DNA of 64,000 nucleotides, from NCBI GenBank assembly GCA_913019965.1, contig CAJVZR010000009.1, positions 1 through 64,000 on the forward strand. Reading direction: 5' to 3'. Within the stretch, counting starts at the first letter, position 1. Each line of letters begins with the position of its first letter. Shown piece after piece: positions 1-64,000 of the stretch. The notes beneath the pieces are model-generated. The model searched no databases. It saw nothing but the letters and a program-made list of their open reading frames with translations, and was not told the origin of the DNA. Both the position numbers and the translations under genes were made by a program. This DNA is from an uncultured Oleispira sp. Its GTDB lineage: Bacteria > Pseudomonadota > Gammaproteobacteria > Pseudomonadales > Oceanobacteraceae.

Positions 1-170
1 GGGAAAGACGAACGAAGAGAAATTTTCATAGAAATCAAACGACTATCCCTGTTATTGATACCAGCAACATTATATTTAACGTTCGCTTTTGTCAATTCAA
101 TATCAAAATTCCAACCTGTTCGCATAACAAACGTATATTTAAAACCTTCTAGATTCCTTATATTTTTCAA
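1..170 (-). CDS. Partial ORF at window edge, possible first integron cassette gene
   Basis: Reading the minus strand from about base 170 to the left edge gives at least 56 open codons, beginning LKNIRNLEGFKYTFVMRTGW and running off the window. In-frame stops lie just upstream, so the start must be the TTG at 170 (an AAGGTG lies about 11 bases before it) or the in-frame ATG at 125. I do not recognise the product. Its position, divergent from intI and about 85 bases away from it, is where the first gene cassette of an integron sits, which is why I list it although it is too short for the ORF track. It could equally be a chance open frame. No clear attI or attC core site could be assigned. Confidence 0.35.
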   Translation of the reverse strand, partial: MKNIRNLEGFKYTFVMRTGWNFDIELTKANVKYNVAGINNRDSRLISMKISLRSSF

Positions 171-222
171 TGCCTTACAAACACCTTAGATTTATTGTTA
201 TACGAACACTATTCTTCGTCTA

Positions 223-242
223 TACTGTATAAAAAACCAGTT
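223..242 (+). promoter_or_regulatory. LexA (SOS) box-like site upstream of intI
   Basis: The sequence TACTGTATAAAAAACCAGTT contains CTGT-N8-CCAG, one base away from the gammaproteobacterial LexA consensus CTGT-N8-ACAG, with the typical A/T-rich centre and flanking TA. It ends about 14 bases before the intI start codon, where repressor binding would block transcription. Integron integrase genes in Vibrio and in mobile integrons are known to be SOS-controlled through such a box. The box is seen; the regulation is inferred. Confidence 0.7.
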
Positions 243-255
243 AAAGGTCTTGATT

Positions 256-1206
256 ATGCGCTTACAGCAGCAGTTCATTGAAACCGTAAGGCGTGCTAAT
301 TACTCACTAGCTACCGAAAGAACCTACTGGAGCTGGATCAGACAATTTTTACATTTCCATAAGATGAGACATCCGGCAGAAATGGGCGCTATTGAAATTG
401 CTCAATTTTTAAGTCATCTAGTACTGCAGAAAAATGTTGCTGTCAGCACCCAGCAGTTGGCTTTGAACGCCTTAATGTTTTTATACAAGCGGGTACTGCT
501 TATTGAGGAAATTAACCTTGATGATTGGGTTAATGCTAGAAAACCTAAAAAACTGCCAGTCGTCTTCAGCCGTGAAGAAGCTAACCGTGTACTCTCCAAC
601 CTTACAAGCTCCCCCTTACTAGCATCACTGCTCATGTATGGCGCTGGCTTAAGGTTGCAAGAGACGTTACGTTTAAGAGTTAAGGATATTGATTTTGGTC
701 GAGGAGAAATATTAGTAAGAGAAGGCAAAGGAAACAAAGACCGAGTTACGATGCTACCAGAGCGAGCCACTCCCCTGCTTCATTCACATATTGATGAATG
801 CCAACGTTTACATGAGAAAGCACTTGCCGAGAACATTTGCTTTGTTCACTTACCCGGAGCCTTAGCAAAAAAATATCCTAACGCAGGGAAAGAGCTCGCT
901 TGGCAATATATTTTTGCTAGTGACTCCATTAGTAAGGACCCTAGATCTGGAAATATGGGACGTCACCATTTAAATCCAAGATCGATTCAAAAAGCTGTAA
1001 AAATTGCCATCCATAAAGCAGGTATTCACAAACATGCCAGTTGTCATACCTTACGCCATTCTTTTGCGACACACCTATTAGAAAGAGGTTATGACATCAG
1101 AACGGTTCAAGAGCTATTAGGCCATGCGAATGTGAATACGACGATGATTTATACTCATGTATTGAACAAGGGTGGGCGTGGGGTTATTAGCCCTGTTGAT
1201 GGTTAA
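256..1206 (+). CDS. intI: Integron integrase IntI (tyrosine recombinase)
   Basis: A 316-residue site-specific recombinase that would insert and excise gene cassettes at attI/attC. The N-terminal SAM-like core-binding domain spans about residues 1-95. The catalytic domain carries R133 (GAGLRLQE), H264 and R267 (CHTLRHSF), H290 (LLGHANV) and Y299 (MIYTHV). The stretch LAKKYPNAGKELAWQYIFAS followed by DPRSG and RHHLNP is the extra patch that separates IntI from XerC/XerD. I start at ATG 256 rather than the TTG at 250, because AAAGG lies eight bases before the ATG. All catalytic residues are present, so the gene looks functional. It converges on lipA, so the cassette array should lie to the left, outside the window. 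A LexA-like box precedes it. Confidence 0.94.
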   Translation: MRLQQQFIETVRRANYSLATERTYWSWIRQFLHFHKMRHPAEMGAIEIAQFLSHLVLQKNVAVSTQQLALNALMFLYKRVLLIEEINLDDWVNARKPKKLPVVFSREEANRVLSNLTSSPLLASLLMYGAGLRLQETLRLRVKDIDFGRGEILVREGKGNKDRVTMLPERATPLLHSHIDECQRLHEKALAENICFVHLPGALAKKYPNAGKELAWQYIFASDSISKDPRSGNMGRHHLNPRSIQKAVKIAIHKAGIHKHASCHTLRHSFATHLLERGYDIRTVQELLGHANVNTTMIYTHVLNKGGRGVISPVDG

Positions 1207-1227
1207 TACGATTCGAATAAAGAGTTT

Positions 1228-1253
1228 AGCCTTCCTTGATTTACAGGAAGGCT
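1228..1253 (+). terminator. Hairpin after intI
   Basis: AGCCTTCCT and AGGAAGGCT form a perfect 9-bp stem with an 8-base loop, 22 bases after the intI stop. No run of T follows, so intrinsic termination is uncertain. The hairpin sits between the convergent intI and lipA genes. Confidence 0.4.
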
Positions 1254-1373
1254 TACAGGTTTCCCTTGAAGAATAAAGCTGGGTCAGTCCATCCTTGGAG
1301 CGCCTTCCGGCCTAGGCTCCTTGCCTAGTCAGATTTTGACGTAAAACTTCGTTTTACTTGTTCTCCCTCTCTA

Positions 1374-2381
1374 TTACGAGAATTCTCCATGGGCCTGCTG
1401 GTCTGCATGGTAAGAAGATCTCACCATAGGGCCACTCGCAACGTGCTTAAAGCCTAAGCCTTTAGCAATTTCACCCAGCTCATCAAACTCTTCAGGGGTA
1501 ACAAAACGATGCACCGCTAAGTGGTTTTTACTCGGCTGCAAATATTGGCCAAGGGTAATCATGTCGACGTTATGGGCGCGAAGGTCTTTCATCACTTCCA
1601 CAACTTCTTCATTGGTTTCCCCCAAGCCCAGCATGATGCCAGATTTGGTTTTAACGTCAGGGCAACGCTCTTTGTATTTTTCTAATAAATCCAAAGACCA
1701 GTCGTAGTCAGATCCAGGGCGCGACTCTTTATACAAACGTGGCACGGTTTCTAGGTTGTGGTTAAACACATCCGGCACGTCGGTTTCCATAATGCCTACG
1801 GCAACGTCCATACGGCCACGGAAATCCGGTACCAGTACTTCAATTTCAATGTTCGGGCTTAACGCGCGGGTTTCGCGAATGCAATCGACGAAGTGCTGTG
1901 CACCTCCGTCACGTAGATCATCACGGTCTACCGAGGTAATCACTACGTACTTTAGCTTCATATCCGCAATCGCGGTGGCTAAGTTTTTCGGCTCGTCTTT
2001 ATCCAGCTCGTTCGGGCGACCGTGGGCTACATCGCAGAATGGGCAGCGACGCGTACAGATATCACCCATGATCATAAAGGTTGCGGTACCACCACCAAAA
2101 CACTCCCCTAGATTCGGGCAGTTAGCTTCTTCGCATACGGTATGCAGGTTGTGCTTGCGCAGTTTATCTTTAATTTCGCTAATACGTGGTGAAGCTGGAA
2201 TGCGTACACGAATCCAGTCCGGCTTACGCGGCATGGTTTCGGTCGGGATTACTTTAATGGGGATACGAGCAACTTTTTCAGCACCTCGTAGTTTTTCACC
2301 TTGTACCGCACGCTTAGGTTTTGGCTTTTCAGCTGTCTTTTCTAATGGGGTCTTTGCGGCGGTTTTCTCTAAATCTGTCAT
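1374..2381 (-). CDS. lipA: Lipoyl synthase LipA
   Basis: A radical SAM enzyme that inserts two sulfurs into octanoyl groups carried by the E2 subunits of 2-oxoacid dehydrogenases and by the GcvH protein. The auxiliary cluster motif is [12 protein letters not shown], the radical SAM motif is CTRRCPFC, and the LipA-specific C-terminal RSSYHA is intact. The first 45 residues form a Lys/Ala/Pro-rich extension ([20 protein letters not shown]) longer than in E. coli. I use the ATG at 2381, preceded by AGG at a normal distance, rather than the GTG two codons upstream in the ORF track. It lies 53 bases downstream of lipB in the run dacA-DUF493-lipB-lipA, so octanoyl transfer and sulfur insertion are encoded together. 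Confidence 0.97.
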
Positions 2382-2434
2382 AAGCACCTAGTACGGCTGA
2401 TTGCATTGTTATGAATGGCTCTAGGGGGAGTCAT

Positions 2435-3151
2435 TTATGCAGGGAGTTCTATCTGGCTAGTATACTGCAAGCTTTGCATTAAGTGATGCCTTAACTTGGT
2501 ACTAACGTCTTGAAAAGTGACTTTTAGGGCTTCAGAGCCAGCAAGTTCAGTTGCCATTTGTGTCATTGCCATACCGGCGTAGCCACATGGGTTGATACGC
2601 TGGAAGGGTTCCATGTCCATATCAACATTAATAGCAAGGCCATGAAAAGAGCGGCCTTGTTTAATTCTTAAGCCCAATGAAGCAATTTTTGCATCACCTA
2701 CGGTTTGCTTTACATACACACCCGGAGCATCTTGCTTGGGTGCGCTATCGATATCGTATTCTTTTAACGTGGCGACAATAGCATCTTCGATCGCGCTAAC
2801 CAGTTCGCGGGGTCCCCAACCTTTACGCTTGATGTCGATCATCACATACGCGACCAGTTGGCCAGGCCCATGATAGGTGACTTGGCCACCTCGATCACTT
2901 TGTATAACCGGTATATCACCGGCAAATAAGACGTGTTCTGCCTTACCTGCTTGGCCTTGGCTAAATACTCGCTCGTGCTGTAGTAACCAAATTTCATCGG
3001 GGGTTTCTTCGTTACGCCCTTGAGTAAACTGCAACATTTTCTCATGGGTTTGATGATAGTCGAGTAGGCCCTGAGAATAAAAGTCGCGCACTACTAAGGC
3101 TGCACTATCTTTTTCCGTCTCACCGACCGAATTATCGACCATCCCCTCCAT
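2435..3151 (-). CDS. lipB: Octanoyl-ACP:protein octanoyltransferase LipB
   Basis: Transfers octanoate from acyl carrier protein to the lipoyl domains that LipA then sulfurates. The family signature [17 protein letters not shown], the lysine-containing KIASLGLRI motif and the catalytic cysteine in NPCGYAGM are all visible. The ORF track starts at a TTG inside the upstream gene. I choose the ATG at 3151, whose A overlaps the last base of the upstream TGA stop (TGATG), an arrangement typical of translational coupling. A second in-frame ATG three codons on is an alternative. The product is about 238 residues, slightly longer than E. coli LipB. Confidence 0.95.
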
Positions 3152-3474
3152 CACATCACCATTTTTACGCAATCAAGAGACATCAATTCAGCGTGGAGCT
3201 TTTCGAGCTGATCTTTACCGGTTGCGGTAATGTACAGGGTAATCGAGCGGAACGTGCCTTTCGCACTGTCTTTCGCATGCACCTTACTCACATCCAGCTT
3301 GGCATCATAGCGACGTAGCACTTCAATAATGATGGCATCGTAACCCGCAATGCAGTTACCAACGACTTTAATCGGGTAATTGGCACAAGGAAATTCAATT
3401 TTAGGCGCGTCTTTCGGCGCATTGTTTCCTAAGATAGCCCCTTTCGGTAGGGTACTTTTAGTTGGCATTTTCAT
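3151..3474 (-). CDS. DUF493 (YbeD-like) protein
   Basis: A 107-residue cytoplasmic protein with the DUF493/YbeD pattern: [15 protein letters not shown] near residues 27-41, a central helix ([13 protein letters not shown]) and a ferredoxin-like beta strand [11 protein letters not shown]. coli YbeD sits in the same place between dacA and lipB. The family has an ACT-like fold and no firmly established function, although the position suggests a link to lipoate metabolism or small-molecule sensing. It follows dacA by 15 bases and overlaps lipB by one base. The N-terminal 25 residues are poorly conserved and the start could be a little further in. Confidence 0.85.
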
Positions 3475-3489
3475 TACTACAGACCTATT

Positions 3490-4680
3490 TTAACCTTCAG
3501 CACCAAACAACTTTATAAAGAATAGTTTAATACCATCCCATACGCGGCTAAAGAAGCTAGCTTCCGATACATTTGTTAATGCGACTAATGGTCGTTCTGC
3601 TAATACTTTATCGTCTAGGCGAATAGTTAATGTACCTTGGCTTTCGCCCGCTTTTAGCGGTGCTTCGATAAATTCGTTGGTAAGGGTTTCAATTTGCAGC
3701 TGCTCTTTCGCACCACGAGCAACCGTGATGAATAGGTCATCGGCAATACCAATATCAAACTCAGTTTCTTCGCCAAACCATACCGGTAAGGTCTTAATGC
3801 TAGCAGCACCTTCGTATAAACGGTGGGTTTCGAAATAACGGAAGCCGTACGTTAATAATTTTTGAGTTTCGGTTGCGCGCGCATTTTCACTCTTAGTGCC
3901 CATGACCACCGCGATTAAACGCATGCCATTACGCTCTGCGGAAGCGGTTAAGCAGAAGCCCGCTTCGTCTGTATGCCCAGTTTTTAATCCATCAACACTT
4001 GGGTCACGCCATAATAACTTGTTGCGGTTTGGCTGACGGATTTTATTAAATTCGAAGTATTTTTCTTTGTACAAAGAATAGTATTCAGGATGATCGTTAA
4101 TAATACCTTGCGCTAAAATGGCCATATCGTGCGCACTAGAAAAGTGGCCTTTCGCTGGCCAGCCCGTCGCGTTTTGAAATTGCGTATTCACCATGCCCAT
4201 ACGCTGCGCATGACGATTCATAAGATCAACAAACGCATCTTCAGAACCGGCCACAAATTCTGATACGGCAATACTCGCATCGTTGCCTGATTGAATGATT
4301 ACCCCTTTAATCAAATCAATCAGCGCTACATCGCGGCCTTCGCGAATAAACATTTTAGAGCCGCCCATTTTCCAGGCTTTCACACTAACCGGAACCTGAT
4401 CTTGTTCGTTTAGGTTACCCAGCGCTAATTCGTGCGTCGCCAGATAACTGGTCATCATCTTGGTCATGCTGGCAGGAGGCAACTGCTTATCGGCATTTTT
4501 CTGAACTAGAATTTCACCACTCGCCGCGTCCATTAATACATAAGCGGTCGCGTTTAATACCGGTGGCTTAGGGATAATGACCGATTCCGCTTGAGCTGTT
4601 GAAAGTACGCAAGTAAAACTGATAATTGCAGCGATGCGGGTTTTAACGATTTGAGCATTAAAAAGTTGGCGAATGTTCAT
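3490..4680 (-). CDS. dacA: D-alanyl-D-alanine carboxypeptidase (PBP5/6 family)
   Basis: Removes the terminal D-Ala from peptidoglycan pentapeptides in the periplasm. A signal peptide ends around AQA at residue 31. The three penicillin-binding motifs are present: SMTK (S71-K74), SGN in QSGNDAS, and KTG in LKTGHTDEAG. A PBP5 C-terminal beta domain follows, then an amphipathic helix, FFSRVWDGIKLFFIKLFG, which anchors these enzymes to the outer face of the inner membrane. Length (396) is normal. It heads dacA-DUF493-lipB-lipA; a 131-base gap separates it from rlpA, so it probably has its own promoter. It could equally be called dacC; the two are not separable by eye. Confidence 0.95.
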   Translation of the reverse strand: MNIRQLFNAQIVKTRIAAIISFTCVLSTAQAESVIIPKPPVLNATAYVLMDAASGEILVQKNADKQLPPASMTKMMTSYLATHELALGNLNEQDQVPVSVKAWKMGGSKMFIREGRDVALIDLIKGVIIQSGNDASIAVSEFVAGSEDAFVDLMNRHAQRMGMVNTQFQNATGWPAKGHFSSAHDMAILAQGIINDHPEYYSLYKEKYFEFNKIRQPNRNKLLWRDPSVDGLKTGHTDEAGFCLTASAERNGMRLIAVVMGTKSENARATETQKLLTYGFRYFETHRLYEGAASIKTLPVWFGEETEFDIGIADDLFITVARGAKEQLQIETLTNEFIEAPLKAGESQGTLTIRLDDKVLAERPLVALTNVSEASFFSRVWDGIKLFFIKLFGAEG

Positions 4681-4811
4681 AAGAATATAATTTGAATGAG
4701 ATCAGTGAATAATAAATAGATGGCCGCATTGTAACAGCTCCACCGCAATTGTGCTAAATCTGATCAGCCCTCGCGGTGTGCTTTCATTATGTGCCGTCTA
4801 TTAGGTTGCGA

Positions 4812-5597
4812 TCAAAGTTGATGCGCCGCTAATACCAACGGATTCGGCAGCTGATTATCATGCAAAATGGTGATTACTGTATCCGTCGCTTGTCCTTCGG
4901 GAACCGGACCAATTCTTACTTTATGCAAGCTGCGTTTTTCATTACTGGTGATCACCACCGGCCATTGCTGCATCGTTTGCAATTTTTGCTGCAGAGCTTT
5001 TGCCGACTGTTCATTACTTAATGCGGTCACTTGTATCCATTTTTCCGGGCCTTTCGCCGGTGCGGATATCACTTCCATACTCACCGCTGCGGTGCCTGAT
5101 TTATGTATTCCTAGCTTCACGGCCGCAGAATACGATAAGTCGATAATGCGCCCTTCGTGAAATGGCCCGCGGTCGTTCACCCGCACAATCACCGATTCTT
5201 GGTTATCTTTGCGGGTCACTTTGACATAGCTGGGCAGCGGTAAAGTTTTATGCGCCGCCGTCATTTGGTACACGTCGTAGATTTCACCATTAGAAGTCGC
5301 ATGGCCATGAAACTTCATGCCATACCACGACGCAAAACCTTCTTGTTTAAATCCCGCAGCATGGCGCATCACTTGGTATTCTTTGCCTAATACCGTGTAG
5401 CGCTTGGGGTTCCCCATTGAACTAAGTGGTTCGGCTTTCACTACCGCATCTTTTAACGATGACGGATCAAGAATAGGGTTGGGAATAAAATCTTGAGAAT
5501 GCTGATAACGGCTTGTGGTACAAGCCGTCAGCTGCAAGAAGCTGGTAAGAAAAAGGCTGGTCAAAGCGACCAGCCTAAAGTGTGTCTTATTCATCAT
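4812..5597 (-). CDS. rlpA: Septal ring lytic transglycosylase RlpA, lipoprotein
   Basis: An outer-membrane lipoprotein that cleaves glycan strands lacking peptide stems during daughter-cell separation. The lipobox LTAC is at the end of an N-terminal hydrophobic segment. A double-psi beta barrel domain runs from GFASWYGMKFHG to about RIIDLSYSAAVKLG and contains the conserved RVNDRGPF. A C-terminal SPOR domain (KWIQVTAL through VRIGPVPEG) should bind denuded peptidoglycan at the septum. The protein is 261 residues, shorter than the Pseudomonas one because the linker is short. It lies 39 bases after mltB, a second peptidoglycan lyase, and probably shares its transcript. Confidence 0.95.
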   Translation of the reverse strand: MMNKTHFRLVALTSLFLTSFLQLTACTTSRYQHSQDFIPNPILDPSSLKDAVVKAEPLSSMGNPKRYTVLGKEYQVMRHAAGFKQEGFASWYGMKFHGHATSNGEIYDVYQMTAAHKTLPLPSYVKVTRKDNQESVIVRVNDRGPFHEGRIIDLSYSAAVKLGIHKSGTAAVSMEVISAPAKGPEKWIQVTALSNEQSAKALQQKLQTMQQWPVVITSNEKRSLHKVRIGPVPEGQATDTVITILHDNQLPNPLVLAAHQL

Positions 5598-5636
5598 GGT
5601 ATGGTGGAATATCTATTTAATCACGTCGTTAATAGC

Positions 5637-6629
5637 TTATTTAATCGCCTGACTTAGCTGATAAACCGCCATGGCATACATACGGCTATGGTTATAGCGA
5701 GTAATGACGTAGAAGTTGTGATTACCTAACCAAAACTCAGCGCCTTTATCTCCGATGAGTTTAACTAAAGTCGCACTGGCATCGTCAGCAACGTCTTGGG
5801 TTGGAGTTACTCCCAACGCTTTCAGTTCACTCACATTCCACTTAGGCTTCAAGCGATCGTTCACCGCGTCTTGGTATTTATCACCTTTAACATGCACACG
5901 CTGGGTAACCGCTTGGTCTTTTTTCCAACCATGGCGTTTAAAATAATTCGCTACACTGCCAATGGCATCCGCTTTGTTATGCCACAGGTCTTTTAATCCA
6001 TCGTTATCATAATCTACCGCATAGCGACGGTAGCTGCTGGGAATGAATTGACCATAACCCATCGCGCCCGCATAAGAACCTTTAACTTCACCCGGGTTCA
6101 CTTGCTGTTCTTGGCTCATTACAAAAAAGTGCTTTAGCTCACGCCAAAATAGCGAACGCTTTGGATAATCAAATGCAAGAGTCGATAAAGAATCTAATAC
6201 GCGGTAATTACCTTGGCGTTTGCCATAAAAGGTTTCAACACCGATAATCGCGCCGATAATTTCTTTTGGTACCCCAAACTCTAGCTCAGCCTTTTCCAGT
6301 AGCTCAGCATTATCAACCAAGAATTGCTTACCCTGGTTGATGCGCTTTTCAGTTAAGAAAATCTTGCGGTAGTCTGCCCAGGTTAATGTTTTCTCGGCCG
6401 GACGTGAAATCGCTTTTAATACCGACTCTAAACGCTCAGCACCTTCTAACCAGGCCTTTGCTTGCGCAGGTTTAATACCATGCTCAGCTTCTAATTCTTT
6501 AGCAAACTCATCGAAACGTTCATGCTCGGCGTAGTTTGCTTGAGTGCCGATACTGGCAAATAAAGAGCAGCTGGCTAACAATAGCGTTAAACCACTCTTT
6601 TTTGTTCTGTTCTTAATACTTTTAATCAC
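5637..6629 (-). CDS. mltB: Membrane-bound lytic murein transglycosylase B
   Basis: Cleaves peptidoglycan glycan strands to 1,6-anhydro products. The catalytic glutamate is E132 in GVETFYGKRQGNYRVLD, and the family blocks AFDYPKRSLFWRELKHFF, SYAGAMGYGQFIPSSYRRYAVDYDNDG and DAIGSVANYFKRHGW follow in order. The N-terminus is a signal sequence with LASC (Cys21), which fits a lipobox, so the enzyme is likely to be a lipoprotein as in E. coli; cleavage by signal peptidase I after TQA is an alternative. It sits between rodA and rlpA in the elongation cluster, 102 bases after rodA. Confidence 0.95.
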   Translation of the reverse strand: MIKSIKNRTKKSGLTLLLASCSLFASIGTQANYAEHERFDEFAKELEAEHGIKPAQAKAWLEGAERLESVLKAISRPAEKTLTWADYRKIFLTEKRINQGKQFLVDNAELLEKAELEFGVPKEIIGAIIGVETFYGKRQGNYRVLDSLSTLAFDYPKRSLFWRELKHFFVMSQEQQVNPGEVKGSYAGAMGYGQFIPSSYRRYAVDYDNDGLKDLWHNKADAIGSVANYFKRHGWKKDQAVTQRVHVKGDKYQDAVNDRLKPKWNVSELKALGVTPTQDVADDASATLVKLIGDKGAEFWLGNHNFYVITRYNHSRMYAMAVYQLSQAIK

Positions 6630-6731
6630 GCTAATTTCCCTAGTACTGATAACGATTATCTAACTCGACACTTTTAAAAACCGATTACGAATATAACAAG
6701 TATCTAAATTAAACCTAAAGTGTTTACTTCC

Positions 6732-7877
6732 CTATTTGTGCTTGTGGGTATGCATCGACATCATCACACCAAAGCCCGCAAGCAAGCTCACAACGGATGT
6801 ACCACCCCAGCTTACCAGAGGTAACGGCACTCCGACCACAGGTAATAGGCCACTAACCATGCCTATATTCACAAATACGTAGATAAAAAAGGTAACGATT
6901 AAACTTCCCGATAATAATCGACCAAATAAAGACGGACAGATCGCGGCCATGTATAAACCACGCATGACGATTAAGAAGTAGACGGTTAATAATAACAATA
7001 CTCCGATGAGTCCGAGCTCTTCCGCCAATACTGCAATAATAAAATCAGTATGGCTCTCTGGTAGAAACTCTAATTGCGATTGAGTTCCCTGCAACCAACC
7101 TTTTCCTTCAATACCACCTGAGCCAATAGCAGTTTTTGATTGAATAATATTCCAGCCGGAACCCAGAGGATCACTTTCAGGATTAAGAAAAGTCAGCACC
7201 CGTTGCTTTTGATAGGCATGCATAACAAAAAACCACATCAAGGGGGCACACGCGGCGACGATACTCACCATAGAGAAGATTAACCACCAAGGCATGCCGG
7301 CAAAAAATAATACCAAGATGCCTGAGGTGCCGATCAAGATAGAGGTTCCTAGATCGGGCTGCTTTAAAATCAGCACTAACGGAATCGCGATTAATATCAT
7401 GGCTTTTGCCAAGGTAAATAACTTGGGAGGTGAGCCTTTGGTAGCCATATACCAAGCCACTAATAAGGGTAAGGCGAGCTTCATTAATTCTGATGGCTGG
7501 AATCTAGGTAAACCTGGTATCGCCAACCAACGCTGAGCCCCTTTACCCGAAACCCCTAATACCAATACCCCGATTAACGCGAGTACCCCCACCGCATAAG
7601 CCCAAGGGGCAAGTATTTGATAAATGCGCGGAGGGATTTGCGCCGCCACCAGCAATACCGAAAAACCAATCAGGTAGTGTACCGCTTGCTTTTGCACCAT
7701 GGCCCAACCTTGACCACTGGCACTATAAAGAATTAATAATCCGCTGCCGCACAAAACCAACAACAATAAAAATAACGGTAAATCGATATGAAAACGGGCA
7801 AATAATAATTGGCTGCGTTCAAAGCCATGGTGGCTTTCACCACTAGTCATTTGTCGACTAAAATCTGTGCCCGCCAT
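6732..7877 (-). CDS. rodA: Peptidoglycan glycosyltransferase RodA (SEDS)
   Basis: The polymerase of the elongasome, which joins lipid II into glycan strands in partnership with PBP2. It has about ten predicted membrane segments starting at LPLFLLLLVLCGSGLLILYSA. Characteristic SEDS blocks are GAQRWLAIPGLPRFQPSELMKLALP, LKQPDLGTSILI, SGWNIIQSKTAIGSGGIEGKG, FLPESHTDFIIAVLAEELG and PLPLVSWGGTSVVSLL; the aspartate in the QPDLGT block is the one required for catalysis in the family. The start codon overlaps the mrdA stop by one base (TAATG), consistent with coupled production of the polymerase and transpeptidase pair. Confidence 0.97.
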   Translation of the reverse strand: MAGTDFSRQMTSGESHHGFERSQLLFARFHIDLPLFLLLLVLCGSGLLILYSASGQGWAMVQKQAVHYLIGFSVLLVAAQIPPRIYQILAPWAYAVGVLALIGVLVLGVSGKGAQRWLAIPGLPRFQPSELMKLALPLLVAWYMATKGSPPKLFTLAKAMILIAIPLVLILKQPDLGTSILIGTSGILVLFFAGMPWWLIFSMVSIVAACAPLMWFFVMHAYQKQRVLTFLNPESDPLGSGWNIIQSKTAIGSGGIEGKGWLQGTQSQLEFLPESHTDFIIAVLAEELGLIGVLLLLTVYFLIVMRGLYMAAICPSLFGRLLSGSLIVTFFIYVFVNIGMVSGLLPVVGVPLPLVSWGGTSVVSLLAGFGVMMSMHTHKHK

Positions 7878-9715
7878 TAACCTTGTGCTCCTAACAGATA
7901 TTCTTGCATCACTGCTTTAGCAATCGGTCCGGCGGTTCGGCCCGCTGATTCACCATTTTCGACGATCACTGCAATGGCGATGGAAGGATTTTCTACCGGA
8001 GCGAAAGCAACAAAGAGTGCGTGGTCACGGTTACGTTCGGCCAAGGCCTCGGAATCATATTCTTCGTGCTGAGCAATACTCACGACCTGAGCAGTACCGG
8101 TTTTACCCGCCATGGTGAAGGTTAGGTTGCGTCTTAAGGCGCGCGCCGTTCCTCTAGGACCGGTGATCACGGCTTCCATCGATTTAAACATTTTGTCCCA
8201 ATCTGTCGGATCTTTTAAGACGATGTTGTCCAGAGATTTCACTTCTTCTTCGATGGCTTTGCCCCCTAGCGTCTCCATTAAACGCGGGGTATGCCATTCG
8301 CCTTTAGCTGCTAAGGCAGCCGTTGCTGTCGCCAGTTGCATAGGCGTCGTTAACATAAAGCCCTGGCCAATGCCTAAGTTCAGCGTATCGCCTGCATACC
8401 AAGAGCGACGACGCTTTTTCTTTTTCCATTCACGATCAGGCAGTAAGCCCGATAAGGCATTCGGCACATCGTGGGTCATATTACGACCAAAACCGAATTT
8501 CGCTAAGAAAGGCGATATTTTATCTACGGTGGTTCTAAAAGCGGCATCGTAAAAATAGGTATCACAAGACTCCATCATGGCATCGTGCAAATCTACCTTA
8601 CCATGACCTTTTCGCTTCCAGTCTCGATAAAAGCGTTCGTCATTTTCTAACTGATACCAACCTTCATCTTCAATTTCGTCTTGCCAAGTAACGGTATTCG
8701 CTTCTAGAAACGCCAAACCAAGAAAAGGTTTTAACGTCGAGCCCGGTGGGTACTGTCCACGAATAGCACGATTAAATAAAGGCAGGTCAGGGTTATTACG
8801 TAAGCCCGAATATTCTTTATGGGAGATGCCGGTAACAAACGAGTTGGGGTCGTAACTGGGGTTGCTGTACTGGGTTAATACTCCTCCCGTTGCCACATCG
8901 ATGGCAACTACGGCACCTCGGTAACCATTCATCGCTTTTGCGGCGGCTTGCTGCAAACGCTGATCAAGATGTAATACCAAGTCTTTGCCTGGTATCGGAT
9001 CCACTTGCTCTATTACTTGCAGGATGCGACCACGGGCATTGGTTTCTACTTTTTGGTAACCCACCTGACCGTGCAACTCGCTTTCGTAGCGACGCTCGAT
9101 GCCTAATTTACCGACGTGCTTAGTAGCGCTGTATTGTTTTTTATCTAACCGCTGTGCTTCTTTTTCGTTAATTCGCCCGACATATCCTAGCGCATGCACC
9201 GAGGTTTCGGCTTCAGGATAATGGCGAACTAAACGCGCTTCCACGTCGATACCTGGCAGGTAAAAACGATTCACCATGACTTGGGCGATTTGTTCTTCAT
9301 CCAATTTATATTTCACGACCACGGGCTCATAAGGTCGGCGACTACTTTTTAAGCGTTTACGAAACTGTTCTTCGTCACGCTCGGTAATATCGATCAGGGT
9401 TCTTAAGTAGGCGAGGGTTTCATCAATATCATCGACCCGCTCTTTCACTAAGGTCAGGCTATAACTCGGTACATTTTCGGCCAGTAGAATGCCATTGCGG
9501 TCGTATATTAGGCCCCGAGTTGGAGGAATGGGTCTTAATTGAATGCGGTTATTTTCTGAAAGATCTTGGTATTTTTGGTGTTCAACAATTTGAAGGAAAG
9601 CAATTCGTCCGCCAAGGACACAGAGTAACGCAAAGATGAAGATCGTCATGAAGATGGCACGACTGCGGAACAGTCTTTCTTCTGCCATTCTATCCCTGAA
9701 CGAATTACCCCACAT
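7877..9715 (-). CDS. mrdA: Penicillin-binding protein 2, elongation transpeptidase
   Basis: Cross-links peptidoglycan during lateral growth together with RodA. A single N-terminal membrane anchor lies at about residues 20-43, followed by the pedestal domain (RPIPPTRGLIYDRNG). The transpeptidase domain has the active-site serine S326 in PPGSTLKP, an SxN-equivalent SCD in ESCDTYFYD, and KTG in MAGKTGTAQVV. The length of 612 residues is normal. It starts an overlapping mrdA-rodA pair, 50 bases downstream of rlmH, in the same order as in Pseudomonas. Confidence 0.97.
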   Translation of the reverse strand: MWGNSFRDRMAEERLFRSRAIFMTIFIFALLCVLGGRIAFLQIVEHQKYQDLSENNRIQLRPIPPTRGLIYDRNGILLAENVPSYSLTLVKERVDDIDETLAYLRTLIDITERDEEQFRKRLKSSRRPYEPVVVKYKLDEEQIAQVMVNRFYLPGIDVEARLVRHYPEAETSVHALGYVGRINEKEAQRLDKKQYSATKHVGKLGIERRYESELHGQVGYQKVETNARGRILQVIEQVDPIPGKDLVLHLDQRLQQAAAKAMNGYRGAVVAIDVATGGVLTQYSNPSYDPNSFVTGISHKEYSGLRNNPDLPLFNRAIRGQYPPGSTLKPFLGLAFLEANTVTWQDEIEDEGWYQLENDERFYRDWKRKGHGKVDLHDAMMESCDTYFYDAAFRTTVDKISPFLAKFGFGRNMTHDVPNALSGLLPDREWKKKKRRRSWYAGDTLNLGIGQGFMLTTPMQLATATAALAAKGEWHTPRLMETLGGKAIEEEVKSLDNIVLKDPTDWDKMFKSMEAVITGPRGTARALRRNLTFTMAGKTGTAQVVSIAQHEEYDSEALAERNRDHALFVAFAPVENPSIAIAVIVENGESAGRTAGPIAKAVMQEYLLGAQG

Positions 9716-9765
9716 TCAACGCCTCTCGTTTCTTATTATTAGGTGGCTATTATTATCGTTAACGC

Positions 9766-10233
9766 TTATTTATGATACGGATGATTTTGCAGTATCGTCC
9801 ACGCTCGATAGACCTGCTCTGCCATTACAATACGGACGAGGGGATGTGGCAAGGTTAAATTTGATAATGACCAACGTTGATTGGCTCTCGCCATCACGTC
9901 ATCACTCATGCCATCGGGACCACCGATCAATAAACAGATGTCTTTACCATCCATACGCCAGTTCGCTAATTGCTCACTCAGCTGTTCGGTACTCCAAGGC
10001 TTGCCTTTTACATCAAGGGCGACCACCCACTCTTGCGGTTTGATCGCTTTTAGCAGCATTTCACCTTCTTGCTGTTTTACCTTAGCAACCGAGGTACTTT
10101 TACCTCGGTGACCACTGGCTAATTCAACCAGTTCTAGGCTGCAATCAGAAGGTAGACGCTTGGCGTATTCTTTATAGCCTTGCTCTACCCAGGATGGCAT
10201 TTTTTGGCCAACCGCTAATAAACGCAGTTTCAT
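9766..10233 (-). CDS. rlmH: 23S rRNA (pseudouridine1915-N3)-methyltransferase RlmH
   Basis: A small SPOUT-class enzyme that methylates pseudouridine 1915 of helix 69 on assembled 70S ribosomes using SAM. The N-terminus [20 protein letters not shown], the SAM-binding knot [10 protein letters not shown] and the C-terminal [26 protein letters not shown] are near-diagnostic, and the 155-residue length is exact for the family. It lies 31 bases after rsfS, so two late ribosome-maturation or silencing factors are neighbours here, as in many Proteobacteria. Confidence 0.97.
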
Positions 10234-10264
10234 CGTTCTATTCTCTAATGAGCTAGCCTAAGTT

Positions 10265-10621
10265 TTATTCAGCGTCTAGTTGTGCGCTTTGATCTTCGCT
10301 AGGCTCGCCCCATAGGCGTTCTAGATCGTAGAAGTGACGAGCTTGTTCAGTCATAACATGCAAAATCACATCACCCAGATCAAGCAACATCCAATCCGAT
10401 GAATCACGACCTTCAGCCCCTAATGGCTTCAAACCGTTAGCTTTGGCTTCTGTTGATGCATTATCACATACGGCTTGAGCATGCTTTTTAGAGGTGCCGG
10501 TCGCTAAGATCATGTAATCAGTTACCGAAGTACGACCTTGTACATCAATCACTGTGATGTCTTTAGCCTTCATGTCTTCTAGGGCATTGATAACTAATTG
10601 TTTAATTTCTTCAGTTTGCAT
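10265..10621 (-). CDS. rsfS: Ribosomal silencing factor RsfS
   Basis: Binds ribosomal protein uL14 and blocks subunit joining when nutrients are short. Conserved segments: LVINALEDMKAKDITVIDVQ, SVTDYMILATGTS, HAQAVCDN, and the C-terminal EGRDSSDWMLLDLGDVILHVMTEQARHFYDLERLWG. The ORF track begins at a TTG inside nadD. I choose the ATG at 10621 (MQTEEIKQLV), 19 bases after the nadD stop and preceded by GAAGA, giving 118 residues plus a short acidic tail. It lies in the run proA-nadD-rsfS-rlmH. Confidence 0.95.
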   Translation of the reverse strand: MQTEEIKQLVINALEDMKAKDITVIDVQGRTSVTDYMILATGTSKKHAQAVCDNASTEAKANGLKPLGAEGRDSSDWMLLDLGDVILHVMTEQARHFYDLERLWGEPSEDQSAQLDAE

Positions 10622-10640
10622 TGAGTCTTCGCTATGGCTT

Positions 10641-11297
10641 TCAGTCAAGTTGATAAAGTTGGTGTTCTGCAATGTAGTTCAAGACGACATCAGGGGTTAA
10701 TAATTGAGCCCCTTGGCCTTGCGCTAATAAGCTACGCAAATAGGTTGCAGATACATCTAATAAGCGCCAATTGAGGCGTATTAGCTTTCCATTTGTGCAT
10801 TCTAACAAATTATCCAGCTCTGTGGCGTGTTGTTTCAACCATTCACCCTGTAATGTATCGACCGAGAACTGATTTTCATGACCTCGGTTGATAATCACTA
10901 GGTTTGCTAGCCCTAAAAATTCGTTAATTCGATGCCAGCTGTGAATTGAATGCCACGCATCATCACCGATGACCCAGCTTAAGGCCGTATTTGCTGGCAG
11001 CTGTTTTTTTAACAGCTCTAGGGTCGCAATACTGTAGCTTGGCTGCTCCCGTTTTAGCTCGATATCGTCGGCAATAATATGATTGATGCCCTGCTTATCT
11101 AGCTGTTCACACGCGAGTTTAACCATGGCAAGCCGTTGCTCTGCGCTGGCTTTTGGTTGTTCTCGATGCGGAGGGACACTATTGGGAATCAAGCGAACTT
11201 CATCAAAGCCCGCCAACCGCAATTCAACGGCCATGCGTAAATGGCCTATATGAATCGGGTCAAAGGTACCGCCCAATAAGGCAATGTGTTTGGTCAT
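10641..11297 (-). CDS. nadD: Nicotinate-nucleotide adenylyltransferase NadD
   Basis: Makes deamido-NAD from nicotinate mononucleotide and ATP. The nucleotidyltransferase motif GGTFDPIHIGHLRMA is at residues 8-22. The NadD-specific blocks RLIPNSVPPHR, PSYSIATLELLK and WVIGDDAWHSIHSWHRI follow, and the C-terminal DVSATYLRSLL carries the second ATP-binding SxTxxR-like site (here SATYLR). The gene starts 14 bases after proA and ends 19 bases before rsfS, so all are probably on one transcript. Confidence 0.96.
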   Translation of the reverse strand: MTKHIALLGGTFDPIHIGHLRMAVELRLAGFDEVRLIPNSVPPHREQPKASAEQRLAMVKLACEQLDKQGINHIIADDIELKREQPSYSIATLELLKKQLPANTALSWVIGDDAWHSIHSWHRINEFLGLANLVIINRGHENQFSVDTLQGEWLKQHATELDNLLECTNGKLIRLNWRLLDVSATYLRSLLAQGQGAQLLTPDVVLNYIAEHQLYQLD

Positions 11298-11311
11298 GGG
11301 ATTAGGATTGG

Positions 11312-12568
11312 CTACTTGCGAATTTCGCCGTCACCCAATACCACGTACTTCTGTGACGTTAAACCATCAAGACCCACAGGACCACGGGCGTGAATTTTAT
11401 CGGTTGAGATACCAATTTCTGCTCCGAGACCGTATTCAAAGCCATCAGCAAAGCGCGTAGAGGCATTGATCATTACCGAGCTTGAATCCACTTCCACTAA
11501 GAAGCGACGTGACTTGGTATAGTTTTCACTAACGATGGTATCGGTATGGTGCGAACCATGAGCATTAATGTGATCAATGGCTTCATCTAAATCTGCGACC
11601 ACTTTAATCGCTAAAATAGGCGCTAGATATTCGGTATCCCAATCTTCAGCAGTCGCCGCAATAGCAACAGGCAAGATCGCCATGGTCTTTTCACAACCAC
11701 GCAGTTCAACACCAATCGCGGTATAAGCAGAGGCGAGGTCTGGCAAAATTTGCTCAGCAACATTCTGGTGAACCAATAAGGTCTCCATGGTATTGCAGGT
11801 GCCATAGCGATGGGTTTTAGAATTGATCGCGATGTTCGTCGCTTTGGCAAAATCAGCCTCTTCGTCGATGTAAACGTGACAAATACCATCAAGGTGTTTG
11901 ATCACTGTCACTTTGGCATCACGGCTAATACGTTCGATTAGACCCTTGCCACCACGTGGTACGATTACGTCAACGTATTCAGGCATAGTGATCATTTCAC
12001 CAACCGCGGCGCGATCCGTGGTTTCGATAACTTGTACGGCTTCTGCGGGTAAACCGGCTTCTTCTAGACCTTTGGCAATACAGGTCGCTAACGCTTGGTT
12101 CGATTCAATCGCTTCTGAACCGCCGCGTAAAATCGTCGCATTACCCGATTTTAAACACAGGCTCGCCGCTTCGATGGTTACGTTTGGGCGTGACTCATAA
12201 ATGATGCCGATTACCCCTAGAGGTACGCGCATTTTACCCACTTGAATACCACTTGGGCGGTAGTTCAAGTCGGTGATGCCACCCACAGGATCCGCAAGCC
12301 CAGCAACCTGCTGTAAGCCTTCAAGCATGGTATCAATACGGCCATCAGTCAGCTCTAAGCGGTCAAGTAACGCGGCATCTAGGCCATTCTCTTCACCACG
12401 GACCATGTCTTTGGCATTGGCTGCTTTAAGTGCTTCACGGCTCGCTTCAATTTGCGCTGCAATATTCAATAATGCTTGGTTTTTAATCCCTGTTGTCGCA
12501 CGAGCCATCGCTCGAGACGCTTGGCGCGCTTGCTGACCTAGGGTTTGCATGTATTGTTGAATTTCCAT
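11312..12568 (-). CDS. proA: Gamma-glutamyl phosphate reductase ProA
   Basis: Reduces gamma-glutamyl phosphate to glutamate semialdehyde with NADPH in proline synthesis. An aldehyde dehydrogenase-fold protein with the ProA hallmarks [39 protein letters not shown] and the catalytic cysteine in [13 protein letters not shown]. Three consecutive in-frame ATGs lie at 12574, 12571 and 12568. AAAGAGA directly abuts the first, so only the third has a usable spacing and I choose it; the longer start in the ORF track has no support. The upstream spacer, shared with the divergent GGDEF genes, must hold promoters for both directions. Confidence 0.96.
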
Positions 12569-12705
12569 CATCATTCTCTTTACGTGTGGACTAATTTCGA
12601 CATTCTCTATAGTGCGCTCAGTATACAGTGTAGGAAAGCTTTGTTCATCCACTGTATTGCAACTACACTAAAGGCAATTGAATTCAACAAGTTGCCTCAC
12701 TGTTT

Positions 12706-13641
12706 ATGGAAAAACCTGCCCTTCAGCAAGTTATCGTACTGCAAGTTAAAGTCGTTTATTGCTTATTAGCCGCTTTTGCCCTCAGCATCATTGCGTTATT
12801 AGATTATTTAAAACAAGAACAAGAGTTTGCCCTAGTCGCGGCCAGCTTCAGTGCTTTACTCGTGGTTTACGCCAGCTACCTTTTATTGAGAAGAAAAAAA
12901 CGTACCGCGCCTTATGTGGAATGGACACTCACCATCTTGTTAGGCTTCTTCACGGTTTTTGGTATGCAGCAAGAAACCTATGTTGCTCAGTGGGTCTATT
13001 TCTTCCCAATTTATGTCTTCTTTCTCTTTCCATTCAATATGGCGAATTACATTACGCTCACGTATAGCGCGGTAATTTTCTTAGTCGTATTAAATAACTT
13101 TGATAGCTATGTTCGGCTGCAGCTGCTTTTTACCTATACCGCTTGTTATGCCTTTTCGCTGGTTTATGCCTTGGTGAACGAGCGCAGTAATATGATGCTT
13201 TCAAACTTGATTAATACCGATCCACTCACTCAGGTTTATAACGAACATCAATTCCATCACAATATGACTAAAGAGATTACTCGTGCTGACCGTCAACGCA
13301 CAGGCTTAGTATTAATCGCGATTAGACTGCCAACCACCTGGCAGGAACTCAAAGCGGAAGAGTATGAAAATCGCATCGCCAATGCGGGTCATCGCTTACA
13401 AACCAATATTCGCGAATTTGATACCTGCTATCGCTTAAACAGTGATGACTTCATCATTCTATTACCCAATAGCAGCCGCGAAGACGGTGAGAATTTATGC
13501 GAAGAAATTTTATCTCGAATTAGCAAAAGCCGACATGCCACACAGAATAAATTTTTTATTAAAATGGCCACGTATCGCCCAGAGGATGATAGCTTTAGTT
13601 TATTAAAGCGTGCGACATCTCAATTTGAGGAGTCGAACTAA
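12706..13641 (+). CDS. Membrane protein with degenerate GGDEF domain (first of pair)
   Basis: About five to six membrane segments fill residues 12-158, followed by a GGDEF-fold domain (TDPLTQVYNEHQFHHNM from residue 171). The active-site motif is NSDDF (245-249) instead of GGDEF, so both glycines needed for GTP binding are lost and cyclase activity is unlikely. The inhibitory-site motif RxxD is kept at the exact canonical spacing (R236-EF-D239, five residues before the motif). I therefore infer a c-di-GMP receptor rather than a synthase. It has the same architecture and motif positions as the next gene and overlaps its start by one base. The membrane region is not a sensor domain I can name. 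Confidence 0.82.
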   Translation: MEKPALQQVIVLQVKVVYCLLAAFALSIIALLDYLKQEQEFALVAASFSALLVVYASYLLLRRKKRTAPYVEWTLTILLGFFTVFGMQQETYVAQWVYFFPIYVFFLFPFNMANYITLTYSAVIFLVVLNNFDSYVRLQLLFTYTACYAFSLVYALVNERSNMMLSNLINTDPLTQVYNEHQFHHNMTKEITRADRQRTGLVLIAIRLPTTWQELKAEEYENRIANAGHRLQTNIREFDTCYRLNSDDFIILLPNSSREDGENLCEEILSRISKSRHATQNKFFIKMATYRPEDDSFSLLKRATSQFEESN

Positions 13642-14618
13642 TGCCACAGCAACAACTAACCCTACGCATTCAAATCGTTTTATATACTCTTGCGGCTTTT
13701 GCGATCTGCATTCTAATGATCGATCAATACCGTCAAGGTTTGTACTCTTTAGTATTGTCCAATTCGATTGGTGTTCCTGCGTTTTTATTCAGCGCGATCT
13801 TTTTATACATCAATCGAGATCATAGCCCTTCGCTTTGGGTACATCATATTCTAATTTCATTATTGGCTATTTTAGCGCTCTATCAGCTGCTCGATTACCC
13901 CACATTGATGACCCATTATTTATACGCATTACCCTTGTTCAGTTTTTTCTGTTTACCTATTTTAAATGCGACGGTAATTAATATTATTGTCGCGCTGATG
14001 ACGTCGATAATGATGTGGAATGAATTTGGCTGGCAAGAAGGTTTACGTTCAGGCACTAATTATTGTTTATTTTTAGGCTCAGCTTGGTGCTATGCCTACC
14101 TAACTCAGATTAAACAAAATTCTTTACGCCGCTTAGCGTTAACGGATCAGGTCAGTGGAGCTTATAATAAGCGCCACTTCTACCATACCCTGGATCGTGA
14201 AATCAGCCGCAGTGAAAACTCCAACGATCCGATCAGCCTGATTGCCTTAACCGTTGATGATTATCATCAAATGATGGACATTCATGGTCGTCGCTCAATC
14301 GCCAGTTTCTTATCATTGTTCACTGAGCGTTCGCGTACAATTATTCGTGCTGGAGATGAAATTTTTCGCTTGGAAGAAGATTTATTTATTCTCTTATTGC
14401 CCCACTGCCCGAACGACGGTGCGATTGTTCTGATGGAGCGTATTAAACGTAATCTGCAACAGCAGTCATGGGATCCCATTCCAGAGCTCAACCTCTCCAC
14501 CAGCGCTGCCACTTGGTCGACCGGTGAAACCGCACAAGAGTTACAGAAACGTCTACTGCAAAGCTTAACCAAGCAGCAAAAGACGACACTTCAACTGGCC
14601 GCTTTTTCTGAGCAATAA
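13641..14618 (+). CDS. Membrane protein with degenerate GGDEF domain (second of pair)
   Basis: A paralogue of the preceding gene: five to six membrane segments over residues 10-157, then a GGDEF-fold domain starting TDQVSGAYNKRHFYHTLDREI. The signature is EEDLF (245-249), again without the glycines, while the I-site RAGD (236-239) is retained at canonical spacing. The motif falls at the same residue numbers as in its neighbour, so the pair arose by tandem duplication and both lost catalysis while keeping the ligand site. The start codon overlaps the previous stop (TAATG), implying coupled translation and perhaps a heteromeric complex. No EAL or output domain is attached. Confidence 0.82.
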   Translation: MPQQQLTLRIQIVLYTLAAFAICILMIDQYRQGLYSLVLSNSIGVPAFLFSAIFLYINRDHSPSLWVHHILISLLAILALYQLLDYPTLMTHYLYALPLFSFFCLPILNATVINIIVALMTSIMMWNEFGWQEGLRSGTNYCLFLGSAWCYAYLTQIKQNSLRRLALTDQVSGAYNKRHFYHTLDREISRSENSNDPISLIALTVDDYHQMMDIHGRRSIASFLSLFTERSRTIIRAGDEIFRLEEDLFILLLPHCPNDGAIVLMERIKRNLQQQSWDPIPELNLSTSAATWSTGETAQELQKRLLQSLTKQQKTTLQLAAFSEQ

Positions 14619-14627
14619 GATTTGAGG

Positions 14628-14645
14628 CGGCGCTTAATAGCGCCG
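14628..14645. terminator. Short GC hairpin between convergent genes
   Basis: CGGCGCT-TAAT-AGCGCCG is a 7-bp stem just after the second GGDEF gene and before the convergent methyltransferase gene. The T run lies several bases too far away, so termination is possible but weak. Confidence 0.35.
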
Positions 14646-14763
14646 TATCCACGGTTTTTCTTGGAAGGGTTTACGGCGTGTCGCACAAGGACAATCCCCA
14701 TGCTGAACGCAAGCAGGTCACGGCCAAAAAACAAACTCTTGATCTTGCTTTAATCTTTAGACG

Positions 14764-15624
14764 TTAAGCGTCAGCCACAACCAAACGAACCAAGCTTTGG
14801 CGTGAGCTGGTTGGCATGTCTAGCTTGCCGTAATAATCTTCTGGTGCTGTGACATTCACCTGAGCAAAACCATCTTCTAAGAAACCCTGCTGCATGGCTT
14901 CGTCAGAATTGTAGTGCAACGGATATTCGCCCTGAGTAAAGAAGCCCACCACCTTCTGCGCAACTTGCACATACTTATACGACGGATGCTGCTCTAGCTT
15001 AGGGTAAACCTCGGTGATATAACGCGATTGTGGAAATGCCTTCATCGCGATGGCCATACGGGCCCATACTTTACGAATGGTCGGCAGATCAAAATAATTC
15101 ACTAAACCTTCGGTAATGATCAGTGTCTTCTTGGTTTTATCCAATCCATCTAATAATGCTTCAATCGACTGTGGACCTGATTCATCCAAAATATTACACG
15201 GCTGGGTAATATGCCCGGCTGGGCGACCCAGATTATCCAACAACTCAGCTTTGCGTGCAGACATGCCCGGTAAATCACCCTCAACATAATGCACCTCAGG
15301 GTGAGCTTGCTTGATCAAATAACCACGAGAAGAAAGACCCGCGGCCAGTTCGACGACCTGCTCGTAACCCTCTGCAATCGCTTGCTCAACCAGATGATCT
15401 AAAACAAAGTGACGCTGCAGAAGAAATGTATCAATACTGGCACCAACCATTAACTGCATAAAACCATTCATTGGTCTTAACGCCCAGTAGGCCGCACGAC
15501 CCATAGGGGTGACGAATTGCTGATGGGATAAGCCGTTTTTGTACCAGATATAACCGGTATAATGTGCACTGATGCTAATGCGTGAAGTATCCGTCGCTGA
15601 ATCGATGTCGCTGATCTGTTCCAT
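14764..15624 (-). CDS. LCMT/PPM1-like class I SAM-dependent methyltransferase
   Basis: A 286-residue protein with the leucine carboxyl methyltransferase-type arrangement: a SAM-binding segment VVELAAGLSSRGYLIKQ near residue 91, an acidic strand VHYVEGDLPGM, and the family-typical IITEGLVNYFDLPTIRKVW. Family members methylate carboxylates or small molecules; the substrate here cannot be read from the sequence. The start ATG is preceded by AAGAGA at good spacing. It is flanked by the GGDEF pair and by the TSP3 repeat gene, whose terminator lies between them, so it is probably transcribed alone. Confidence 0.75.
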   Translation of the reverse strand: MEQISDIDSATDTSRISISAHYTGYIWYKNGLSHQQFVTPMGRAAYWALRPMNGFMQLMVGASIDTFLLQRHFVLDHLVEQAIAEGYEQVVELAAGLSSRGYLIKQAHPEVHYVEGDLPGMSARKAELLDNLGRPAGHITQPCNILDESGPQSIEALLDGLDKTKKTLIITEGLVNYFDLPTIRKVWARMAIAMKAFPQSRYITEVYPKLEQHPSYKYVQVAQKVVGFFTQGEYPLHYNSDEAMQQGFLEDGFAQVNVTAPEDYYGKLDMPTSSRQSLVRLVVADA

Positions 15625-15754
15625 TGTCTCTTGGCCTGTTGCACTGTGTGCTTGTTATTATTTTTGTCTATGTAGAAGATGTCGCAATGAGACCGAGTAT
15701 ATCCTGCTTCTATTCCATAAAACAAACCGAGAAATAAACTAGACGAGCAGGCAA

Positions 15755-15785
15755 TAAAAAAGCGCGTCACCTTTCGGTGCGCGCC
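15755..15785 (-). terminator. Rho-independent terminator of the TSP3-repeat gene
   Basis: On the minus strand GCGCGCACC-GAAA-GGTGACGCGC is followed by TTTTTTATTG: a strong stem with one mismatch and a clear T run, about 125 bases after the stop of the TSP3-repeat gene. Confidence 0.8.
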
Positions 15786-15907
15786 CACTAGGGTGCAGTG
15801 TTTATCCTTAAAATTAACTATAGACCAGATTCCCAGATTAACAGAACATTCGTTATATTAATCTGGAATAGTTAATAGCCTCATTTGCAGCACTGACAAA
15901 TATCTTA

Positions 15908-18388
15908 TTACTCCGCAGCTAATTGAGCCTCTATTTTCTGGCTGCTTTGATTGCCCGCTTTATCTTTTAGCATCAATTTCAATTGGCCTTGCACACGGCC
16001 CTCTACCACCACTTTAAAATGGCTGGCATATAAGAAATTCCCCATCCAAGTCTGACCAGACTCATCGATTAACCATACGGAATCAACGCCCATGCCATCA
16101 TCAAAAGCCATACCTGTCAGTTCGTTCGTTGCAGTCCAGCTGGCCTTCTCTAATACCGGTTTAATGTGATCAGGAAAACTAAAGAAATCTGAAGGATCGG
16201 TACGTTCAATCACTTCATAACGGTTATTAAAGCCATCACCATCACGGTCTTTATCACCATTATCACCAATGCCATCTTCGTCTAAATCCGCCCACTCATT
16301 TTTATCATCGGGGAAGATATCGGCGAAGATATCATAGCCATCACCATCACGGTCTTTATCCAGCGCATCAGGGATACCATCTTTATCCATATCTGCTGGT
16401 GTAGAGCGGGCATCATTGGGGTCAAAGTCCAAAGCCAGCTCGTAATCATTACTGATGCGGTCGCCATCTCGATCTAAATCCGAGTTATCCCCAGTGCCAT
16501 CATTATCCATATCGTCCCATTCCGTTGGGTCCGCAGGAAATTTATCATCAACATTGGCAACATCATCACCATCTTTATCAGCATCTAATACGTCAGGAAT
16601 CGTATCCTTATCCATATCACTCGGTATCGAGCTAGGGTCGAGATGATTGAAGCCCAACTGAATTTCATAAACGTTACTGATGCGATCGCCATCGATATCA
16701 AGGTCGGAGTTATCCCCACGACCATCGCTATCCATGTCAGCCCATTCGAGTTTATCGTCAGGGAACACATCATCTTTATTCAGATAATCATCGCCATCGC
16801 GGTTATCATCCAATACATCTGGGATACCATCGCTATCTAAATCTGGGGGCGTATCTTTTGCGTCCAGATCATTGGTGCCGACAATCTTTTCATACTCGTT
16901 GCTGATCTTATCGCCATCACGATCCAAGTCGGCATTATCCCCTTGGCCATCTGCATCGGTATCCAGCCACTCTTTTGCATTCAATGGAAATACGTCGAGG
17001 GTATTGGCAATAAAGTCACCATCAATATCTTCATCTAGCGCATCTGGGATTGCATCTTTATCCATATCTGCAGGCACACTCAGCGCTGAGTCCGGATCAA
17101 AGCCGAGTCGTAATTCATAGCTGTTATTAATGGTATCGCCATCACGATCGCCATCGGCATTATTACCAATGCCATCGTTATCAAGGTCAGCCCAGTCGTT
17201 TTTATCACGGGGAAACAGATCAACGCTATTAAGATGGCCATCACCATCGATATCGTCATCACTTACATCGGCGATGCCATCTTCATCAAGGTCCCCAGGA
17301 ATACTCTTTGGATCTCGATCGTTACTGCGAGCGGCGATTTCATCATCGTTTGGATAACCGTCATTATCTCGGTCGGTATCGGCATTATCCCCAATACCAT
17401 CGCCATCGAGATCCCCCCATTCAGTGCCATCATCCGGGTAGACATCTTTATTATTTGCGTAACCATCGCCATCGCGGTCCGTATCAAATGCGTCGGGCAT
17501 TGAATCGCCGTCGGTATCTTTAGGATGACTGCTGGCATCAAGTGGATCGGTCCCTAGGTGTAATTCAAAGACATTGGGAACACCATCACCATCGGCATCT
17601 TGGTCTTGGTGGTCGGGTAATCCGTCTTTATCGTTATCTGCCCAGTCTTTGGCGTCATCGGGATACAAGTCATCTGCATCGGCAACCCCATCACCATCAC
17701 GGTCACCATCGTGCTTATCAGGAATACCATCACCATCAAGATCGATAGGGAAGCTAGAAGCATCACGCGCATCAAAGCCTAGCTTCTCTTCCCATTCATT
17801 GCTGATGCCATCGCCATCCCAATCTTCATCAACATTATCCCCTTCACCATCTTCATCAAGATCGCTCCATTCCGCAGCTAATAGCGGGAATGCATCCTTG
17901 ATGTTTTCATGACCATCGTTATCCATGTCGCTATCTAAAACATCAGGTAGACCATCTTGGTCAAAATCTGCTGGGGTTTCATTGGCATTATCAATGGCAA
18001 AGCCGAGCTGCTGCTCATACTGATTGCTAATACGGTCGCCATCGATATCATCGTCGCGCTGATCCGGGACACCGTCACCATCGGTATCTCTTACTGCGGT
18101 CGGATCGCGCGGGAAGTCATCATTTTTATCTAATACGCCATCACCATCTTGGTCGGAATCAATCGCGTCGGGAATGCCGTCATTATCAATATCGTATTGG
18201 TCAGCCACATCGGGATTGGTGCCACTGGCTGTTTCCATAAAGTTAGACAGGCCATCACCGTCACGGTCGGTATCGATACTATCGGCAATGCCATCGTTAT
18301 CAATATCGTCAATGGCTGCAAACGAAAGAGGACTGCCTAGCGCTAAAATAAACGCGCTTCCCAATAATATTAAATGTGGTGATTTCAT
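15908..18388 (-). CDS. Secreted thrombospondin type 3 repeat protein, calcium binding
   Basis: An 826-residue exported protein. A signal peptide (MKSPHLILLGSAFILALGSPLSFA) is followed by about 720 residues of Asp-rich TSP3 repeats (DxDxDGxxD). They are organised in long units of roughly 78 residues, each containing EWxDxDxDGxGDN, DRISNxYE, LGFDPxD and DxIPDxLD blocks; eight W-containing units are recognisable. The last 80 residues form a non-repetitive beta domain beginning PVLEKASWTATNELTG. Such repeats bind many calcium ions and stiffen on binding, so a surface or adhesion role is plausible, but no anchor or sorting motif is seen. The acidic GAT codon repeats create many antisense shadow ORFs. 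Variants differ in DNA, so the array is old rather than a recent expansion. Confidence 0.88.
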   Translation of the reverse strand: MKSPHLILLGSAFILALGSPLSFAAIDDIDNDGIADSIDTDRDGDGLSNFMETASGTNPDVADQYDIDNDGIPDAIDSDQDGDGVLDKNDDFPRDPTAVRDTDGDGVPDQRDDDIDGDRISNQYEQQLGFAIDNANETPADFDQDGLPDVLDSDMDNDGHENIKDAFPLLAAEWSDLDEDGEGDNVDEDWDGDGISNEWEEKLGFDARDASSFPIDLDGDGIPDKHDGDRDGDGVADADDLYPDDAKDWADNDKDGLPDHQDQDADGDGVPNVFELHLGTDPLDASSHPKDTDGDSMPDAFDTDRDGDGYANNKDVYPDDGTEWGDLDGDGIGDNADTDRDNDGYPNDDEIAARSNDRDPKSIPGDLDEDGIADVSDDDIDGDGHLNSVDLFPRDKNDWADLDNDGIGNNADGDRDGDTINNSYELRLGFDPDSALSVPADMDKDAIPDALDEDIDGDFIANTLDVFPLNAKEWLDTDADGQGDNADLDRDGDKISNEYEKIVGTNDLDAKDTPPDLDSDGIPDVLDDNRDGDDYLNKDDVFPDDKLEWADMDSDGRGDNSDLDIDGDRISNVYEIQLGFNHLDPSSIPSDMDKDTIPDVLDADKDGDDVANVDDKFPADPTEWDDMDNDGTGDNSDLDRDGDRISNDYELALDFDPNDARSTPADMDKDGIPDALDKDRDGDGYDIFADIFPDDKNEWADLDEDGIGDNGDKDRDGDGFNNRYEVIERTDPSDFFSFPDHIKPVLEKASWTATNELTGMAFDDGMGVDSVWLIDESGQTWMGNFLYASHFKVVVEGRVQGQLKLMLKDKAGNQSSQKIEAQLAAE

Positions 18389-18500
18389 AGTTATTATCTT
18401 TATAAATCAGGTCTTTATGGATCGAATCTTTAAAAATTAAGATTTTCTAATTGTTATGGTTTTCATGTTGGAGCATGAGATTCATCCCCCAACATTTATG

Positions 18501-18836
18501 CTATAGCTGCTTATTATCGCATTTAATGATTCGGCCTTTTTTATCGACCAAAATACCGGTAGCACCCTTTGTTTTATCCGCGCGCATTAATAAACTACCA
18601 CCAGAACAAAATGCGGTTTTACCGGAAGGCTTAGAGGACGTTTTCACATCGTAACCCGGCTTTAAAGTTAATAATTTAAAGTCTTCAATCATCGCGGAGT
18701 CCGCTTCTTTTGAATGACGTAAATAACCATAATATTCCAATGACACCACTGAAATAATAATACCGGCCACTAAGCCCATGATGATGTGTTTAACTTTATC
18801 GCCATCTTTCGATACGCGTTTTTCTACCTGACTCAT
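18501..18836 (-). CDS. Small single-pass membrane protein, unknown function
   Basis: A 111-residue protein with a charged N-terminus (MSQVEKRVSKDGDKVK), one membrane helix (HIIMGLVAGIIISVVSLEYYGYL) and a roughly 70-residue outside domain with two cysteines (AFCSGGSLLM and IIKCDNKQL) that could form a disulfide. Not recognised. It lies between the TSP3-repeat gene and ubiX on the same strand, 37 bases after ubiX. A weak ATGTTGG...CCAACAT hairpin follows its stop. Confidence 0.65.
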   Translation of the reverse strand: MSQVEKRVSKDGDKVKHIIMGLVAGIIISVVSLEYYGYLRHSKEADSAMIEDFKLLTLKPGYDVKTSSKPSGKTAFCSGGSLLMRADKTKGATGILVDKKGRIIKCDNKQL

Positions 18837-18873
18837 ACTACTTCCAAAAAGTGTTAATACTGTTTAACGATGA

Positions 18874-19509
18874 TTACTCGCCCCAACGCGGTAATAAATC
18901 GTGTTCGATATTTAATTGATTAAGAATCCGTGCAATCACAAAGTCGATCAAATCTTCAATGTTTTCTGGCTGACGATAAAAGCCTGGACTGGCGGGTAAG
19001 ATAACCGCGCCCATCTGGCTTAGGGTCAGCATGTTTTGTAAGTGCAAGGTTGAAAACGGCGTTTCCCTTGGCACTAAAATTAGCTGGCGGCGTTCTTTTA
19101 AACACACATCCGCGGCGCGCTCGATTAAGTTATTACTAGCGCCGGTAGCCACCGCAGACAAGGTTCCAGTACTGCAAGGACAAATCACCAGTGCGCCATT
19201 GCGACCCGAACCTGACGCCCAGGGAGACATCCAATCTTCGCGACCATAAACCTGCAGCTGCGTTTCATCTGCCTGAAAATGTTCCCGTAGATATTCCGCT
19301 TGGCCACGAACTTGGCCAGGAATTTTAAATTCAGTTTCCGTCGCCATCACCAGCTGAGCCGCTTTGGAGATGATGACTGAAACCGTACAGCCGCTGTTTA
19401 ACAAAACTTCAATCAAGCGCATGGCATAAGGCGAACCGGATGCGCCAGTGATAGCTACACAAATGTTAGGAGCTACACAAATGTTAGGGCCAGCCTTAGA
19501 CTCGCTCAT
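18874..19509 (-). CDS. ubiX: Flavin prenyltransferase UbiX
   Basis: Makes prenylated FMN, the cofactor of the UbiD decarboxylase in ubiquinone synthesis, from FMN and dimethylallyl phosphate. The flavoprotein signature ITGASGSPYAMRLIEVLL, then TGTLSAVATGASNNLIERAADVCLKERRQLILVPRETPFSTLHLQNML and the MGAVILPASPGFYR block are diagnostic. The N-terminus reads GPNICVAPNICVAITG: an 18-bp tandem duplication has copied PNICVA just before the first beta strand, keeping the frame. The start overlaps the mpl stop (ATGA). Confidence 0.95.
   Translation of the reverse strand: MSESKAGPNICVAPNICVAITGASGSPYAMRLIEVLLNSGCTVSVIISKAAQLVMATETEFKIPGQVRGQAEYLREHFQADETQLQVYGREDWMSPWASGSGRNGALVICPCSTGTLSAVATGASNNLIERAADVCLKERRQLILVPRETPFSTLHLQNMLTLSQMGAVILPASPGFYRQPENIEDLIDFVIARILNQLNIEHDLLPRWGE
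19453..19488. repeat. Perfect 18-bp tandem duplication inside ubiX
   Basis: AGCTACACAAATGTTAGG occurs twice head to tail with no mismatch, adding six residues (PNICVA) to the UbiX N-terminus. The perfect identity points to a recent slippage event. Confidence 0.95.
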
Positions 19510-20900
19510 GATAGCTCGGCCTCGCGCTGCTTTAACTTGGCCAATAAAGAACGATGCAGACCCGAGAAGCTGCCATTCGACATGATCACCACATCATCAC
19601 CGGCTTGAATGTCCTTTAAGAGCTGATTTTCTAAGGTTTCTATCGTTTGGCAAACCGTTTGGTTTTTCATCTCTGCAAGCTCGTCATTCAATGACCAAGA
19701 TAAGCCCTCTGGTTCCAACCAATAACTGCAATCTGCGTCTTCAACACTGGCGGCCAATTTCGCCTTATGCTCACCTAGCTTCATAGTATTGGAGCGTGGT
19801 TCTAAAACGGCAATTAATCGGCCACCGCGGGCATTCACCGTTTGATTCGCTTTAGCGCCAGAAAGTGTCAGCTTAATCGCCGTTGGATGGTGGGCAAAAT
19901 CATCAAACAGACGAATATCATTCACTTCACCGACCAGCTCCATGCGGCGCTTAACTGATTGAAATTGCGCAAGCGCTTCAGCCGCCGTATGAGGCTCGAT
20001 ACCTACATGCCTAGCGGCAATGATTGCGGCTAAGCCGTTATACATGTTGTGCTCACCATTTAGTGACCAACTCACAATAGCGACTTCTTGCCCCTGATGC
20101 AGAACCTTGAACTGGCTGCAATCGTCTAGAATCGCTTCCACCGCCCAGTTGTTTTTAGCATCAGTTTGATCGGAGTTAATAAGTACTTGCTCACTCCAGC
20201 AACCTTGAGCGATCACTCGTTGCAGGGCCGCATTATCAGCGGGGTAAATCACTTGTCCAGTCGAAGGCACGGTACGCACAAGATGATGGAACTGGCGCTC
20301 GATCGCGGCTAAATCATCAAAGATATCCGCATGATCAAATTCAAGGTTATTCATTACCAACGTTCTTGGATGGTAATGAACGAACTTAGAGCGCTTATCA
20401 AAGAAGGCGGTATCGTATTCGTCGGCTTCAATGATAAAAAAATTAGAGTCAGTTAAGCGCGCCGAGGTAGAGAAGTTCTCCGGCACGCCACCAATAAGGT
20501 AGCTAGGATTCATGCCACCGTATTCTAATAGCCAAGCCAGCATGCTCGAGGTGGTCGTTTTACCATGGGTTCCGGCCACAGCCATCACCCACTTATCGGC
20601 GAGTAAATACTTACCCATCCAGTCTGGCCCCGACATATAAGGTAGGCCACGATCTAATACGAACTCAACCGCCGGGTTGCCACGACTCATGGCATTACCA
20701 ATAATCACGCAATCGGGTACAGGGTTGAGCTGAGCAGGATCAAAACCTGCGATCACTTCGATACCCGCCTGCTCGAGCTGATCGCTCATTGGCGGATATA
20801 TGCCTTGATCTGAACCGGTCACCTTGTGGCCTTGAGCCTTCGCTAATTGAGCCAAGCTACCCATAAAAGTGCCACAGATGCCTAAAATATGAAGATGCAT
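19506..20900 (-). CDS. mpl: UDP-MurNAc:L-Ala-gamma-D-Glu-meso-DAP ligase Mpl
   Basis: Recycles murein tripeptide by joining it to UDP-N-acetylmuramate. A MurC-like protein: MHLHILGICGTFMGSLAQLAK for the UDP-sugar domain, the ATP loop VAGTHGKTTTSSMLAW, the central EADEYDTAFFDKRSKFVHY, and the C-terminal FDDFAHHPTAIKLTL and RLIAVLEPRSNTMKLG. The form GICGTFMG instead of MurC's GIGG separates Mpl from MurC. I start at the ATG at 20900, not the GTG four codons upstream. It overlaps ubiX by four bases, the same pairing as in Pseudomonas. Confidence 0.95.
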   Translation of the reverse strand: MHLHILGICGTFMGSLAQLAKAQGHKVTGSDQGIYPPMSDQLEQAGIEVIAGFDPAQLNPVPDCVIIGNAMSRGNPAVEFVLDRGLPYMSGPDWMGKYLLADKWVMAVAGTHGKTTTSSMLAWLLEYGGMNPSYLIGGVPENFSTSARLTDSNFFIIEADEYDTAFFDKRSKFVHYHPRTLVMNNLEFDHADIFDDLAAIERQFHHLVRTVPSTGQVIYPADNAALQRVIAQGCWSEQVLINSDQTDAKNNWAVEAILDDCSQFKVLHQGQEVAIVSWSLNGEHNMYNGLAAIIAARHVGIEPHTAAEALAQFQSVKRRMELVGEVNDIRLFDDFAHHPTAIKLTLSGAKANQTVNARGGRLIAVLEPRSNTMKLGEHKAKLAASVEDADCSYWLEPEGLSWSLNDELAEMKNQTVCQTIETLENQLLKDIQAGDDVVIMSNGSFSGLHRSLLAKLKQREAELS

Positions 20901-21122
20901 CACAACTACCACAAAAATCGTATCTCGCTAGTGTACTTGCTCTTGCCTTGGCTAGCTAGTCAGGCAGGGTAAAGCCCAGTCCGACTAGGCCTGTGAGCAG
21001 GCTTATGGCCAAAGATGTTTGCGATAGATCACTGTTCAAACTTTAGGCATTCAAAATCCGTGCGATTTCAGGTAAGATGCAGCACTTTTTTCATATTCAC
21101 CTATCACTCTTGAGACTCAGAT

Positions 21123-22094
21123 ATGCAATCTTTGCCTTCTTTCTTGCAAGCGCACAATACTCCTAGCGATATTGCTGCCATCCTTAATGGCCTTATGACT
21201 TCGTGTGTTGAGATCTCTCACAAACTGCAACAGGGTGAATTAGCAGGTATTTTAGGCTGTGCAGAGCAAGAAAATATTCAGGGTGAGACCCAGAAGAAGC
21301 TGGATGTCATCTCTAACGACATCATCAAAGACCAACTAGCCAGCATGAGCATGGTTAAAGGTATGGCCAGCGAAGAAGAAGACTTCCCAGTGGCCTGTAA
21401 CGAAGACGGTGAATATCTAGTATTGTTTGACCCACTAGACGGCTCTTCAAACATCGACGTGAACGTGACCGTTGGTACTATTTTCTCTATTTTAAAAACC
21501 ACCAAAGACGCAGACGCGGCTAAAGCAGATGCTTACCTACAAGCCGGTACTGAGCAAGTCTCTGCTGGTTATGTTCTTTATGGCCCATCAACAATCTTAA
21601 TGCTAACCACAGGGGAAGGGGTTCACTCTTTCACTATGGATCCAGCAACGGGTGATTTTGTACTGATGCGTGAGAACGTACAGATCCCAACGCAAACTCA
21701 AGAGTTCGCCATCAACATGTCGAACCAGCGTTTTTGGCTACCAGAAATGCAAAGCTACGTAGCGGACTTGCTACAAGGCGAAGAAGGCCCATTAGGTAAG
21801 CGTTATAACATGCGCTGGGTTGCTGCTATGGTAGCGGAAGTACACCGTATCCTTACTCGTGGCGGTATCTTCATGTACCCATACGATAATCGTGATCCTT
21901 CCAAGCCAGGTAAACTACGTTTGATGTACGAAGGAAACCCAATGAGCATGCTGATCGAGCAAGCAGGCGGTAAAGCCAGCACAGCATATGCACCTATCAT
22001 GGAAGTTCCACCAACAGACATCCATCAGCGTGTTTCGGTAGTAATGGGCTCGGCTGACGAAGTTGATACTGCCTTGTCTTACCACAAAAAATAA
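21123..22094 (+). CDS. fbp: Class I fructose-1,6-bisphosphatase
   Basis: Hydrolyses fructose 1,6-bisphosphate in gluconeogenesis. The metal and substrate site [22 protein letters not shown] is at about residues 101-122. [67 protein letters not shown] and the C-terminal [14 protein letters not shown] match the class I family at full length (323). It is divergent from mpl across a 220-base spacer and ends in a strong terminator, so it is probably monocistronic. Confidence 0.97.
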
Positions 22095-22133
22095 AGTCAC
22101 AAGAAATAAGTTCTTGAACTTATCTTCTTAAAT

Positions 22134-22163
22134 AAAAAACGGAGCTTATTAGCTCCGTTTTTT
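22134..22163 (+). terminator. Rho-independent terminator of fbp
   Basis: AAAAAACGGAGCT-TATT-AGCTCCGTTTTTT: a symmetrical stem with T run, 39 bases after the fbp stop. The flanking A and T runs make it usable from both sides. Confidence 0.92.
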
Positions 22164-22194
22164 ATTCTTTCTTTAATCTTTTCTCTTTATTCTT

Positions 22195-22323
22195 TCCTCT
22201 GTGTAGCGAAGCGCCTCCGTGTGCTCCGTGGTTAGCCTTCTTTTAAAAGCGCCAATCAATGAATCATCAACGAGAAAAGATATTTCACCACGGAGATCAC
22301 GGAGGCGCTGCGCTACACAGAGG
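22195..22323. repeat. Palindromic intergenic repeat with CACGGAG motifs (copy A)
   Basis: The left arm TCCTCTGTGTAGCGAAGCGCCTCCGTG... and the right arm ...CACGGAGGCGCTGCGCTACACAGAGGA are inverted copies about 38 bases long with three mismatches, separated by about 50 bases. Both carry CCACGGAG/CACGGAG direct repeats. A related element lies at 63.1 kb. No ORF or transposase lies within it. It occupies the fbp/purU convergent gap. Confidence 0.88.
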
Positions 22324-22336
22324 AAGTGCAAAAAGG

Positions 22337-23203
22337 CTAAAAGACGATTGTTTTATTGCCGTGTAATAAGACTCTGTCTTCTACGTGGCTTCTGACTCCA
22401 CGCGCTAGGACTCGTTTCTCTACGTCTTTCCCTAGGCGCACGGTATCTTCGATGGTATCGCGGTGACTAATGCGCATAACGTCTTGGTCAATGATCGGCC
22501 CGGCATCGAGTTCTTCCGTCACGTAGTGGCAGGTCGCACCAATCAACTTAACCCCACGCTCTGCCGCTTGGTGATAAGGCTTGGCCCCGGCAAAAGACGG
22601 TAAGAAGCTGTGGTGAATGTTAATCACTTGCCCGGCGTATTGCTGGCAAATTTCTGCCGGTAAAATCTGCATGTAGCGCGCAAGTACAATACTATCGGCT
22701 TTATGCTCAGCAATGATGTTATTTACGCGGTCAAAGTGTTCTTGCTTATTCTCTTTATCGACGGGCACATGAAAGAAAGGAATACCGTGCCACTCGACCA
22801 TAGAACGTAGGTCATCATGATTGGAGATCACACAGGGAATCTCACAGAACAGTTCTTTGCTATGTACACGGTGCAATAAATCACTCAAACAGTGGCTTTC
22901 TTTACTCGCCATTAAGATGATTTTTTTCGCTTTCGCACTGCCGTTAATTTGCCAGTCCATTTCGAACTCGGCGGCGATAGGGGCAAACTTTTCTCTAAAC
23001 TCTTCTAGGCCAAATGGCAGTGAGCTGGCTTTGATACAGTGACGCATAAAAAACCAACCGCAACCGCCCTGTTCTTTAGCGGGGTCGGCATAATGGTTAG
23101 CTTCTACAATCCAGCCGCCGTGAGATGAAACGAATTCTCCGACTTTGGCAACGATACCCACACGATCTGGGCAGGAGATGGTTAATCTATACACTTGTTC
23201 CAT
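22337..23203 (-). CDS. purU: Formyltetrahydrofolate deformylase PurU
   Basis: Hydrolyses 10-formyl-THF to THF and formate, balancing one-carbon pools. An N-terminal ACT domain (YRLTISCPDRVGIVAKVGEFVSSHGGWIVEANHYAD) is followed by the formyltransferase-fold domain. There, NIHHSFLPSFAGAKPYHQAAERGVKLIGATCHYVTEELDAGPIIDQDV holds the catalytic Asn-His-Asp set. The 288-residue length is normal. It stands alone, convergent with fbp and divergent from the CBS protein gene. Confidence 0.96.
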   Translation of the reverse strand: MEQVYRLTISCPDRVGIVAKVGEFVSSHGGWIVEANHYADPAKEQGGCGWFFMRHCIKASSLPFGLEEFREKFAPIAAEFEMDWQINGSAKAKKIILMASKESHCLSDLLHRVHSKELFCEIPCVISNHDDLRSMVEWHGIPFFHVPVDKENKQEHFDRVNNIIAEHKADSIVLARYMQILPAEICQQYAGQVINIHHSFLPSFAGAKPYHQAAERGVKLIGATCHYVTEELDAGPIIDQDVMRISHRDTIEDTVRLGKDVEKRVLARGVRSHVEDRVLLHGNKTIVF

Positions 23204-23308
23204 TTTAACTCTAAAACTCTAACTATTTCTGACTTGCACTAGACTATAGATAGTGCTCTTATGATGAAAGCAATGTTTTGACTATTTGGACAATAAACGG
23301 AGTTAAAT

Positions 23309-23956
23309 TTGGCCTTAATTGTTGTAGAGATGGGTAGACGCGTAGTAACGCCGCAAAAGACTGAGCGCCGTGGAACGGTCAAGACTCAAGCAACAAAAAG
23401 TAGCCCAGCCATTGATCAGTATGATCAATTCCACCAATTAAACTCCAATAGTTCAATTCCTCATAATCCGAATGCCGCAGATCGATCTAGCGACACTTAT
23501 AGCGATCCCTATAGCATTCAAAAACAACGCCAAGCGCAAAAGAACCCGAGCCCGGTTTCACTTTTAGCCGAGATCATGTCGCAACAAGTGATTACTCTTG
23601 ATCCTAAAGCGACGGTCGCTGACGCATGGCAGCTATTCCAGCATTATGGTTTTCATCATATTCCTATTGTCGATGAGCAGAAGAACGTGCTGGCAATGCT
23701 ATCTGATCGCGATATTTTGCAAGGCCCTGGGGCCCAAGAGAATATCAATTTAGACAACATTATGAGCTTTGCGACACATCAGGTGTTTTGCTTTTCTCCC
23801 GATACCGATATTCGTCAAGCAACCCGCGTACTCTATGAATACGACCTAGGTGCACTGCCCATTGTTTCCAATGAACATGAATTATTAGGTATTGTCAGTC
23901 GTACTGACATTATAAAAGTTGTCAGTCATTACGGCCCGTTAGAATTATGGGCTTGA
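23309..23956 (+). CDS. CBS-pair protein
   Basis: A 215-residue protein with a variable, Ser/Asn/Gln-rich N-terminal 80 residues and a C-terminal Bateman module. The first CBS domain runs from SLLAEIMSQQVITLDPKATVADAW to LAMLSDRDIL, the second from NIMSFATHQVFCFSPDTDI to LLGIVSRTDIIKVVSHYG. Such modules bind adenosyl ligands (AMP, ATP, SAM); there is no attached effector domain. I accept the TTG start at 23309 because GGAG sits six bases before it, while the ATG seven codons on has no spaced ribosome site. It precedes ppnN by 28 bases and is probably co-transcribed with it. Confidence 0.85.
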   Translation: MALIVVEMGRRVVTPQKTERRGTVKTQATKSSPAIDQYDQFHQLNSNSSIPHNPNAADRSSDTYSDPYSIQKQRQAQKNPSPVSLLAEIMSQQVITLDPKATVADAWQLFQHYGFHHIPIVDEQKNVLAMLSDRDILQGPGAQENINLDNIMSFATHQVFCFSPDTDIRQATRVLYEYDLGALPIVSNEHELLGIVSRTDIIKVVSHYGPLELWA

Positions 23957-23984
23957 GAATGACTAAGTAAGAGAAGGAATTGTT

Positions 23985-25343
23985 ATGCATACCATTGACG
24001 CTCATATTAACCCCAAACATAACTTACGCGTATTATCGAAAAGGGAAGTTTCACAGATTTGTGATGTCAGCAGCCATACTTATGAACTGTTTCGTCGCTG
24101 TGCATTTGCCGTACTCAATTGCGGTAGTAATTCAGATGATTATTTATCCACCGTTGATCAATTTAAAGATTTTAAAATTCGTGTGAATCAAGAAGATCGC
24201 GGCATCACCCTCGATGTCCAAGGAGCTCCCTCACACGCTTTCGTAGATGGCGAAATAATTAAAGGAATTCGAGAGCATTTATTTTCGGTCTTGCGTGATA
24301 TTTTATATACCGAAGATTCGGTAATTCAAAGTCAGCGCTTCGATTTGAATAATAGTGAAGACATTACGAATGCGGCATTTCATATTTTACGCAATGCGAA
24401 TATTTTATTACCCAACTACCTTCCCCGTTTAGTCGTTTGCTGGGGTGGCCATTCGATTCCCCGTAATGAATATGACTATACCAAAGAAGTCGGCTACGAG
24501 CTTGGCCTACGAGGTTTAGATGTGGGTACTGGCTGTGGCCCTGGCGCTATGAAAGGCCCAATGAAAGGTGCAGCCATTGGCCATGCTAAGCAACACATTA
24601 AAACCGGCCGTTACATTGGTATTACTGAGCCTGGCATCATTGCCGCGGAAGCCCCGAACCCAATTGTTAATGAGTTGGTTATTTTACCGGATATCGAAAA
24701 ACGTCTCGAAAGTTTCATCCGCTTGTCTCACGGCATTATCGTTTTTCCCGGAGGCCCTGGCACCTTAGAAGAAATTCTATATTTAATGGGGATTCTATTG
24801 CATCCGGATAATTCAGATATTCCTTTTCCTGTGGTCTTAACGGGCCCAGCCAATAGCGCCGAATATTTTGAACAAGTTAATAATTTCATTGGCCTCACTT
24901 TAGGAAAAAAAGCTCAGCAACGATATGACATTGTCATTGACGACCCTGCCAAAGTTGCACAAAAAATGAAATCAGGTTTAGCCGATGTTTTAGAGTACCG
25001 AAAATCAACCAACGATGCTTTTTTCTATAATTGGGGAATAACCATTGCGAAAAGTTTTCAGCAGCCGTTTGAGCCTACCCATGAAAATATGGCCGCATTG
25101 AAAATTTCTAAATCGATGCCGATTCATGAACTTGCAGCAAATCTACGTCGAGCTTTCTCCGGTATTGTTGCCGGTAACGTTAAAGAGGAAGGCGTGATGG
25201 CGGTGAAGAAGCACGGCGTTTTCCAAATCAATGGCGACTTTGAAATCATGCATGCATTAGACGAATTGCTAGCAAAAATGGCGGCTCAAGGGCGCATGAA
25301 AATTAATGGGAAATATATACCCTGTTATGAAATCGTAAAATAG
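23985..25343 (+). CDS. ppnN: Pyrimidine/purine 5'-nucleotide nucleosidase PpnN
   Basis: Cleaves nucleoside monophosphates to base and ribose 5-phosphate; the E. coli enzyme (YgdH) is stimulated by (p)ppGpp and tunes purine salvage. The 452-residue length matches. The central LOG-type lysine-decarboxylase-like domain has CGPGAMKGPMKGA and FPGGPGTLEEILYLMGIL. The N-terminal (MHTIDAHINPKHNLRVLSKREVSQI) and C-terminal extensions are those of the long PpnN subfamily and not of short LOG cytokinin enzymes. AGAAGGA precedes the ATG. It follows a CBS-pair gene, which could add nucleotide sensing. Confidence 0.93.
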   Translation: MHTIDAHINPKHNLRVLSKREVSQICDVSSHTYELFRRCAFAVLNCGSNSDDYLSTVDQFKDFKIRVNQEDRGITLDVQGAPSHAFVDGEIIKGIREHLFSVLRDILYTEDSVIQSQRFDLNNSEDITNAAFHILRNANILLPNYLPRLVVCWGGHSIPRNEYDYTKEVGYELGLRGLDVGTGCGPGAMKGPMKGAAIGHAKQHIKTGRYIGITEPGIIAAEAPNPIVNELVILPDIEKRLESFIRLSHGIIVFPGGPGTLEEILYLMGILLHPDNSDIPFPVVLTGPANSAEYFEQVNNFIGLTLGKKAQQRYDIVIDDPAKVAQKMKSGLADVLEYRKSTNDAFFYNWGITIAKSFQQPFEPTHENMAALKISKSMPIHELAANLRRAFSGIVAGNVKEEGVMAVKKHGVFQINGDFEIMHALDELLAKMAAQGRMKINGKYIPCYEIVK

Positions 25344-25353
25344 TTGGCGCACT

Positions 25354-25378
25354 AGGCTCTATATAATTTATAGAGCCT
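25354..25378. terminator. Bidirectional terminator between ppnN and the membrane protein gene
   Basis: AGGCTCTATA-TAATT-TATAGAGCCT is a perfect 10-bp stem that overlaps the stop codon of the convergent membrane protein gene. T-rich sequence is limited on both sides. Confidence 0.6.
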
Positions 25379-26060
25379 CTACCTCTCTATTTTTGACAAG
25401 ATAAACTTGTCGATACGTTAAGCTCGCGGCAATAAACAGACTGGATATCAACAATACTTGCCATTCAGTAACACTGAATTGAAAGGTATAGCGCAATAAG
25501 GCCAGCAATCCAAAATAGCCTATAATAGACAGCTGTAACCACTGCCCAAATTCAAAAGGCAGTTGGATTATTTTTAATTGCTCAACTCGAATGATATTAG
25601 CCAACCATAAACTCAAACACGCAAATACAAATACCACCAAGCCAACAATCACAAATGAAAACCATACCCAGAATTCAGGCCAAGCAAATACTTGAGCAGA
25701 CTTTGCTGGGCCTGACCAAAGTGCATCCCAACTAACCGCTAAGATCAAAGCCACGTTGACCATAATACTCGGCGCTTCATTCTCTTCGTTTTCAGCCAGT
25801 TCCTGACTAATAAAGTGGGCGATAAAGATAAACGCAATAACTCCGATAACAGGGGTTAAGAGTGGCATTGAATGAATACTAAAATAGGCAATTAAGTACC
25901 CCACCATAGGAAAGAGAGTATGGGTCAGTGTCACCCCTAGCAGCCATAGCATTATAATTCTTTTTCGTGATAATGCCTTTGCCTGAATGAAGGTAACTAG
26001 AGCGACATCAATACCGATACCCAAGCCCATTAATAAGCACGCTAACCCGATATCGATCAT
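25368..26060 (-). CDS. Multi-pass inner membrane protein, unknown function
   Basis: A 230-residue protein with six to seven predicted membrane helices. Two segments look like degenerate repeats: GLACLLMGLGIGIDVALVTFIQAKALSRKR and LILAVSWDALWSGPAKSAQ, each with an intramembrane Asp followed by a small-residue stretch. This recalls MntP/LysE-type transporters, but I cannot assign a family. The ATG at 26060 overlaps the upstream stop (ATGA), so it is translationally coupled to the c-type-cytochrome-like lipoprotein and shares its PhoB-box-like promoter. Confidence 0.68.
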   Translation of the reverse strand: MIDIGLACLLMGLGIGIDVALVTFIQAKALSRKRIIMLWLLGVTLTHTLFPMVGYLIAYFSIHSMPLLTPVIGVIAFIFIAHFISQELAENEENEAPSIMVNVALILAVSWDALWSGPAKSAQVFAWPEFWVWFSFVIVGLVVFVFACLSLWLANIIRVEQLKIIQLPFEFGQWLQLSIIGYFGLLALLRYTFQFSVTEWQVLLISSLFIAASLTYRQVYLVKNREVEAL

Positions 26061-27694
26061 GGCTGACTCCAATCAAGACGGATATCCCAGGCATAGCGGT
26101 GTTCTTCTAATAACGGAAAAGTCGTTGAGTCTACTTGCTGCAATACATTTTTTGCTGGCTTTAAAACTGCATCACGGCCAAAAATGTAGCTTTGTTCTTC
26201 AACGATCAACTTATAGGCTTTATTTAATTTAAGGGCTCTTTCTTTTGACGGAGTAATCAGCGGATAAATCGATTTCAATTTTTCAATACGCTCTTTATTA
26301 ACCGTACCATCGTGATGGAACCAACGTTTTTTCATTTCAGTATTCTGTCTAAATTCATCACCACCACCCACACGTTCAAAATAGTTCAAATATTCTCCAA
26401 CCTGACTTCCTTTGCTGGCGACATCCTGTATTTTTTCCAGATCGATATAGCCCCACCCTGAGCTGCCTTCGACCTTACGCGAGAATGAAAATATTTGATC
26501 AATCGTACTACCTAAGGTTTTATGACAGCCATTACAGTAAGCGAGTTCTTGCTTATTTTGCTGACGCAGCTCACCCTGCTGATTTTCAATATAGCCATTA
26601 ATTACCCAACCAAAGCCGTTATCAATCCCTCGATCGCCAATCAGGGTTGTTTGCGGTAGTTGTCCCAGCGTCTTTTCTTTCGCTTCGATAAAATAGGCAC
26701 TTTTTAACGCCGCCGCTGAATTAAATTTAGCCTTGCGCATATAACGGACTTCTTTCATTCTGGGGGCGTTGTATACCTGCCCTTGAGCATCAATACCTAA
26801 ATAACGCACAGTATGAAGAAATTCTGTACCTTGAGGATAAAGCATATGTTCAATAGCAATGGTATCTGCATCACCGCTATAAAATTTTTGTTCTTCAACC
26901 GATGAGTTTTTATTACGGCTATCTTTAATCGTTTGTTCCAATAGTGCCAAATTTTTTAAATAAATGACTTCTGAATATTGACCATTAATTTCACGAAATA
27001 TTTTAGGTAAACGAATCATGGCATCCCCAGTTGAGCCATTCGTTGGCCAAAAACTACTAGGCAGAGGTTTATAATTATAAGCTACCCAATGAGAGCCATC
27101 TTGGGCAAGACCATTTTCATGAAACGCTTTCTGTGGATAAGCCAGATTAGTAATTGCAGGCAGCTCCCCTTTCCATGATAAATCTTTTTTCAAATTCTCG
27201 ATAAAGGGGCTGTAATTATCTTCAGTTACCCACTGCATAATACTGTGATCATCAATCGCCGCTATGCCTTCAGTTCGATCGATAAAAAGATTTTTCCAGC
27301 TATTTTTCATGCCTTCATCTGAGAATTCATAATTGCCTTGCAAGCTCATATCTTTTACATAATTTGGTCTTAGTGGATCGTCATAACTTTGATGGCAGAC
27401 AAAGCAAGGATTTTTATTTCCTTCGGTTTTTGTATAACACTGTGGCGGGATGACCGACTCAGGATTATATATTTCATCGTGCTCAAGATACGCTAACGCC
27501 GGAATTTCACTACTTTCAGTTAGAGCTGGAGTCTTAGTTGAGGTCTTAGTTGAGGTCTTAGTTGAGACCATTGATGATGTATTAACTGGAGCCATGGTTG
27601 AAGCACTTTCAGAGCAGGCGCTTAAGAAAAAGGACAAGCTAATAAGCATCACTATTATTTTAATGTTTGCTACTGCGGAGTTCATACATTTCAT
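26057..27694 (-). CDS. Lipoprotein with two CxxCH haem-binding motifs, unknown function
   Basis: A 545-residue envelope protein. The lipobox LSAC gives a lipidated Cys27, followed by a Thr/Ser/Lys linker containing three STKT repeats. Covalent haem motifs CFVCH (97-101) and CNGCH (387-391) suggest a dihaem c-type cytochrome, and the intervening 285 residues are not recognised. The ORF track start is upstream of the hydrophobic segment; I use the ATG at 27694, with ATG 27685 as an alternative. It overlaps the following membrane protein gene by four bases and has a PhoB-box-like site 49 bases before its start. An oxidoreductase role is inferred only from the haem motifs. Confidence 0.72.
   Translation of the reverse strand: MKCMNSAVANIKIIVMLISLSFFLSACSESASTMAPVNTSSMVSTKTSTKTSTKTPALTESSEIPALAYLEHDEIYNPESVIPPQCYTKTEGNKNPCFVCHQSYDDPLRPNYVKDMSLQGNYEFSDEGMKNSWKNLFIDRTEGIAAIDDHSIMQWVTEDNYSPFIENLKKDLSWKGELPAITNLAYPQKAFHENGLAQDGSHWVAYNYKPLPSSFWPTNGSTGDAMIRLPKIFREINGQYSEVIYLKNLALLEQTIKDSRNKNSSVEEQKFYSGDADTIAIEHMLYPQGTEFLHTVRYLGIDAQGQVYNAPRMKEVRYMRKAKFNSAAALKSAYFIEAKEKTLGQLPQTTLIGDRGIDNGFGWVINGYIENQQGELRQQNKQELAYCNGCHKTLGSTIDQIFSFSRKVEGSSGWGYIDLEKIQDVASKGSQVGEYLNYFERVGGGDEFRQNTEMKKRWFHHDGTVNKERIEKLKSIYPLITPSKERALKLNKAYKLIVEEQSYIFGRDAVLKPAKNVLQQVDSTTFPLLEEHRYAWDIRLDWSQP
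27531..27566. repeat. 12-bp tandem repeat x3 in the cytochrome-like lipoprotein gene
   Basis: GTCTTAGTTGAG is repeated three times without mismatch, encoding the STKT-type linker repeats after the lipid-anchored cysteine. The frame is preserved at any copy number. Confidence 0.92.
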
Positions 27695-27742
27695 ACTGCT
27701 AGCCAAGATTCTATTTAGTTCTTAACTGTATAAAGCATTTAT

Positions 27743-27760
27743 GTGACAGTTATATATCAG
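27743..27760 (-). promoter_or_regulatory. PhoB box-like site
   Basis: On the minus strand CTGATAT-ATAA-CTGTCAC matches the PhoB consensus CTGTCAT-N4-CTGTCAY at all but two half-site positions, with exact 11-bp spacing. It lies 49 bases before the start of the cytochrome-like lipoprotein gene and is oriented towards it. Confidence 0.7.
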
Positions 27761-27800
27761 TATGATGTTTTTAATTTCACTCGTTTTTTTCTGCGGGCAT

Positions 27801-27840
27801 AAAAAAAGGAAGAAGGTAATCCTTCTTCCTTTTAATTTTC
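27801..27840. terminator. Terminator of the PhoX-like gene
   Basis: AAAAGGAAGAAGG-TAAT-CCTTCTTCCTTTT is a 13-bp perfect stem with A and T runs on both sides, about 40 bases after the stop of the PhoX-like gene on the minus strand. Confidence 0.9.
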
Positions 27841-27873
27841 TAAACGGCTAAGCCATTTATATTTCAATACCGA

Positions 27874-29766
27874 TTAACGTGGATCGTACATCCATAAAGT
27901 ATTGTTTTCTTGGAAGCCATCTTCACCTAATAAAATACGACCATCTTTCATCACAACAACATTGTCGGGCTGAGACAGATTATTAACGTCACAACGCTCT
28001 GCGCCATCAAGAGAGCTGCGATAGGTTGCCCCCATAACAACAGGCTCAATACGTGCAAGATCATAATCATTTTCGATTTTAGCGCGATAAACACCCCCAC
28101 AATCTTTAACTCGGCTAGATAACTGCATATCACCTTCGTCATCAATCATGGTTTTATCAAGGTCGGCAATAGCCAAATACATATACGCAGCGGTCACGAC
28201 TTCGTCTGCGACCTTATCTTCACTAGTAATCGCTTCTTTCACTCGATCTTGATGGATGGATAAACCTTCAAGCTTACGCCATTCTGCAGTCGCACCTAAT
28301 TGACGAGCCGCCTGACGTGATTCTAAAAAGGCTGCACGATCATCCATTGGTTTATCGGCTGTTACTTTTCCGCCACCATAGGCCAAGGTAGGATATTTTG
28401 TTCCAGTAGGACGACCCGCTTGTACCCAAGCAGCCCAAGCTTGAACATCCGCCATCGTCATATAGCTCGACTCACCTTCAACATATTGATCACTGCCAAT
28501 ATTATCAAACTCATTGATCCAACTTTCGATTTGGGCATTATTCCCTGTCGCTAATTCTACCCAGCTAACATCGAAGCCAGTTACTGCAGGATCATTCAAG
28601 CCGGCGTCTTGAACCAGCTTAGCGCCATACAAGGTACCACTGGACAAATCTTCTGCAGTATCGGCAATAAATTTAAATAACACACCGCCGGTATCATCTT
28701 GTGAAGCATAAACCGTTTTTCCATCAGGCATTACGATTGAATTTTCATGCTCATAGCGACCGATGGTGAAGTGCTTAACTGGTACCGGCGCCGCTGAAGC
28801 CGGGTTAGTAATTTCAACGATATAACCATAATCATAAGGGTTACTCGCATTTGCTGATAGCGCCCACATACCGGCTAATAAACCATTATCTGCAATTTCT
28901 GCAGGGTCATTCCAGCTCGCATCCGTAGTCGAATCAACACTGGTATTCACCACCCACTCTTCAGAGGTTAATGGTGTATTCCAAGGTGATACAGAACCGA
29001 AGCAATTAGCCCCTGTGCCATTAACACCAGAGAAATCAACCATCATGGCATCAAGAATACCCCATTCTCCCTGAGGATTTTTTTGCAAATTCATCCGGCT
29101 CATACCACCTGGGTAGAGTTCCCAGTTAGTAAACAAATAACCTTTCCCTTCAGCCGTTGGAATAAAACCATTGAAGTCAGGCATATTATTTTCAAATATT
29201 TTAGTATCGCCAGCAAGGTTATAAATAGTGCCTAGACCATTGGGTAATTGGCCGCCCAGTGTTGAAGCCGTTTGACCCAATACTTTATATTGACCATAAG
29301 CTGATTGAACCGTTTGGCGCTCATAATCACTTTTAGGCACAGGGATATCAATTAATGTCTGTGGAAGTTCATTAAAGTTAATGCCTTCGATAACCCCCAC
29401 GGTACCGGTATCATAGGCTACGCCATTACTATCGGTTTCAACATTACTGCCCGCAGGGTGTTGGGCGTTGAAAAACAAATCTCCTTCTTCCGTTAAGAAG
29501 ATACCCGTCACTTCGGCTCCAGCAGGTACTGTCGCGATACGGGTTAATACACCTGCCCCCGGACCTGTCTCTCCATCAGCACCTGGCAAACCATCAGCAC
29601 CTGGAAGACCATCCATTCCCGGCAGGCCTGGCTCTCCAGGAGCACCGGATGAACCTTGAGTACCATTATCTCCATCTTCAGAATCTGCACCACAAGCTAC
29701 TAACATAGAAGTGGTCATTGCTAGGATCATCGCTTTGTATAATCCGTTTTTTTGCATGAGTTCCAT
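27874..29766 (-). CDS. PhoX-like (DUF839) lipoprotein with collagen-like linker
   Basis: A 630-residue lipoprotein. Lipobox LVAC (Cys25) is followed by an acidic stretch and about ten Gly-X-Y collagen-like triplets (GAPGEPGLPGMDGLPGADG), then a DUF839 beta-propeller-type domain. PhoX-type landmarks are IGRYEHENSIVMPDGKTVYASQDD and LSQPDNVVVMKDGRILLGEDG, which supply Glu/Asp ligands for calcium and iron in characterised PhoX alkaline phosphatases. Known PhoX proteins are Tat-exported; this one is a lipoprotein with no twin-arginine motif, so phosphatase activity is likely but not certain. A six-half-site PhoB-type array upstream strongly supports a role in phosphate acquisition. ATG 29757 is an alternative start. 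Confidence 0.82.
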   Translation of the reverse strand: MELMQKNGLYKAMILAMTTSMLVACGADSEDGDNGTQGSSGAPGEPGLPGMDGLPGADGLPGADGETGPGAGVLTRIATVPAGAEVTGIFLTEEGDLFFNAQHPAGSNVETDSNGVAYDTGTVGVIEGINFNELPQTLIDIPVPKSDYERQTVQSAYGQYKVLGQTASTLGGQLPNGLGTIYNLAGDTKIFENNMPDFNGFIPTAEGKGYLFTNWELYPGGMSRMNLQKNPQGEWGILDAMMVDFSGVNGTGANCFGSVSPWNTPLTSEEWVVNTSVDSTTDASWNDPAEIADNGLLAGMWALSANASNPYDYGYIVEITNPASAAPVPVKHFTIGRYEHENSIVMPDGKTVYASQDDTGGVLFKFIADTAEDLSSGTLYGAKLVQDAGLNDPAVTGFDVSWVELATGNNAQIESWINEFDNIGSDQYVEGESSYMTMADVQAWAAWVQAGRPTGTKYPTLAYGGGKVTADKPMDDRAAFLESRQAARQLGATAEWRKLEGLSIHQDRVKEAITSEDKVADEVVTAAYMYLAIADLDKTMIDDEGDMQLSSRVKDCGGVYRAKIENDYDLARIEPVVMGATYRSSLDGAERCDVNNLSQPDNVVVMKDGRILLGEDGFQENNTLWMYDPR

Positions 29767-29775
29767 AACCTGTTT

Positions 29776-29810
29776 CTCTCTCGATTATTATAAATAATTA
29801 TTGGAGAGAG
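29776..29810. promoter_or_regulatory. Inverted repeat in the leader of the PhoX-like gene
   Basis: CTCTCTC ... GAGAGAG with an inner A/T-rich arm (GATTATTA/TAATTATTG) forms a hairpin ten bases before the start codon. Minus-strand TATAAT lies inside it, so it may overlap the -10 region rather than act as RNA. Confidence 0.4.
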
Positions 29811-29827
29811 CAGGCTAGTTGAAGAAA

Positions 29828-29889
29828 ATGACAGTTGGAGGAATGTTAGATGACAATTCTGTGGCGATTAAATGACACGAAAGTGACGA
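29828..29889 (-). promoter_or_regulatory. Array of six PhoB half-sites at 11-bp spacing
   Basis: On the minus strand: TCGTCAC, GTGTCAT, TCGCCAC, TTGTCAT, CATTCCT, CTGTCAT, each seven bases and separated by exactly four. Three of the six are six or seven matches to CTGTCAT and the others keep the central GTCA or its remnants. This is the layout of a tandem PhoB binding region, 62 bases before the PhoX-like start codon. Confidence 0.8.
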
Positions 29890-29938
29890 GTAAGCGGATC
29901 TTTGAGAGGCCTTTGAGAGGACCAGTAAAGATTACCGT

Positions 29939-30619
29939 TTAATAACGTCGTACAAATACAACAACCCGGCGATTGCCTTGACGCTGTTGTTCAATTGAGG
30001 CATTAGCCTCATTTTCTTTCGGTCGGCTATCGGCATAACCAGCGGCTTTAAGTCGTTCTTTTTCTATCCCTTGCGCTAATAAGTATTTAACCACATTGGT
30101 TGCCCGCACAGAGGATAACTCCCAATTTGAAGGGAACTTCTCCGTATGAATCGGCACATCATCAGTATGACCCTCAACCTCAACCATATGAGTTTTATGA
30201 CTGGTTTCACGAATGACCCGCGTTACTTCTTTCAACGTAGGAATCGCATCCGTTTTAATATCAGCGGATCCTGATTGATAAAGTGCGACGTTAGCAAACT
30301 CGATTTTCACCCCTTTTGCATCCAGAGTCACTGATACTTGATCTTGTAAGCCTTGTTGTTCGATCAAGTCTTCCAAGCCCGATTTAATATCGGTGAACGG
30401 TGTCGGTGGTGCTTCACCCGTCATCATTTCAGACAAACCTTCTTTCAACGCTTCCACCTTGCCTTGATTCAAATCCGATACCGAAAGAATCATCACAAAA
30501 AACGCGAGCAGCAAAGTAATGGCATCAGAGTAGGTAACTAACCACGAACTGGATGAATCATCAAAATTCGGACGACGACGGCGTAAACTTCGATGTTTAT
30601 TTGAGACCGATTCCGTCAT
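29939..30619 (-). CDS. MotB-like stator protein with OmpA domain
   Basis: A 226-residue protein with the MotB plan: a basic N-terminus, one membrane helix SWLVTYSDAITLLLAFFVMILSV, and a periplasmic OmpA-type peptidoglycan-binding domain (MVEVEGHTDDVPIH ... NWELSSVRATNVVKYLL ... GNRRVVVFVRRY). Asp32 in TYSD sits at the position of the ion-carrying aspartate of E. coli MotB. A plug-like segment follows the helix. It overlaps the motA-like gene by one base (TAATG) and is the last gene of the five-gene operon with a FliF-FliG-like fusion. ExbD/TolR homologues lack the OmpA domain, so MotB/PomB kinship is the better reading. Confidence 0.9.
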   Translation of the reverse strand: MTESVSNKHRSLRRRRPNFDDSSSSWLVTYSDAITLLLAFFVMILSVSDLNQGKVEALKEGLSEMMTGEAPPTPFTDIKSGLEDLIEQQGLQDQVSVTLDAKGVKIEFANVALYQSGSADIKTDAIPTLKEVTRVIRETSHKTHMVEVEGHTDDVPIHTEKFPSNWELSSVRATNVVKYLLAQGIEKERLKAAGYADSRPKENEANASIEQQRQGNRRVVVFVRRY

Positions 30620-31422
30620 TAGAGCTCTTCTTCTATTGGCTGATAACGGGCACTCGGTTTAAGATAAGAATTTAATCTATCTTGCATGAAAAGCGCATCG
30701 CGTTTTTCTGCTAATAAGACAAATCCTTCAACGATCATTTGATCACGAAAATATAACGACTCTTGCTTTTCAGTGACCTGATTGGCTGCCGGTTTAAATA
30801 TCAGGTTGGCCAATACCACCCCATATAAAGTTGTAATAAGTGCCAAGGCTAAACCTTTACCCAGCGCTGCCATATCACCGTTCATATTGTCTAGCATAAT
30901 TATCAAACCAATTATTGTGCCCACCATGCCAAAACCTGGCGCATAGACCGCCATGGTATTCAGGACTTTTGATTCAATCGTCATACGCTGCCAAAAAGCA
31001 TCCATGTCATCGGTTAACATGATACGCACTTCATGGTTTTTATAACCACTGCTCAGTAATTCCATGCCATGGCAGATAAAAGGATCTTTGCGTTCTTTGT
31101 CGGTTAACGAAGACTCTAAACCAGCAATACCTTGCTGGCGATAGATCTGCCCCCATTCAACAAAACGTTCGACATGACCATGAAGGTACTTGGAACTTGT
31201 AGGAGCATGAAATAAGGTATCAAACAACGCTTTGACCGCGGTTAAAACATCCAACGTTGTATAGCTGATTAAGGAGGCTGCAAAGGTGCTACCGGCCACA
31301 AGAGCAAAACTGGACAGGCTGATAAACATTAAATAATTATTCGTGCTCGAGACAATGGCATAAATAAATAAACTAATGGCGACCGTAATGCCGACTAGGG
31401 TACTAAAAGAAAATCGATTCAT
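30619..31422 (-). CDS. MotA-like stator channel protein
   Basis: A 267-residue protein with four membrane helices: two near the N-terminus (STLVGITVAISLFIYAIV and LMFISLSSFALVAGSTFAASLI), a cytoplasmic loop of about 100 residues rich in charge (HVERFVEWGQIYRQQ, TDKERKDPFICHGMELLSSGY), then NTMAVYAPGFGMVGTIIGLIIML and LGKGLALALITTLYGVVLANLIF. The Pro in YAPGFGMVGT matches the MotA position that couples ion flow to movement. With the MotB-like protein it would form an ion-conducting stator. AAGGA seven bases before the ATG overlaps the stop region of the upstream FliF-FliG-like gene. Confidence 0.9.
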   Translation of the reverse strand: MNRFSFSTLVGITVAISLFIYAIVSSTNNYLMFISLSSFALVAGSTFAASLISYTTLDVLTAVKALFDTLFHAPTSSKYLHGHVERFVEWGQIYRQQGIAGLESSLTDKERKDPFICHGMELLSSGYKNHEVRIMLTDDMDAFWQRMTIESKVLNTMAVYAPGFGMVGTIIGLIIMLDNMNGDMAALGKGLALALITTLYGVVLANLIFKPAANQVTEKQESLYFRDQMIVEGFVLLAEKRDALFMQDRLNSYLKPSARYQPIEEEL

Positions 31423-31431
31423 ACAATATCC

Positions 31432-33363
31432 TTAACTGGGATTCGCAACTGCGATCAATTCATCCATTGAAAAACGGCCAGCTTTTAATACTTCACGCAT
31501 TTTAGCCACCACTTGATTTCGTGCTTGTTCTGTTTGTTCTTGCGCCGCTTGTCCCTCTTGAATTTTAAGTTCTGAGATAACCGATGAACGTAACTTAGCC
31601 GGTAATCCACTTAGAATATGACGTTTGAATTCGGTGGGGGTATTGCATAACGATAACGCCATGACCATACGATCAACATCTCGTAGTTCATTCGCAATGA
31701 CTCGCTCTGGAGTACGCATAAGATCGGCATAGGTATAATAAACCTGACGCAAGCGATAATAGGTTTCCGGTTTGTCGGCTTTCAAGGTTTTTAATAGTCG
31801 CGTTTCTTCACCACTGCTCATGGTATCCAACATGTTAATTAATACCGATAGTCCATTGGCCGATACGTTTTCGAAACTTGGGACATTTAAAGATTTTTGT
31901 GCAAGTCGATCAGCCACATCTTTAAAGGTCGAGACCGGTAAGCTTTCAAACTCACCTAGCTCGTAGGCGACCGCAGACTGCTCTCGACCTTCTAAACGCT
32001 GCACTAAGCTAGCAGCTCTTTTAGCAGGGACTTGTGATAATACTAACGCTTTTATGCGAGTCTCCTCTTCTTTAATAAGGAAGAGTACTTGCGAGTCATT
32101 TAACTTATCTAAAAAGGCAAAAGGAGCATTGCCGTTATCATCATCACCTAGCGCTTTTAGTAATTCATGGCGCAAGTTGTTCAGGCTTGATAGCTTCTGT
32201 TCGCTATCCAGTGGGTCGCGTTCGATTTGATCAGCAATATTATCAAAATCAGTACTATTAATTTTCGGACATAGACTACGGAATAAGCTTTTTCCCATCA
32301 CATCATAGAGGGCCGCTACATTCTGGCTATTACCACTATTGAGTTGCTCACTGATACGCTGTTGGAAAAGCTGAGGCTGGCCTAAACCTATCGTCACCAG
32401 TTCTTGGCGCATTTCATTGAGCTGACGGCGGCGATCATGATTATCGTCATCATTACTCTCTATGGGTGCTAAATCGACTGCGGCAGGTACCGTGAAATTA
32501 TCAAAGTTTTCATTTCTACGCTGACCTTCTTTCAAACTTTCAGTTAAGCGTTTATTAAATAGATAGAGTGCCAGCAGTAATAACAGCATCATAAAACCAA
32601 AGCACGCTAACATCAGCCAACCTTGATATTGCTGCCAAAAATCGAGTATAGGTTCGTCTTTTTTTACATCTTTGAATTCAGTTCGTACTATTTTTAAAGA
32701 GTCACCGCGTAATTCATCTAGGCGTGCTTTACGAGTAATTAAATTTCGGATGAATTCAATTTGCTCATCTTTTAATGTTTTATCAAGCACGATAGTAATC
32801 GTCAGCTTATTAATCGAATTCCGATAACCTAACGTTTTCTCTTTAATTTTTTCTATTTGCTTCTCAGCTTCTTGGCGTAACTTTTCGGCGTAACCCAAAG
32901 CTTGCTGACGCTCATCTTCTAACTGCTGAACACGTCCTTTTAAAGCATTTACTTCAATACTGTTATCTTCAAAGATCGGTAAATCACTGGTAGGTAGTCC
33001 GGGTAAAGATTCTTCAACTTCAACGGGTTTATTAGTAACCGAAGCTGGTAAAGGCTGAGAAGTAAAAACAGGGCGCTCTGGAATATTCTTATTTCGGCCA
33101 CCAGACTCTTCTTTGACTATGGTACGTGTTTTCTTTAGTTCAGCTTCAACATGAATTATAAAACGGTTATTCCCTAAATAGGCCTGCAAATCACGATTCA
33201 ACCTCGCTTCCATTTCATCTTTGAAACGGACCTCTTCTATCTCATCTTTCTTCGCCGGTACTTCAAAAGTTTTACCGGTTTCAGCATAAGCGCTAATAGA
33301 ACTGATAATCACACTGGTTAATAAGCACAGCTGTATCATCATTTTTGCAATCATATTCATCAT
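31432..33363 (-). CDS. FliF-like ring domain fused to FliG-like switch domain
   Basis: A 643-residue single protein. After a signal sequence (1-27), residues 45-85 (EMEARLNRDLQAYLGNNRFIIHVEAEL) and 183-232 (NKLTITIVLDK ... RKARLDELRGDSLKIVRTEF) match the two halves of the FliF ring-building domain next to its second membrane helix. A coiled-coil linker (140-180) lies between them. Then come FWQQ (242-245) and a helix at 248-270, as in FliF. Residues 315-640 look like FliG: middle-domain helices QVLFLIKEEETRIKALVLSQVPAKRAASLVQRL and a C-terminal domain LRDVDRMVMALSLCNTPTEFKRHILSGLPAKLRSSVISELK. The FliF RBM1/RBM2 parts are missing, and the charged FliG residues that face MotA are only partly kept. 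It lies directly upstream of motA/motB homologues. Confidence 0.8.
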   Translation of the reverse strand: MMNMIAKMMIQLCLLTSVIISSISAYAETGKTFEVPAKKDEIEEVRFKDEMEARLNRDLQAYLGNNRFIIHVEAELKKTRTIVKEESGGRNKNIPERPVFTSQPLPASVTNKPVEVEESLPGLPTSDLPIFEDNSIEVNALKGRVQQLEDERQQALGYAEKLRQEAEKQIEKIKEKTLGYRNSINKLTITIVLDKTLKDEQIEFIRNLITRKARLDELRGDSLKIVRTEFKDVKKDEPILDFWQQYQGWLMLACFGFMMLLLLLALYLFNKRLTESLKEGQRRNENFDNFTVPAAVDLAPIESNDDDNHDRRRQLNEMRQELVTIGLGQPQLFQQRISEQLNSGNSQNVAALYDVMGKSLFRSLCPKINSTDFDNIADQIERDPLDSEQKLSSLNNLRHELLKALGDDDNGNAPFAFLDKLNDSQVLFLIKEEETRIKALVLSQVPAKRAASLVQRLEGREQSAVAYELGEFESLPVSTFKDVADRLAQKSLNVPSFENVSANGLSVLINMLDTMSSGEETRLLKTLKADKPETYYRLRQVYYTYADLMRTPERVIANELRDVDRMVMALSLCNTPTEFKRHILSGLPAKLRSSVISELKIQEGQAAQEQTEQARNQVVAKMREVLKAGRFSMDELIAVANPS

Positions 33364-33371
33364 CCCTGCCC

Positions 33372-34094
33372 CTACTTCAAGCGTGCCAAACTGGTTTTAA
33401 CTTGTTCCATACTTGGATCAATATTAAGCGCTTGCTGCCAGCTGGATTTTGCTTCCGCACTGAGCCCCATTTTGTAATAAATACTGCCTTTCAATGCATG
33501 CGCTTGAGCTGAATCTGGCACTAGCTCTAACGCTTTATTGGTTTCATCTAATGATTGCCAATATTGTTTTTTATAGAATAAGGACTGGGCACTGAAGATA
33601 TGCTTAGTCGACGCCTGAAAATCTTGAATTTTCTTTTGCTCGATGAGTTCACTGCGCTCATCGAGTTCTTCATGATGCAGCTCAGCTTTTTCATCATCAA
33701 GGCTCGCAAGTACTTGCTTATTTTTTTCAGCAATTTCTTCTGCGCTTTTTTGTAGCGACCCTTGCATCGAGTCGGCCACAGATCCAGGGGCTGCTGGCAA
33801 CTTCATGCTGAAGCTAACATCACTATCCCCAGCATCTAGAGTCATTAATACATCAAACCCAGGGCCATAACGATGGATATGCATTAAGCCGTGATTCTTT
33901 TTTGCTAGGTCCGCGACTTGCTTTCGCTTTTCTATCGTCTCTAAGGAAATTTCTGCCGTCGCCTCAGTACTTTCTTCACCAATACCAATAAGTTCTGGCT
34001 GATCACCGCCGTACTGAGTTAACGTTCGATTGGTTCTTTCGATCGTACAAGCACTCAATGTTAGGATAAATACTGCAATAATTAACTGTTTCAT
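33372..34094 (-). CDS. TPR lipoprotein of the Mot-like operon
   Basis: A 240-residue lipoprotein: lipobox LSAC (Cys16), then a beta-rich region (HIHRYGPGFDVLMTLDAGDSDVSFSMKLP), a charged helical stretch (residues 105-155) and two to three C-terminal TPR motifs (AQSLFYKKQYWQSLDETNKALELVPDSAQAHALKGSIYYKMGLSAEAKSSWQQALNIDPS). I use the ATG at 34094, with AAGGA at good spacing, rather than the TTG two codons earlier. It lies nine bases after the outer-membrane protein gene and eight before the FliF-FliG-like gene. Its job is probably scaffolding on the periplasmic side, comparable to PilF- or FlgP-like lipoproteins in role only. Confidence 0.78.
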   Translation of the reverse strand: MKQLIIAVFILTLSACTIERTNRTLTQYGGDQPELIGIGEESTEATAEISLETIEKRKQVADLAKKNHGLMHIHRYGPGFDVLMTLDAGDSDVSFSMKLPAAPGSVADSMQGSLQKSAEEIAEKNKQVLASLDDEKAELHHEELDERSELIEQKKIQDFQASTKHIFSAQSLFYKKQYWQSLDETNKALELVPDSAQAHALKGSIYYKMGLSAEAKSSWQQALNIDPSMEQVKTSLARLK

Positions 34095-34103
34095 AATCAA
34101 TCC

Positions 34104-35165
34104 TTAGAAGCGCACGCCCAGAGTTAAATCATAACTTGCACCACCAAACGTTCCTGTTTCTTCAAACGCGGTATCTTTCTTCCACTTCACGTCAGCTTCC
34201 TGCATATACACAACACCGAAGTCCATAAAGCCATCTTTAAAGAAGGGGAACTCAAAGCCAAAACGAAAGATCAAACTATTAGCATTATTAAAGAAAGACT
34301 GCCCGATACCTAAATAGACGTTACTATCGATCACATCATCCAGCGCAGGGATATCTGCGATGATACGCCCTTCCAAGTTATAACCACTGAGGTCAAACAA
34401 CTCACCGGATGAGTAATTTGTGAAGTATTCAAAACCTAAAGTATATTCAATGTCTTCGTTTAACTCGGTACTTTCACGACGACGAATACCAAATACCGTG
34501 GCGCCATTTAGCTCGGCATCACCACCGCCAGTCGTGCTCTTACGTTCGCCATTTATTCCCCAAGCCCCTACGATAAGTTCATATTGAACCTTATCAAAAT
34601 CTTCGGCTTCAGCTTCTTTGGTCGTTTTCTTGGAATATTCCTTTAGCCATAAGAGTTCATTATTTTTTCCATCTACAAGGCGTAAGTTAATGGTGAATTT
34701 ATTTTCATGAACAGACGCGCTCCAAAACATAAAAGCATCCGCACGCACTCTTTTTGAAAGTGCACGAAGTTCTTGGTTATTTTCAGCGGCTTGAGAAATT
34801 TTTAATTCATCGGCGGCCATTACAACTTTTGTCGTACGACATTCAATACACTGAATGACATCAAAACGGCCGTTAGCAATTAAACGACGCATCAACTTGT
34901 TTTCTACCATCTGATGAACTTGCTTAGGAATTAAGCGGTGTAGACGATCGCCATTATGATACAAAGCGATTCGTTGAATACTCTGATCGAGATCCATTAA
35001 TTCTTCTAAAACCAAGGCTTTATCGTCATCTAATAATTGACCAAAACCGGTATAAAGTGTCGGCGGGGGTTCTGCAACATAAGGCAGAGCAGGTTCTTCC
35101 GCTTGAGTAAAATTAAGCGACAATAATAAACCAATACATAGTATTTTGAGACTTTGAACAACCAT
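34104..35165 (-). CDS. Outer-membrane protein with FlgO/CsgG-like domain and C-terminal barrel
   Basis: A 353-residue exported protein. A signal peptide (1-22) is followed by a domain at about 60-178 (QSIQRIALYHNGDRLHRLIPKQVHQMVENKLMRRLIANGRFDVIQ ... ADAFMFWSASVHENKFTINLRLVDGKNNELLWLKEYS). Its pattern recalls the FlgO/FlgT and CsgG-type periplasmic domains. The remaining 170 residues are alternating beta strands ending in LTLGVRF, a terminal Phe as in outer-membrane barrels. The ATG at 35165 has AAGGA six bases before it. It is the first gene of the operon and would supply the outer-membrane part of the apparatus. Confidence 0.75.
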   Translation of the reverse strand: MVVQSLKILCIGLLLSLNFTQAEEPALPYVAEPPPTLYTGFGQLLDDDKALVLEELMDLDQSIQRIALYHNGDRLHRLIPKQVHQMVENKLMRRLIANGRFDVIQCIECRTTKVVMAADELKISQAAENNQELRALSKRVRADAFMFWSASVHENKFTINLRLVDGKNNELLWLKEYSKKTTKEAEAEDFDKVQYELIVGAWGINGERKSTTGGGDAELNGATVFGIRRRESTELNEDIEYTLGFEYFTNYSSGELFDLSGYNLEGRIIADIPALDDVIDSNVYLGIGQSFFNNANSLIFRFGFEFPFFKDGFMDFGVVYMQEADVKWKKDTAFEETGTFGGASYDLTLGVRF

Positions 35166-35237
35166 CAACATTCCTTAACCCTGATGTCTTTTTCCAGATT
35201 CCTGATGTCAGCATAGTTCAGATATTCAGGTTTAATG

Positions 35238-35254
35238 AAAGTTTGCGAAACTTT
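35238..35254. promoter_or_regulatory. 17-bp perfect palindrome in a divergent promoter region
   Basis: AAAGTTT-GCG-AAACTTT lies between the start of the Mot-like operon (minus) and the small secreted protein gene (plus). It is a good operator candidate for a dimeric repressor acting on either or both; no known regulator is assigned. Confidence 0.5.
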
Positions 35255-35281
35255 GCTATGCTTTTTTGTAACGGAGGATTT

Positions 35282-35638
35282 ATGAAGTCATTGATTCAAT
35301 TAAGTTTTTTATTCGTAATCTCACTTGTGTACATTCATGGTGCGAGTGCGGAAGACAAAAATATCAAAGATAATTTATCGGTTATTTCCATCTATCAGAT
35401 TGAAGATGATGTGAGATCGGGATTTGATTTTTTTACGTCGAAAAAAACACATAAATGCGGCGGTAAATTGTCGAACAGGCACAGGTCTTATAGTGATCAT
35501 AAAGAAGTTGCTCAACGTAAGTTTCAACTTCTATTAGCTGCGCTGAATTATCAGCATAAAGTCAGCATCAAATCATTAGGCTGTGAAGGCCGAGCTTTAC
35601 TGGTTGATTATGTCGGTATCAGTTCTGGCAGTCGCTAG
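35282..35638 (+). CDS. Small secreted protein, unknown function
   Basis: A 118-residue protein with a signal peptide (MKSLIQLSFLFVISLVYIHGASA) and two cysteines (HKCGGKLS and SLGCEGRALLVDYVG). GGAGGA is four bases before the ATG at 35282, so the longer ORF-track start is rejected. Not recognised. It is divergent from the Mot-like operon across a 116-base spacer with a perfect palindrome, so the two may be co-regulated. Its stop codon TAG overlaps the stop of the convergent phhB inside a shared CTAG. Confidence 0.7.
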   Translation: MKSLIQLSFLFVISLVYIHGASAEDKNIKDNLSVISIYQIEDDVRSGFDFFTSKKTHKCGGKLSNRHRSYSDHKEVAQRKFQLLLAALNYQHKVSIKSLGCEGRALLVDYVGISSGSR

Positions 35639-35931
35639 GAAAGCTCATCACAGAGCTGCGCTAGTTTAATATCTAATGCACTGATACCTTTTGCCGTATG
35701 CGTCCACCAATGTAATGTGACCTTGCCCCACTCTGTCATAATGAGGGGGTGATGGTTGTGCAACTCTGCGAGCTCAGCGATCTCATTCGAAAAATGCATT
35801 GCGCTGACAAAATTCTTGAAGCGAAATTCTTTTATTAACTGATCAATACCTTCGCTTTGATCTATTTGCCACCCTGCAGGTATATCTTCGCTATTCACTT
35901 GCTCTAATTTACTATTACTATCGCAGGCCAT
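35635..35931 (-). CDS. phhB: Pterin-4-alpha-carbinolamine dehydratase
   Basis: Dehydrates 4a-hydroxytetrahydropterin to recycle the cofactor of phenylalanine hydroxylase. The signature HNHHPLIMTEWGKVTLHWWTHTAKGISALDIKLAQLCD and the N-terminal IPAGWQIDQSEGIDQLIKEFRFKNFVSAM match the family; the length of 98 residues is slightly below the usual 100-118. I use the ATG at 35931, preceded by GAGGAG, rather than the longer ORF-track start. No phenylalanine hydroxylase gene is nearby, so the partner must be elsewhere, or the protein serves another role (some members act in molybdopterin pathways). Confidence 0.93.
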   Translation of the reverse strand: MACDSNSKLEQVNSEDIPAGWQIDQSEGIDQLIKEFRFKNFVSAMHFSNEIAELAELHNHHPLIMTEWGKVTLHWWTHTAKGISALDIKLAQLCDELS

Positions 35932-36003
35932 AATGATTCTCCTCTTATCTAGCTCTAGTATAGCTGTCAGAATAGCTCTTCGAGAGAGTAAAACATCAGA
36001 CAT

Positions 36004-36044
36004 AAAAAAACCGGTCCCTATGCTGCCATAGGTCCGGTTTTTTT
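36004..36044. terminator. Terminator between fumarase and phhB
   Basis: AAAAAAACCGG-TCCCTATG-CTGC-CATAGGT-CCGGTTTTTTT is a long near-perfect stem with runs of A and T on both sides, about 20 bases after the fumarase stop on the minus strand. Confidence 0.92.
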
Positions 36045-36064
36045 AACAACGTAAAGGGGTGAAA

Positions 36065-37591
36065 CTAGCTCACGTCTTTCGCTGCAATTCTTGCTGCCCA
36101 CTCTTGCGGACCGGTAACGTGTACCGAGGAACCACGAGAATCAACCGCAACCGTTACAGGCATATCCACCACATCAAATTCGTAGATCGCTTCCATACCT
36201 AGATCGTCAAAACCAACAACCTCTGCGCCTTTAATCGCTTGTGATACGAGATAAGCAGCACCACCTACAGCCATTAAATAAACCGCTTCGTTATCACGAA
36301 TCGCATCAATTGCCATTGGGCCACGCTCGGCTTTACCGATCATGCCTAATAAACCAGTTTCTTCTAATACAGTACGGGTGAACTTATCCATACGGGTAGC
36401 CGTTGTTGGGCCCGCAGGACCTACAACTTCTTCACGCACTGGATCAACAGGACCCACGTAATAGATAAAGCGACCTTTAAGATCAACAGGAAGCTCTTCG
36501 CCTTTATTGATCATATCAACCATACGCTTGTGCGCCGCATCACGGCCAGTAAGCATCTTGCCAGATAACAATACCGTTTCACCTGGCTGCCAATCTTTAA
36601 CGGCTTCTGGGGTTACGTCGTTCATGTTTACACGACGTACACCATCACCGACTTCCCAAGTAATCTCAGGCCAGTCTTCAAGCTTAGGTGCCGGTAATGC
36701 GGCTGGACCTGAGCCATCTAACGTGAAGTGTGCGTGACGAGTTGCCGCACAGTTTGGAATAATCGCTACTGGCTTGTTCGCCGCATGTGTTGGGAAATCC
36801 GCAACCTTGATATCAACAACCGTTGTAAGACCACCAAGACCTTGTGCACCGATGCCTAGCTTGTTCACTTTCTCGAACAATTCTAAGCGTAATTCTTCTG
36901 CACGAGTTTCAGCACCACGAGCTTGCAGCTCTTGAATGTTTACTGGCTCTAATAGCGCTTCTTTCGCGATCATCATCGCTTTTTCAGCCGTTCCGCCGAT
37001 GCCTATACCTAGCATTCCTGGTGGACACCAACCCGCCCCCATCTTTGGAATTTGCTCAAGCACCCAATCCACAACTGAGTCAGAAGGATTCAACATAGCA
37101 AACTTAGACTTAGCTTCAGAACCGCCGCCTTTTGCTGCTACGTGAACGTCAACCGTATTACCGGGAACCAACTTAACGTGGATCACTGCAGGGGTATTAT
37201 CTTTAGTATTCTTACGAGCACCGTCTGGGTCGGCCAGAACCGAAGCACGTAGAACGTTATCAGGGTGCAAATACGCCTGACGCACGCCTTCGTTCGCGAT
37301 GTCTTCAATGCTCATGGTGGCGTCTTCAAAACGCACATCCATGCCGATTTCTAAGAATACGGTAACGATACCGGTATCTTGGCAAATTGGACGGTGGCCT
37401 TGAGCACACATACGAGAGTTAATCAGAATCTGAGCCATGGCATCTTTAGCCGCTTTCGATTCTTCTTTTAGATAAGCTTCATGAACAGCGTCGATGAAGT
37501 CTTTTGGGTGATAATACGAAATATATTGCAGTGCGTCCGCGATGCTCTCAATCAGATCATCTTGGCGAACAACTGTGACGGCATTAGCCAT
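36065..37591 (-). CDS. fumA: Class I fumarate hydratase (4Fe-4S)
   Basis: Interconverts fumarate and malate in the TCA cycle using an oxygen-sensitive 4Fe-4S cluster. The cysteines in CQDTG, GAGWCPPGMLGIGIGG and PNCAATRH are in the expected places. The C-terminal half contains MLTGRDAAHKRM, FIYYVGPVDPVREEVVGPAGPTTATRMDKF and the closing domain of the fused alpha/beta class I enzyme. The length (508) matches. It is monocistronic, with a strong terminator downstream. Gene symbol by class only; it could be called fumB. Confidence 0.96.
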   Translation of the reverse strand: MANAVTVVRQDDLIESIADALQYISYYHPKDFIDAVHEAYLKEESKAAKDAMAQILINSRMCAQGHRPICQDTGIVTVFLEIGMDVRFEDATMSIEDIANEGVRQAYLHPDNVLRASVLADPDGARKNTKDNTPAVIHVKLVPGNTVDVHVAAKGGGSEAKSKFAMLNPSDSVVDWVLEQIPKMGAGWCPPGMLGIGIGGTAEKAMMIAKEALLEPVNIQELQARGAETRAEELRLELFEKVNKLGIGAQGLGGLTTVVDIKVADFPTHAANKPVAIIPNCAATRHAHFTLDGSGPAALPAPKLEDWPEITWEVGDGVRRVNMNDVTPEAVKDWQPGETVLLSGKMLTGRDAAHKRMVDMINKGEELPVDLKGRFIYYVGPVDPVREEVVGPAGPTTATRMDKFTRTVLEETGLLGMIGKAERGPMAIDAIRDNEAVYLMAVGGAAYLVSQAIKGAEVVGFDDLGMEAIYEFDVVDMPVTVAVDSRGSSVHVTGPQEWAARIAAKDVS

Positions 37592-37752
37592 GGGTCACGT
37601 CCTCATCAAGTTTTCAGTACTTTTCAGTGCTCTAAATAAGCAATACCCACTGGGAGGTGGGTATCTGGTTATAGCTTATTGTAACTCAATTCAAACGGAG
37701 CGTCAGGCAATTGCTGACTTTGCGACGCGTTCTAATAGTATACGGATGGCAA

Positions 37753-38433
37753 CTAGAAAGGATTCCAGCTCTTAGTGCCTTCTTCCTCTTTTGCTTCAGC
37801 TTCTTTTTCAGCTTGCTGCTTTTTTGCCGCCGCTAATTGTTGAGCTTTTTTATCAATACGAGGCATTGCAGCAATTAAACCACGACCTTCATCTAGCATA
37901 TTGGTTTGCTGAATTTCTGCTAATGCAACATCAGGAGTCACAACCTGCAAAGGGTTATCGTGGAACGTCATATCTGCAAATTTCGCTGCATCTTTATCCA
38001 CTTCAGAATAACGTAAATAATAAACGTTTCCAGCTTGTGCATTGATATCTAATTCAGTAACCATCTTCAAGGTAAAGTCGAGCATATCACCGACCTTGAT
38101 TCCTTCTAGTCCTCCAAGAGGACGACGGATTTTGATTTCATGCTTGCCTGGCTTCAATTCATACCAGGTATAGCCATTACCTTTGATATTAAATCGACGC
38201 TCGTCATTTAAATAAAAGGTGGGGGCTTCTAGCTCATCGTTGGCCCAAGTTGATGCTGGGCGATAGACATAGACCAAAGCCGTATGTTCATAATCCCAAC
38301 GATATCCGACAGGTTGGAAATCTTGTCCGTTAGGGGCTGAAACGAAGGTTCCGAAGTTATGACCAATAGATTGGTAAATTGTGCAGCCTGGTAGCATAAG
38401 TACCGCTAGCAGCAATAATCCGATTCTTATCAT
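37753..38433 (-). CDS. DUF2846-like lipoprotein
   Basis: A 226-residue lipoprotein with lipobox LPGC near residue 17. The central region (TALVYVYRPASTW ... FYLNDERRFNIKGNGYTWYELKPGKHEIKI ... VYYLRYSEVD) follows the DUF2846 beta-sandwich pattern seen in uncharacterised bacterial surface lipoproteins. The last 35 residues are a Lys/Glu/Ala-rich helix (KKAQQLAAAKKQQAEKEAEAKEEE) ending SWNPF. It is divergent from the secreted paralogue pair, across 100 bases. Confidence 0.75.
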   Translation of the reverse strand: MIRIGLLLLAVLMLPGCTIYQSIGHNFGTFVSAPNGQDFQPVGYRWDYEHTALVYVYRPASTWANDELEAPTFYLNDERRFNIKGNGYTWYELKPGKHEIKIRRPLGGLEGIKVGDMLDFTLKMVTELDINAQAGNVYYLRYSEVDKDAAKFADMTFHDNPLQVVTPDVALAEIQQTNMLDEGRGLIAAMPRIDKKAQQLAAAKKQQAEKEAEAKEEEGTKSWNPF

Positions 38434-38533
38434 TATTATGTCCTATCCACAAAGGGGATCATTTGCATCATTATGTTGTCGCTTGTATGATGCCACGCAT
38501 AACAAAAAATAACAAAAACAGGGAGTTTGTAAA

Positions 38534-39070
38534 ATGAAAACCCCATTCATCATCACCACACTGACCATTCTTAGCGGTGGACTATTCCACGTATTCGCTC
38601 AAGCGAATGGTAACGACTATTACTCCAATGATTTGGATGCTGCGGTTAAAAACGCTGAAGAACGTCCAAATGATACCGCTTACGTCGGTAATCGCTGGTA
38701 TAACCGCTCTACATCCAAGAGCTTTGATTTCCCGAAATTAATGAATAAAGAGATGTCGACTGAAATTGTTGATGGTGCTCTAGATGCAACAGCGGCGGGC
38801 CCTGGAGACACAGCACCTGAGCGTACATCACCACTTGAATTATCTGAACAAGATGCTTTTGCCGGTAAAAAAGATGACTCTGAACTAGAGCAATTGGCCG
38901 ATACAAAGACGACACAAATTGACTTATCAGTACAGCCTACCGCAGACATTAGCGAGCTTGCCCCTGATGTATACATAGTTCAAAAAATTGAGTATCGTGG
39001 CGACGGCTTCTCCGGAAGCGCTAGCGATATTCGCTCTGAGGCCAGCTCTAGAGCCTATATCACGCCATAA
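38534..39070 (+). CDS. Secreted protein of a tandem paralogue pair (first)
   Basis: A 178-residue exported protein with a signal peptide ending near VFAQA. The N-terminal 60 residues of the mature form contain DYYSNDLDAAVKNAEERPNDTAYVGNRWYNRSTSKSFDFPKLMNKEM, which is shared with the next gene; the rest is acidic, low in complexity and divergent. Not recognised. GGGAG lies eight bases before the ATG. The conserved block is Asn/Tyr/Arg-rich with alternating charge, and no cysteine or catalytic pattern is visible. Confidence 0.7.
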   Translation: MKTPFIITTLTILSGGLFHVFAQANGNDYYSNDLDAAVKNAEERPNDTAYVGNRWYNRSTSKSFDFPKLMNKEMSTEIVDGALDATAAGPGDTAPERTSPLELSEQDAFAGKKDDSELEQLADTKTTQIDLSVQPTADISELAPDVYIVQKIEYRGDGFSGSASDIRSEASSRAYITP

Positions 39071-39091
39071 TCAAGACTTCATGGTGATGTT

Positions 39092-39520
39092 ATGATATTC
39101 CCTATGCCTAAGGCTTTAGCCTTATCTGTCATGGTACTAGCCCCAACCTTGAGTTGGGGGGTAAATCCACACGACGAATATTACGCTGATGATATCTTCA
39201 CAGCGATTGAAGAAGCAAAAAAACGCCCTCATCATTACGACTATAGCCGCGCCAAACGCTATAACCGCTCAACGACGCAAAGCCTTGATATTCCTAGACT
39301 TTTGAACAAAGAAATGGGGAAAACAGGGATAGATAGCCGCGATGCTGTAAGCATTACAGCAGCCGATACACCGGTAGGTAAACAACAGCAAAAACAGTTT
39401 GAATTAGCGGAAGACGATGTCGGTGCTAGCCGAGTTATTCCTATATCAACTACAGCCCCCGTCATTGGCAACCCAAACGTGCAATCACCCAACATTACGA
39501 CCAATGTGATTGCCCGCTGA
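39092..39520 (+). CDS. Secreted protein of a tandem paralogue pair (second)
   Basis: A 142-residue exported protein starting 21 bases after its paralogue. A signal peptide (ALALSVMVLAPTLSWG) is followed by DEYYADDIFTAIEEAKKRPHHYDYSRAKRYNRSTTQSLDIPRLLNKEM, aligning residue by residue with the first copy (shared YY-x-D-D, RP, YNRST, S-x-D-x-P-x-L-x-NKEM). The C-terminal tails differ. The start could also be the ATG four codons on. The pair is probably one transcript. Unknown function. Confidence 0.7.
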   Translation: MIFPMPKALALSVMVLAPTLSWGVNPHDEYYADDIFTAIEEAKKRPHHYDYSRAKRYNRSTTQSLDIPRLLNKEMGKTGIDSRDAVSITAADTPVGKQQQKQFELAEDDVGASRVIPISTTAPVIGNPNVQSPNITTNVIAR

Positions 39521-39557
39521 ACAATTTACAAAGGTTTTACACCGTATTTTTCCACCC

Positions 39558-40457
39558 TTAACGGGCTAATTTAGCCCGTACTAGATGGCGAATTTTTTGC
39601 CCCATTTGAAGTAATAAGCGGTCTTTTTTCCACTGCTCCAGACTCTCTGGTTTTAGCATTTCTGAATGCCTTTCGAGCAACTCCTGACATTCATCCAGCA
39701 ATGGAAAACTTTCAGCCGAATAATAGTCAGGCTGCTCTTCAAACTTTTCAATTAACTGACACATTAGTCTGGTTAATTCATCAAGATCTTCCAAAGACTG
39801 ACCATCATTTAGGCTCTCCCTAACCATCCAAGCCATCACAGAGAGACTAACATGAACATCTTCCCAGTAACGAAATGGCTTATTAGCCTGTTGGTGGCCA
39901 TCAATTTTCAGTAACTGAGCGGTAGAGATTTCGACCTGATCCAAGCTAATACCGGCATGGGGAATGTCTTGCACAAAAGGGGCATTTAACGCTTCGCTAG
40001 CTTCTAACCCAGTAGCCGTTGAACTCAATACAACACATTTAAGCTGATCCGCTTCATCTTTAGCAATAATGTAAAGTCGATCTAAATGATCTGGCATCAA
40101 CATCACATAGCCCTTCTGGCCAGATAATCGATAGCCATCAGCCTCAGCAAGAAGACGCGTTTGCATATCCCAAGGCTTTTTCACGCCCTTTTCTGAGACA
40201 CAAAACGCTGCCAACTCATTCACTGGGCATGTTTTATCTAAGCAACGAATCGCATTTTGATAACCCGATAAGAAAGCCATTCCTGGAGTCGCCGCTTGGG
40301 CACCCAAAAAAACTGCATTCAATGGTGTGGAGTAATGCTGAAATCCCGCACGCATTTGCTGGCGAAATAGAGGGAGGTCTGAAGAAGTTAGTTGCGGCAG
40401 TGACAAGCACTGCTGCAACATGTTCTGTAGTTGTTGCGGCCGTGCTTGTGCTGTCAT
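39558..40457 (-). CDS. Acyl-CoA dehydrogenase-like protein, short and divergent
   Basis: A 299-residue protein whose middle part (TRLLAEADGYRLSGQKGYVMLMPDHLDRLYIIAK ... GISLDQVEIS) follows the beta domain of acyl-CoA dehydrogenases (ADGYxLxGxK). The usual family length is 380-600, and the canonical C-terminal flavin-binding and catalytic Glu motifs are not recognisable. It may be a non-catalytic relative. I use ATG 40457 rather than the TTG of the ORF track. The gene lies 28 bases after a coiled-coil membrane protein gene. A 9-bp palindrome, ACGGGCTAA/TTAGCCCGT, lies at its 3' end. Confidence 0.6.
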   Translation of the reverse strand: MTAQARPQQLQNMLQQCLSLPQLTSSDLPLFRQQMRAGFQHYSTPLNAVFLGAQAATPGMAFLSGYQNAIRCLDKTCPVNELAAFCVSEKGVKKPWDMQTRLLAEADGYRLSGQKGYVMLMPDHLDRLYIIAKDEADQLKCVVLSSTATGLEASEALNAPFVQDIPHAGISLDQVEISTAQLLKIDGHQQANKPFRYWEDVHVSLSVMAWMVRESLNDGQSLEDLDELTRLMCQLIEKFEEQPDYYSAESFPLLDECQELLERHSEMLKPESLEQWKKDRLLLQMGQKIRHLVRAKLAR

Positions 40458-40485
40458 TGGAATCGCCAAAGTATTACAGAATGTT

Positions 40486-41355
40486 TTATAAAGTGCCTGT
40501 CATAGCATTTTGCATGCGATCCAAACGAATCTGGATATCTTCAATCTCAAGCTTCATCTCATTAAACTGAGACTCAACTTCAGCCATAGAGCTGTTTAAC
40601 TTTTTACGTGTTGCGTCGATAGAACGAATAGATTGTTCATTATCATTGATGCGTTTTTCAGTGGCTGCAGGTAAACCATTAACTGAAGATTTAACTTGAG
40701 CTAACTTATCCTCTAGCGCTTTTTCTTGTAGGGCTAAACTGGTTTTTAAATCGGCAATGGTCTTCTTATTACTACCAATGCTTTTCTTATTGCCATCAAT
40801 CTTACTATTAGCAGAAGCGACCTTGCTGTCTACGTTACCTATCTTACGATCAATGCTCGTCGCTTTTTTATCAACTTTCGCAATTGAGTTCTTAACCGCA
40901 GAAATGGATTTTCCATTTTTAGCAATGTTCGGTTTGTTGGTTTTATTACTTAAATCCCACAGCTTACGGATTTCTTTACCGTTGTCTTTTAATAGGATCT
41001 TTAACGCATCAACGGATAAGTTTGAATTTTCATCAGACGCTGATAACTTGTCGTTAAGCTCAGCTAAATTTGTCGCATGACCGTTCAGAATGCCTTCTGC
41101 TTTACTTAGCTGAGCATTAGCTTCTTGTAATTGCATAAATAAGAAACCAGCAAAACCACCCATTGCCAAGCTCAATACAAGGGCAACAATCGCAAGCGTC
41201 TGCTTAGGTGCTGGAGCTGCAATCTGTGCTGCAGCGGGATTGGCTTTAGCCGCACGTTGAGCTGCCAAACGGCGTTGTTGTAATTGCTTTTGGCGCATAG
41301 CCATGTCTTCTTGTGACGCCTGCATCTTTGGCATCGACTCTTGTTCGTTTGACAT
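40486..41355 (-). CDS. Coiled-coil inner membrane protein, unknown function
   Basis: A 289-residue protein: a cytoplasmic Gln/Ala/Arg-rich N-terminus (MRQKQLQQRRLAAQRAAK), one membrane helix (TLAIVALVLSLAMGGFAGFLFMQL, about residues 53-76), then about 200 residues of heptad-patterned periplasmic coiled coil with Lys/Ser/Ile repeats (SIDRKIGNVDSKVASANSKIDGNKKSIGSNKK). Similar membrane-anchored coiled-coil proteins occur next to sodB in related genomes, as far as I recall, but no function is established. It is divergent from sodB with a 254-base spacer. Confidence 0.72.
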   Translation of the reverse strand: MSNEQESMPKMQASQEDMAMRQKQLQQRRLAAQRAAKANPAAAQIAAPAPKQTLAIVALVLSLAMGGFAGFLFMQLQEANAQLSKAEGILNGHATNLAELNDKLSASDENSNLSVDALKILLKDNGKEIRKLWDLSNKTNKPNIAKNGKSISAVKNSIAKVDKKATSIDRKIGNVDSKVASANSKIDGNKKSIGSNKKTIADLKTSLALQEKALEDKLAQVKSSVNGLPAATEKRINDNEQSIRSIDATRKKLNSSMAEVESQFNEMKLEIEDIQIRLDRMQNAMTGTL

Positions 41356-41608
41356 ACTTGCCCCCGAAAATTTGATTCATTGTTATGATTATTAATACCT
41401 CATGCCATCGACTAAGCATGTCTTCTTAGGTATTTTTGTGGCGTTAGTATAGCGGATAAGATGATTAAACTAAAACCACACTTTTTACATGCGTAGCGGA
41501 TAATTGAAGGTGTGCTATTATTCACCCCAGATTGCGGATGTAAGAACTCTACTCCCATTAGAGTTTTTCATTGGTCCCGCATCATTCAGCTAATATTGGA
41601 GAGAAAAC

Positions 41609-42190
41609 ATGGCGTTTGAATTACCAGCATTGCCTTATGCACAAGATGCATTAGAGCCACACATTTCTGCAGAAACTTTGTCATTTCACTATGGTAAGCA
41701 CCACAATACTTACGTTGTTAAGTTAAATGGTCTTGTCGGTGGTACTGCTGATGAAAACAAATCTCTAGAAGAAATTGTTAAATCTTCTACTGGCCCAGTT
41801 TTCAACAACGCTGCACAGATCTGGAACCACACGTTCTACTGGAACAGCTTAAGCCCTAACGGCGGCGGCGAGCCAACTGGCGCTATCGCTGAAAAAATCA
41901 ATGCATCTTTCGGTTCTTTCGAAGCACTAAAAGAAAAATTGAACGATAAAGCGGTTAACAACTTCGGTTCTAGCTGGACTTGGTTAGTTCAACTAGCCGA
42001 CGGTTCTCTAGATATCGTAAATACGTCTAACGCTGGTACTCCACTAACAGAAGAAGGTGTAACACCGCTTATCACTGTTGATTTGTGGGAACACGCTTAT
42101 TACATTGATTACCGCAATGTACGTCCTGACTACCTAAAAGGTTTCTGGGCATTGGTTAATTGGGAATTCGCTAACGCGAACCTAGCTTAA
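41609..42190 (+). CDS. sodB: Iron superoxide dismutase
   Basis: Dismutates superoxide in the cytoplasm. Metal ligands H27 (LSFHYGKHH), H74 ([11 protein letters not shown]) and the Asp/His pair in [13 protein letters not shown] are in place. Phe/Ala/Gln in FNNAAQ and GSSWTWLV indicate the iron-type rather than the manganese-type enzyme. The length (193) is exact. GGAGAG is six bases before the ATG and a strong terminator follows. The 250-base upstream spacer is large for a monocistronic gene and probably carries regulatory sites, but no convincing Fur box was found. Confidence 0.97.
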
Positions 42191-42220
42191 TCGATCGGTT
42201 ACCTTAATAGGTTATTGTAA

Positions 42221-42245
42221 AAAGGAGCTTCGGCTCCTTTTTTTT
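42221..42245 (+). terminator. Rho-independent terminator of sodB
   Basis: AAAGGAGC-TTCG-GCTCCTTTTTTTT: a stable UUCG-type tetraloop stem and T run, 30 bases after the sodB stop. Confidence 0.95.
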
Positions 42246-42275
42246 GCTTTTCATTTTCACTCGGTATCCCTCGCT

Positions 42276-42869
42276 ATGTCTTTACCCTTGTTATTAGCCT
42301 CTAGTTCACGCTATCGCCAACAGCTTTTAGAAAAACTACAGCTGCCTTTTATTATGGCTAGCCCTGATATCGATGAACGCCTACATGTGAATGAAAGCCC
42401 TAGGGATTACGTGCAACGACTTGCCATTGAAAAAGCAAAAGCCCTCGCCAGCGATTACCCCAATCACCTTATTATTGGCAGCGATCAGTGTGCAGTCTTA
42501 GAGATAGATGGCCAGCAAACTGTATTAGGTAAACCTCATACCATTGAGAATGCAATCAAACAGCTAACTCAGGCCAGTGGTCAGCAGGTTAAGTTCCTCA
42601 CCGGCTTGTGTGTTTTCAATAGCCAAAGCCAGCAACAAGTGAGTTTAGTTGAACCCTTCTCTGTCCATTTCCGTCATTTAACTCAGCCGCAAATTGAGCG
42701 TTATATCGAGCAAGAAATGCCCCTCGACTGCGCCGGCAGTTTTAAATCAGAAGGCTTAGGTATTCGCTTATTCTCTGCTCTTGAAGGTCGCGACCCTAAT
42801 AGTCTAATTGGCTTACCACTGATCGCCCTAGTCGACTTATTAGAACAGCAAGGTATTGAAGTACTTTAA
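42276..42869 (+). CDS. yceF: Maf-family nucleotide pyrophosphatase, YceF type
   Basis: House-cleaning pyrophosphatase; the E. coli YceF homologue acts on m7GTP and similar modified nucleotides. Family landmarks: [17 protein letters not shown] at the N-terminus, [35 protein letters not shown], and the C-terminal [13 protein letters not shown]-like block (here [42 protein letters not shown]). The last block matches YceF better than the dTTP-specific YhdE or septum-associated Maf. It lies 85 bases after sodB, beyond its terminator. Confidence 0.93.
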
Positions 42870-42892
42870 TCTGCTTTTCGCACGGGCATAAA

Positions 42893-42920
42893 AAAGGCCA
42901 GCATTATTTGGCTGGCCTTT
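42893..42920. terminator. Bidirectional terminator between yceF and gspD
   Basis: AAAGGCCAGC-ATTATTTG-GCTGGCCTTT is a perfect 10-bp stem with A/T tails, placed between convergent genes. Confidence 0.88.
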
Positions 42921-42948
42921 AATTGTGTTCACTCACAGACTTGTCAAT

Positions 42949-44856
42949 CTACTGAGTGTTCTGAACACCTCTAAATAACTGATTCATGCGGGCATCCACA
43001 GAATCGACTTCAACATCTGACGACATCTCAAACTCCCAGATACCATTGTATTTATCATGAGTTAAGGTGGTCGCTTTCTGCTTATCCAATACGATCGTTG
43101 GGCGCAAAAATACCATCAAATTACGCTTAACGTGCTGGGTACTTTTACTTTTAAATAACCACCCTAGTAGAGGAATATCCCCTAATAATGGCACCTTACT
43201 TTCTGTCTCAGTAATGTCATCACTGATTAAACCACCCAAAACAATGGTTTCTTGGTCTGCGGCTAAAATCATGGTTTTTAGCTTACGCTTATTGGTAATT
43301 AAATCTGCCTGCCCCTGCACCGTGGTATTGGCCACAGATTCTGCACTCACTTCAACTTCCAATCGTAATTCACTGCCTTCGTGAATATGTGGCTTAATCT
43401 TAAGCGTCACACCAATATCTTCACGAGAAATAGTCGTAAAAGGGTTACTGTTCGAGCTGGATGAAGTAGAGCCTGTTAGGAAAGGAACATTTTGACCCAC
43501 AACGATTTCTGCTTCTTGGTTATCCAACGTCATAATGCTTGGGGTTGAAAGCAAGTTGGTATTGCTCTGGCTTTCTAATGCCTGAATAACCACACCAAAA
43601 TCAACTTGACCATTGGTTTGCTTAAAACCACCTAAAGTTAAACCGTTACTCAAAGCCGGAGCGGTAGTTCCCGCCGCCATGCCAGCAATACTATTTAATG
43701 AATTACCAGCATTACCGAAATTAGTACCTGATACAGGATTATCTTCATCCCCGACAGCCCACTGGAAGCCCAATGAATCGGTTACATCACCGGTCACTTC
43801 AACAATCGCCGATTCAATCAAGACCTGCGCACGACGAACATCCAACTCATGAATGATGTCATCAATTTCTTTTAAGATCGAAGGCTCTGCGCGCACAACT
43901 AATGCGTTCAATTCTTCATCCGCATGAATACTTGCTTTACCTTTAGCCTTATTCGCATCTTTACCGCCCGAATCCGATTCGCTCATCACGCTTTTCAATA
44001 ACTCAGCGAGTTTTTTCGCATCGGCATACTTAAGGCGAATCACTTTCGCGCTACCGGAAAAATAAGAAGGTTTATCAAGTTGTTCAATTAAGGTACGAAT
44101 ACGTTCACGAGATGTCTTTTCACCCTTGATAATTAATCGGTTGCTGCGTTCATCCGCCACCACTCGAATACTGCCTGCACCACCACTTTTAGAACCCTTA
44201 CCTTGTGCAACTCTGGTTGGGTCTAAGCTTTGCAGCATAGTGACGACGTTACCTACCCAAGCTTCTTTTAGCTGGATAACTTCTAATTCTTCACTACCGG
44301 ATTTATCTAGACGGTCGATGATCTGTTCGATGCGATTAATATTTGATGCGTGATCAGAAATAATCAAAGCATTCGCAGATTTCACCCCAGCTAAATGACC
44401 ATACTTAGCCACCAGCGGACGCAGAATCGGTACTAAATCTAACGCCGGAGTATTTTTAATGGTGATCACTTTAGTGACCATTTCTTGGCTTTGCTTCTTA
44501 AACTTGGCTTCTAAATCTCGGCCTTGCTGCTTAACCGAATTTTGCTGCACCACCATAATCACTTCGCCAGCAGGTACAGCCGCATAACCATGAACTTTTA
44601 GAACCGATAAGAAGAGTTCGTATACGGCTTCGGTATTCATGGTTTCCGTAGAAACCACTGTTACCTTACCTTTCACTCTAGGGTCGATAACGAAGCTCTT
44701 ACCCGTAATGTCGGCAATTTGACCTATAAAAGCAGAGATATCGGCATCTTTAAGATTAACTTGCCAGTTTTGATCTTCTGCATGAACAATCGTAGTAGGC
44801 ACTGTGATGGCAATAGACATGGCCAACAAGGCTATTTTACAAAAACGCTTAAACAC
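42949..44856 (-). CDS. gspD: Type II secretion secretin GspD
   Basis: Forms the outer-membrane gate of the type II secretion system. A signal peptide (ending VHA) is followed by the N0 domain (NWQVNLKDADISAFIGQIADITGKSFVIDPRVKGKVTVVS), three repeated N1-N3 domains (for example APILRPLVAKYGHLAGVKSANALIISD-like), and the C-terminal secretin domain with VPFLTGSTSSSSNSNPFTTISREDIGVTLKIKPHIHEGSELRLEVEVSAES and VPLLGDIPLLGWLFKSKS. The length of 635 is typical. The gene ends at a terminator, so the transcript contains only gspN, gspC and gspD. Confidence 0.95.
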   Translation of the reverse strand: MFKRFCKIALLAMSIAITVPTTIVHAEDQNWQVNLKDADISAFIGQIADITGKSFVIDPRVKGKVTVVSTETMNTEAVYELFLSVLKVHGYAAVPAGEVIMVVQQNSVKQQGRDLEAKFKKQSQEMVTKVITIKNTPALDLVPILRPLVAKYGHLAGVKSANALIISDHASNINRIEQIIDRLDKSGSEELEVIQLKEAWVGNVVTMLQSLDPTRVAQGKGSKSGGAGSIRVVADERSNRLIIKGEKTSRERIRTLIEQLDKPSYFSGSAKVIRLKYADAKKLAELLKSVMSESDSGGKDANKAKGKASIHADEELNALVVRAEPSILKEIDDIIHELDVRRAQVLIESAIVEVTGDVTDSLGFQWAVGDEDNPVSGTNFGNAGNSLNSIAGMAAGTTAPALSNGLTLGGFKQTNGQVDFGVVIQALESQSNTNLLSTPSIMTLDNQEAEIVVGQNVPFLTGSTSSSSNSNPFTTISREDIGVTLKIKPHIHEGSELRLEVEVSAESVANTTVQGQADLITNKRKLKTMILAADQETIVLGGLISDDITETESKVPLLGDIPLLGWLFKSKSTQHVKRNLMVFLRPTIVLDKQKATTLTHDKYNGIWEFEMSSDVEVDSVDARMNQLFRGVQNTQ

Positions 44857-44867
44857 CGATTAAGTCC

Positions 44868-45740
44868 TTATTTAATGGTATGGTTAACGACAAAACGACG
44901 ATTGCCACGCTGTATTTCTAACCGCGCTTGGCCGCTATTAGTCACTTGCTCTAATAACATTTGATCATCATCAAGATTGCCTAATGTCTGTCCATTGACA
45001 GACAAGATTACATCTCCTGGTTGCAAACCTAACTGAGTTAGCATGGAACCAGAATTGGATACTTTATAGCCCGAGCCATTAGCAGAGGTTTCTAAACCTA
45101 GTTGCTTCAAAGCACCAGCAGGATTATTCGCCACTTCATCTCTTAACAAAGTAACCGCATCAGAGGCATTACGTACTTTTTTAAAGCGATCTTTCAGCGT
45201 ACCGCGACTTTGCTTTTTTCTTTGCGCTGGGGTTGGCTTGCTTGATTTCTGAATCCCTTGCTTACGGGTTAAATCAAACTTAAGGGTTTCTAATTTACCA
45301 TTACTATCTAGGATCACTTTATCTTGGTGAACTGCCGCTAGCTTGGTACGCCCTTGAACCACATCCCCAACACGATAGTTTTCACCACGACCGCCTTTGG
45401 GTGCAATAATCGCACTTGAATTCTCTGTTTTACTCGCCGCCATCACACCCAATAACTCTAGGCGTAAACGTGTTTTAGGCGCATTGACTTCTTTAGGAAC
45501 GTCTACAACTTCAACCGCGGCATCACCAAAGATATGCCAATCAGCAATGCTGCTTTGACCTTGCTGTAAATTGGCTGCGCCTTTCGCACGGCTTGGTTCC
45601 GCTAGTACTAATGTTTTTGGAGAAAGTATCATCCAAGTAAACACCGCTAATTGACTCGCGATGAGTAACGTAAAGGTAAGCTTACCCGCAATAAGAGCGA
45701 ATCGCTGCCAAGGCAAAATAACTACTGCTTGCTCACTCAC
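44868..45740 (-). CDS. gspC: Type II secretion inner-membrane protein GspC
   Basis: Links the inner-membrane platform to the secretin and helps recruit substrates. One N-terminal membrane helix (FALIAGKLTFTLLIASQLAVFTWMIL), then the homology region (LHLFG-equivalent WHIFGDAAVEVVDVPKEVNAPKTRLRLELLGVMAA) that binds GspD N0, a basic linker, and a C-terminal PDZ domain (LTQLGLQPGDVILSVNGQTLGNLDDDQMLLEQV). The 290-residue length is typical. It ends 11 bases before gspD. Confidence 0.92.
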   Translation of the reverse strand: MSEQAVVILPWQRFALIAGKLTFTLLIASQLAVFTWMILSPKTLVLAEPSRAKGAANLQQGQSSIADWHIFGDAAVEVVDVPKEVNAPKTRLRLELLGVMAASKTENSSAIIAPKGGRGENYRVGDVVQGRTKLAAVHQDKVILDSNGKLETLKFDLTRKQGIQKSSKPTPAQRKKQSRGTLKDRFKKVRNASDAVTLLRDEVANNPAGALKQLGLETSANGSGYKVSNSGSMLTQLGLQPGDVILSVNGQTLGNLDDDQMLLEQVTNSGQARLEIQRGNRRFVVNHTIK

Positions 45741-45794
45741 AACCTAACCACCCTAGTCTCACTTTCATTCCCTGCGTTACCACGTTCCATATTT

Positions 45795-46556
45795 TCATAA
45801 TATTTTTTGTGAGGCTTCAAAAATGACTTTATCTTCTTCAACATCTGCCGGCCATTTTTGACCTAATATATCTAAGAATCGACGACGTATCGCAATACCA
45901 GCCCAACCATCAGGTTGCACATAACCGGTACCAATTGATTGGCCTTCGGTATTCGTGATGATCAATTCAACATTATCCCCAGGCTTGCTCAATGCCCCTA
46001 CAAGAATCGGTAATTCGGCATCTATCTTTTTACCATCCACAGGGAAGCTAACATGGCCACCATTGAATAATAAACGTCCATCTGCGGTTAATATCTGCTT
46101 ATCCGCTAGCGAGAATTCCGCATTAAATTTATTGAGTTCAAAGTCTCCGGTCAGACTCGACCGTCCTTGGCGAAGGACGGATTCAAGATAGCGTGAAGAC
46201 ATAAAGGCTTTGGTATCAATCAGCTCAACCTTTGTCTGGTTAGCGATTACCTTGCCCTCAAGTTTTAATTCGTCACCTTGAACATTAACTTTTGCAGCAA
46301 GCTGCCCTAATAACAGATCACTGAGCTGAATATCCCATTGACCCGAAACCTTGCCAACCTTAGGTATTTTGACTCGTGCTTGACCTTGCCAAAGCGTGCC
46401 CGTCACTAGTTCAATTTGTACCGGTAAGCGGCCAATATGAGGCTGTACTTTTGGCCAGATAAATTCCAATGGTGCTGTTAACAATAAAAATACTGAATAA
46501 CAGAATAAACCGATAATCAAATACCACTTAGCGGACCAGATTGCCTTCAAAACCAT
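45795..46556 (-). CDS. gspN: Type II secretion accessory protein GspN
   Basis: A 253-residue inner-membrane protein with one N-terminal helix (YLIIGLFCYSVFLLLTAPLEFIW) and a large beta-rich periplasmic region containing the GspN-type segments VTGTLWQGQARVKIPKVGKVSGQWDIQLSDLLLGQLAAKVNVQG and LLFNGGHVSFP. GspN is optional in type II systems and its exact role is unsettled. I use the ATG at 46556 rather than the longer ORF; AAAGAG directly abuts it, so the start is only fairly sure. It is the first gene of gspN-gspC-gspD, 54 bases before gspC. Confidence 0.82.
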   Translation of the reverse strand: MVLKAIWSAKWYLIIGLFCYSVFLLLTAPLEFIWPKVQPHIGRLPVQIELVTGTLWQGQARVKIPKVGKVSGQWDIQLSDLLLGQLAAKVNVQGDELKLEGKVIANQTKVELIDTKAFMSSRYLESVLRQGRSSLTGDFELNKFNAEFSLADKQILTADGRLLFNGGHVSFPVDGKKIDAELPILVGALSKPGDNVELIITNTEGQSIGTGYVQPDGWAGIAIRRRFLDILGQKWPADVEEDKVIFEASQKIL

Positions 46557-46727
46557 CTCTTTATATTTATTTTTTCCATAATAAGCCAGACATTCTACTG
46601 AATGCGGGGCCAAGTGTAATGGAGTTTTATGTCAGAATGTTAAAACAACGACATATTCATTAATGAATACACATTCTGGCGCGATTTGCGGTGTATTCTC
46701 GCACATCATTGACTGTTTTTTAAACAA

Positions 46728-48080
46728 TTATTCAGTTGTCGATAAGTTTGCCTTGATTCGATTCTCAATCAAGCCCGCTCTATCTTGCCCCCATAGAACC
46801 AAATCATCGTATTGAAAGGTAGGCACCCCCCAAGATCCTAGAGCAACCATCTGTTGTCGATTATTTTCTGCCCATTCTTGCCAGGCTGTATTCGCTTCTG
46901 GTTGGGCTAATATTTCTTGTGCTTTTTCCCATTCCATTCCACTACGCTCAACGATGCTTTTTAATCCGGCATCGGTATCTGAATGAATCCCCTGAGCGTT
47001 GACTGCTTGAGCATAATTTAATAAGTACTGCTGCTCACAGCCTAGGCTCTGTGCATAACTGAATAGGGTATAACAACGCTCGACTCCCTTACCGAGAGGG
47101 TCTGCAACAAAACCATAATCGATGCCTAATTTTTGCGCTTCCCGCTTAGTATCATGAAAGATGTACATTTTCTTGGTATTAGGAACAGAAAGCCCTCGCA
47201 TAATCATAGGGAGCACAGGCTTAACCTCAAGCTCTAACTGGTAATGCTGTGCAAGTTTCATCGCTTGCTCTAAACCAATATGAGAATAAGGACTGCGTAT
47301 AGAAAAGAACAGAGTCAGCTTTTTCAACCGATCATCAGGCTTTGATAACGGTTTCGACTGATAAAGATCGACATAGGTTTTATTAAAATAAACCTCATCA
47401 TTCTTATCTTTCCCTAGTCCAAGACTAAATAGTCGTTGCTCTAGATGATCAAGTCGGTCCAAGCCCCAATACCACTCACCCTCATAGTTCAGCATGGCAC
47501 TCATATAATGACCTTTTTCTCTCAAGGTCATCTCATTGGCTTCAAGTTGTCGCCCCATACTTAACGAGTCTATTAATTCAAACTCTTTATTCAACTCAAA
47601 CTTCTCGGCTTGCGAGAACCAATAACCTTCAAATACGGTTTTTAACAGCTGCCAATTAATGCTTTGACCATTAAATGCCGCTTCTAATTGCAACAAGCAC
47701 TCAGTACCACGACTGATAATCGCACTGCTCTTAATCGGAGCTTTCTGTGGCCACTGTAAATCATACAGATGCGCTAACTGCCCCGCGTCGAAAAAACCAT
47801 TGGTATGCCACATTTCAACTTCAGGATACATATCCTCTTGCAAATGCTTAATGGTTTTGCAATGAATTTCTATCTCAAAGCGCGCCTCAAATTCTGCCAA
47901 AACCTGCATTAATAAATAGCTATAAGGGTCATCTATTCTCAAATACACATCGACCTGATGTGGCTTAGCCAGTAGCTTTCTTTTAACCTCAAACAAATGA
48001 CGCTTTAGGTTAAGTATTTGATCACTGGAAATAAGCCGGGCGGCATAAGGCTGTATCGTTTTTTTCAAGGCATCTTTCAT
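46728..48080 (-). CDS. Tandem DsbA/HCCA-isomerase-fold protein
   Basis: A 450-residue cytoplasmic-looking protein with two thioredoxin-fold domains of the DsbA/2-hydroxychromene-2-carboxylate isomerase (kappa GST) type. The first starts VDVYLRIDDPYSYLLMQVLAEF; the second starts LTLFFSIRSPYSHIGLEQAMKLA and ends SWGVPTFQYDDLVLWGQDRAGLIENRI. The second keeps the glutathione-site SPYS and the GVPTF cis-Pro; the first is degenerate. No CxxC is present, so thiol oxidation is unlikely and an isomerase or glutathione-dependent role is more probable. I use ATG 48080, not the upstream TTG inside the preceding gene. Confidence 0.8.
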   Translation of the reverse strand: MKDALKKTIQPYAARLISSDQILNLKRHLFEVKRKLLAKPHQVDVYLRIDDPYSYLLMQVLAEFEARFEIEIHCKTIKHLQEDMYPEVEMWHTNGFFDAGQLAHLYDLQWPQKAPIKSSAIISRGTECLLQLEAAFNGQSINWQLLKTVFEGYWFSQAEKFELNKEFELIDSLSMGRQLEANEMTLREKGHYMSAMLNYEGEWYWGLDRLDHLEQRLFSLGLGKDKNDEVYFNKTYVDLYQSKPLSKPDDRLKKLTLFFSIRSPYSHIGLEQAMKLAQHYQLELEVKPVLPMIMRGLSVPNTKKMYIFHDTKREAQKLGIDYGFVADPLGKGVERCYTLFSYAQSLGCEQQYLLNYAQAVNAQGIHSDTDAGLKSIVERSGMEWEKAQEILAQPEANTAWQEWAENNRQQMVALGSWGVPTFQYDDLVLWGQDRAGLIENRIKANLSTTE

Positions 48081-48120
48081 TTTTGTTTTAGCTTCTAGTC
48101 GAAAAATAATTAAATCTTTA

Positions 48121-48417
48121 TTATCTGATCTCTTCAATTAAAGTTCGTTCAATTGGAAGTTGTACATAACCGGTTTCCACACTCCAGAAATAGTAATAAC
48201 CAATCGCTCGCCCTTGATCATCGCGTCCAGTAGTGATCTTGCCGTCTTTTACGGTCCATGTTTTAACGACTTGACCAGCATCGACATATGAAACCTTGAG
48301 ATCTTCCCCTAATAAGTTATCAGCTTGACGAGATAACTTATTAATACTCTCTTCTGTACAGCCCAACACTGAAAATATAACCATTAAGGTCGTGAGCGCT
48401 TTTATTGTCATTTTCAT
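48121..48417 (-). CDS. Small lipoprotein, unknown function
   Basis: A 98-residue lipoprotein: the signal sequence ends with lipobox VLGC (Cys20), followed by a helix (SINKLSRQADNLLGEDL) and a compact beta-rich domain (VSYVDAGQVVKTWTVKDGKITTGRDDQGRAIGYYYFWSVETGYVQLPI). Not recognised. It lies 40 bases before the tandem DsbA-fold gene on the same strand. Confidence 0.65.
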   Translation of the reverse strand: MKMTIKALTTLMVIFSVLGCTEESINKLSRQADNLLGEDLKVSYVDAGQVVKTWTVKDGKITTGRDDQGRAIGYYYFWSVETGYVQLPIERTLIEEIR

Positions 48418-48521
48418 TAGATTTAGCCTTAATTACGTGAATCGTTGAAAGTACTGTAAACTATCAGATTACTTTTATCGCCTATACTTTTCTTTTACAC
48501 AAGTGACCTTGACCATAAACT

Positions 48522-48836
48522 ATGCATAAACGCCCAACTAAGCGCGAAATTCGACAACAGATGCAAAGTGAGATTGAGAGTTTTCTCGATCAAGGCGGCG
48601 CTGTACATGAATTTCAACGCGGTGAAAGCGGGTTAATCAATGGTAAAATTGATGATCGAAGCAGTGGTTTTGAACAAGGTAAGCAGACTCGTACGCCGCT
48701 AGTAGATGAATTAAAAGCCGTCGACGAGCGCAAGAAATCAGGCTCGGCCCCCGCCCCAGCTAAACCGTCACGACCGAGAAAGAAAATTATCTATGATGAT
48801 TTTGGCGAGCCCATTCGTGAAGTATGGATAGATTAG
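48522..48836 (+). CDS. Small charged protein, unknown function
   Basis: A 104-residue cytoplasmic protein. The N-terminal helix KREIRQQMQSEIESFLDQGGAVHEFQRGESGLINGK resembles a short motif (FL-x-x-GG-x-V-x-E) seen in several small gammaproteobacterial proteins, including SutA-type RNA polymerase-associated factors. The similarity is too short to name it. The C-terminus is basic then acidic (PSRPRKKIIYDDFGEPIREVWID). It is convergent with the next gene, with stop codons overlapping by four bases. Confidence 0.65.
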   Translation: MHKRPTKREIRQQMQSEIESFLDQGGAVHEFQRGESGLINGKIDDRSSGFEQGKQTRTPLVDELKAVDERKKSGSAPAPAKPSRPRKKIIYDDFGEPIREVWID

Positions 48837-49327
48837 TTCGGTTTTTTGATTGATAACCGCTTTAACGCTTTTTCGCGAGCAATACTCGCATTTTTCGCAT
48901 CATCGAGTTTATCGTTATACACATCTAGCCAAGTCCGTGACCCTTGAACCATCTTAGCAAGATCAAACATCCCCAGCTTTAATGCCCCTAAGAACTCTTG
49001 ATAGCTCTGTTCTTGCTCCACAAGATTATGTTGAAAAGCGGCGGCTTGGCTTTGACTATAACTCAGGGTCAGATGCTCAATCAGTAATTGCTGCTGCTTA
49101 ACTTCTTCGCTAAGCGCTTGAATGATAGCACTCTGCTCGTTAAAGCTTGAACGGGGCACATAAGGTTCATCAGCACGAAGCAACTTTAAAATTAGTACGG
49201 TAAAAGAGACTGAAAGAATAACTACCATCGTCAGTGCTACGATCGTAATCACGGTCCGATTTTTACCCACCTTCCCCTCTAAAACACTAATTCGCTGCTC
49301 ATCACTCAGCGGTTCGACTTCTGACAT
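48833..49327 (-). CDS. Single-pass membrane coiled-coil protein, unknown function
   Basis: A 164-residue protein with a cytoplasmic N-terminus (LSDEQRISVLEGKVGKNRT), one membrane helix (VITIVALTMVVILSVSFTVLILKLL) and a periplasmic helical region rich in Gln (ALSEEVKQQQLLIEHLTLSYSQSQAAAF). I use the ATG at 49327, preceded by GAGAAG; the ORF-track start six codons upstream has no ribosome site. Not recognised. Confidence 0.65.
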   Translation of the reverse strand: MSEVEPLSDEQRISVLEGKVGKNRTVITIVALTMVVILSVSFTVLILKLLRADEPYVPRSSFNEQSAIIQALSEEVKQQQLLIEHLTLSYSQSQAAAFQHNLVEQEQSYQEFLGALKLGMFDLAKMVQGSRTWLDVYNDKLDDAKNASIAREKALKRLSIKKPN

Positions 49328-49426
49328 AATCTTCTCTCTAGGCAATCGCCCTAATAATGACTAAAAAATACTTAGTTATTACAGTGTAGACAGTAATGTC
49401 AGATTCGAACAATTTGACAGGACAGA

Positions 49427-50431
49427 TTAGGCCTCTGCGATCAAGGTCGCTCTTAATGGCGCTGGATAGCCTTCCGCTGTTTTCGTTTTATCGTCAGCAT
49501 CTAAGAAATCAGTTAAAGACTGATACTGCATCCACTCCGTTGAACGCTGTTCATCTAGGCTAGTAACATTCTTTTCGACTATTCGAGGGTTCTTAAAACC
49601 AACTCGGCGCGCCCATAATAATAAAGTATCACAACTAGGAAGAAACCAGACGTTACGCATCTGGGCGTAGCGATCTTCTGGCATCAATACCTCACCAAGC
49701 CCGCCTTCGATCACCAACGTTTCCAAGACCAGCTGACCACCAGGCTTTAGCGTATCTTTTAATTCTGTTAGATGATCCAGTGGTGACTTCCGATGGTACA
49801 AAACCCCCATAGAAAAGGTAGTATCGAATGCTTTTAAAGGTCTAGGCACATCTTCCATGCGCAGTGGCAATAGATCGATATTCAACGATTCCTCTTGCCC
49901 AGACTGGGCATATTGCTTAAACGCTTGAAACTGAGCCAAAAACAAACGCGACGGATCAATACCGACGACACGGTGAGCACCGGCCCCTAACATACGCCAC
50001 ATGTGATAACCCGAGCCACAGCCCACATCCAAAATAGTACGCCCTTCTAGTGGTGCCAAGTGGGAGGCTATACGTTGCCATTTCCAATCGCTGCGCCATT
50101 CGGTATCAATGTGCGTCGCAAAAAATTGAAAAGGACCTTTACGCCAAGGGCTTAACTGCTGCAAGCCAGACTTTATTTGAGCATCAACTTCTTCATTGAT
50201 GCTTTCACTGCTTAATTGAATGCGATCTTGCTGAATGTCTCGGCTGACATTATCAATCGCCGGTAAGTTTTCTAGCGCATCTAACCAGCGCTGTTGGTCA
50301 CCGTGCACTTTTTCATTAAAAATCGCGTGCAATTGCTGCGGCAATACTTTGGCCCAAGGCGCTAATAAGCTGCCTTCTTCTGACATCGCGGCTTGAATAT
50401 CGTCAAACCAAGAAAATACATCTACGTTCAT
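49427..50431 (-). CDS. cmoB: tRNA U34 carboxymethyltransferase CmoB
   Basis: Transfers a carboxymethyl group from carboxy-SAM to 5-hydroxyuridine at the tRNA wobble position, giving cmo5U. The Rossmann motif LEGRTILDVGCGSGYHMWRMLGAGAHRVVGIDPS and the CmoB-typical KWRSDWKWQRIA-like block (here EWRSDWKWQRIASHL), plus FSMGVLYHRKSPLDHL, are clear. The length (334) is normal. It ends the cmoA-cmoB pair, 32 bases after cmoA. Confidence 0.96.
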   Translation of the reverse strand: MNVDVFSWFDDIQAAMSEEGSLLAPWAKVLPQQLHAIFNEKVHGDQQRWLDALENLPAIDNVSRDIQQDRIQLSSESINEEVDAQIKSGLQQLSPWRKGPFQFFATHIDTEWRSDWKWQRIASHLAPLEGRTILDVGCGSGYHMWRMLGAGAHRVVGIDPSRLFLAQFQAFKQYAQSGQEESLNIDLLPLRMEDVPRPLKAFDTTFSMGVLYHRKSPLDHLTELKDTLKPGGQLVLETLVIEGGLGEVLMPEDRYAQMRNVWFLPSCDTLLLWARRVGFKNPRIVEKNVTSLDEQRSTEWMQYQSLTDFLDADDKTKTAEGYPAPLRATLIAEA

Positions 50432-50463
50432 AATGAAGTTCTATTCTGTTAATGACTTAGCGG

Positions 50464-51234
50464 TTACTTAATCGCTAAGTAGGAAGCAAAGTTAAAGCAT
50501 TGATACCAGCGAATGACACGACTGAAACCAGCTTGTTTTAAACGCGCAATATGAGCCTCTTCGGTTTCAGGGATCAGTACGTTTTCGATAGCACTGCGTT
50601 TTTGCGCGATTTCTAATTCGCTATAGCCATTGGCTCGTTTGAAATCTAAGTGCAGCTTATCTTGCAAGGGTTGCTCATCATCGTTGAAACAAATCTTCTC
50701 CGATAAGATTAAAGCACCACCCTCATTCAGACCCGCAGCGATTTGCTGCAATAGCGCTAGGCGTTGTTCTTGGGCGATAAATTGCAGTACGTAATTCAAT
50801 GCGACAACAGAGGCATTCTCAATCGGTCGCGCAGTAATATCGGCACATTCCAACTCAACCTCAACACTCCCCTCATCCAACGCTAAATAATGCCCAGCTT
50901 GCTCAATCATCGCAGCAGAATTATCAATGCCTATAATCTTACAGTTCTGCGCCTTAACCCCATGACGCATCGCGAGCGTAACCGCGCCCAATGAACAGCC
51001 AAGATCGTATAAATGGGTATTATCACGCGCATACTCACCCGCAATCACCCCAGACATAGCAACCGTTTCGGCATAACCGGGCACCGAGCGCTTGATCATA
51101 TCGGGGAAAACTCGAGCCACAGCACTATCAAACGTGAACTGCCCTGCTAACTGCTGGCCAGCACTATCGGCAAATAGGTCGTCTGCAGAACTTAATGAAT
51201 CACTGCTTTTGGGGCGAGAAGGCTTGTCTGTCAT
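50464..51234 (-). CDS. cmoA: Carboxy-SAM synthase CmoA
   Basis: Makes carboxy-S-adenosylmethionine from SAM and prephenate, the donor used by CmoB. The core starts FTFDSAVARVFPDMIKRSVPGYAETVAMSGVIAGEYARDNTHLYDLGCSLGAVTLAMR, which is close to diagnostic, and continues with IIGIDNSAAMIEQA and NYVLQFIAQEQRLALLQQIAAGLNEGGALILSEK. The N-terminal 30 residues (Ser/Asp-rich) exceed the E. coli protein and may reflect a later true start. It pairs with cmoB directly downstream. Confidence 0.95.
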   Translation of the reverse strand: MTDKPSRPKSSDSLSSADDLFADSAGQQLAGQFTFDSAVARVFPDMIKRSVPGYAETVAMSGVIAGEYARDNTHLYDLGCSLGAVTLAMRHGVKAQNCKIIGIDNSAAMIEQAGHYLALDEGSVEVELECADITARPIENASVVALNYVLQFIAQEQRLALLQQIAAGLNEGGALILSEKICFNDDEQPLQDKLHLDFKRANGYSELEIAQKRSAIENVLIPETEEAHIARLKQAGFSRVIRWYQCFNFASYLAIK

Positions 51235-51306
51235 GCTGATGGATATCGTTTGGAATTAAGGGAGTTTGCTATTGCTATCATTCTAACGTATCAGACTAAG
51301 GGCTGG

Positions 51307-51588
51307 CTATTTCTTACTAGGTTTCGCTGGGGCTAATCCCATATCGTCTAAGCGCAGTAAGATTTCATACTTTTGTGTACGGGCAACTTCTTGCCAATGC
51401 ACGTCTTGCTGAGCCCCTATAATGGCATAAATGGAATTCAATCCCGTGCCTTTTACCTTTTGCTTTAAGTCCGCATATAACTGAAAGGGGTCGACTTGCA
51501 TAAACTGCTCGACGGATTCAATTCCTACTTGCGCGAGTATTTCTTCACTCTTGGGGCCAAAGCCTTTTAAATCACGCAGTCTGGACAA
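51307..51588 (-). CDS. TfoX C-terminal-like helix-hairpin-helix protein
   Basis: A roughly 93-residue protein following the TfoX C-terminal domain: SRLRDLKGFGPKSEEILAQVGIESVEQFMQVDPFQLYADLKQKVKGTGLNSIYAIIGAQQDVHWQEVA. The helix-hairpin-helix GFGPKSEEILAQVGI suggests DNA binding. The TfoX N-terminal domain is absent. I pick the TTG at 51588, with GAGGAA seven bases before it, inside the end of the upstream gene; the ORF-track TTG at 51603 has no such site. It overlaps the upstream gene by 17 bases, suggesting coupling in rmuC-DUF1569-this gene. Confidence 0.72.
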   Translation of the reverse strand: MSRLRDLKGFGPKSEEILAQVGIESVEQFMQVDPFQLYADLKQKVKGTGLNSIYAIIGAQQDVHWQEVARTQKYEILLRLDDMGLAPAKPSKK

Positions 51589-52117
51589 GGCGAACTTCCT
51601 CAAAGTGGTTATTTAAATGCAGCACATGAGCTAAGGCATATTCTTGCTTGGTCAAATTGCCATAAGCAAAGTGTGGCTGTAAATTACCCTGATATTGATC
51701 AAAGCGAAGCAAAGATTGCTTCAACCTAGCTAACCCCTGATACGGATCTTGAGATGCTGAAATGCTCTTTGCTCCAGGAATACCTTCAGCCAATCCATGG
51801 GTCATCTTGCCCCATAAGGCAAACCCTTGGAATGCTAATGTACCCACGGTTTGTTTGAAAAAATCAGACTTATGCTGTGGATAACCATCGATTGAAAATT
51901 CAATACTTTGCGCGGCATGATTAAATATCTGCCCAAGGTCCCACTCGCCTTCGGTGACCAAGCTTTCAACCTGTAAAGAATCTAAAAACGAAAGTAATCG
52001 CTTAATATCCAATGGCTCATTTTTAATATCTTGAGCGAGTATTTCCCCACTGACTCGGGGAACCTGCAATGCCATTGCCGATATTAAGGATAATGATAAA
52101 AATTCACGACGTTTCAT
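51572..52117 (-). CDS. DUF1569-like (DinB superfamily) protein
   Basis: A 181-residue protein with a probable signal (MKRREFLSLSLISAMALQVPRVSG; RR followed by EFL resembles a Tat motif) and a helical domain (IKRLLSFLDSLQ ... WDLGQIFNHAAQSIEFSIDGYPQHKSDFFKQTVG) typical of DUF1569, a DinB-like four-helix family. The two His in FNHAAQ and the C-terminal HVLHLNNHFEEVRL could be metal ligands. I use the ATG at 52117, with GGAGA six bases before it. It overlaps rmuC by 14 bases and the following TfoX_C-like gene by 17. Confidence 0.72.
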   Translation of the reverse strand: MKRREFLSLSLISAMALQVPRVSGEILAQDIKNEPLDIKRLLSFLDSLQVESLVTEGEWDLGQIFNHAAQSIEFSIDGYPQHKSDFFKQTVGTLAFQGFALWGKMTHGLAEGIPGAKSISASQDPYQGLARLKQSLLRFDQYQGNLQPHFAYGNLTKQEYALAHVLHLNNHFEEVRLVQTA

Positions 52118-53381
52118 TGCTGCTCTCCATGCTATCACTTTTTTCCATTCGGCTTTTATTTTCGACGTTCCCTTGAGGGATTTTCTTTTTAATTCTCACC
52201 CCAAGCTCAACAAACTGATTCGCCGTATTCACTAAATTGCCTCGCCCTAACGCCAGTGAAGAATAAGTTTCATCATAGGTTTTTTGCGCGCTATTGAGCT
52301 GTGTCCCTAGCTTATCCATTTTCTCGACCACTATACGCAAGCGATCGTAAACTTTTCCCGCCTGTTCACTGAGCTCATCTGCACTGCGGCCACGGCGTTC
52401 AATTGCCCACAAACTTTCTACGGTTCGTAAACTGGCCAATAATGTCGTCGGAGTTACCACCACGATGCGTTGATCAAAGGCATCCATAAAGAGCTTCTCA
52501 TCATGCTGAAAAGCGGCCATAAACGCAGGTTCTATCGGCATAAACATAAAAACAAAATCAGGGCTGTGTAAGCTTGGCAACTGTTGATAGGCTTTCGCCG
52601 ATAGACTTTTTATATGGTTACGAATAGCGTCGATATGCTGTTTTAAAAAATGCTGGCTGTCCGTTTCATCTTCTGAATTGATATAGTCGTTATAAGCGTT
52701 AAGAGACACTTTAGCATCAACGATAATGTGCTTACCTTCCGGTAAGTTAATAATGACATCTGGGCGATAGTTCTGTCCGTCATCGGCTTTATGATTTTGC
52801 TCTCGAACATACTCTTCGCCTAAGCGTAAACCCGAGCGTTCTAATACAGTCTCTAAAACAAGTTCGCCCCAATTTCCCTGAGTTTTTTTATCACCCCGCA
52901 ACGCTTTGCTTAACGCACTCGCTTCTTCGGTTATATTTTGGTTCAGGCGATAGAGTTCATTTATTTGGGCTTTTAGTGCTGCGCGATCTTTTGCATCATG
53001 CAGATAAACATCTTCAACTTTTTTCCTCAACCCTTCTAACTGGTCTTTAAAAGGATGCAAAATGGCATCAAGGCCTTGCTTATTTTGCTGCTGTTTTTCG
53101 TTGAATATTTTATTTGAGAGGTTTTCAAAACTTTGTTTTTGCTGATGCTGCTGCTGGCTAAAAGCTTGCTGATCTTGCTGACGTAATTCTTGATAATGTT
53201 GCTGCTGACTCTGCATTTTTTGTTTGAGTAAAGCATTCTCTATTTGCAGCTGCTGGTTCGTCGCCTCAATCTGTTTGCCACCCAACTTTTTACCGATTAA
53301 CAGGCTGCCAAAGCAGCAAGCTAATAACAGCAGTGAAAAGAAGAAAAGCACCATCCATGGTTCTAAAATCAAAGATTCCAC
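52104..53381 (-). CDS. rmuC: DNA recombination protein RmuC
   Basis: Membrane-anchored protein that limits certain DNA rearrangements and has a PD-(D/E)XK-like nuclease fold. An N-terminal helix (VLFFFSLLLLACCFGSLLIG) is followed by a Gln-rich coiled coil (residues 35-110). The conserved core is NWGELVLETVLERSGLRLGEEYVREQ ... NYRPDVIINLPEGKHIIVDAKVSLNAYNDYI, whose D and DAK residues match the nuclease motif, then FMFMPIEPAFMAAFQHDEKLFMDAFDQRIVVVTPTTLLASLRTV. The start is GTG at 53381 with AAGGA seven bases upstream. It lies 46 bases after prfA on the same strand. Confidence 0.94.
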   Translation of the reverse strand: MESLILEPWMVLFFFSLLLLACCFGSLLIGKKLGGKQIEATNQQLQIENALLKQKMQSQQQHYQELRQQDQQAFSQQQHQQKQSFENLSNKIFNEKQQQNKQGLDAILHPFKDQLEGLRKKVEDVYLHDAKDRAALKAQINELYRLNQNITEEASALSKALRGDKKTQGNWGELVLETVLERSGLRLGEEYVREQNHKADDGQNYRPDVIINLPEGKHIIVDAKVSLNAYNDYINSEDETDSQHFLKQHIDAIRNHIKSLSAKAYQQLPSLHSPDFVFMFMPIEPAFMAAFQHDEKLFMDAFDQRIVVVTPTTLLASLRTVESLWAIERRGRSADELSEQAGKVYDRLRIVVEKMDKLGTQLNSAQKTYDETYSSLALGRGNLVNTANQFVELGVRIKKKIPQGNVENKSRMEKSDSMESSNETS

Positions 53382-53427
53382 TTAACATTCCTTTTCACTG
53401 GCTATTTTAACGCGTAGTTAGATGAAC

Positions 53428-54516
53428 TTAATCTTGCGAACCAAGCGCGGTAAGCTGCTCTGTTTGGTGCTCACTAATCAGTGGCTTCAAGATGGCACCT
53501 AAGTCACCCTGCATCACTTCGTCTAACTTATACAAGGTTAAGTTAATACGGTGATCTGTTACGCGACTTTGTGGATAGTTATAGGTACGAATACGCTCAG
53601 AACGGTCTCCGCTTCCGACTAGACTTTTACGTTCAGCCGCTTGCTCTGCCTGTTGCTTTTGCAATACGGCATCATTAATTCGGCTCGCCAATACCGTCAT
53701 CGCTTTAGCACGGTTTTTATGCTGAGAACGTTCGTCCTGACACTCAACCACAAACCCTGTTGGGATGTGGGTTAAACGAATCGCGGAATCCGTTTTGTTA
53801 ACGTGCTGACCACCAGAACCCGAGGCACGAAAGGTATCAACTCGAAGATCTGATTTCTTAATTTCAATATCGCCTTCGCCTTCCACTTCAGGCATCACTG
53901 CAACGGTACAAGCCGAAGTATGAACACGCCCTTGAGACTCGGTTTCAGGTACACGTTGAACTCGGTGAGCACCGGATTCAAATTTTAATTGCGAATAAAC
54001 ATCCGTACCCGAGATACGAGCGATGATTTCTTTATAACCACCATGATCGCCATCATTGGTACTTAAAACTTCAACCCGAAAGCCTTGGTTTTCAGCATAA
54101 CGAGAATACATACGATATAAATCGCCAGAGAAGATAGCCGCTTCATCCCCACCCGTACCGGCACGCACTTCCAAGATGACGTTTCGACCATCGTTAGGAT
54201 CTTTAGGTAGCAATAGAATTTGTAATTCGTCTTCTAAACGCTCTAGCGTTGCTTTCGCTGACTTAAACTCTTCTTGACCCATTTCACGCATTTCAGGGTC
54301 TTCGTCTTTTAATAACGCTTCGGCTTCAGCCAAATCGTCTTGTGCTTGAGTAAACGCTTCATAAGCTTGTACTACAGGCTCTAATTCAGCATATTCTTTC
54401 GATAACGCTCGAAATTTATCCTGATTGGAGATAATTTCATTATCCCCTAACAAGTGGCCGATTTCTTCGTAACGCTCGCTCAAGTGTTCTAATTTATGAA
54501 CTAAAGATTGTTTCAT
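53428..54516 (-). CDS. prfA: Peptide chain release factor 1
   Basis: Recognises UAA and UAG and triggers peptide release. The catalytic GGQ is in [23 protein letters not shown], and the stop-codon-reading PxT motif corresponds to [16 protein letters not shown]. The length (362) is normal. The start overlaps the hemA stop by four bases (ATGA), as in E. coli and Pseudomonas. The usual downstream prmC, the methyltransferase for the GGQ glutamine, is replaced here by rmuC, so prmC must be elsewhere. Confidence 0.98.
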
Positions 54517-55838
54517 TCTGCTTTATTCTTCTCTTTTATCTCAGTAGCACGAGGTTCGGCATCACTTGAGAGTTGAAATAATTCTTGTACCCAGTCCATG
54601 ACTTCAAGCTGGCCTTCGGCCCCGGCTTGACGCATTTGCTTGGTCGGCGTGTGTAATATTTTATTGGTATAAGTATGCGCAAATTGCTGCAATACCTTGC
54701 TCGGATCATCACCGTTAGCAAGCTGTTTACGCGCCTTGATCAAACATTCATCGCGTAACTCTTCAACATGGCTGCGCAATGAGGTTACCGTTGAGACAAC
54801 ATCGAGTGAACGCAATTCTCGCATAAAACGTTCGACACCCGAAACAATAAGCTGCTCAGCTTGAATTGCAGCATCTTGTCGGGATTTCACATTCTCTTCA
54901 ATAATGTCTTTTAAATCATCCACGGTATAAAGGAAGACATCGTTTAAATCACCGACTTCTTCTTCAATATCTCGCGGTACCGCAATATCCACCATAAATA
55001 CTGGCGCATGACGGCGTTTCTTCAGAGCCCGCTCTACAGTTCCTTTACCCAAGATCGGCAATGGACTGGCAGTAGAAGAGATAACAATATCTGCACGAGG
55101 TAACTCTTGAGCAATATCTTCAAGCAATACGGCTTCGGCATGAAACTGCTCGGCGAGTTTTTGCGCACGAGCCAAGGTACGGTTAGCCACAATGATTTGC
55201 TTGATGCCGGCATCTTTTAAATGCTTGGCAACAAGGTCAATGGTCTCACCGGCACCAATTAATAAAGCCGTGCTCTTACTAAAATCGGAAAAGATGTGCT
55301 TCGCCATACTGACCGCAGCAAAAGCAACGGATACAGGATTTTGGCCAATGGCGGTATTGGTGCGAACTTCTTTTGCCACGCTAAATGTTTGGCGGAATAA
55401 TCGACCCAGATCACTGCCGGTGGTACCCGCCTGCTGAGAAACGGCGAAGGCGGATTTAAATTGCCCTAAGATTTGCGGCTCACCAAGGACTAAAGAATCT
55501 AAGCCACTGGCAACCCGCATCATATGCTGTACAGCATCGGAGTTATGATGAATGTATGACGAATCAAATAGTACCTGTTCATCAACATCATGGTGGCCAC
55601 TAAGCCACGAAAGTATCGATTTTCCAGCAATATCATCGGCATTGGCAAGTTCGTTTTCGTAGGAACAGTATATTTCGGTTCGGTTGCAGGTCGATAGAAT
55701 CGACACTTCAGTCACTGAAGCCAATGATTGCAAGACCTGCTGGAGAACATCCGGCATGGTTGCAGGATCAAAGGAAACCTTCTCACGCACAGCTACTGGA
55801 GCGGTTTTGTGATTTATGCCGAGCGCTATGATACCCAT
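54513..55838 (-). CDS. hemA: Glutamyl-tRNA reductase HemA
   Basis: First committed step of tetrapyrrole synthesis by the C5 pathway: reduces Glu-tRNA to glutamate-1-semialdehyde with NADPH. The catalytic cysteine is C51 in [12 protein letters not shown], with [13 protein letters not shown], the NADP domain [36 protein letters not shown] and the dimerisation helices following. The length (441) is a little above E. coli. It is divergent from the TPR lipoprotein gene and overlaps prfA. Confidence 0.97.
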
Positions 55839-56020
55839 TTGAGACGAAATCTGACCTTAAAGATGATGCATATTAACTAAAGAATCACAGTATAACGGGA
55901 AATAAAGACGAAATCTTTTCCACATTCATCTGTCTACCATTATTTCGCCCATAATAAAGACATAACTCTGACTTTTAGCAAGTTTTCAGAGTATGCTATT
56001 GACAGAACAAATGGATAAAG

Positions 56021-57784
56021 ATGGTTATGTTAGTACGGATTTTTAGCCTGATACTGGCTAATAGTATGATGTTGGGATGTTCTTATTTGCCCTTGCAGCC
56101 AGTAAGTGAGCAAGATAGCCTTCCCAATCAAGCTTCAAATACAGAAACGGTGACTGCCGAACAGCCTGTTGTCATTGCTGACGATAAGCCTTTTCCTGCC
56201 CCTACGTTATATTCACTGCTCGTGGCCGAGGTTGCCGGGCAGCGACATCAATATGAAGTTTCATTAGCAAATTACCTCGATCAAGCACGAAAAACACAAG
56301 ATCCCGGTATCGCTGAACGCGCTACCCGCATTGCCCAATATTTGGGCAGCAACCAATTTACACTTGAAGCGGCAAGAATCTGGATTACCAGCGACCCATT
56401 TGAAGCTCAAGCCCATCAAATCCTTGCCCAAGCACTAATGAAAGCCGGTGATTTTTCAACGGCCCTCAACCATATGGAAGCGGTATTAGAATTAGCTGGG
56501 GCCAGCCAATTCGACTACTTGGCTCTGAATGCACAACACTTAAGCCGTGAGGAAAAGCTGAACTTATTAGCTCAGTTTGAAATTTTAAGCCAAAAACACA
56601 GCGACTATGCCCAGCTGTGGATGGCACAAGGAAGCCTATTATTACAACTAGAAGACTACCCAGCTGCGCTCGCTGCTCTCGATAAAGCATTATCGCTGCG
56701 TGAAAAATATACCGCCGCAGCCCTTAGCAAGGCCCGAACTTTACACAAGCTAGGTCGAGCCGAAGAAGCGCTAACCTGGCTCGACAAACTGCATAATAAT
56801 ATGCCTAAACATAAAGGTATTGGGGTATTACGCGCACGTATATTGATTGACTTAAAACGCTTTAGCGAAGCAAGAGCCGCTTTCCAATATCTCGCTCAGC
56901 TTTTTAAGGATGATAATTCGATTCAACTTTCTCTAGGCCTATTACACATGGAGCTAGAAGAGTTTGATGAAGCCATTGCAACACTGAGCGCTCTCACGTT
57001 GCAGGACAGTATTTCAAGTGATTCCTACTTCTATCTCGCTCGCATTGCTGAGCTACAAAATGATGAGCAGAGAGCATTACGTAATTACCGCCAAGTACGA
57101 AAGGGTCGTCAGTTCTTACCTGCACAGTTAAAAGTAGCCGGACTTTTGATTCAGCATGAAGATATCAATGCCGCTAGAGATTACCTTACGCACCGACGCA
57201 GCGAGTTTCCTGATTTTGAAGCTGAACTCGTACAGTTAGAAATTGAATTATTAATCAAACATGACCTTCATACTGACGCTTACCAATTAGCGGATGAAGC
57301 GCTTAAAGTCTCTCCCGATAATATCAACCTGCTTTATAGCCGTGGATTATTAGCCGAGAAGATGGGCAACCTAGCACAATTAGAAACCGATTTACGCCAA
57401 ATCATTAGCTTAAACCCTAAAAATGCTGAAGCGATTAATGCATTGGGATATACCCTAGCCGATAAAACGGATCGTATTGATGAAGCACTATCACTGGTTC
57501 AAGAAGCGCTAGCAATTTCACCTAATAATCCCGCCATTATCGATAGTTTAGGCTGGGTATATTATCGTTTAGGGGATCTATATAAAGCGCTAGAATTATT
57601 ACAGCGTGCTTTCAATGACTTCCCTGACCATGAAGTCGCGGCTCACTTAGGCGAAGTGCTTTGGCAGTTGCAACGTAATGAAGAAGCCCAATCTATTTGG
57701 CAGCAAGGGTTAGAACAAAAACCTGATAGCCCAATTATTAAAGATACTCTGCAACGCTTCGATGTAGAGCCTCCCATTAAGTAA
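56021..57784 (+). CDS. TPR-repeat lipoprotein (PA4667-like)
   Basis: A 587-residue protein: a lipoprotein signal (LILANSMMLGC), then a disordered segment and about a dozen TPR motifs covering residues 70-580. Clear ones are YAQLWMAQGSLLLQLEDYPAALAALDKALSLREKY and NPAIIDSLGWVYYRLGDLYKALELLQRAFNDFPDHE. The orthologous position next to lolB in Pseudomonas is also a TPR protein of unknown function, so an envelope scaffold or chaperone role is inferred. ATG 56027 is an alternative start. It ends 26 bases before lolB. Confidence 0.85.
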   Translation: MVMLVRIFSLILANSMMLGCSYLPLQPVSEQDSLPNQASNTETVTAEQPVVIADDKPFPAPTLYSLLVAEVAGQRHQYEVSLANYLDQARKTQDPGIAERATRIAQYLGSNQFTLEAARIWITSDPFEAQAHQILAQALMKAGDFSTALNHMEAVLELAGASQFDYLALNAQHLSREEKLNLLAQFEILSQKHSDYAQLWMAQGSLLLQLEDYPAALAALDKALSLREKYTAAALSKARTLHKLGRAEEALTWLDKLHNNMPKHKGIGVLRARILIDLKRFSEARAAFQYLAQLFKDDNSIQLSLGLLHMELEEFDEAIATLSALTLQDSISSDSYFYLARIAELQNDEQRALRNYRQVRKGRQFLPAQLKVAGLLIQHEDINAARDYLTHRRSEFPDFEAELVQLEIELLIKHDLHTDAYQLADEALKVSPDNINLLYSRGLLAEKMGNLAQLETDLRQIISLNPKNAEAINALGYTLADKTDRIDEALSLVQEALAISPNNPAIIDSLGWVYYRLGDLYKALELLQRAFNDFPDHEVAAHLGEVLWQLQRNEEAQSIWQQGLEQKPDSPIIKDTLQRFDVEPPIK

Positions 57785-57810
57785 CCTCAGTTTAAGTGAT
57801 CCTTTTAGTA

Positions 57811-58398
57811 ATGAAATTTATATTCATCAGCCTAGTGCTATCATTCAGCCTAGGCCTCACCGGCTGTAGCGTATTCAACTTACAGCAAGATAGCCAAGTC
57901 CTCGAAAGTCAGCTCAATAAAATTCAAAAGTGGCAAGTTCGCGGCAAGCTTTCCGTCGTCAGTCCTGAAGATTCCGCGACCGGCTACCTCACTTGGCTGC
58001 AAGATGACGAAGATTTTGATTTGTTTTTATCCGGCCCTTTTGGTCAAGGCTCTAGTCGCTTAGTCGGTAATAATGGCCAAGCAAGCTTAACTCTACCCAG
58101 CCAAGAACCTGTTCATGCCCCTTCTGCGCAATACCTTATGAATCGTTATTTAGGCTGGGAGTTTCCAGTATTAGATATTCGCTACTGGGTAAAAGGCCAA
58201 GCCAGCCCTCACTCAGCATCCACGGAACAACGCGATAGCATGGGATTATTGGCAGGTTTACAGCAGCATGGCTGGCAAGTTGAATTTTCACGCTATCAGC
58301 GCCAGGAAGACACCTGGCTTCCTGGACGAATCAAAATCAAAGGCCATAACTTTAAATTCATTTTTGCCATTAAAGAGTGGACGATTGATTATGACTAA
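57811..58398 (+). CDS. lolB: Outer-membrane lipoprotein receptor LolB
   Basis: Accepts lipoproteins from LolA and inserts them in the outer membrane; itself a lipoprotein (lipobox LTGC). The core IQKWQVRGKLSVVSPEDSATGYLTWLQDDEDFDLFLSGPFGQGSSRLVGNNGQASLTLP and the C-terminal HGWQVEFSRYQRQEDTWLPGRIKIKGHNFKFIFAIKEWTI match LolB. I use the ATG at 57811, five codons after the GTG of the ORF track. It overlaps ispE by eight bases, an arrangement shared by many gammaproteobacteria. Confidence 0.94.
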   Translation: MKFIFISLVLSFSLGLTGCSVFNLQQDSQVLESQLNKIQKWQVRGKLSVVSPEDSATGYLTWLQDDEDFDLFLSGPFGQGSSRLVGNNGQASLTLPSQEPVHAPSAQYLMNRYLGWEFPVLDIRYWVKGQASPHSASTEQRDSMGLLAGLQQHGWQVEFSRYQRQEDTWLPGRIKIKGHNFKFIFAIKEWTIDYD

Positions 58399-59275
58399 TA
58401 CTCCATCCAACTGGATCACTGTTCCCGCGCCGGCAAAACTCAACTTAATGCTGCATATCACAGGGCAGCGAAGTGATGGCTACCACGAGTTACAAACCAT
58501 TTTTCAGTTCGTTGATCATGGTGATGAGCTTAGCTTTCGTCTTCGCGATGATAATAAACTAACCCTTAGCCCAGCGGTGGATGGGGTCAACTTCGAAGAT
58601 AATTTAATTACCAAGGCCGCCCGCAGCTTACAAAACCACCCTCAAGCGAAGGATAAAGTGTGCGGCGCTGATATAACCCTCGAAAAAATATTACCCATGG
58701 GCGGAGGACTCGGTGGGGGAAGCTCAAATGCCGCCACCACCATGCTCGCGTTAAATAAATTATGGCAGCTCGACTTATCCTTAGAAGAACTGGCAGTTAT
58801 CGGAGTTAAGCTCGGTGCCGATGTACCTGTCTTTATTAAAGGCCAAGCCTGCTGGGCAGAAGGGGTTGGAGAACTGATTACCCCATTACCCGATCTGGCT
58901 GAAAATTGGTTCTTAGTCGCTTGCCCAAATGCCCATTCCGATACCAAAGAAATTTTTTCGCACAAAGAGTTGACAAGGGACAGCGAGATCCTTAATATGC
59001 GCCACGCACTTGAGGGACAAGCAGCAAACACAGTTAGAAATGACTGTCAGTTAGTTGCCTCGAAACTCAACCCTGAAATTGGTAAGACATTGAATTTGCT
59101 AAACAAATTTGGTTCTGCTAAGATGACTGGGACTGGAGCTTGTGTTTTCTTAAGCTTTGCTTCAGAGAACAAAGCAACGATTGTTGCAAGTAAGCTTCCA
59201 GCTGAATTAAATGCATTTATTGCGAAAGGTACTAACCTTTCTTCTGCACATAAGGTATTATTCGGCTCCGTTTGA
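58391..59275 (+). CDS. ispE: 4-diphosphocytidyl-2-C-methyl-D-erythritol kinase IspE
   Basis: GHMP kinase of the MEP isoprenoid pathway. PAPAKLNLMLHITGQRSDGYHELQTIFQF at the N-terminus, the ATP loop LPMGGGLGGGSSNAATTMLALN and the C-terminal AKMTGTGACVFLSF are all intact. The ORF track extends far into lolB; the ATG at 58391 is correct, because the upstream part reads out of frame through lolB. The length is 294, near the family norm. The tRNA-Gln gene begins 20 bases after its stop. Confidence 0.97.
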   Translation: MTNTPSNWITVPAPAKLNLMLHITGQRSDGYHELQTIFQFVDHGDELSFRLRDDNKLTLSPAVDGVNFEDNLITKAARSLQNHPQAKDKVCGADITLEKILPMGGGLGGGSSNAATTMLALNKLWQLDLSLEELAVIGVKLGADVPVFIKGQACWAEGVGELITPLPDLAENWFLVACPNAHSDTKEIFSHKELTRDSEILNMRHALEGQAANTVRNDCQLVASKLNPEIGKTLNLLNKFGSAKMTGTGACVFLSFASENKATIVASKLPAELNAFIAKGTNLSSAHKVLFGSV

Positions 59276-59295
59276 AAAAACGGTTTTAAAAAAGT

Positions 59296-59370
59296 TGGGG
59301 TGTCGCCAAGCGGTAAGGCAACGGGTTTTGATCCCGTCATGCGCAGGTTCAAATCCTGCCACCTCAGCCA
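59296..59370 (+). tRNA. glnT-TTG: tRNA-Gln (anticodon TTG)
   Basis: A 75-base tRNA with the CCA tail encoded. The acceptor stem pairs TGGGGTG with CACCTCA. The anticodon loop TTTTGAT between ACGGG and CCCGT puts TTG at 59328-59330, reading CAA/CAG. The T arm CAGG-TTCAAAT-CCTG is regular. It sits between ispE and prs. Confidence 0.97.
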
Positions 59371-59415
59371 ACTTCTTTCTTATCCATTATTGAAAAAATC
59401 TAAAGGTGACCCATA

Positions 59416-60357
59416 GTGTCCAAACTGATGGTATTTACCGGCAACGCCAATCCTGAATTAGCCAAGCTTGTTGTTGAACGTTTAGATATTCCAATGGGCG
59501 AAATGTCCGTAGGTAAATTCAGTGATGGTGAAATCACTGTTGAAATTAATGAAAATGTGCGTGGTAAAGACGCCTTCATTATTCAACCGACCTGTACTCC
59601 TACCAACGATAACTTGATGGAACTTCTGCTAATGGCAGATGGTTTACGTCGTGCTTCCGCTGCTCGTATTACTGCAGTTGTTCCTTATTTCGGTTATGCA
59701 CGCCAAGATCGTCGTCCGCGTAGTGCTCGTGTGCCAATTAGTGCCCGCGCTGTTGCTGACATGATGGTAGGTGCTGGTATCGACCGCGTATTAACGGTTG
59801 ATTTACACGCCGACCAAATCCAGGGCTTTTTCAGTGTCCCTGTTGATAACGTATACGGTTCGCCAATTTTATTAGATGACATCGCTCGTCAGAAATATGA
59901 AGACCTTGTGGTTGTTTCTCCTGACGTTGGTGGTGTTGTTCGCGCACGTGCTATCGCTAAGCAGTTAAATGTTGATCTAGCGATTATTGATAAGCGTCGC
60001 CCAGAAGCCAACGTTGCCGAAGTGATGAACATCATCGGTGATATTGAAGGTCGTACTTGTGTCTTGGTTGATGACATGGTCGATACGGCAGGCACTTTAT
60101 GCCACGCCGCTGCTGCATTAAAAGAACGTGGTGCAAAAGCCGTTGTTGCTTATTGTACTCACCCAGTTTTATCTGGCCCAGCCATTGATCGTTTGAAGTC
60201 TTCTTCTCTCGATGAATTAGTAGTATCTGATACTATTCCATTGTCTGTAGCCGCACAAAAATCGGGTCGTGTTCGTCAATTAACGATCGCTGGCCTATTA
60301 GCTGAATCAATTCGTCGTGTTAATAACGAAGAATCAATCAGCGCTATGTTTAGATAA
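59416..60357 (+). CDS. prs: Ribose-phosphate pyrophosphokinase
   Basis: Makes PRPP from ribose 5-phosphate and ATP for nucleotides, His and Trp. The ATP/metal site [30 protein letters not shown], the [12 protein letters not shown] segment and the PRPP loop [25 protein letters not shown] are intact. The 313-residue length is normal. The start is GTG at 59416 (MSKLMVF), with AAGGTG eight bases upstream. Conserved neighbours are ispE and rplY. Confidence 0.97.
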
Positions 60358-60399
60358 CTAACGTTTCGCTAGATAATAGTTTAGAAACAACAGTTTCAC

Positions 60400-60472
60400 G
60401 TTAGGGGTTTGGTCGCAAAACTCCTAACAAATAGAGAACCTCAGGGGTATTTTACCCTTGGGGTTTTCTGCA
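60400..60472 (+). promoter_or_regulatory. Two consecutive hairpins between prs and rplY
   Basis: GTTAGGGGTTT with AAACTCCTAAC (60400-60428) forms an 11-bp stem with one G-U. AACCTCAGGGGT-ATTTT-ACCCTTGGGGTT (60437-60465) forms a 12-bp stem, followed by TTTTC. The second looks like the prs terminator, or an attenuator/leader structure before rplY; the first has no T run. Confidence 0.5.
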
Positions 60473-60535
60473 CTTAGTCGCTTTAATCTTAATGAAAGAT
60501 GCAGCGATTTTATTTATAGAAGAAAGGAAGACATC

Positions 60536-61177
60536 ATGTCCGATTTATCATTGAACGCAGAACTTCGCGAAGTAGTAGGGAAAGGTGCGAGCCGCCGCCT
60601 ACGTCGTTTAGAAGATCTAGTTCCAGCTATCATCTATGGCGGAAAAACTGGCGGTAACGCACGTAAGCCTACCAACATTACGTTGAAAGCTAACGAGTTG
60701 AAAAAAGCCCTAGAAAACGAAGCTTACTACAGCTCTATCATCACTTTGAACATCGGTGAAAAAACTGAGCAGGTTGTATTGAAAGATATGCAGCGTCACG
60801 CAGCTCGTGATCACGTTATGCACGCTGATTTCTTGCGCGTAAGCAAGTCTACAATCATCAAGCAGCACCTTCCAATTCACTTCATCAATGAAGATACTTG
60901 CCCTGCTGTTAAGACTGGCGGCGCTAAGATCAATCACCAGATGACTAGCATCGATATTATCTGTGCAGCTGGCGATCTTCCTCAGTTCATCGAAATCGAT
61001 CTTGCTGAAGCTGAAGCTGGTTCAGTAATTCACTTGTCAGACATCAAGTTCCCTAAAGGCGTTCAGTCTTTGGCTCTGTCTCACGGTGCTGATCACGATA
61101 CAGCGGTTGTTTCTTTGTTCACACCTAAAGGTGTTGCTGAAGACGACGAAGCTGGCGAAGAAGCTGGCGAAGAGTAA
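60536..61177 (+). CDS. rplY: Ribosomal protein bL25, CTC form
   Basis: Binds 5S rRNA. The long TL5/CTC-type form (213 residues): an N-terminal 5S-binding domain (LNAELREVVGKGASRRLRRLEDLVPAIIYGG) plus a C-terminal beta domain (LPIHFINEDTCPAVKTGGAKINHQMTSIDIICAAGDLPQFIEIDLAEAEAGSVIHLSDI) and an acidic tail. I use the ATG at 60536 with AAAGGAAG before it; the ORF-track start lies upstream, in the leader. The E. coli protein is the short one-domain form. Confidence 0.96.
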   Translation: MSDLSLNAELREVVGKGASRRLRRLEDLVPAIIYGGKTGGNARKPTNITLKANELKKALENEAYYSSIITLNIGEKTEQVVLKDMQRHAARDHVMHADFLRVSKSTIIKQHLPIHFINEDTCPAVKTGGAKINHQMTSIDIICAAGDLPQFIEIDLAEAEAGSVIHLSDIKFPKGVQSLALSHGADHDTAVVSLFTPKGVAEDDEAGEEAGEE

Positions 61178-61221
61178 TCTTCTTTCTCTCAACTTCCTTG
61201 TTGAATTTGAGAGAAAACAGC

Positions 61222-61250
61222 AAAAAGGGCTCATTTATGAGCCCTTTTTT
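61222..61250 (+). terminator. Rho-independent terminator of rplY
   Basis: AAAAAGGGCTCA-TTTA-TGAGCCCTTTTTT: a perfect stem and T run, about 45 bases after the rplY stop. Confidence 0.95.
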
Positions 61251-61316
61251 ATGCCAGTTCTTTTATAATGGCCAACAATTAATCAACATATTGACAGTAG
61301 ATAAACAATATTAAAG

Positions 61317-61901
61317 ATGAGCAAAATTAAACTCATAGTCGGTTTAGGCAATCCAGGTTCTGAATACGAAGCGACTCGCCATAATGCTGGTGCTTGGTTT
61401 ATCTCAGAGATTGCCCGCGCATATAATATTCAGCTAAAAGCCGATAAAAAGTTCTTTGGACTCAGTGGCCAAGGCCGCATTGATGGCCAAGACGTTTGGT
61501 TATTATTTCCAACGACTTTTATGAATAAAAGTGGTCAAGCCGTACAGGCGCTAGCGAACTTTTACAAAATTAATGCCGACGAAATTTTAGTCGCCCATGA
61601 TGAGTTAGATTTACCATCAGGGGTCGCCAAGCTAAAAACCGGCGGCGGTCACGGTGGCCAAAATGGCCTACGTGATATCATTGCCTGCTTAGGTAATAAT
61701 AAAAACTTTCATCGTCTGCGCATTGGCATTGGCCATCCAGGGGATAAAAGTCGAGTGACTGGGCACGTATTAGGTCGCCCCAGCGCCGATGAAAAAACAC
61801 AAATGGACGCGACAATTGATGAAGCCAGTCGCGTATTACCCGATGCCTTAAAAGGCGATTGGGGTAAAGCCATGAACAGACTTCACTCTTTTAAAGCATA
61901 G
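61317..61901 (+). CDS. pth: Peptidyl-tRNA hydrolase
   Basis: Frees tRNA from peptidyl-tRNA released by stalled ribosomes. Conserved: [25 protein letters not shown] (catalytic His in TRHNAG), [53 protein letters not shown]. The length (194) matches. The ribosome-binding site is weak (AAAG abuts the ATG). It is 28 bases upstream of ychF, the standard pairing. Confidence 0.97.
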
Positions 61902-61929
61902 AATTAGCTAATTAATATAGGACATCACG

Positions 61930-63021
61930 ATGGGTTTTAAATGCGGAATCGTTGGTCTACCCAACGTTGGTAAATCGACTCTTTTTAACGCTCTGACCAA
62001 AGCCGGCATCGGCGCAGAGAACTTTCCTTTCTGTACCATCGAGCCTAACTCAGGCATGGTGCCAATGCCTGATGCCCGTCTTGACGCATTAGCAGAAATT
62101 GTTAAGCCAGAAAAAGTTTTGGCAACAACGATGGAATTCGTAGATATCGCTGGTCTAGTAGAAGGTGCTTCGAAAGGTGAAGGTCTGGGTAACCAGTTCT
62201 TAGCCAATATTCGTGAAACCGACGCGATCGCTCACGTTGTACGCTGCTTTGAAGATGAAAACGTAATTCACGTTGCCAATAAAATTTCCCCAGCTGACGA
62301 TGTTGATATCATCAATACTGAATTGGTTTTAGCGGACTTAGAGTCTTGCGAAAAGCAATTATCTCGCGTAACTCGTGTTGCTAAAGGTGGCGCCAAAGAC
62401 GCAGTACAGCAAAAAGGGTTATTAGAAACCTTAGTTGCACATTTAAGTGACGGCCTACCAGCACGCACATTAGTAAAAGAAGATGGCGACTACGCGCTTT
62501 ACGATCAATTTCACCTGATCACGTTAAAGCCTGTAATGTACATTGCTAACGTTAGCGAAGATGGTTTTGAAAACAATCCACACCTAGATGTCGTTAACGA
62601 AATCGCCGCAGCTGATAAAGCGGTTGTGGTGGTGGTTTGTAATCAGATCGAAGCTGAAATTTCTGAATTAGACGACGAAGAAAAATCTGAGTTCTTAGAA
62701 GATATGGGCATGGAAGAAGCCGGTCTTGACCGTGTAATTCGTGCAGGCTATGAGCTGCTAGGTTTGCAAACTTACTTCACCGCAGGCGTTAAAGAAGTAC
62801 GCGCTTGGACAGTTCCAGTAGGCGCAACCGCTCCAAATGGCGCAGGTGTAATCCACACAGATTTCGAAAAAGGCTTCATCCGTGCAGAAGTCATTGCTTA
62901 TGATGATTTCATCGAATACAAAGGTGAATCAGGTGCTAAAGATGCGGGTAAGTGGCGTCTAGAAGGTAAAGATTATTTGATTAAAGATGGTGACGTTATG
63001 CATTACCGTTTTAACGTTTAA
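61930..63021 (+). CDS. ychF: Redox-regulated ATPase YchF
   Basis: Obg-family P-loop protein that binds ribosomes and prefers ATP. G1 [18 protein letters not shown], switch [18 protein letters not shown]3 [30 protein letters not shown], and the C-terminal TGS domain ending [18 protein letters not shown]. The length of 363 is exact for the family. It follows pth and ends in a strong terminator. Confidence 0.97.
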
Positions 63022-63042
63022 GCTTAACGTTCAATTAGCATT

Positions 63043-63083
63043 GAGATTACTTTATCCCGAATAAAGTGATCTCTCTTTTTAAT
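63043..63083 (+). terminator. Rho-independent terminator of ychF
   Basis: GAGATTACTTTAT-CCCGA-ATAAAGTGATCTC is a 13-bp stem (one G-U) followed by TCTTTTTAAT, 21 bases after the ychF stop. Confidence 0.93.
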
Positions 63084-63125
63084 ATACTCCCAGCTTTACT
63101 CTTTTTCCTTTCTTTATTCTTCTTT

Positions 63126-63246
63126 ACCTCCGTGTTCTCCGTGCCCTCCGTGGTGAATAGCTTTTCTAGGCCATTAATTCACTTAGCCGCCAAAACTAAG
63201 AAAAAGCATTTACCACGGAGAACACGGAGCGCTTCGCTTCACGGAG
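63126..63246. repeat. Palindromic intergenic repeat with CACGGAG motifs (copy B)
   Basis: The left arm CCTCCGTGTTCTCCGTGCCCTCCGTGGTG and the right arm ACCACGGAGAACACGGAGCGCTTCGCTTCACGGAG are imperfect inverted copies with about 55 bases between them. They share the CCACGGAG/CACGGAG core with the element at 22.2 kb, and the same GCGCTTCGCT segment next to it. The arms end in AAAGATAAAG-type sequence. The element lies in the convergent gap between ychF and the pilU-like gene. Confidence 0.85.
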
Positions 63247-63265
63247 AAAAGATAAAGAAAAATAT

Positions 63266-64000
63266 CTAAGCTCCCATCAATTCTGCCAGCTCAGCATCTT
63301 CTCGAGCAACTCGCTCTTCTTCTTCTTTTTCTTCGTGGGTTTTTTCTAGTGATAGCCCCGCTAAACCTGAACTAGGTTCTTCTGCGGCTTGGGCACCTTC
63401 GGACTCCGCCAGCTTAATACGTAGGCGTAAATTATTCTCCGAATCGGCATTTTTCAATGCTTCTTCCATGCTGATTTTTCCCGCTTGCTGCAGTTTAAAT
63501 AACGCCGCATCAAAGGTTTGCATACCTAAGTTTTCCGACTTAGCCATGATTTCTTTAATCGAGTCGGTATCCCCTTTATATATAAGGTCTTGGGTAGTCT
63601 TATTGCCTAATAAAACTTCCACAGCGGCAACACGCTTACCATCAATTGTTGGGATCAAGCGCTGGGAAATAATCGCCTGCATATTCAAGCCGATATCTTG
63701 CAGGATTTGCGCATGACGCTCTTGAGGAAAGAAATTGATAATACGATCCAACGCTTGGTTGGCGTTATTAGCGTGCAAAGTAGAAATGGCTAAGTGCCCT
63801 GTTTCCGCAAACGCTAACGCATGCTCCATGGTTTCCGCATCACGAATTTCACCAATCAAAATTACATCAGGGGCTTGGCGTAAAGTATTCTTCAACGCCG
63901 CATGGAACGACTTGGTATCAACCCCAACCTCGCGCTGATTTATGATTGATTTTTTATGGGTATGAACAAACTCAACGGGGTCTTCAATGGTGATGATATG
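63266..64000 (-). CDS. pilU: Type IV pilus retraction ATPase, PilU-like (partial)
   Basis: The C-terminal 244 residues of a secretion/retraction ATPase; the N-terminus lies beyond the right edge. The visible part begins HIITIEDPVEFVHTHKKSIINQREVG and continues with the Walker B region NTLRQAPDVILIGEIRDAETMEHALAFAETGHLAISTLHANNANQALDRIINFFPQERH. The tail SLEKTHEEKEEEERVAREDAELAELMGA is acidic and long. The HHQREVG/ALKNTLRQAPD/AFAETGHL pattern and NNLRLRIKL fit PilU better than PilT. The ORF track starts internally, at MKNTLRQ. It converges on ychF across copy B of the intergenic repeat. Confidence 0.88.
   Translation of the reverse strand, partial: HIITIEDPVEFVHTHKKSIINQREVGVDTKSFHAALKNTLRQAPDVILIGEIRDAETMEHALAFAETGHLAISTLHANNANQALDRIINFFPQERHAQILQDIGLNMQAIISQRLIPTIDGKRVAAVEVLLGNKTTQDLIYKGDTDSIKEIMAKSENLGMQTFDAALFKLQQAGKISMEEALKNADSENNLRLRIKLAESEGAQAAEEPSSGLAGLSLEKTHEEKEEEERVAREDAELAELMGA

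Follow-up and report, generated by a model that had tools for sequence, protein, structure and literature searches.

A probable phosphate-starvation module with a PhoB-type half-site array and a circularly permuted PhoX-family lipoprotein in an uncultured Oleispira sp.

Genes and features of the locus

The analysis covered a window of 64,000 nucleotides, i.e., the whole stretch of DNA at hand. Within it, the minus-strand gene at 27874..29766 encodes a 630-aa lipoprotein of the DUF839/PhoX family, composed of a signal peptide, a linker, and a propeller domain of permuted order. Six PhoB-type half-sites in an 11-bp register lie upstream at 29828..29889, likewise on the minus strand. As both genes flanking this array are encoded on the minus strand, the DUF839 gene is the first gene downstream of it. 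It is followed by a partner gene (26057..27706, minus strand) for a lipoprotein of 549 aa, which carries two CxxCH motifs (residues 101-105 and 391-395) and possibly starts at the internal ATG at 27694. The next gene on the minus strand (25368..26072) encodes an MntP-like membrane protein and was regarded as a possible third member; it follows the partner in 17 of approximately 80 named loci.

Between the DUF839 gene and its partner, a terminator-like hairpin of 13 pairs was found at 27804..27833, with T-rich sequence following on both strands. A probable two-unit Pho box, CTGATATataaCTGTCAC, precedes the partner gene (27743..27760, minus strand) and outscores every other two-unit box on this strand in the window. 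Ten nucleotides after it, the −10-like hexamer TATACA was read from the sequence (27727..27732, minus strand). The same arrangement, a hairpin between the genes and a similar partner Pho box with a 10-nt spacing, recurs at one related locus (L002). The idea that the partner carries its own Pho box in all relatives was rejected, since no locus other than the window and L002 shows a convincing box. Most of the gaps between the two genes elsewhere are short enough for co-transcription.

On the other side of the array, an operon-like run of minus-strand genes spans 29939-35171 and encodes a MotB-like protein, a MotA/ExbB protein, a FliF-FliG fusion, a TPR lipoprotein, and a 355-aa protein of unknown family. 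The fusion protein (643 aa) joins the C-terminal domain of FliF to the middle and C-terminal domains of FliG. In 11 related loci, homologues of MotA and MotB are encoded close to the DUF839 gene, and the run may constitute a non-flagellar motor system.

The permuted PhoX-family protein and its partner

The DUF839 protein matches PF05787 with 101.9 bits against a curated Pfam threshold of 24. Among solved structures, PhoX of P. fluorescens was the only sequence match, repeat matches of the collagen-like stretch aside. A first structure model from 8 sequences (pLDDT 57.7) was used only for an initial search, and the model from 66 sequences reached a mean pLDDT of 93.8. Its best fold matches in the PDB were the PhoX entries 4A9V (E = 1.3e-14) and 3ZWU (9.1e-14), with a TM-score of approximately 0.5 and an identity of 14-17% over the fold alignment. 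A modest TM-score would be expected if this order-dependent alignment is unable to place a segment that has moved along the chain. The chain itself carries a signal peptide with a lipobox (LVAC, Cys25), followed by a collagen-like linker at residues ~33-70 and the permuted PhoX propeller at residues 72-630. A lipobox is present in 91 of 92 family members, and a twin arginine before the cysteine, searched for with a simple pattern, in only two. By these patterns, the protein is predicted to be a Sec-type lipoprotein and not a Tat-exported standard PhoX.

With regards to the order of the chain, N-terminal residues 68-107 match PhoX chain positions 511-551 close to the PhoX C-terminus, and the relocated segment, corresponding to positions ~511-551, was assigned to residues 72-109 (29440..29553, minus strand) by sequence comparison. 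The middle of the family profile aligns to residues 243-623, and a Pfam search with the N-terminal piece alone gave no match. A profile of residues 72-130, built from the 92 family members, matched the C-terminus in 12 of 12 standard-order DUF839 proteins, and the remainder of the N-terminal region matched upstream of the core in these proteins. The window protein ends at the very point where standard-order proteins run on into the relocated segment. A duplicated blade was considered for the N-terminal segment and rejected on this ground: a duplication would keep both copies, whereas here the segment is lost at one end and gained at the other, indicating a circular permutation. As far as such alignments allow, the protein is a circularly permuted PhoX with the last PhoX segment at its N-terminus; it departs from the standard PhoX chain order and represents a variant of the PF05787 family. 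Our literature search found no paper on a permuted PhoX or on the pairing of a DUF839 gene with a two-CxxCH gene, which does not prove that none exists.

Of 80 named loci, 78 have the partner gene directly beside the DUF839 gene, and contig ends truncate the two others (L137 and L144). Both CxxCH motifs were present in 78 of 80 partner proteins. The partner occurs in each of the 31 genomes that have a strong DUF839 match versus 2 of 25 genomes without such a match (Fisher p = 9e-14, uncorrected for relatedness). The partner reached no Pfam family and no solved structure, with a cytochrome P460 match below threshold as the only hit. It is probably an exported lipoprotein resembling c-type cytochromes, with putative heme binding. 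The initial annotation had missed the Sec-type export of the DUF839 protein, its permutation, and this partner alike. Standard-order and giant DUF839 genes are adjoined by the partner gene as well. In one relative (G019, locus L164, 2182-9823), the two-CxxCH gene lies 13 nt upstream of the gene for a giant DUF839 protein of 1954 aa, which carries DUF5017 and PhoX domains in its C-terminal part.

The alignment places C179, E273, D292, R385, and E387 of PhoX at C255, E341, D357, K498, and E500, with the assignments of K498 and E500 made via standard-order proteins in a weak stretch of the alignment. All five residues are invariant in the 92 family members. We take Cys179 to be the thiolate ligand of the PhoX iron, and Glu273 and Glu387 to have roles in the PhoX active site. 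For PhoX, a thiolate is described among the iron ligands (PMC4223295), and the active site is stated to include Asp292 and Arg385 (PMC11098088). The broken order of the PhoX residues, the lack of the Tat export through which the Fe/Ca centre could be loaded, and the lysine in place of Arg385 count against a PhoX-type enzyme; as to the lysine, however, the active phosphatase Psip1 also has a lysine for Arg385 (PMC11098088).

Homologues of the same permuted order exist in haloarchaea. One of them, a PhoX that is 37% identical, is encoded in Haladaptatus halobius (L163, 5950-7743), where it adjoins PhoD, with PhoU and three EEP-family genes nearby. This neighborhood supports the phosphatase reading. 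A two-CxxCH partner was not found nearby at this haloarchaeal locus, which suggests that the fold itself does not require the partner.

These observations bear on an alternative in which the PhoB promoter is real, but the protein is a PhoX-like propeller without phosphatase function, which serves another task of phosphate starvation together with the two-heme protein, such as binding or freeing phosphate from ferric phosphate by redox chemistry. That a two-CxxCH lipoprotein is almost always encoded next to it would fit such a role, all the more as no described PhoX is known to require a partner of this kind, and the identity to solved PhoX is low. However, the invariant active-site counterparts and a homologue that adjoins PhoD without such a partner argue against it, and we consider it unlikely. 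The phosphatase role proposed by the initial annotation is the preferred reading; it is supported by the PhoX homology, the invariant active-site counterparts, and the fold match of the predicted structure.

The half-site array, its conservation, and its regulator

Read on the minus strand from 29889 to 29828, the array is TCGTCAC tttc GTGTCAT ttaa TCGCCAC agaa TTGTCAT ctaa CATTCCT ccaa CTGTCAT. Three units are strong when compared to CTGTCAT: unit 2 (GTGTCAT, 29878-29872) and unit 4 (TTGTCAT, 29856-29850) match at 6 of 7 positions, and unit 6 (CTGTCAT, 29834-29828) matches at 7 of 7. Units 1, 3, and 5 are weak, so that weak and strong units alternate, an arrangement that would suit PhoB dimers with one strong and one weak half-site each. 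From the last unit, a −10-like hexamer, TAGCCT, was read by eye after a spacer of exactly 10 nt (29817-29812, minus strand).

Arrays with the same spacing were found upstream of many orthologues from Alteromonas, Pseudoalteromonas, Colwellia, Thalassolituus, and relatives, and, judged from these upstream sequences, the array is conserved across dozens of marine bacteria. The 250 bp upstream of the orthologue in 79 named relatives were compared with 729 other upstream regions from the same loci: a four-unit score of at least 22 was reached by 38% of the former versus 0% of the latter, with the limit that the relatives are not independent and p-values therefore overstate the case. In several orthologues from Pseudoalteromonas, Gilvimarinus, and Marinobacter, the array is weak or absent by the half-site score. 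A total of 52 distinct promoters were aligned on the last half-site as chosen by a script, which picked an earlier unit in a few rows, the window included. In this alignment, an A at +12 (85%) and a T at +16 (88%) stand out, corresponding to a TAnnnT-type hexamer after the 10-nt spacer.

Within the same genome, two further genes, one phoA-like and encoding a lipoprotein, the other pstS-like, share the layout of the array and its 10-nt spacing to the −10 element. Two genes exceed the cut-off of the PhoB model. One is a PhoB-family gene (contig C15) followed by a PhoR-type histidine kinase gene, which together form a phoB-phoR pair. The other (L061, 1486-2184; G000, contig C67) adjoins, by eye, a ubiA-like gene and has no adjacent kinase. 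The conservation of the array and of its spacing to the −10 element in orthologues, the shared layout of the phoA-like and pstS-like genes, and the phoB-phoR pair support PhoB control, which we consider very likely for the DUF839 gene. This is in line with its earlier designation as a phosphate-starvation gene. Half-sites of OmpR-family regulators can resemble each other, and the genome encodes many regulators of the OmpR type, including the two above the PhoB cut-off. Another member of this family with an 11-bp spacing might bind the array, and the gene would then answer a different signal. Since the half-site is of the E. coli PhoB type and occurs in the same layout at the phoA-like and pstS-like genes, this reading appears very improbable.

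The statistical weight of the array was determined with a simple half-site score for phased 11-bp runs on both strands, using dinucleotide shuffles of the whole window as the null. The six-unit run is the top of the window, and none of 60 shuffles reached it; runs of 3, 4, 5, and 6 units each exceeded the both-strand maximum in 60 of 60 shuffles. In contrast, a two-unit box alone shows no excess over chance at the array, as 57 of 60 whole-window shuffles reached it. Shuffling the 173-nt intergenic region gave p ~2e-4, the floor of this test, for runs of 3 to 6 units. The initial annotation had described six minus-strand half-sites with four-base spacers in an unbroken register, three of them nearly perfect, and had judged them beyond chance. 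Reading the sequence confirmed the pattern, and the shuffles bear out the judgment for three to six units, but not for the two-unit box. It had also proposed a scan with a PhoB weight matrix. With an independent matrix from 34 E. coli PhoB ChIP sites printed in PMC3465305, the array was again the best phased run in the window. A genome-wide scan with the half-site pattern (up to 2 mismatches) gave 534 matches versus 385 for the reversed control, indicating that this pattern is too loose. A chance origin of the six-fold array is hardly credible: half of its units are weak, and 64 kb of sequence should contain a two-unit box this strong by chance, but the longer runs exceed every whole-window shuffle, and relatives carry arrays at the same position.

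The proposed module in comparison with known systems

Taken together, the locus probably represents a phosphate-starvation module that combines a surface-anchored phosphatase of a permuted PhoX type with a partner of the c-type cytochrome kind. What the computation shows is the array and its recurrence in relatives, the permuted chain, the invariant residues, and the pairing of the two genes, and from these we infer PhoB binding, induction, catalysis, metal content, and a role for the partner. Under phosphate scarcity, phosphorylated PhoB would bind the six half-sites as up to three tandem dimers and thereby bring RNA polymerase to the −10 element that lies 10 nt beyond them. The induced gene would yield a surface-anchored phosphatase, a PhoX beta-propeller with its last segment placed just after the lipid anchor and the collagen-like linker. 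This enzyme probably uses the Fe/Ca centre of PhoX to hydrolyse phosphate esters. The two-heme lipoprotein encoded next to it, which is probably co-regulated, would work together with it, e.g., by oxidising or loading its iron.

Standard PhoX is exported by Tat, which has been proposed to permit iron insertion in the cytoplasm (PMC4223295). Given the lipoboxes and the near-complete lack of twin-arginine leaders, the iron of the DUF839 family, if any, would be acquired outside the cytoplasm. As the permuted PhoX lacks the Tat signal of standard PhoX, we propose, as a guess, that the partner acts as a maturation or redox helper. A strict dependence of the Sec-exported, permuted PhoX on a c-type cytochrome lipoprotein of its own, be it for iron oxidation or loading outside the cytoplasm or for the release of phosphate from ferric phosphate, is a tentative idea and less likely than not. 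PhoX is a major marine phosphatase, and its need for iron ties the phosphorus and iron cycles together; the permuted form may obtain its iron otherwise than Tat-exported PhoX. Furthermore, a widespread surface-anchored PhoX of permuted order would probably evade the usual phoX primers, as their targets GTYLTCE and ATTMDR differ here.

An orthologue from Pseudoalteromonas xiamenensis (WP_308363195.1, 61% identity over 99% of the query) is listed in RefSeq as 'alkaline phosphatase PhoX'. Its gene is followed by the partner gene, annotated as a hypothetical protein, and the PhoX entry is silent on both the permuted order and the partner. With P. fluorescens PhoX (3ZWU, 4A9V; PF05787), the window protein shares the domain family, the best-matching propeller fold, and counterparts of C179, E273, D292, and E387. 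It differs in the position of the last segment, in the lysine for Arg385, and in its cytochrome-type partner gene, and it is a Sec lipoprotein with a collagen-like linker, whereas P. fluorescens PhoX is a Tat substrate. On the side of the promoter, the spacing of 10 nt between half-site and −10 element is that of E. coli phoA. The PhoB promoters of E. coli phoA and pstS, as far as the sites printed in PMC3465305 are concerned, likewise carry direct repeats of the CTGTCAT type at 11-bp intervals ahead of a −10 element, and the window array differs by its six units of alternating strength. Finally, Psip1 of marine picocyanobacteria shares PhoX-like metal-site residues in a propeller and the lysine for Arg385 (PMC11098088). 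However, by its description there, Psip1 is unrelated to PhoX in sequence and lacks a counterpart of Asp292, whereas the window protein belongs to PF05787 and keeps this residue.
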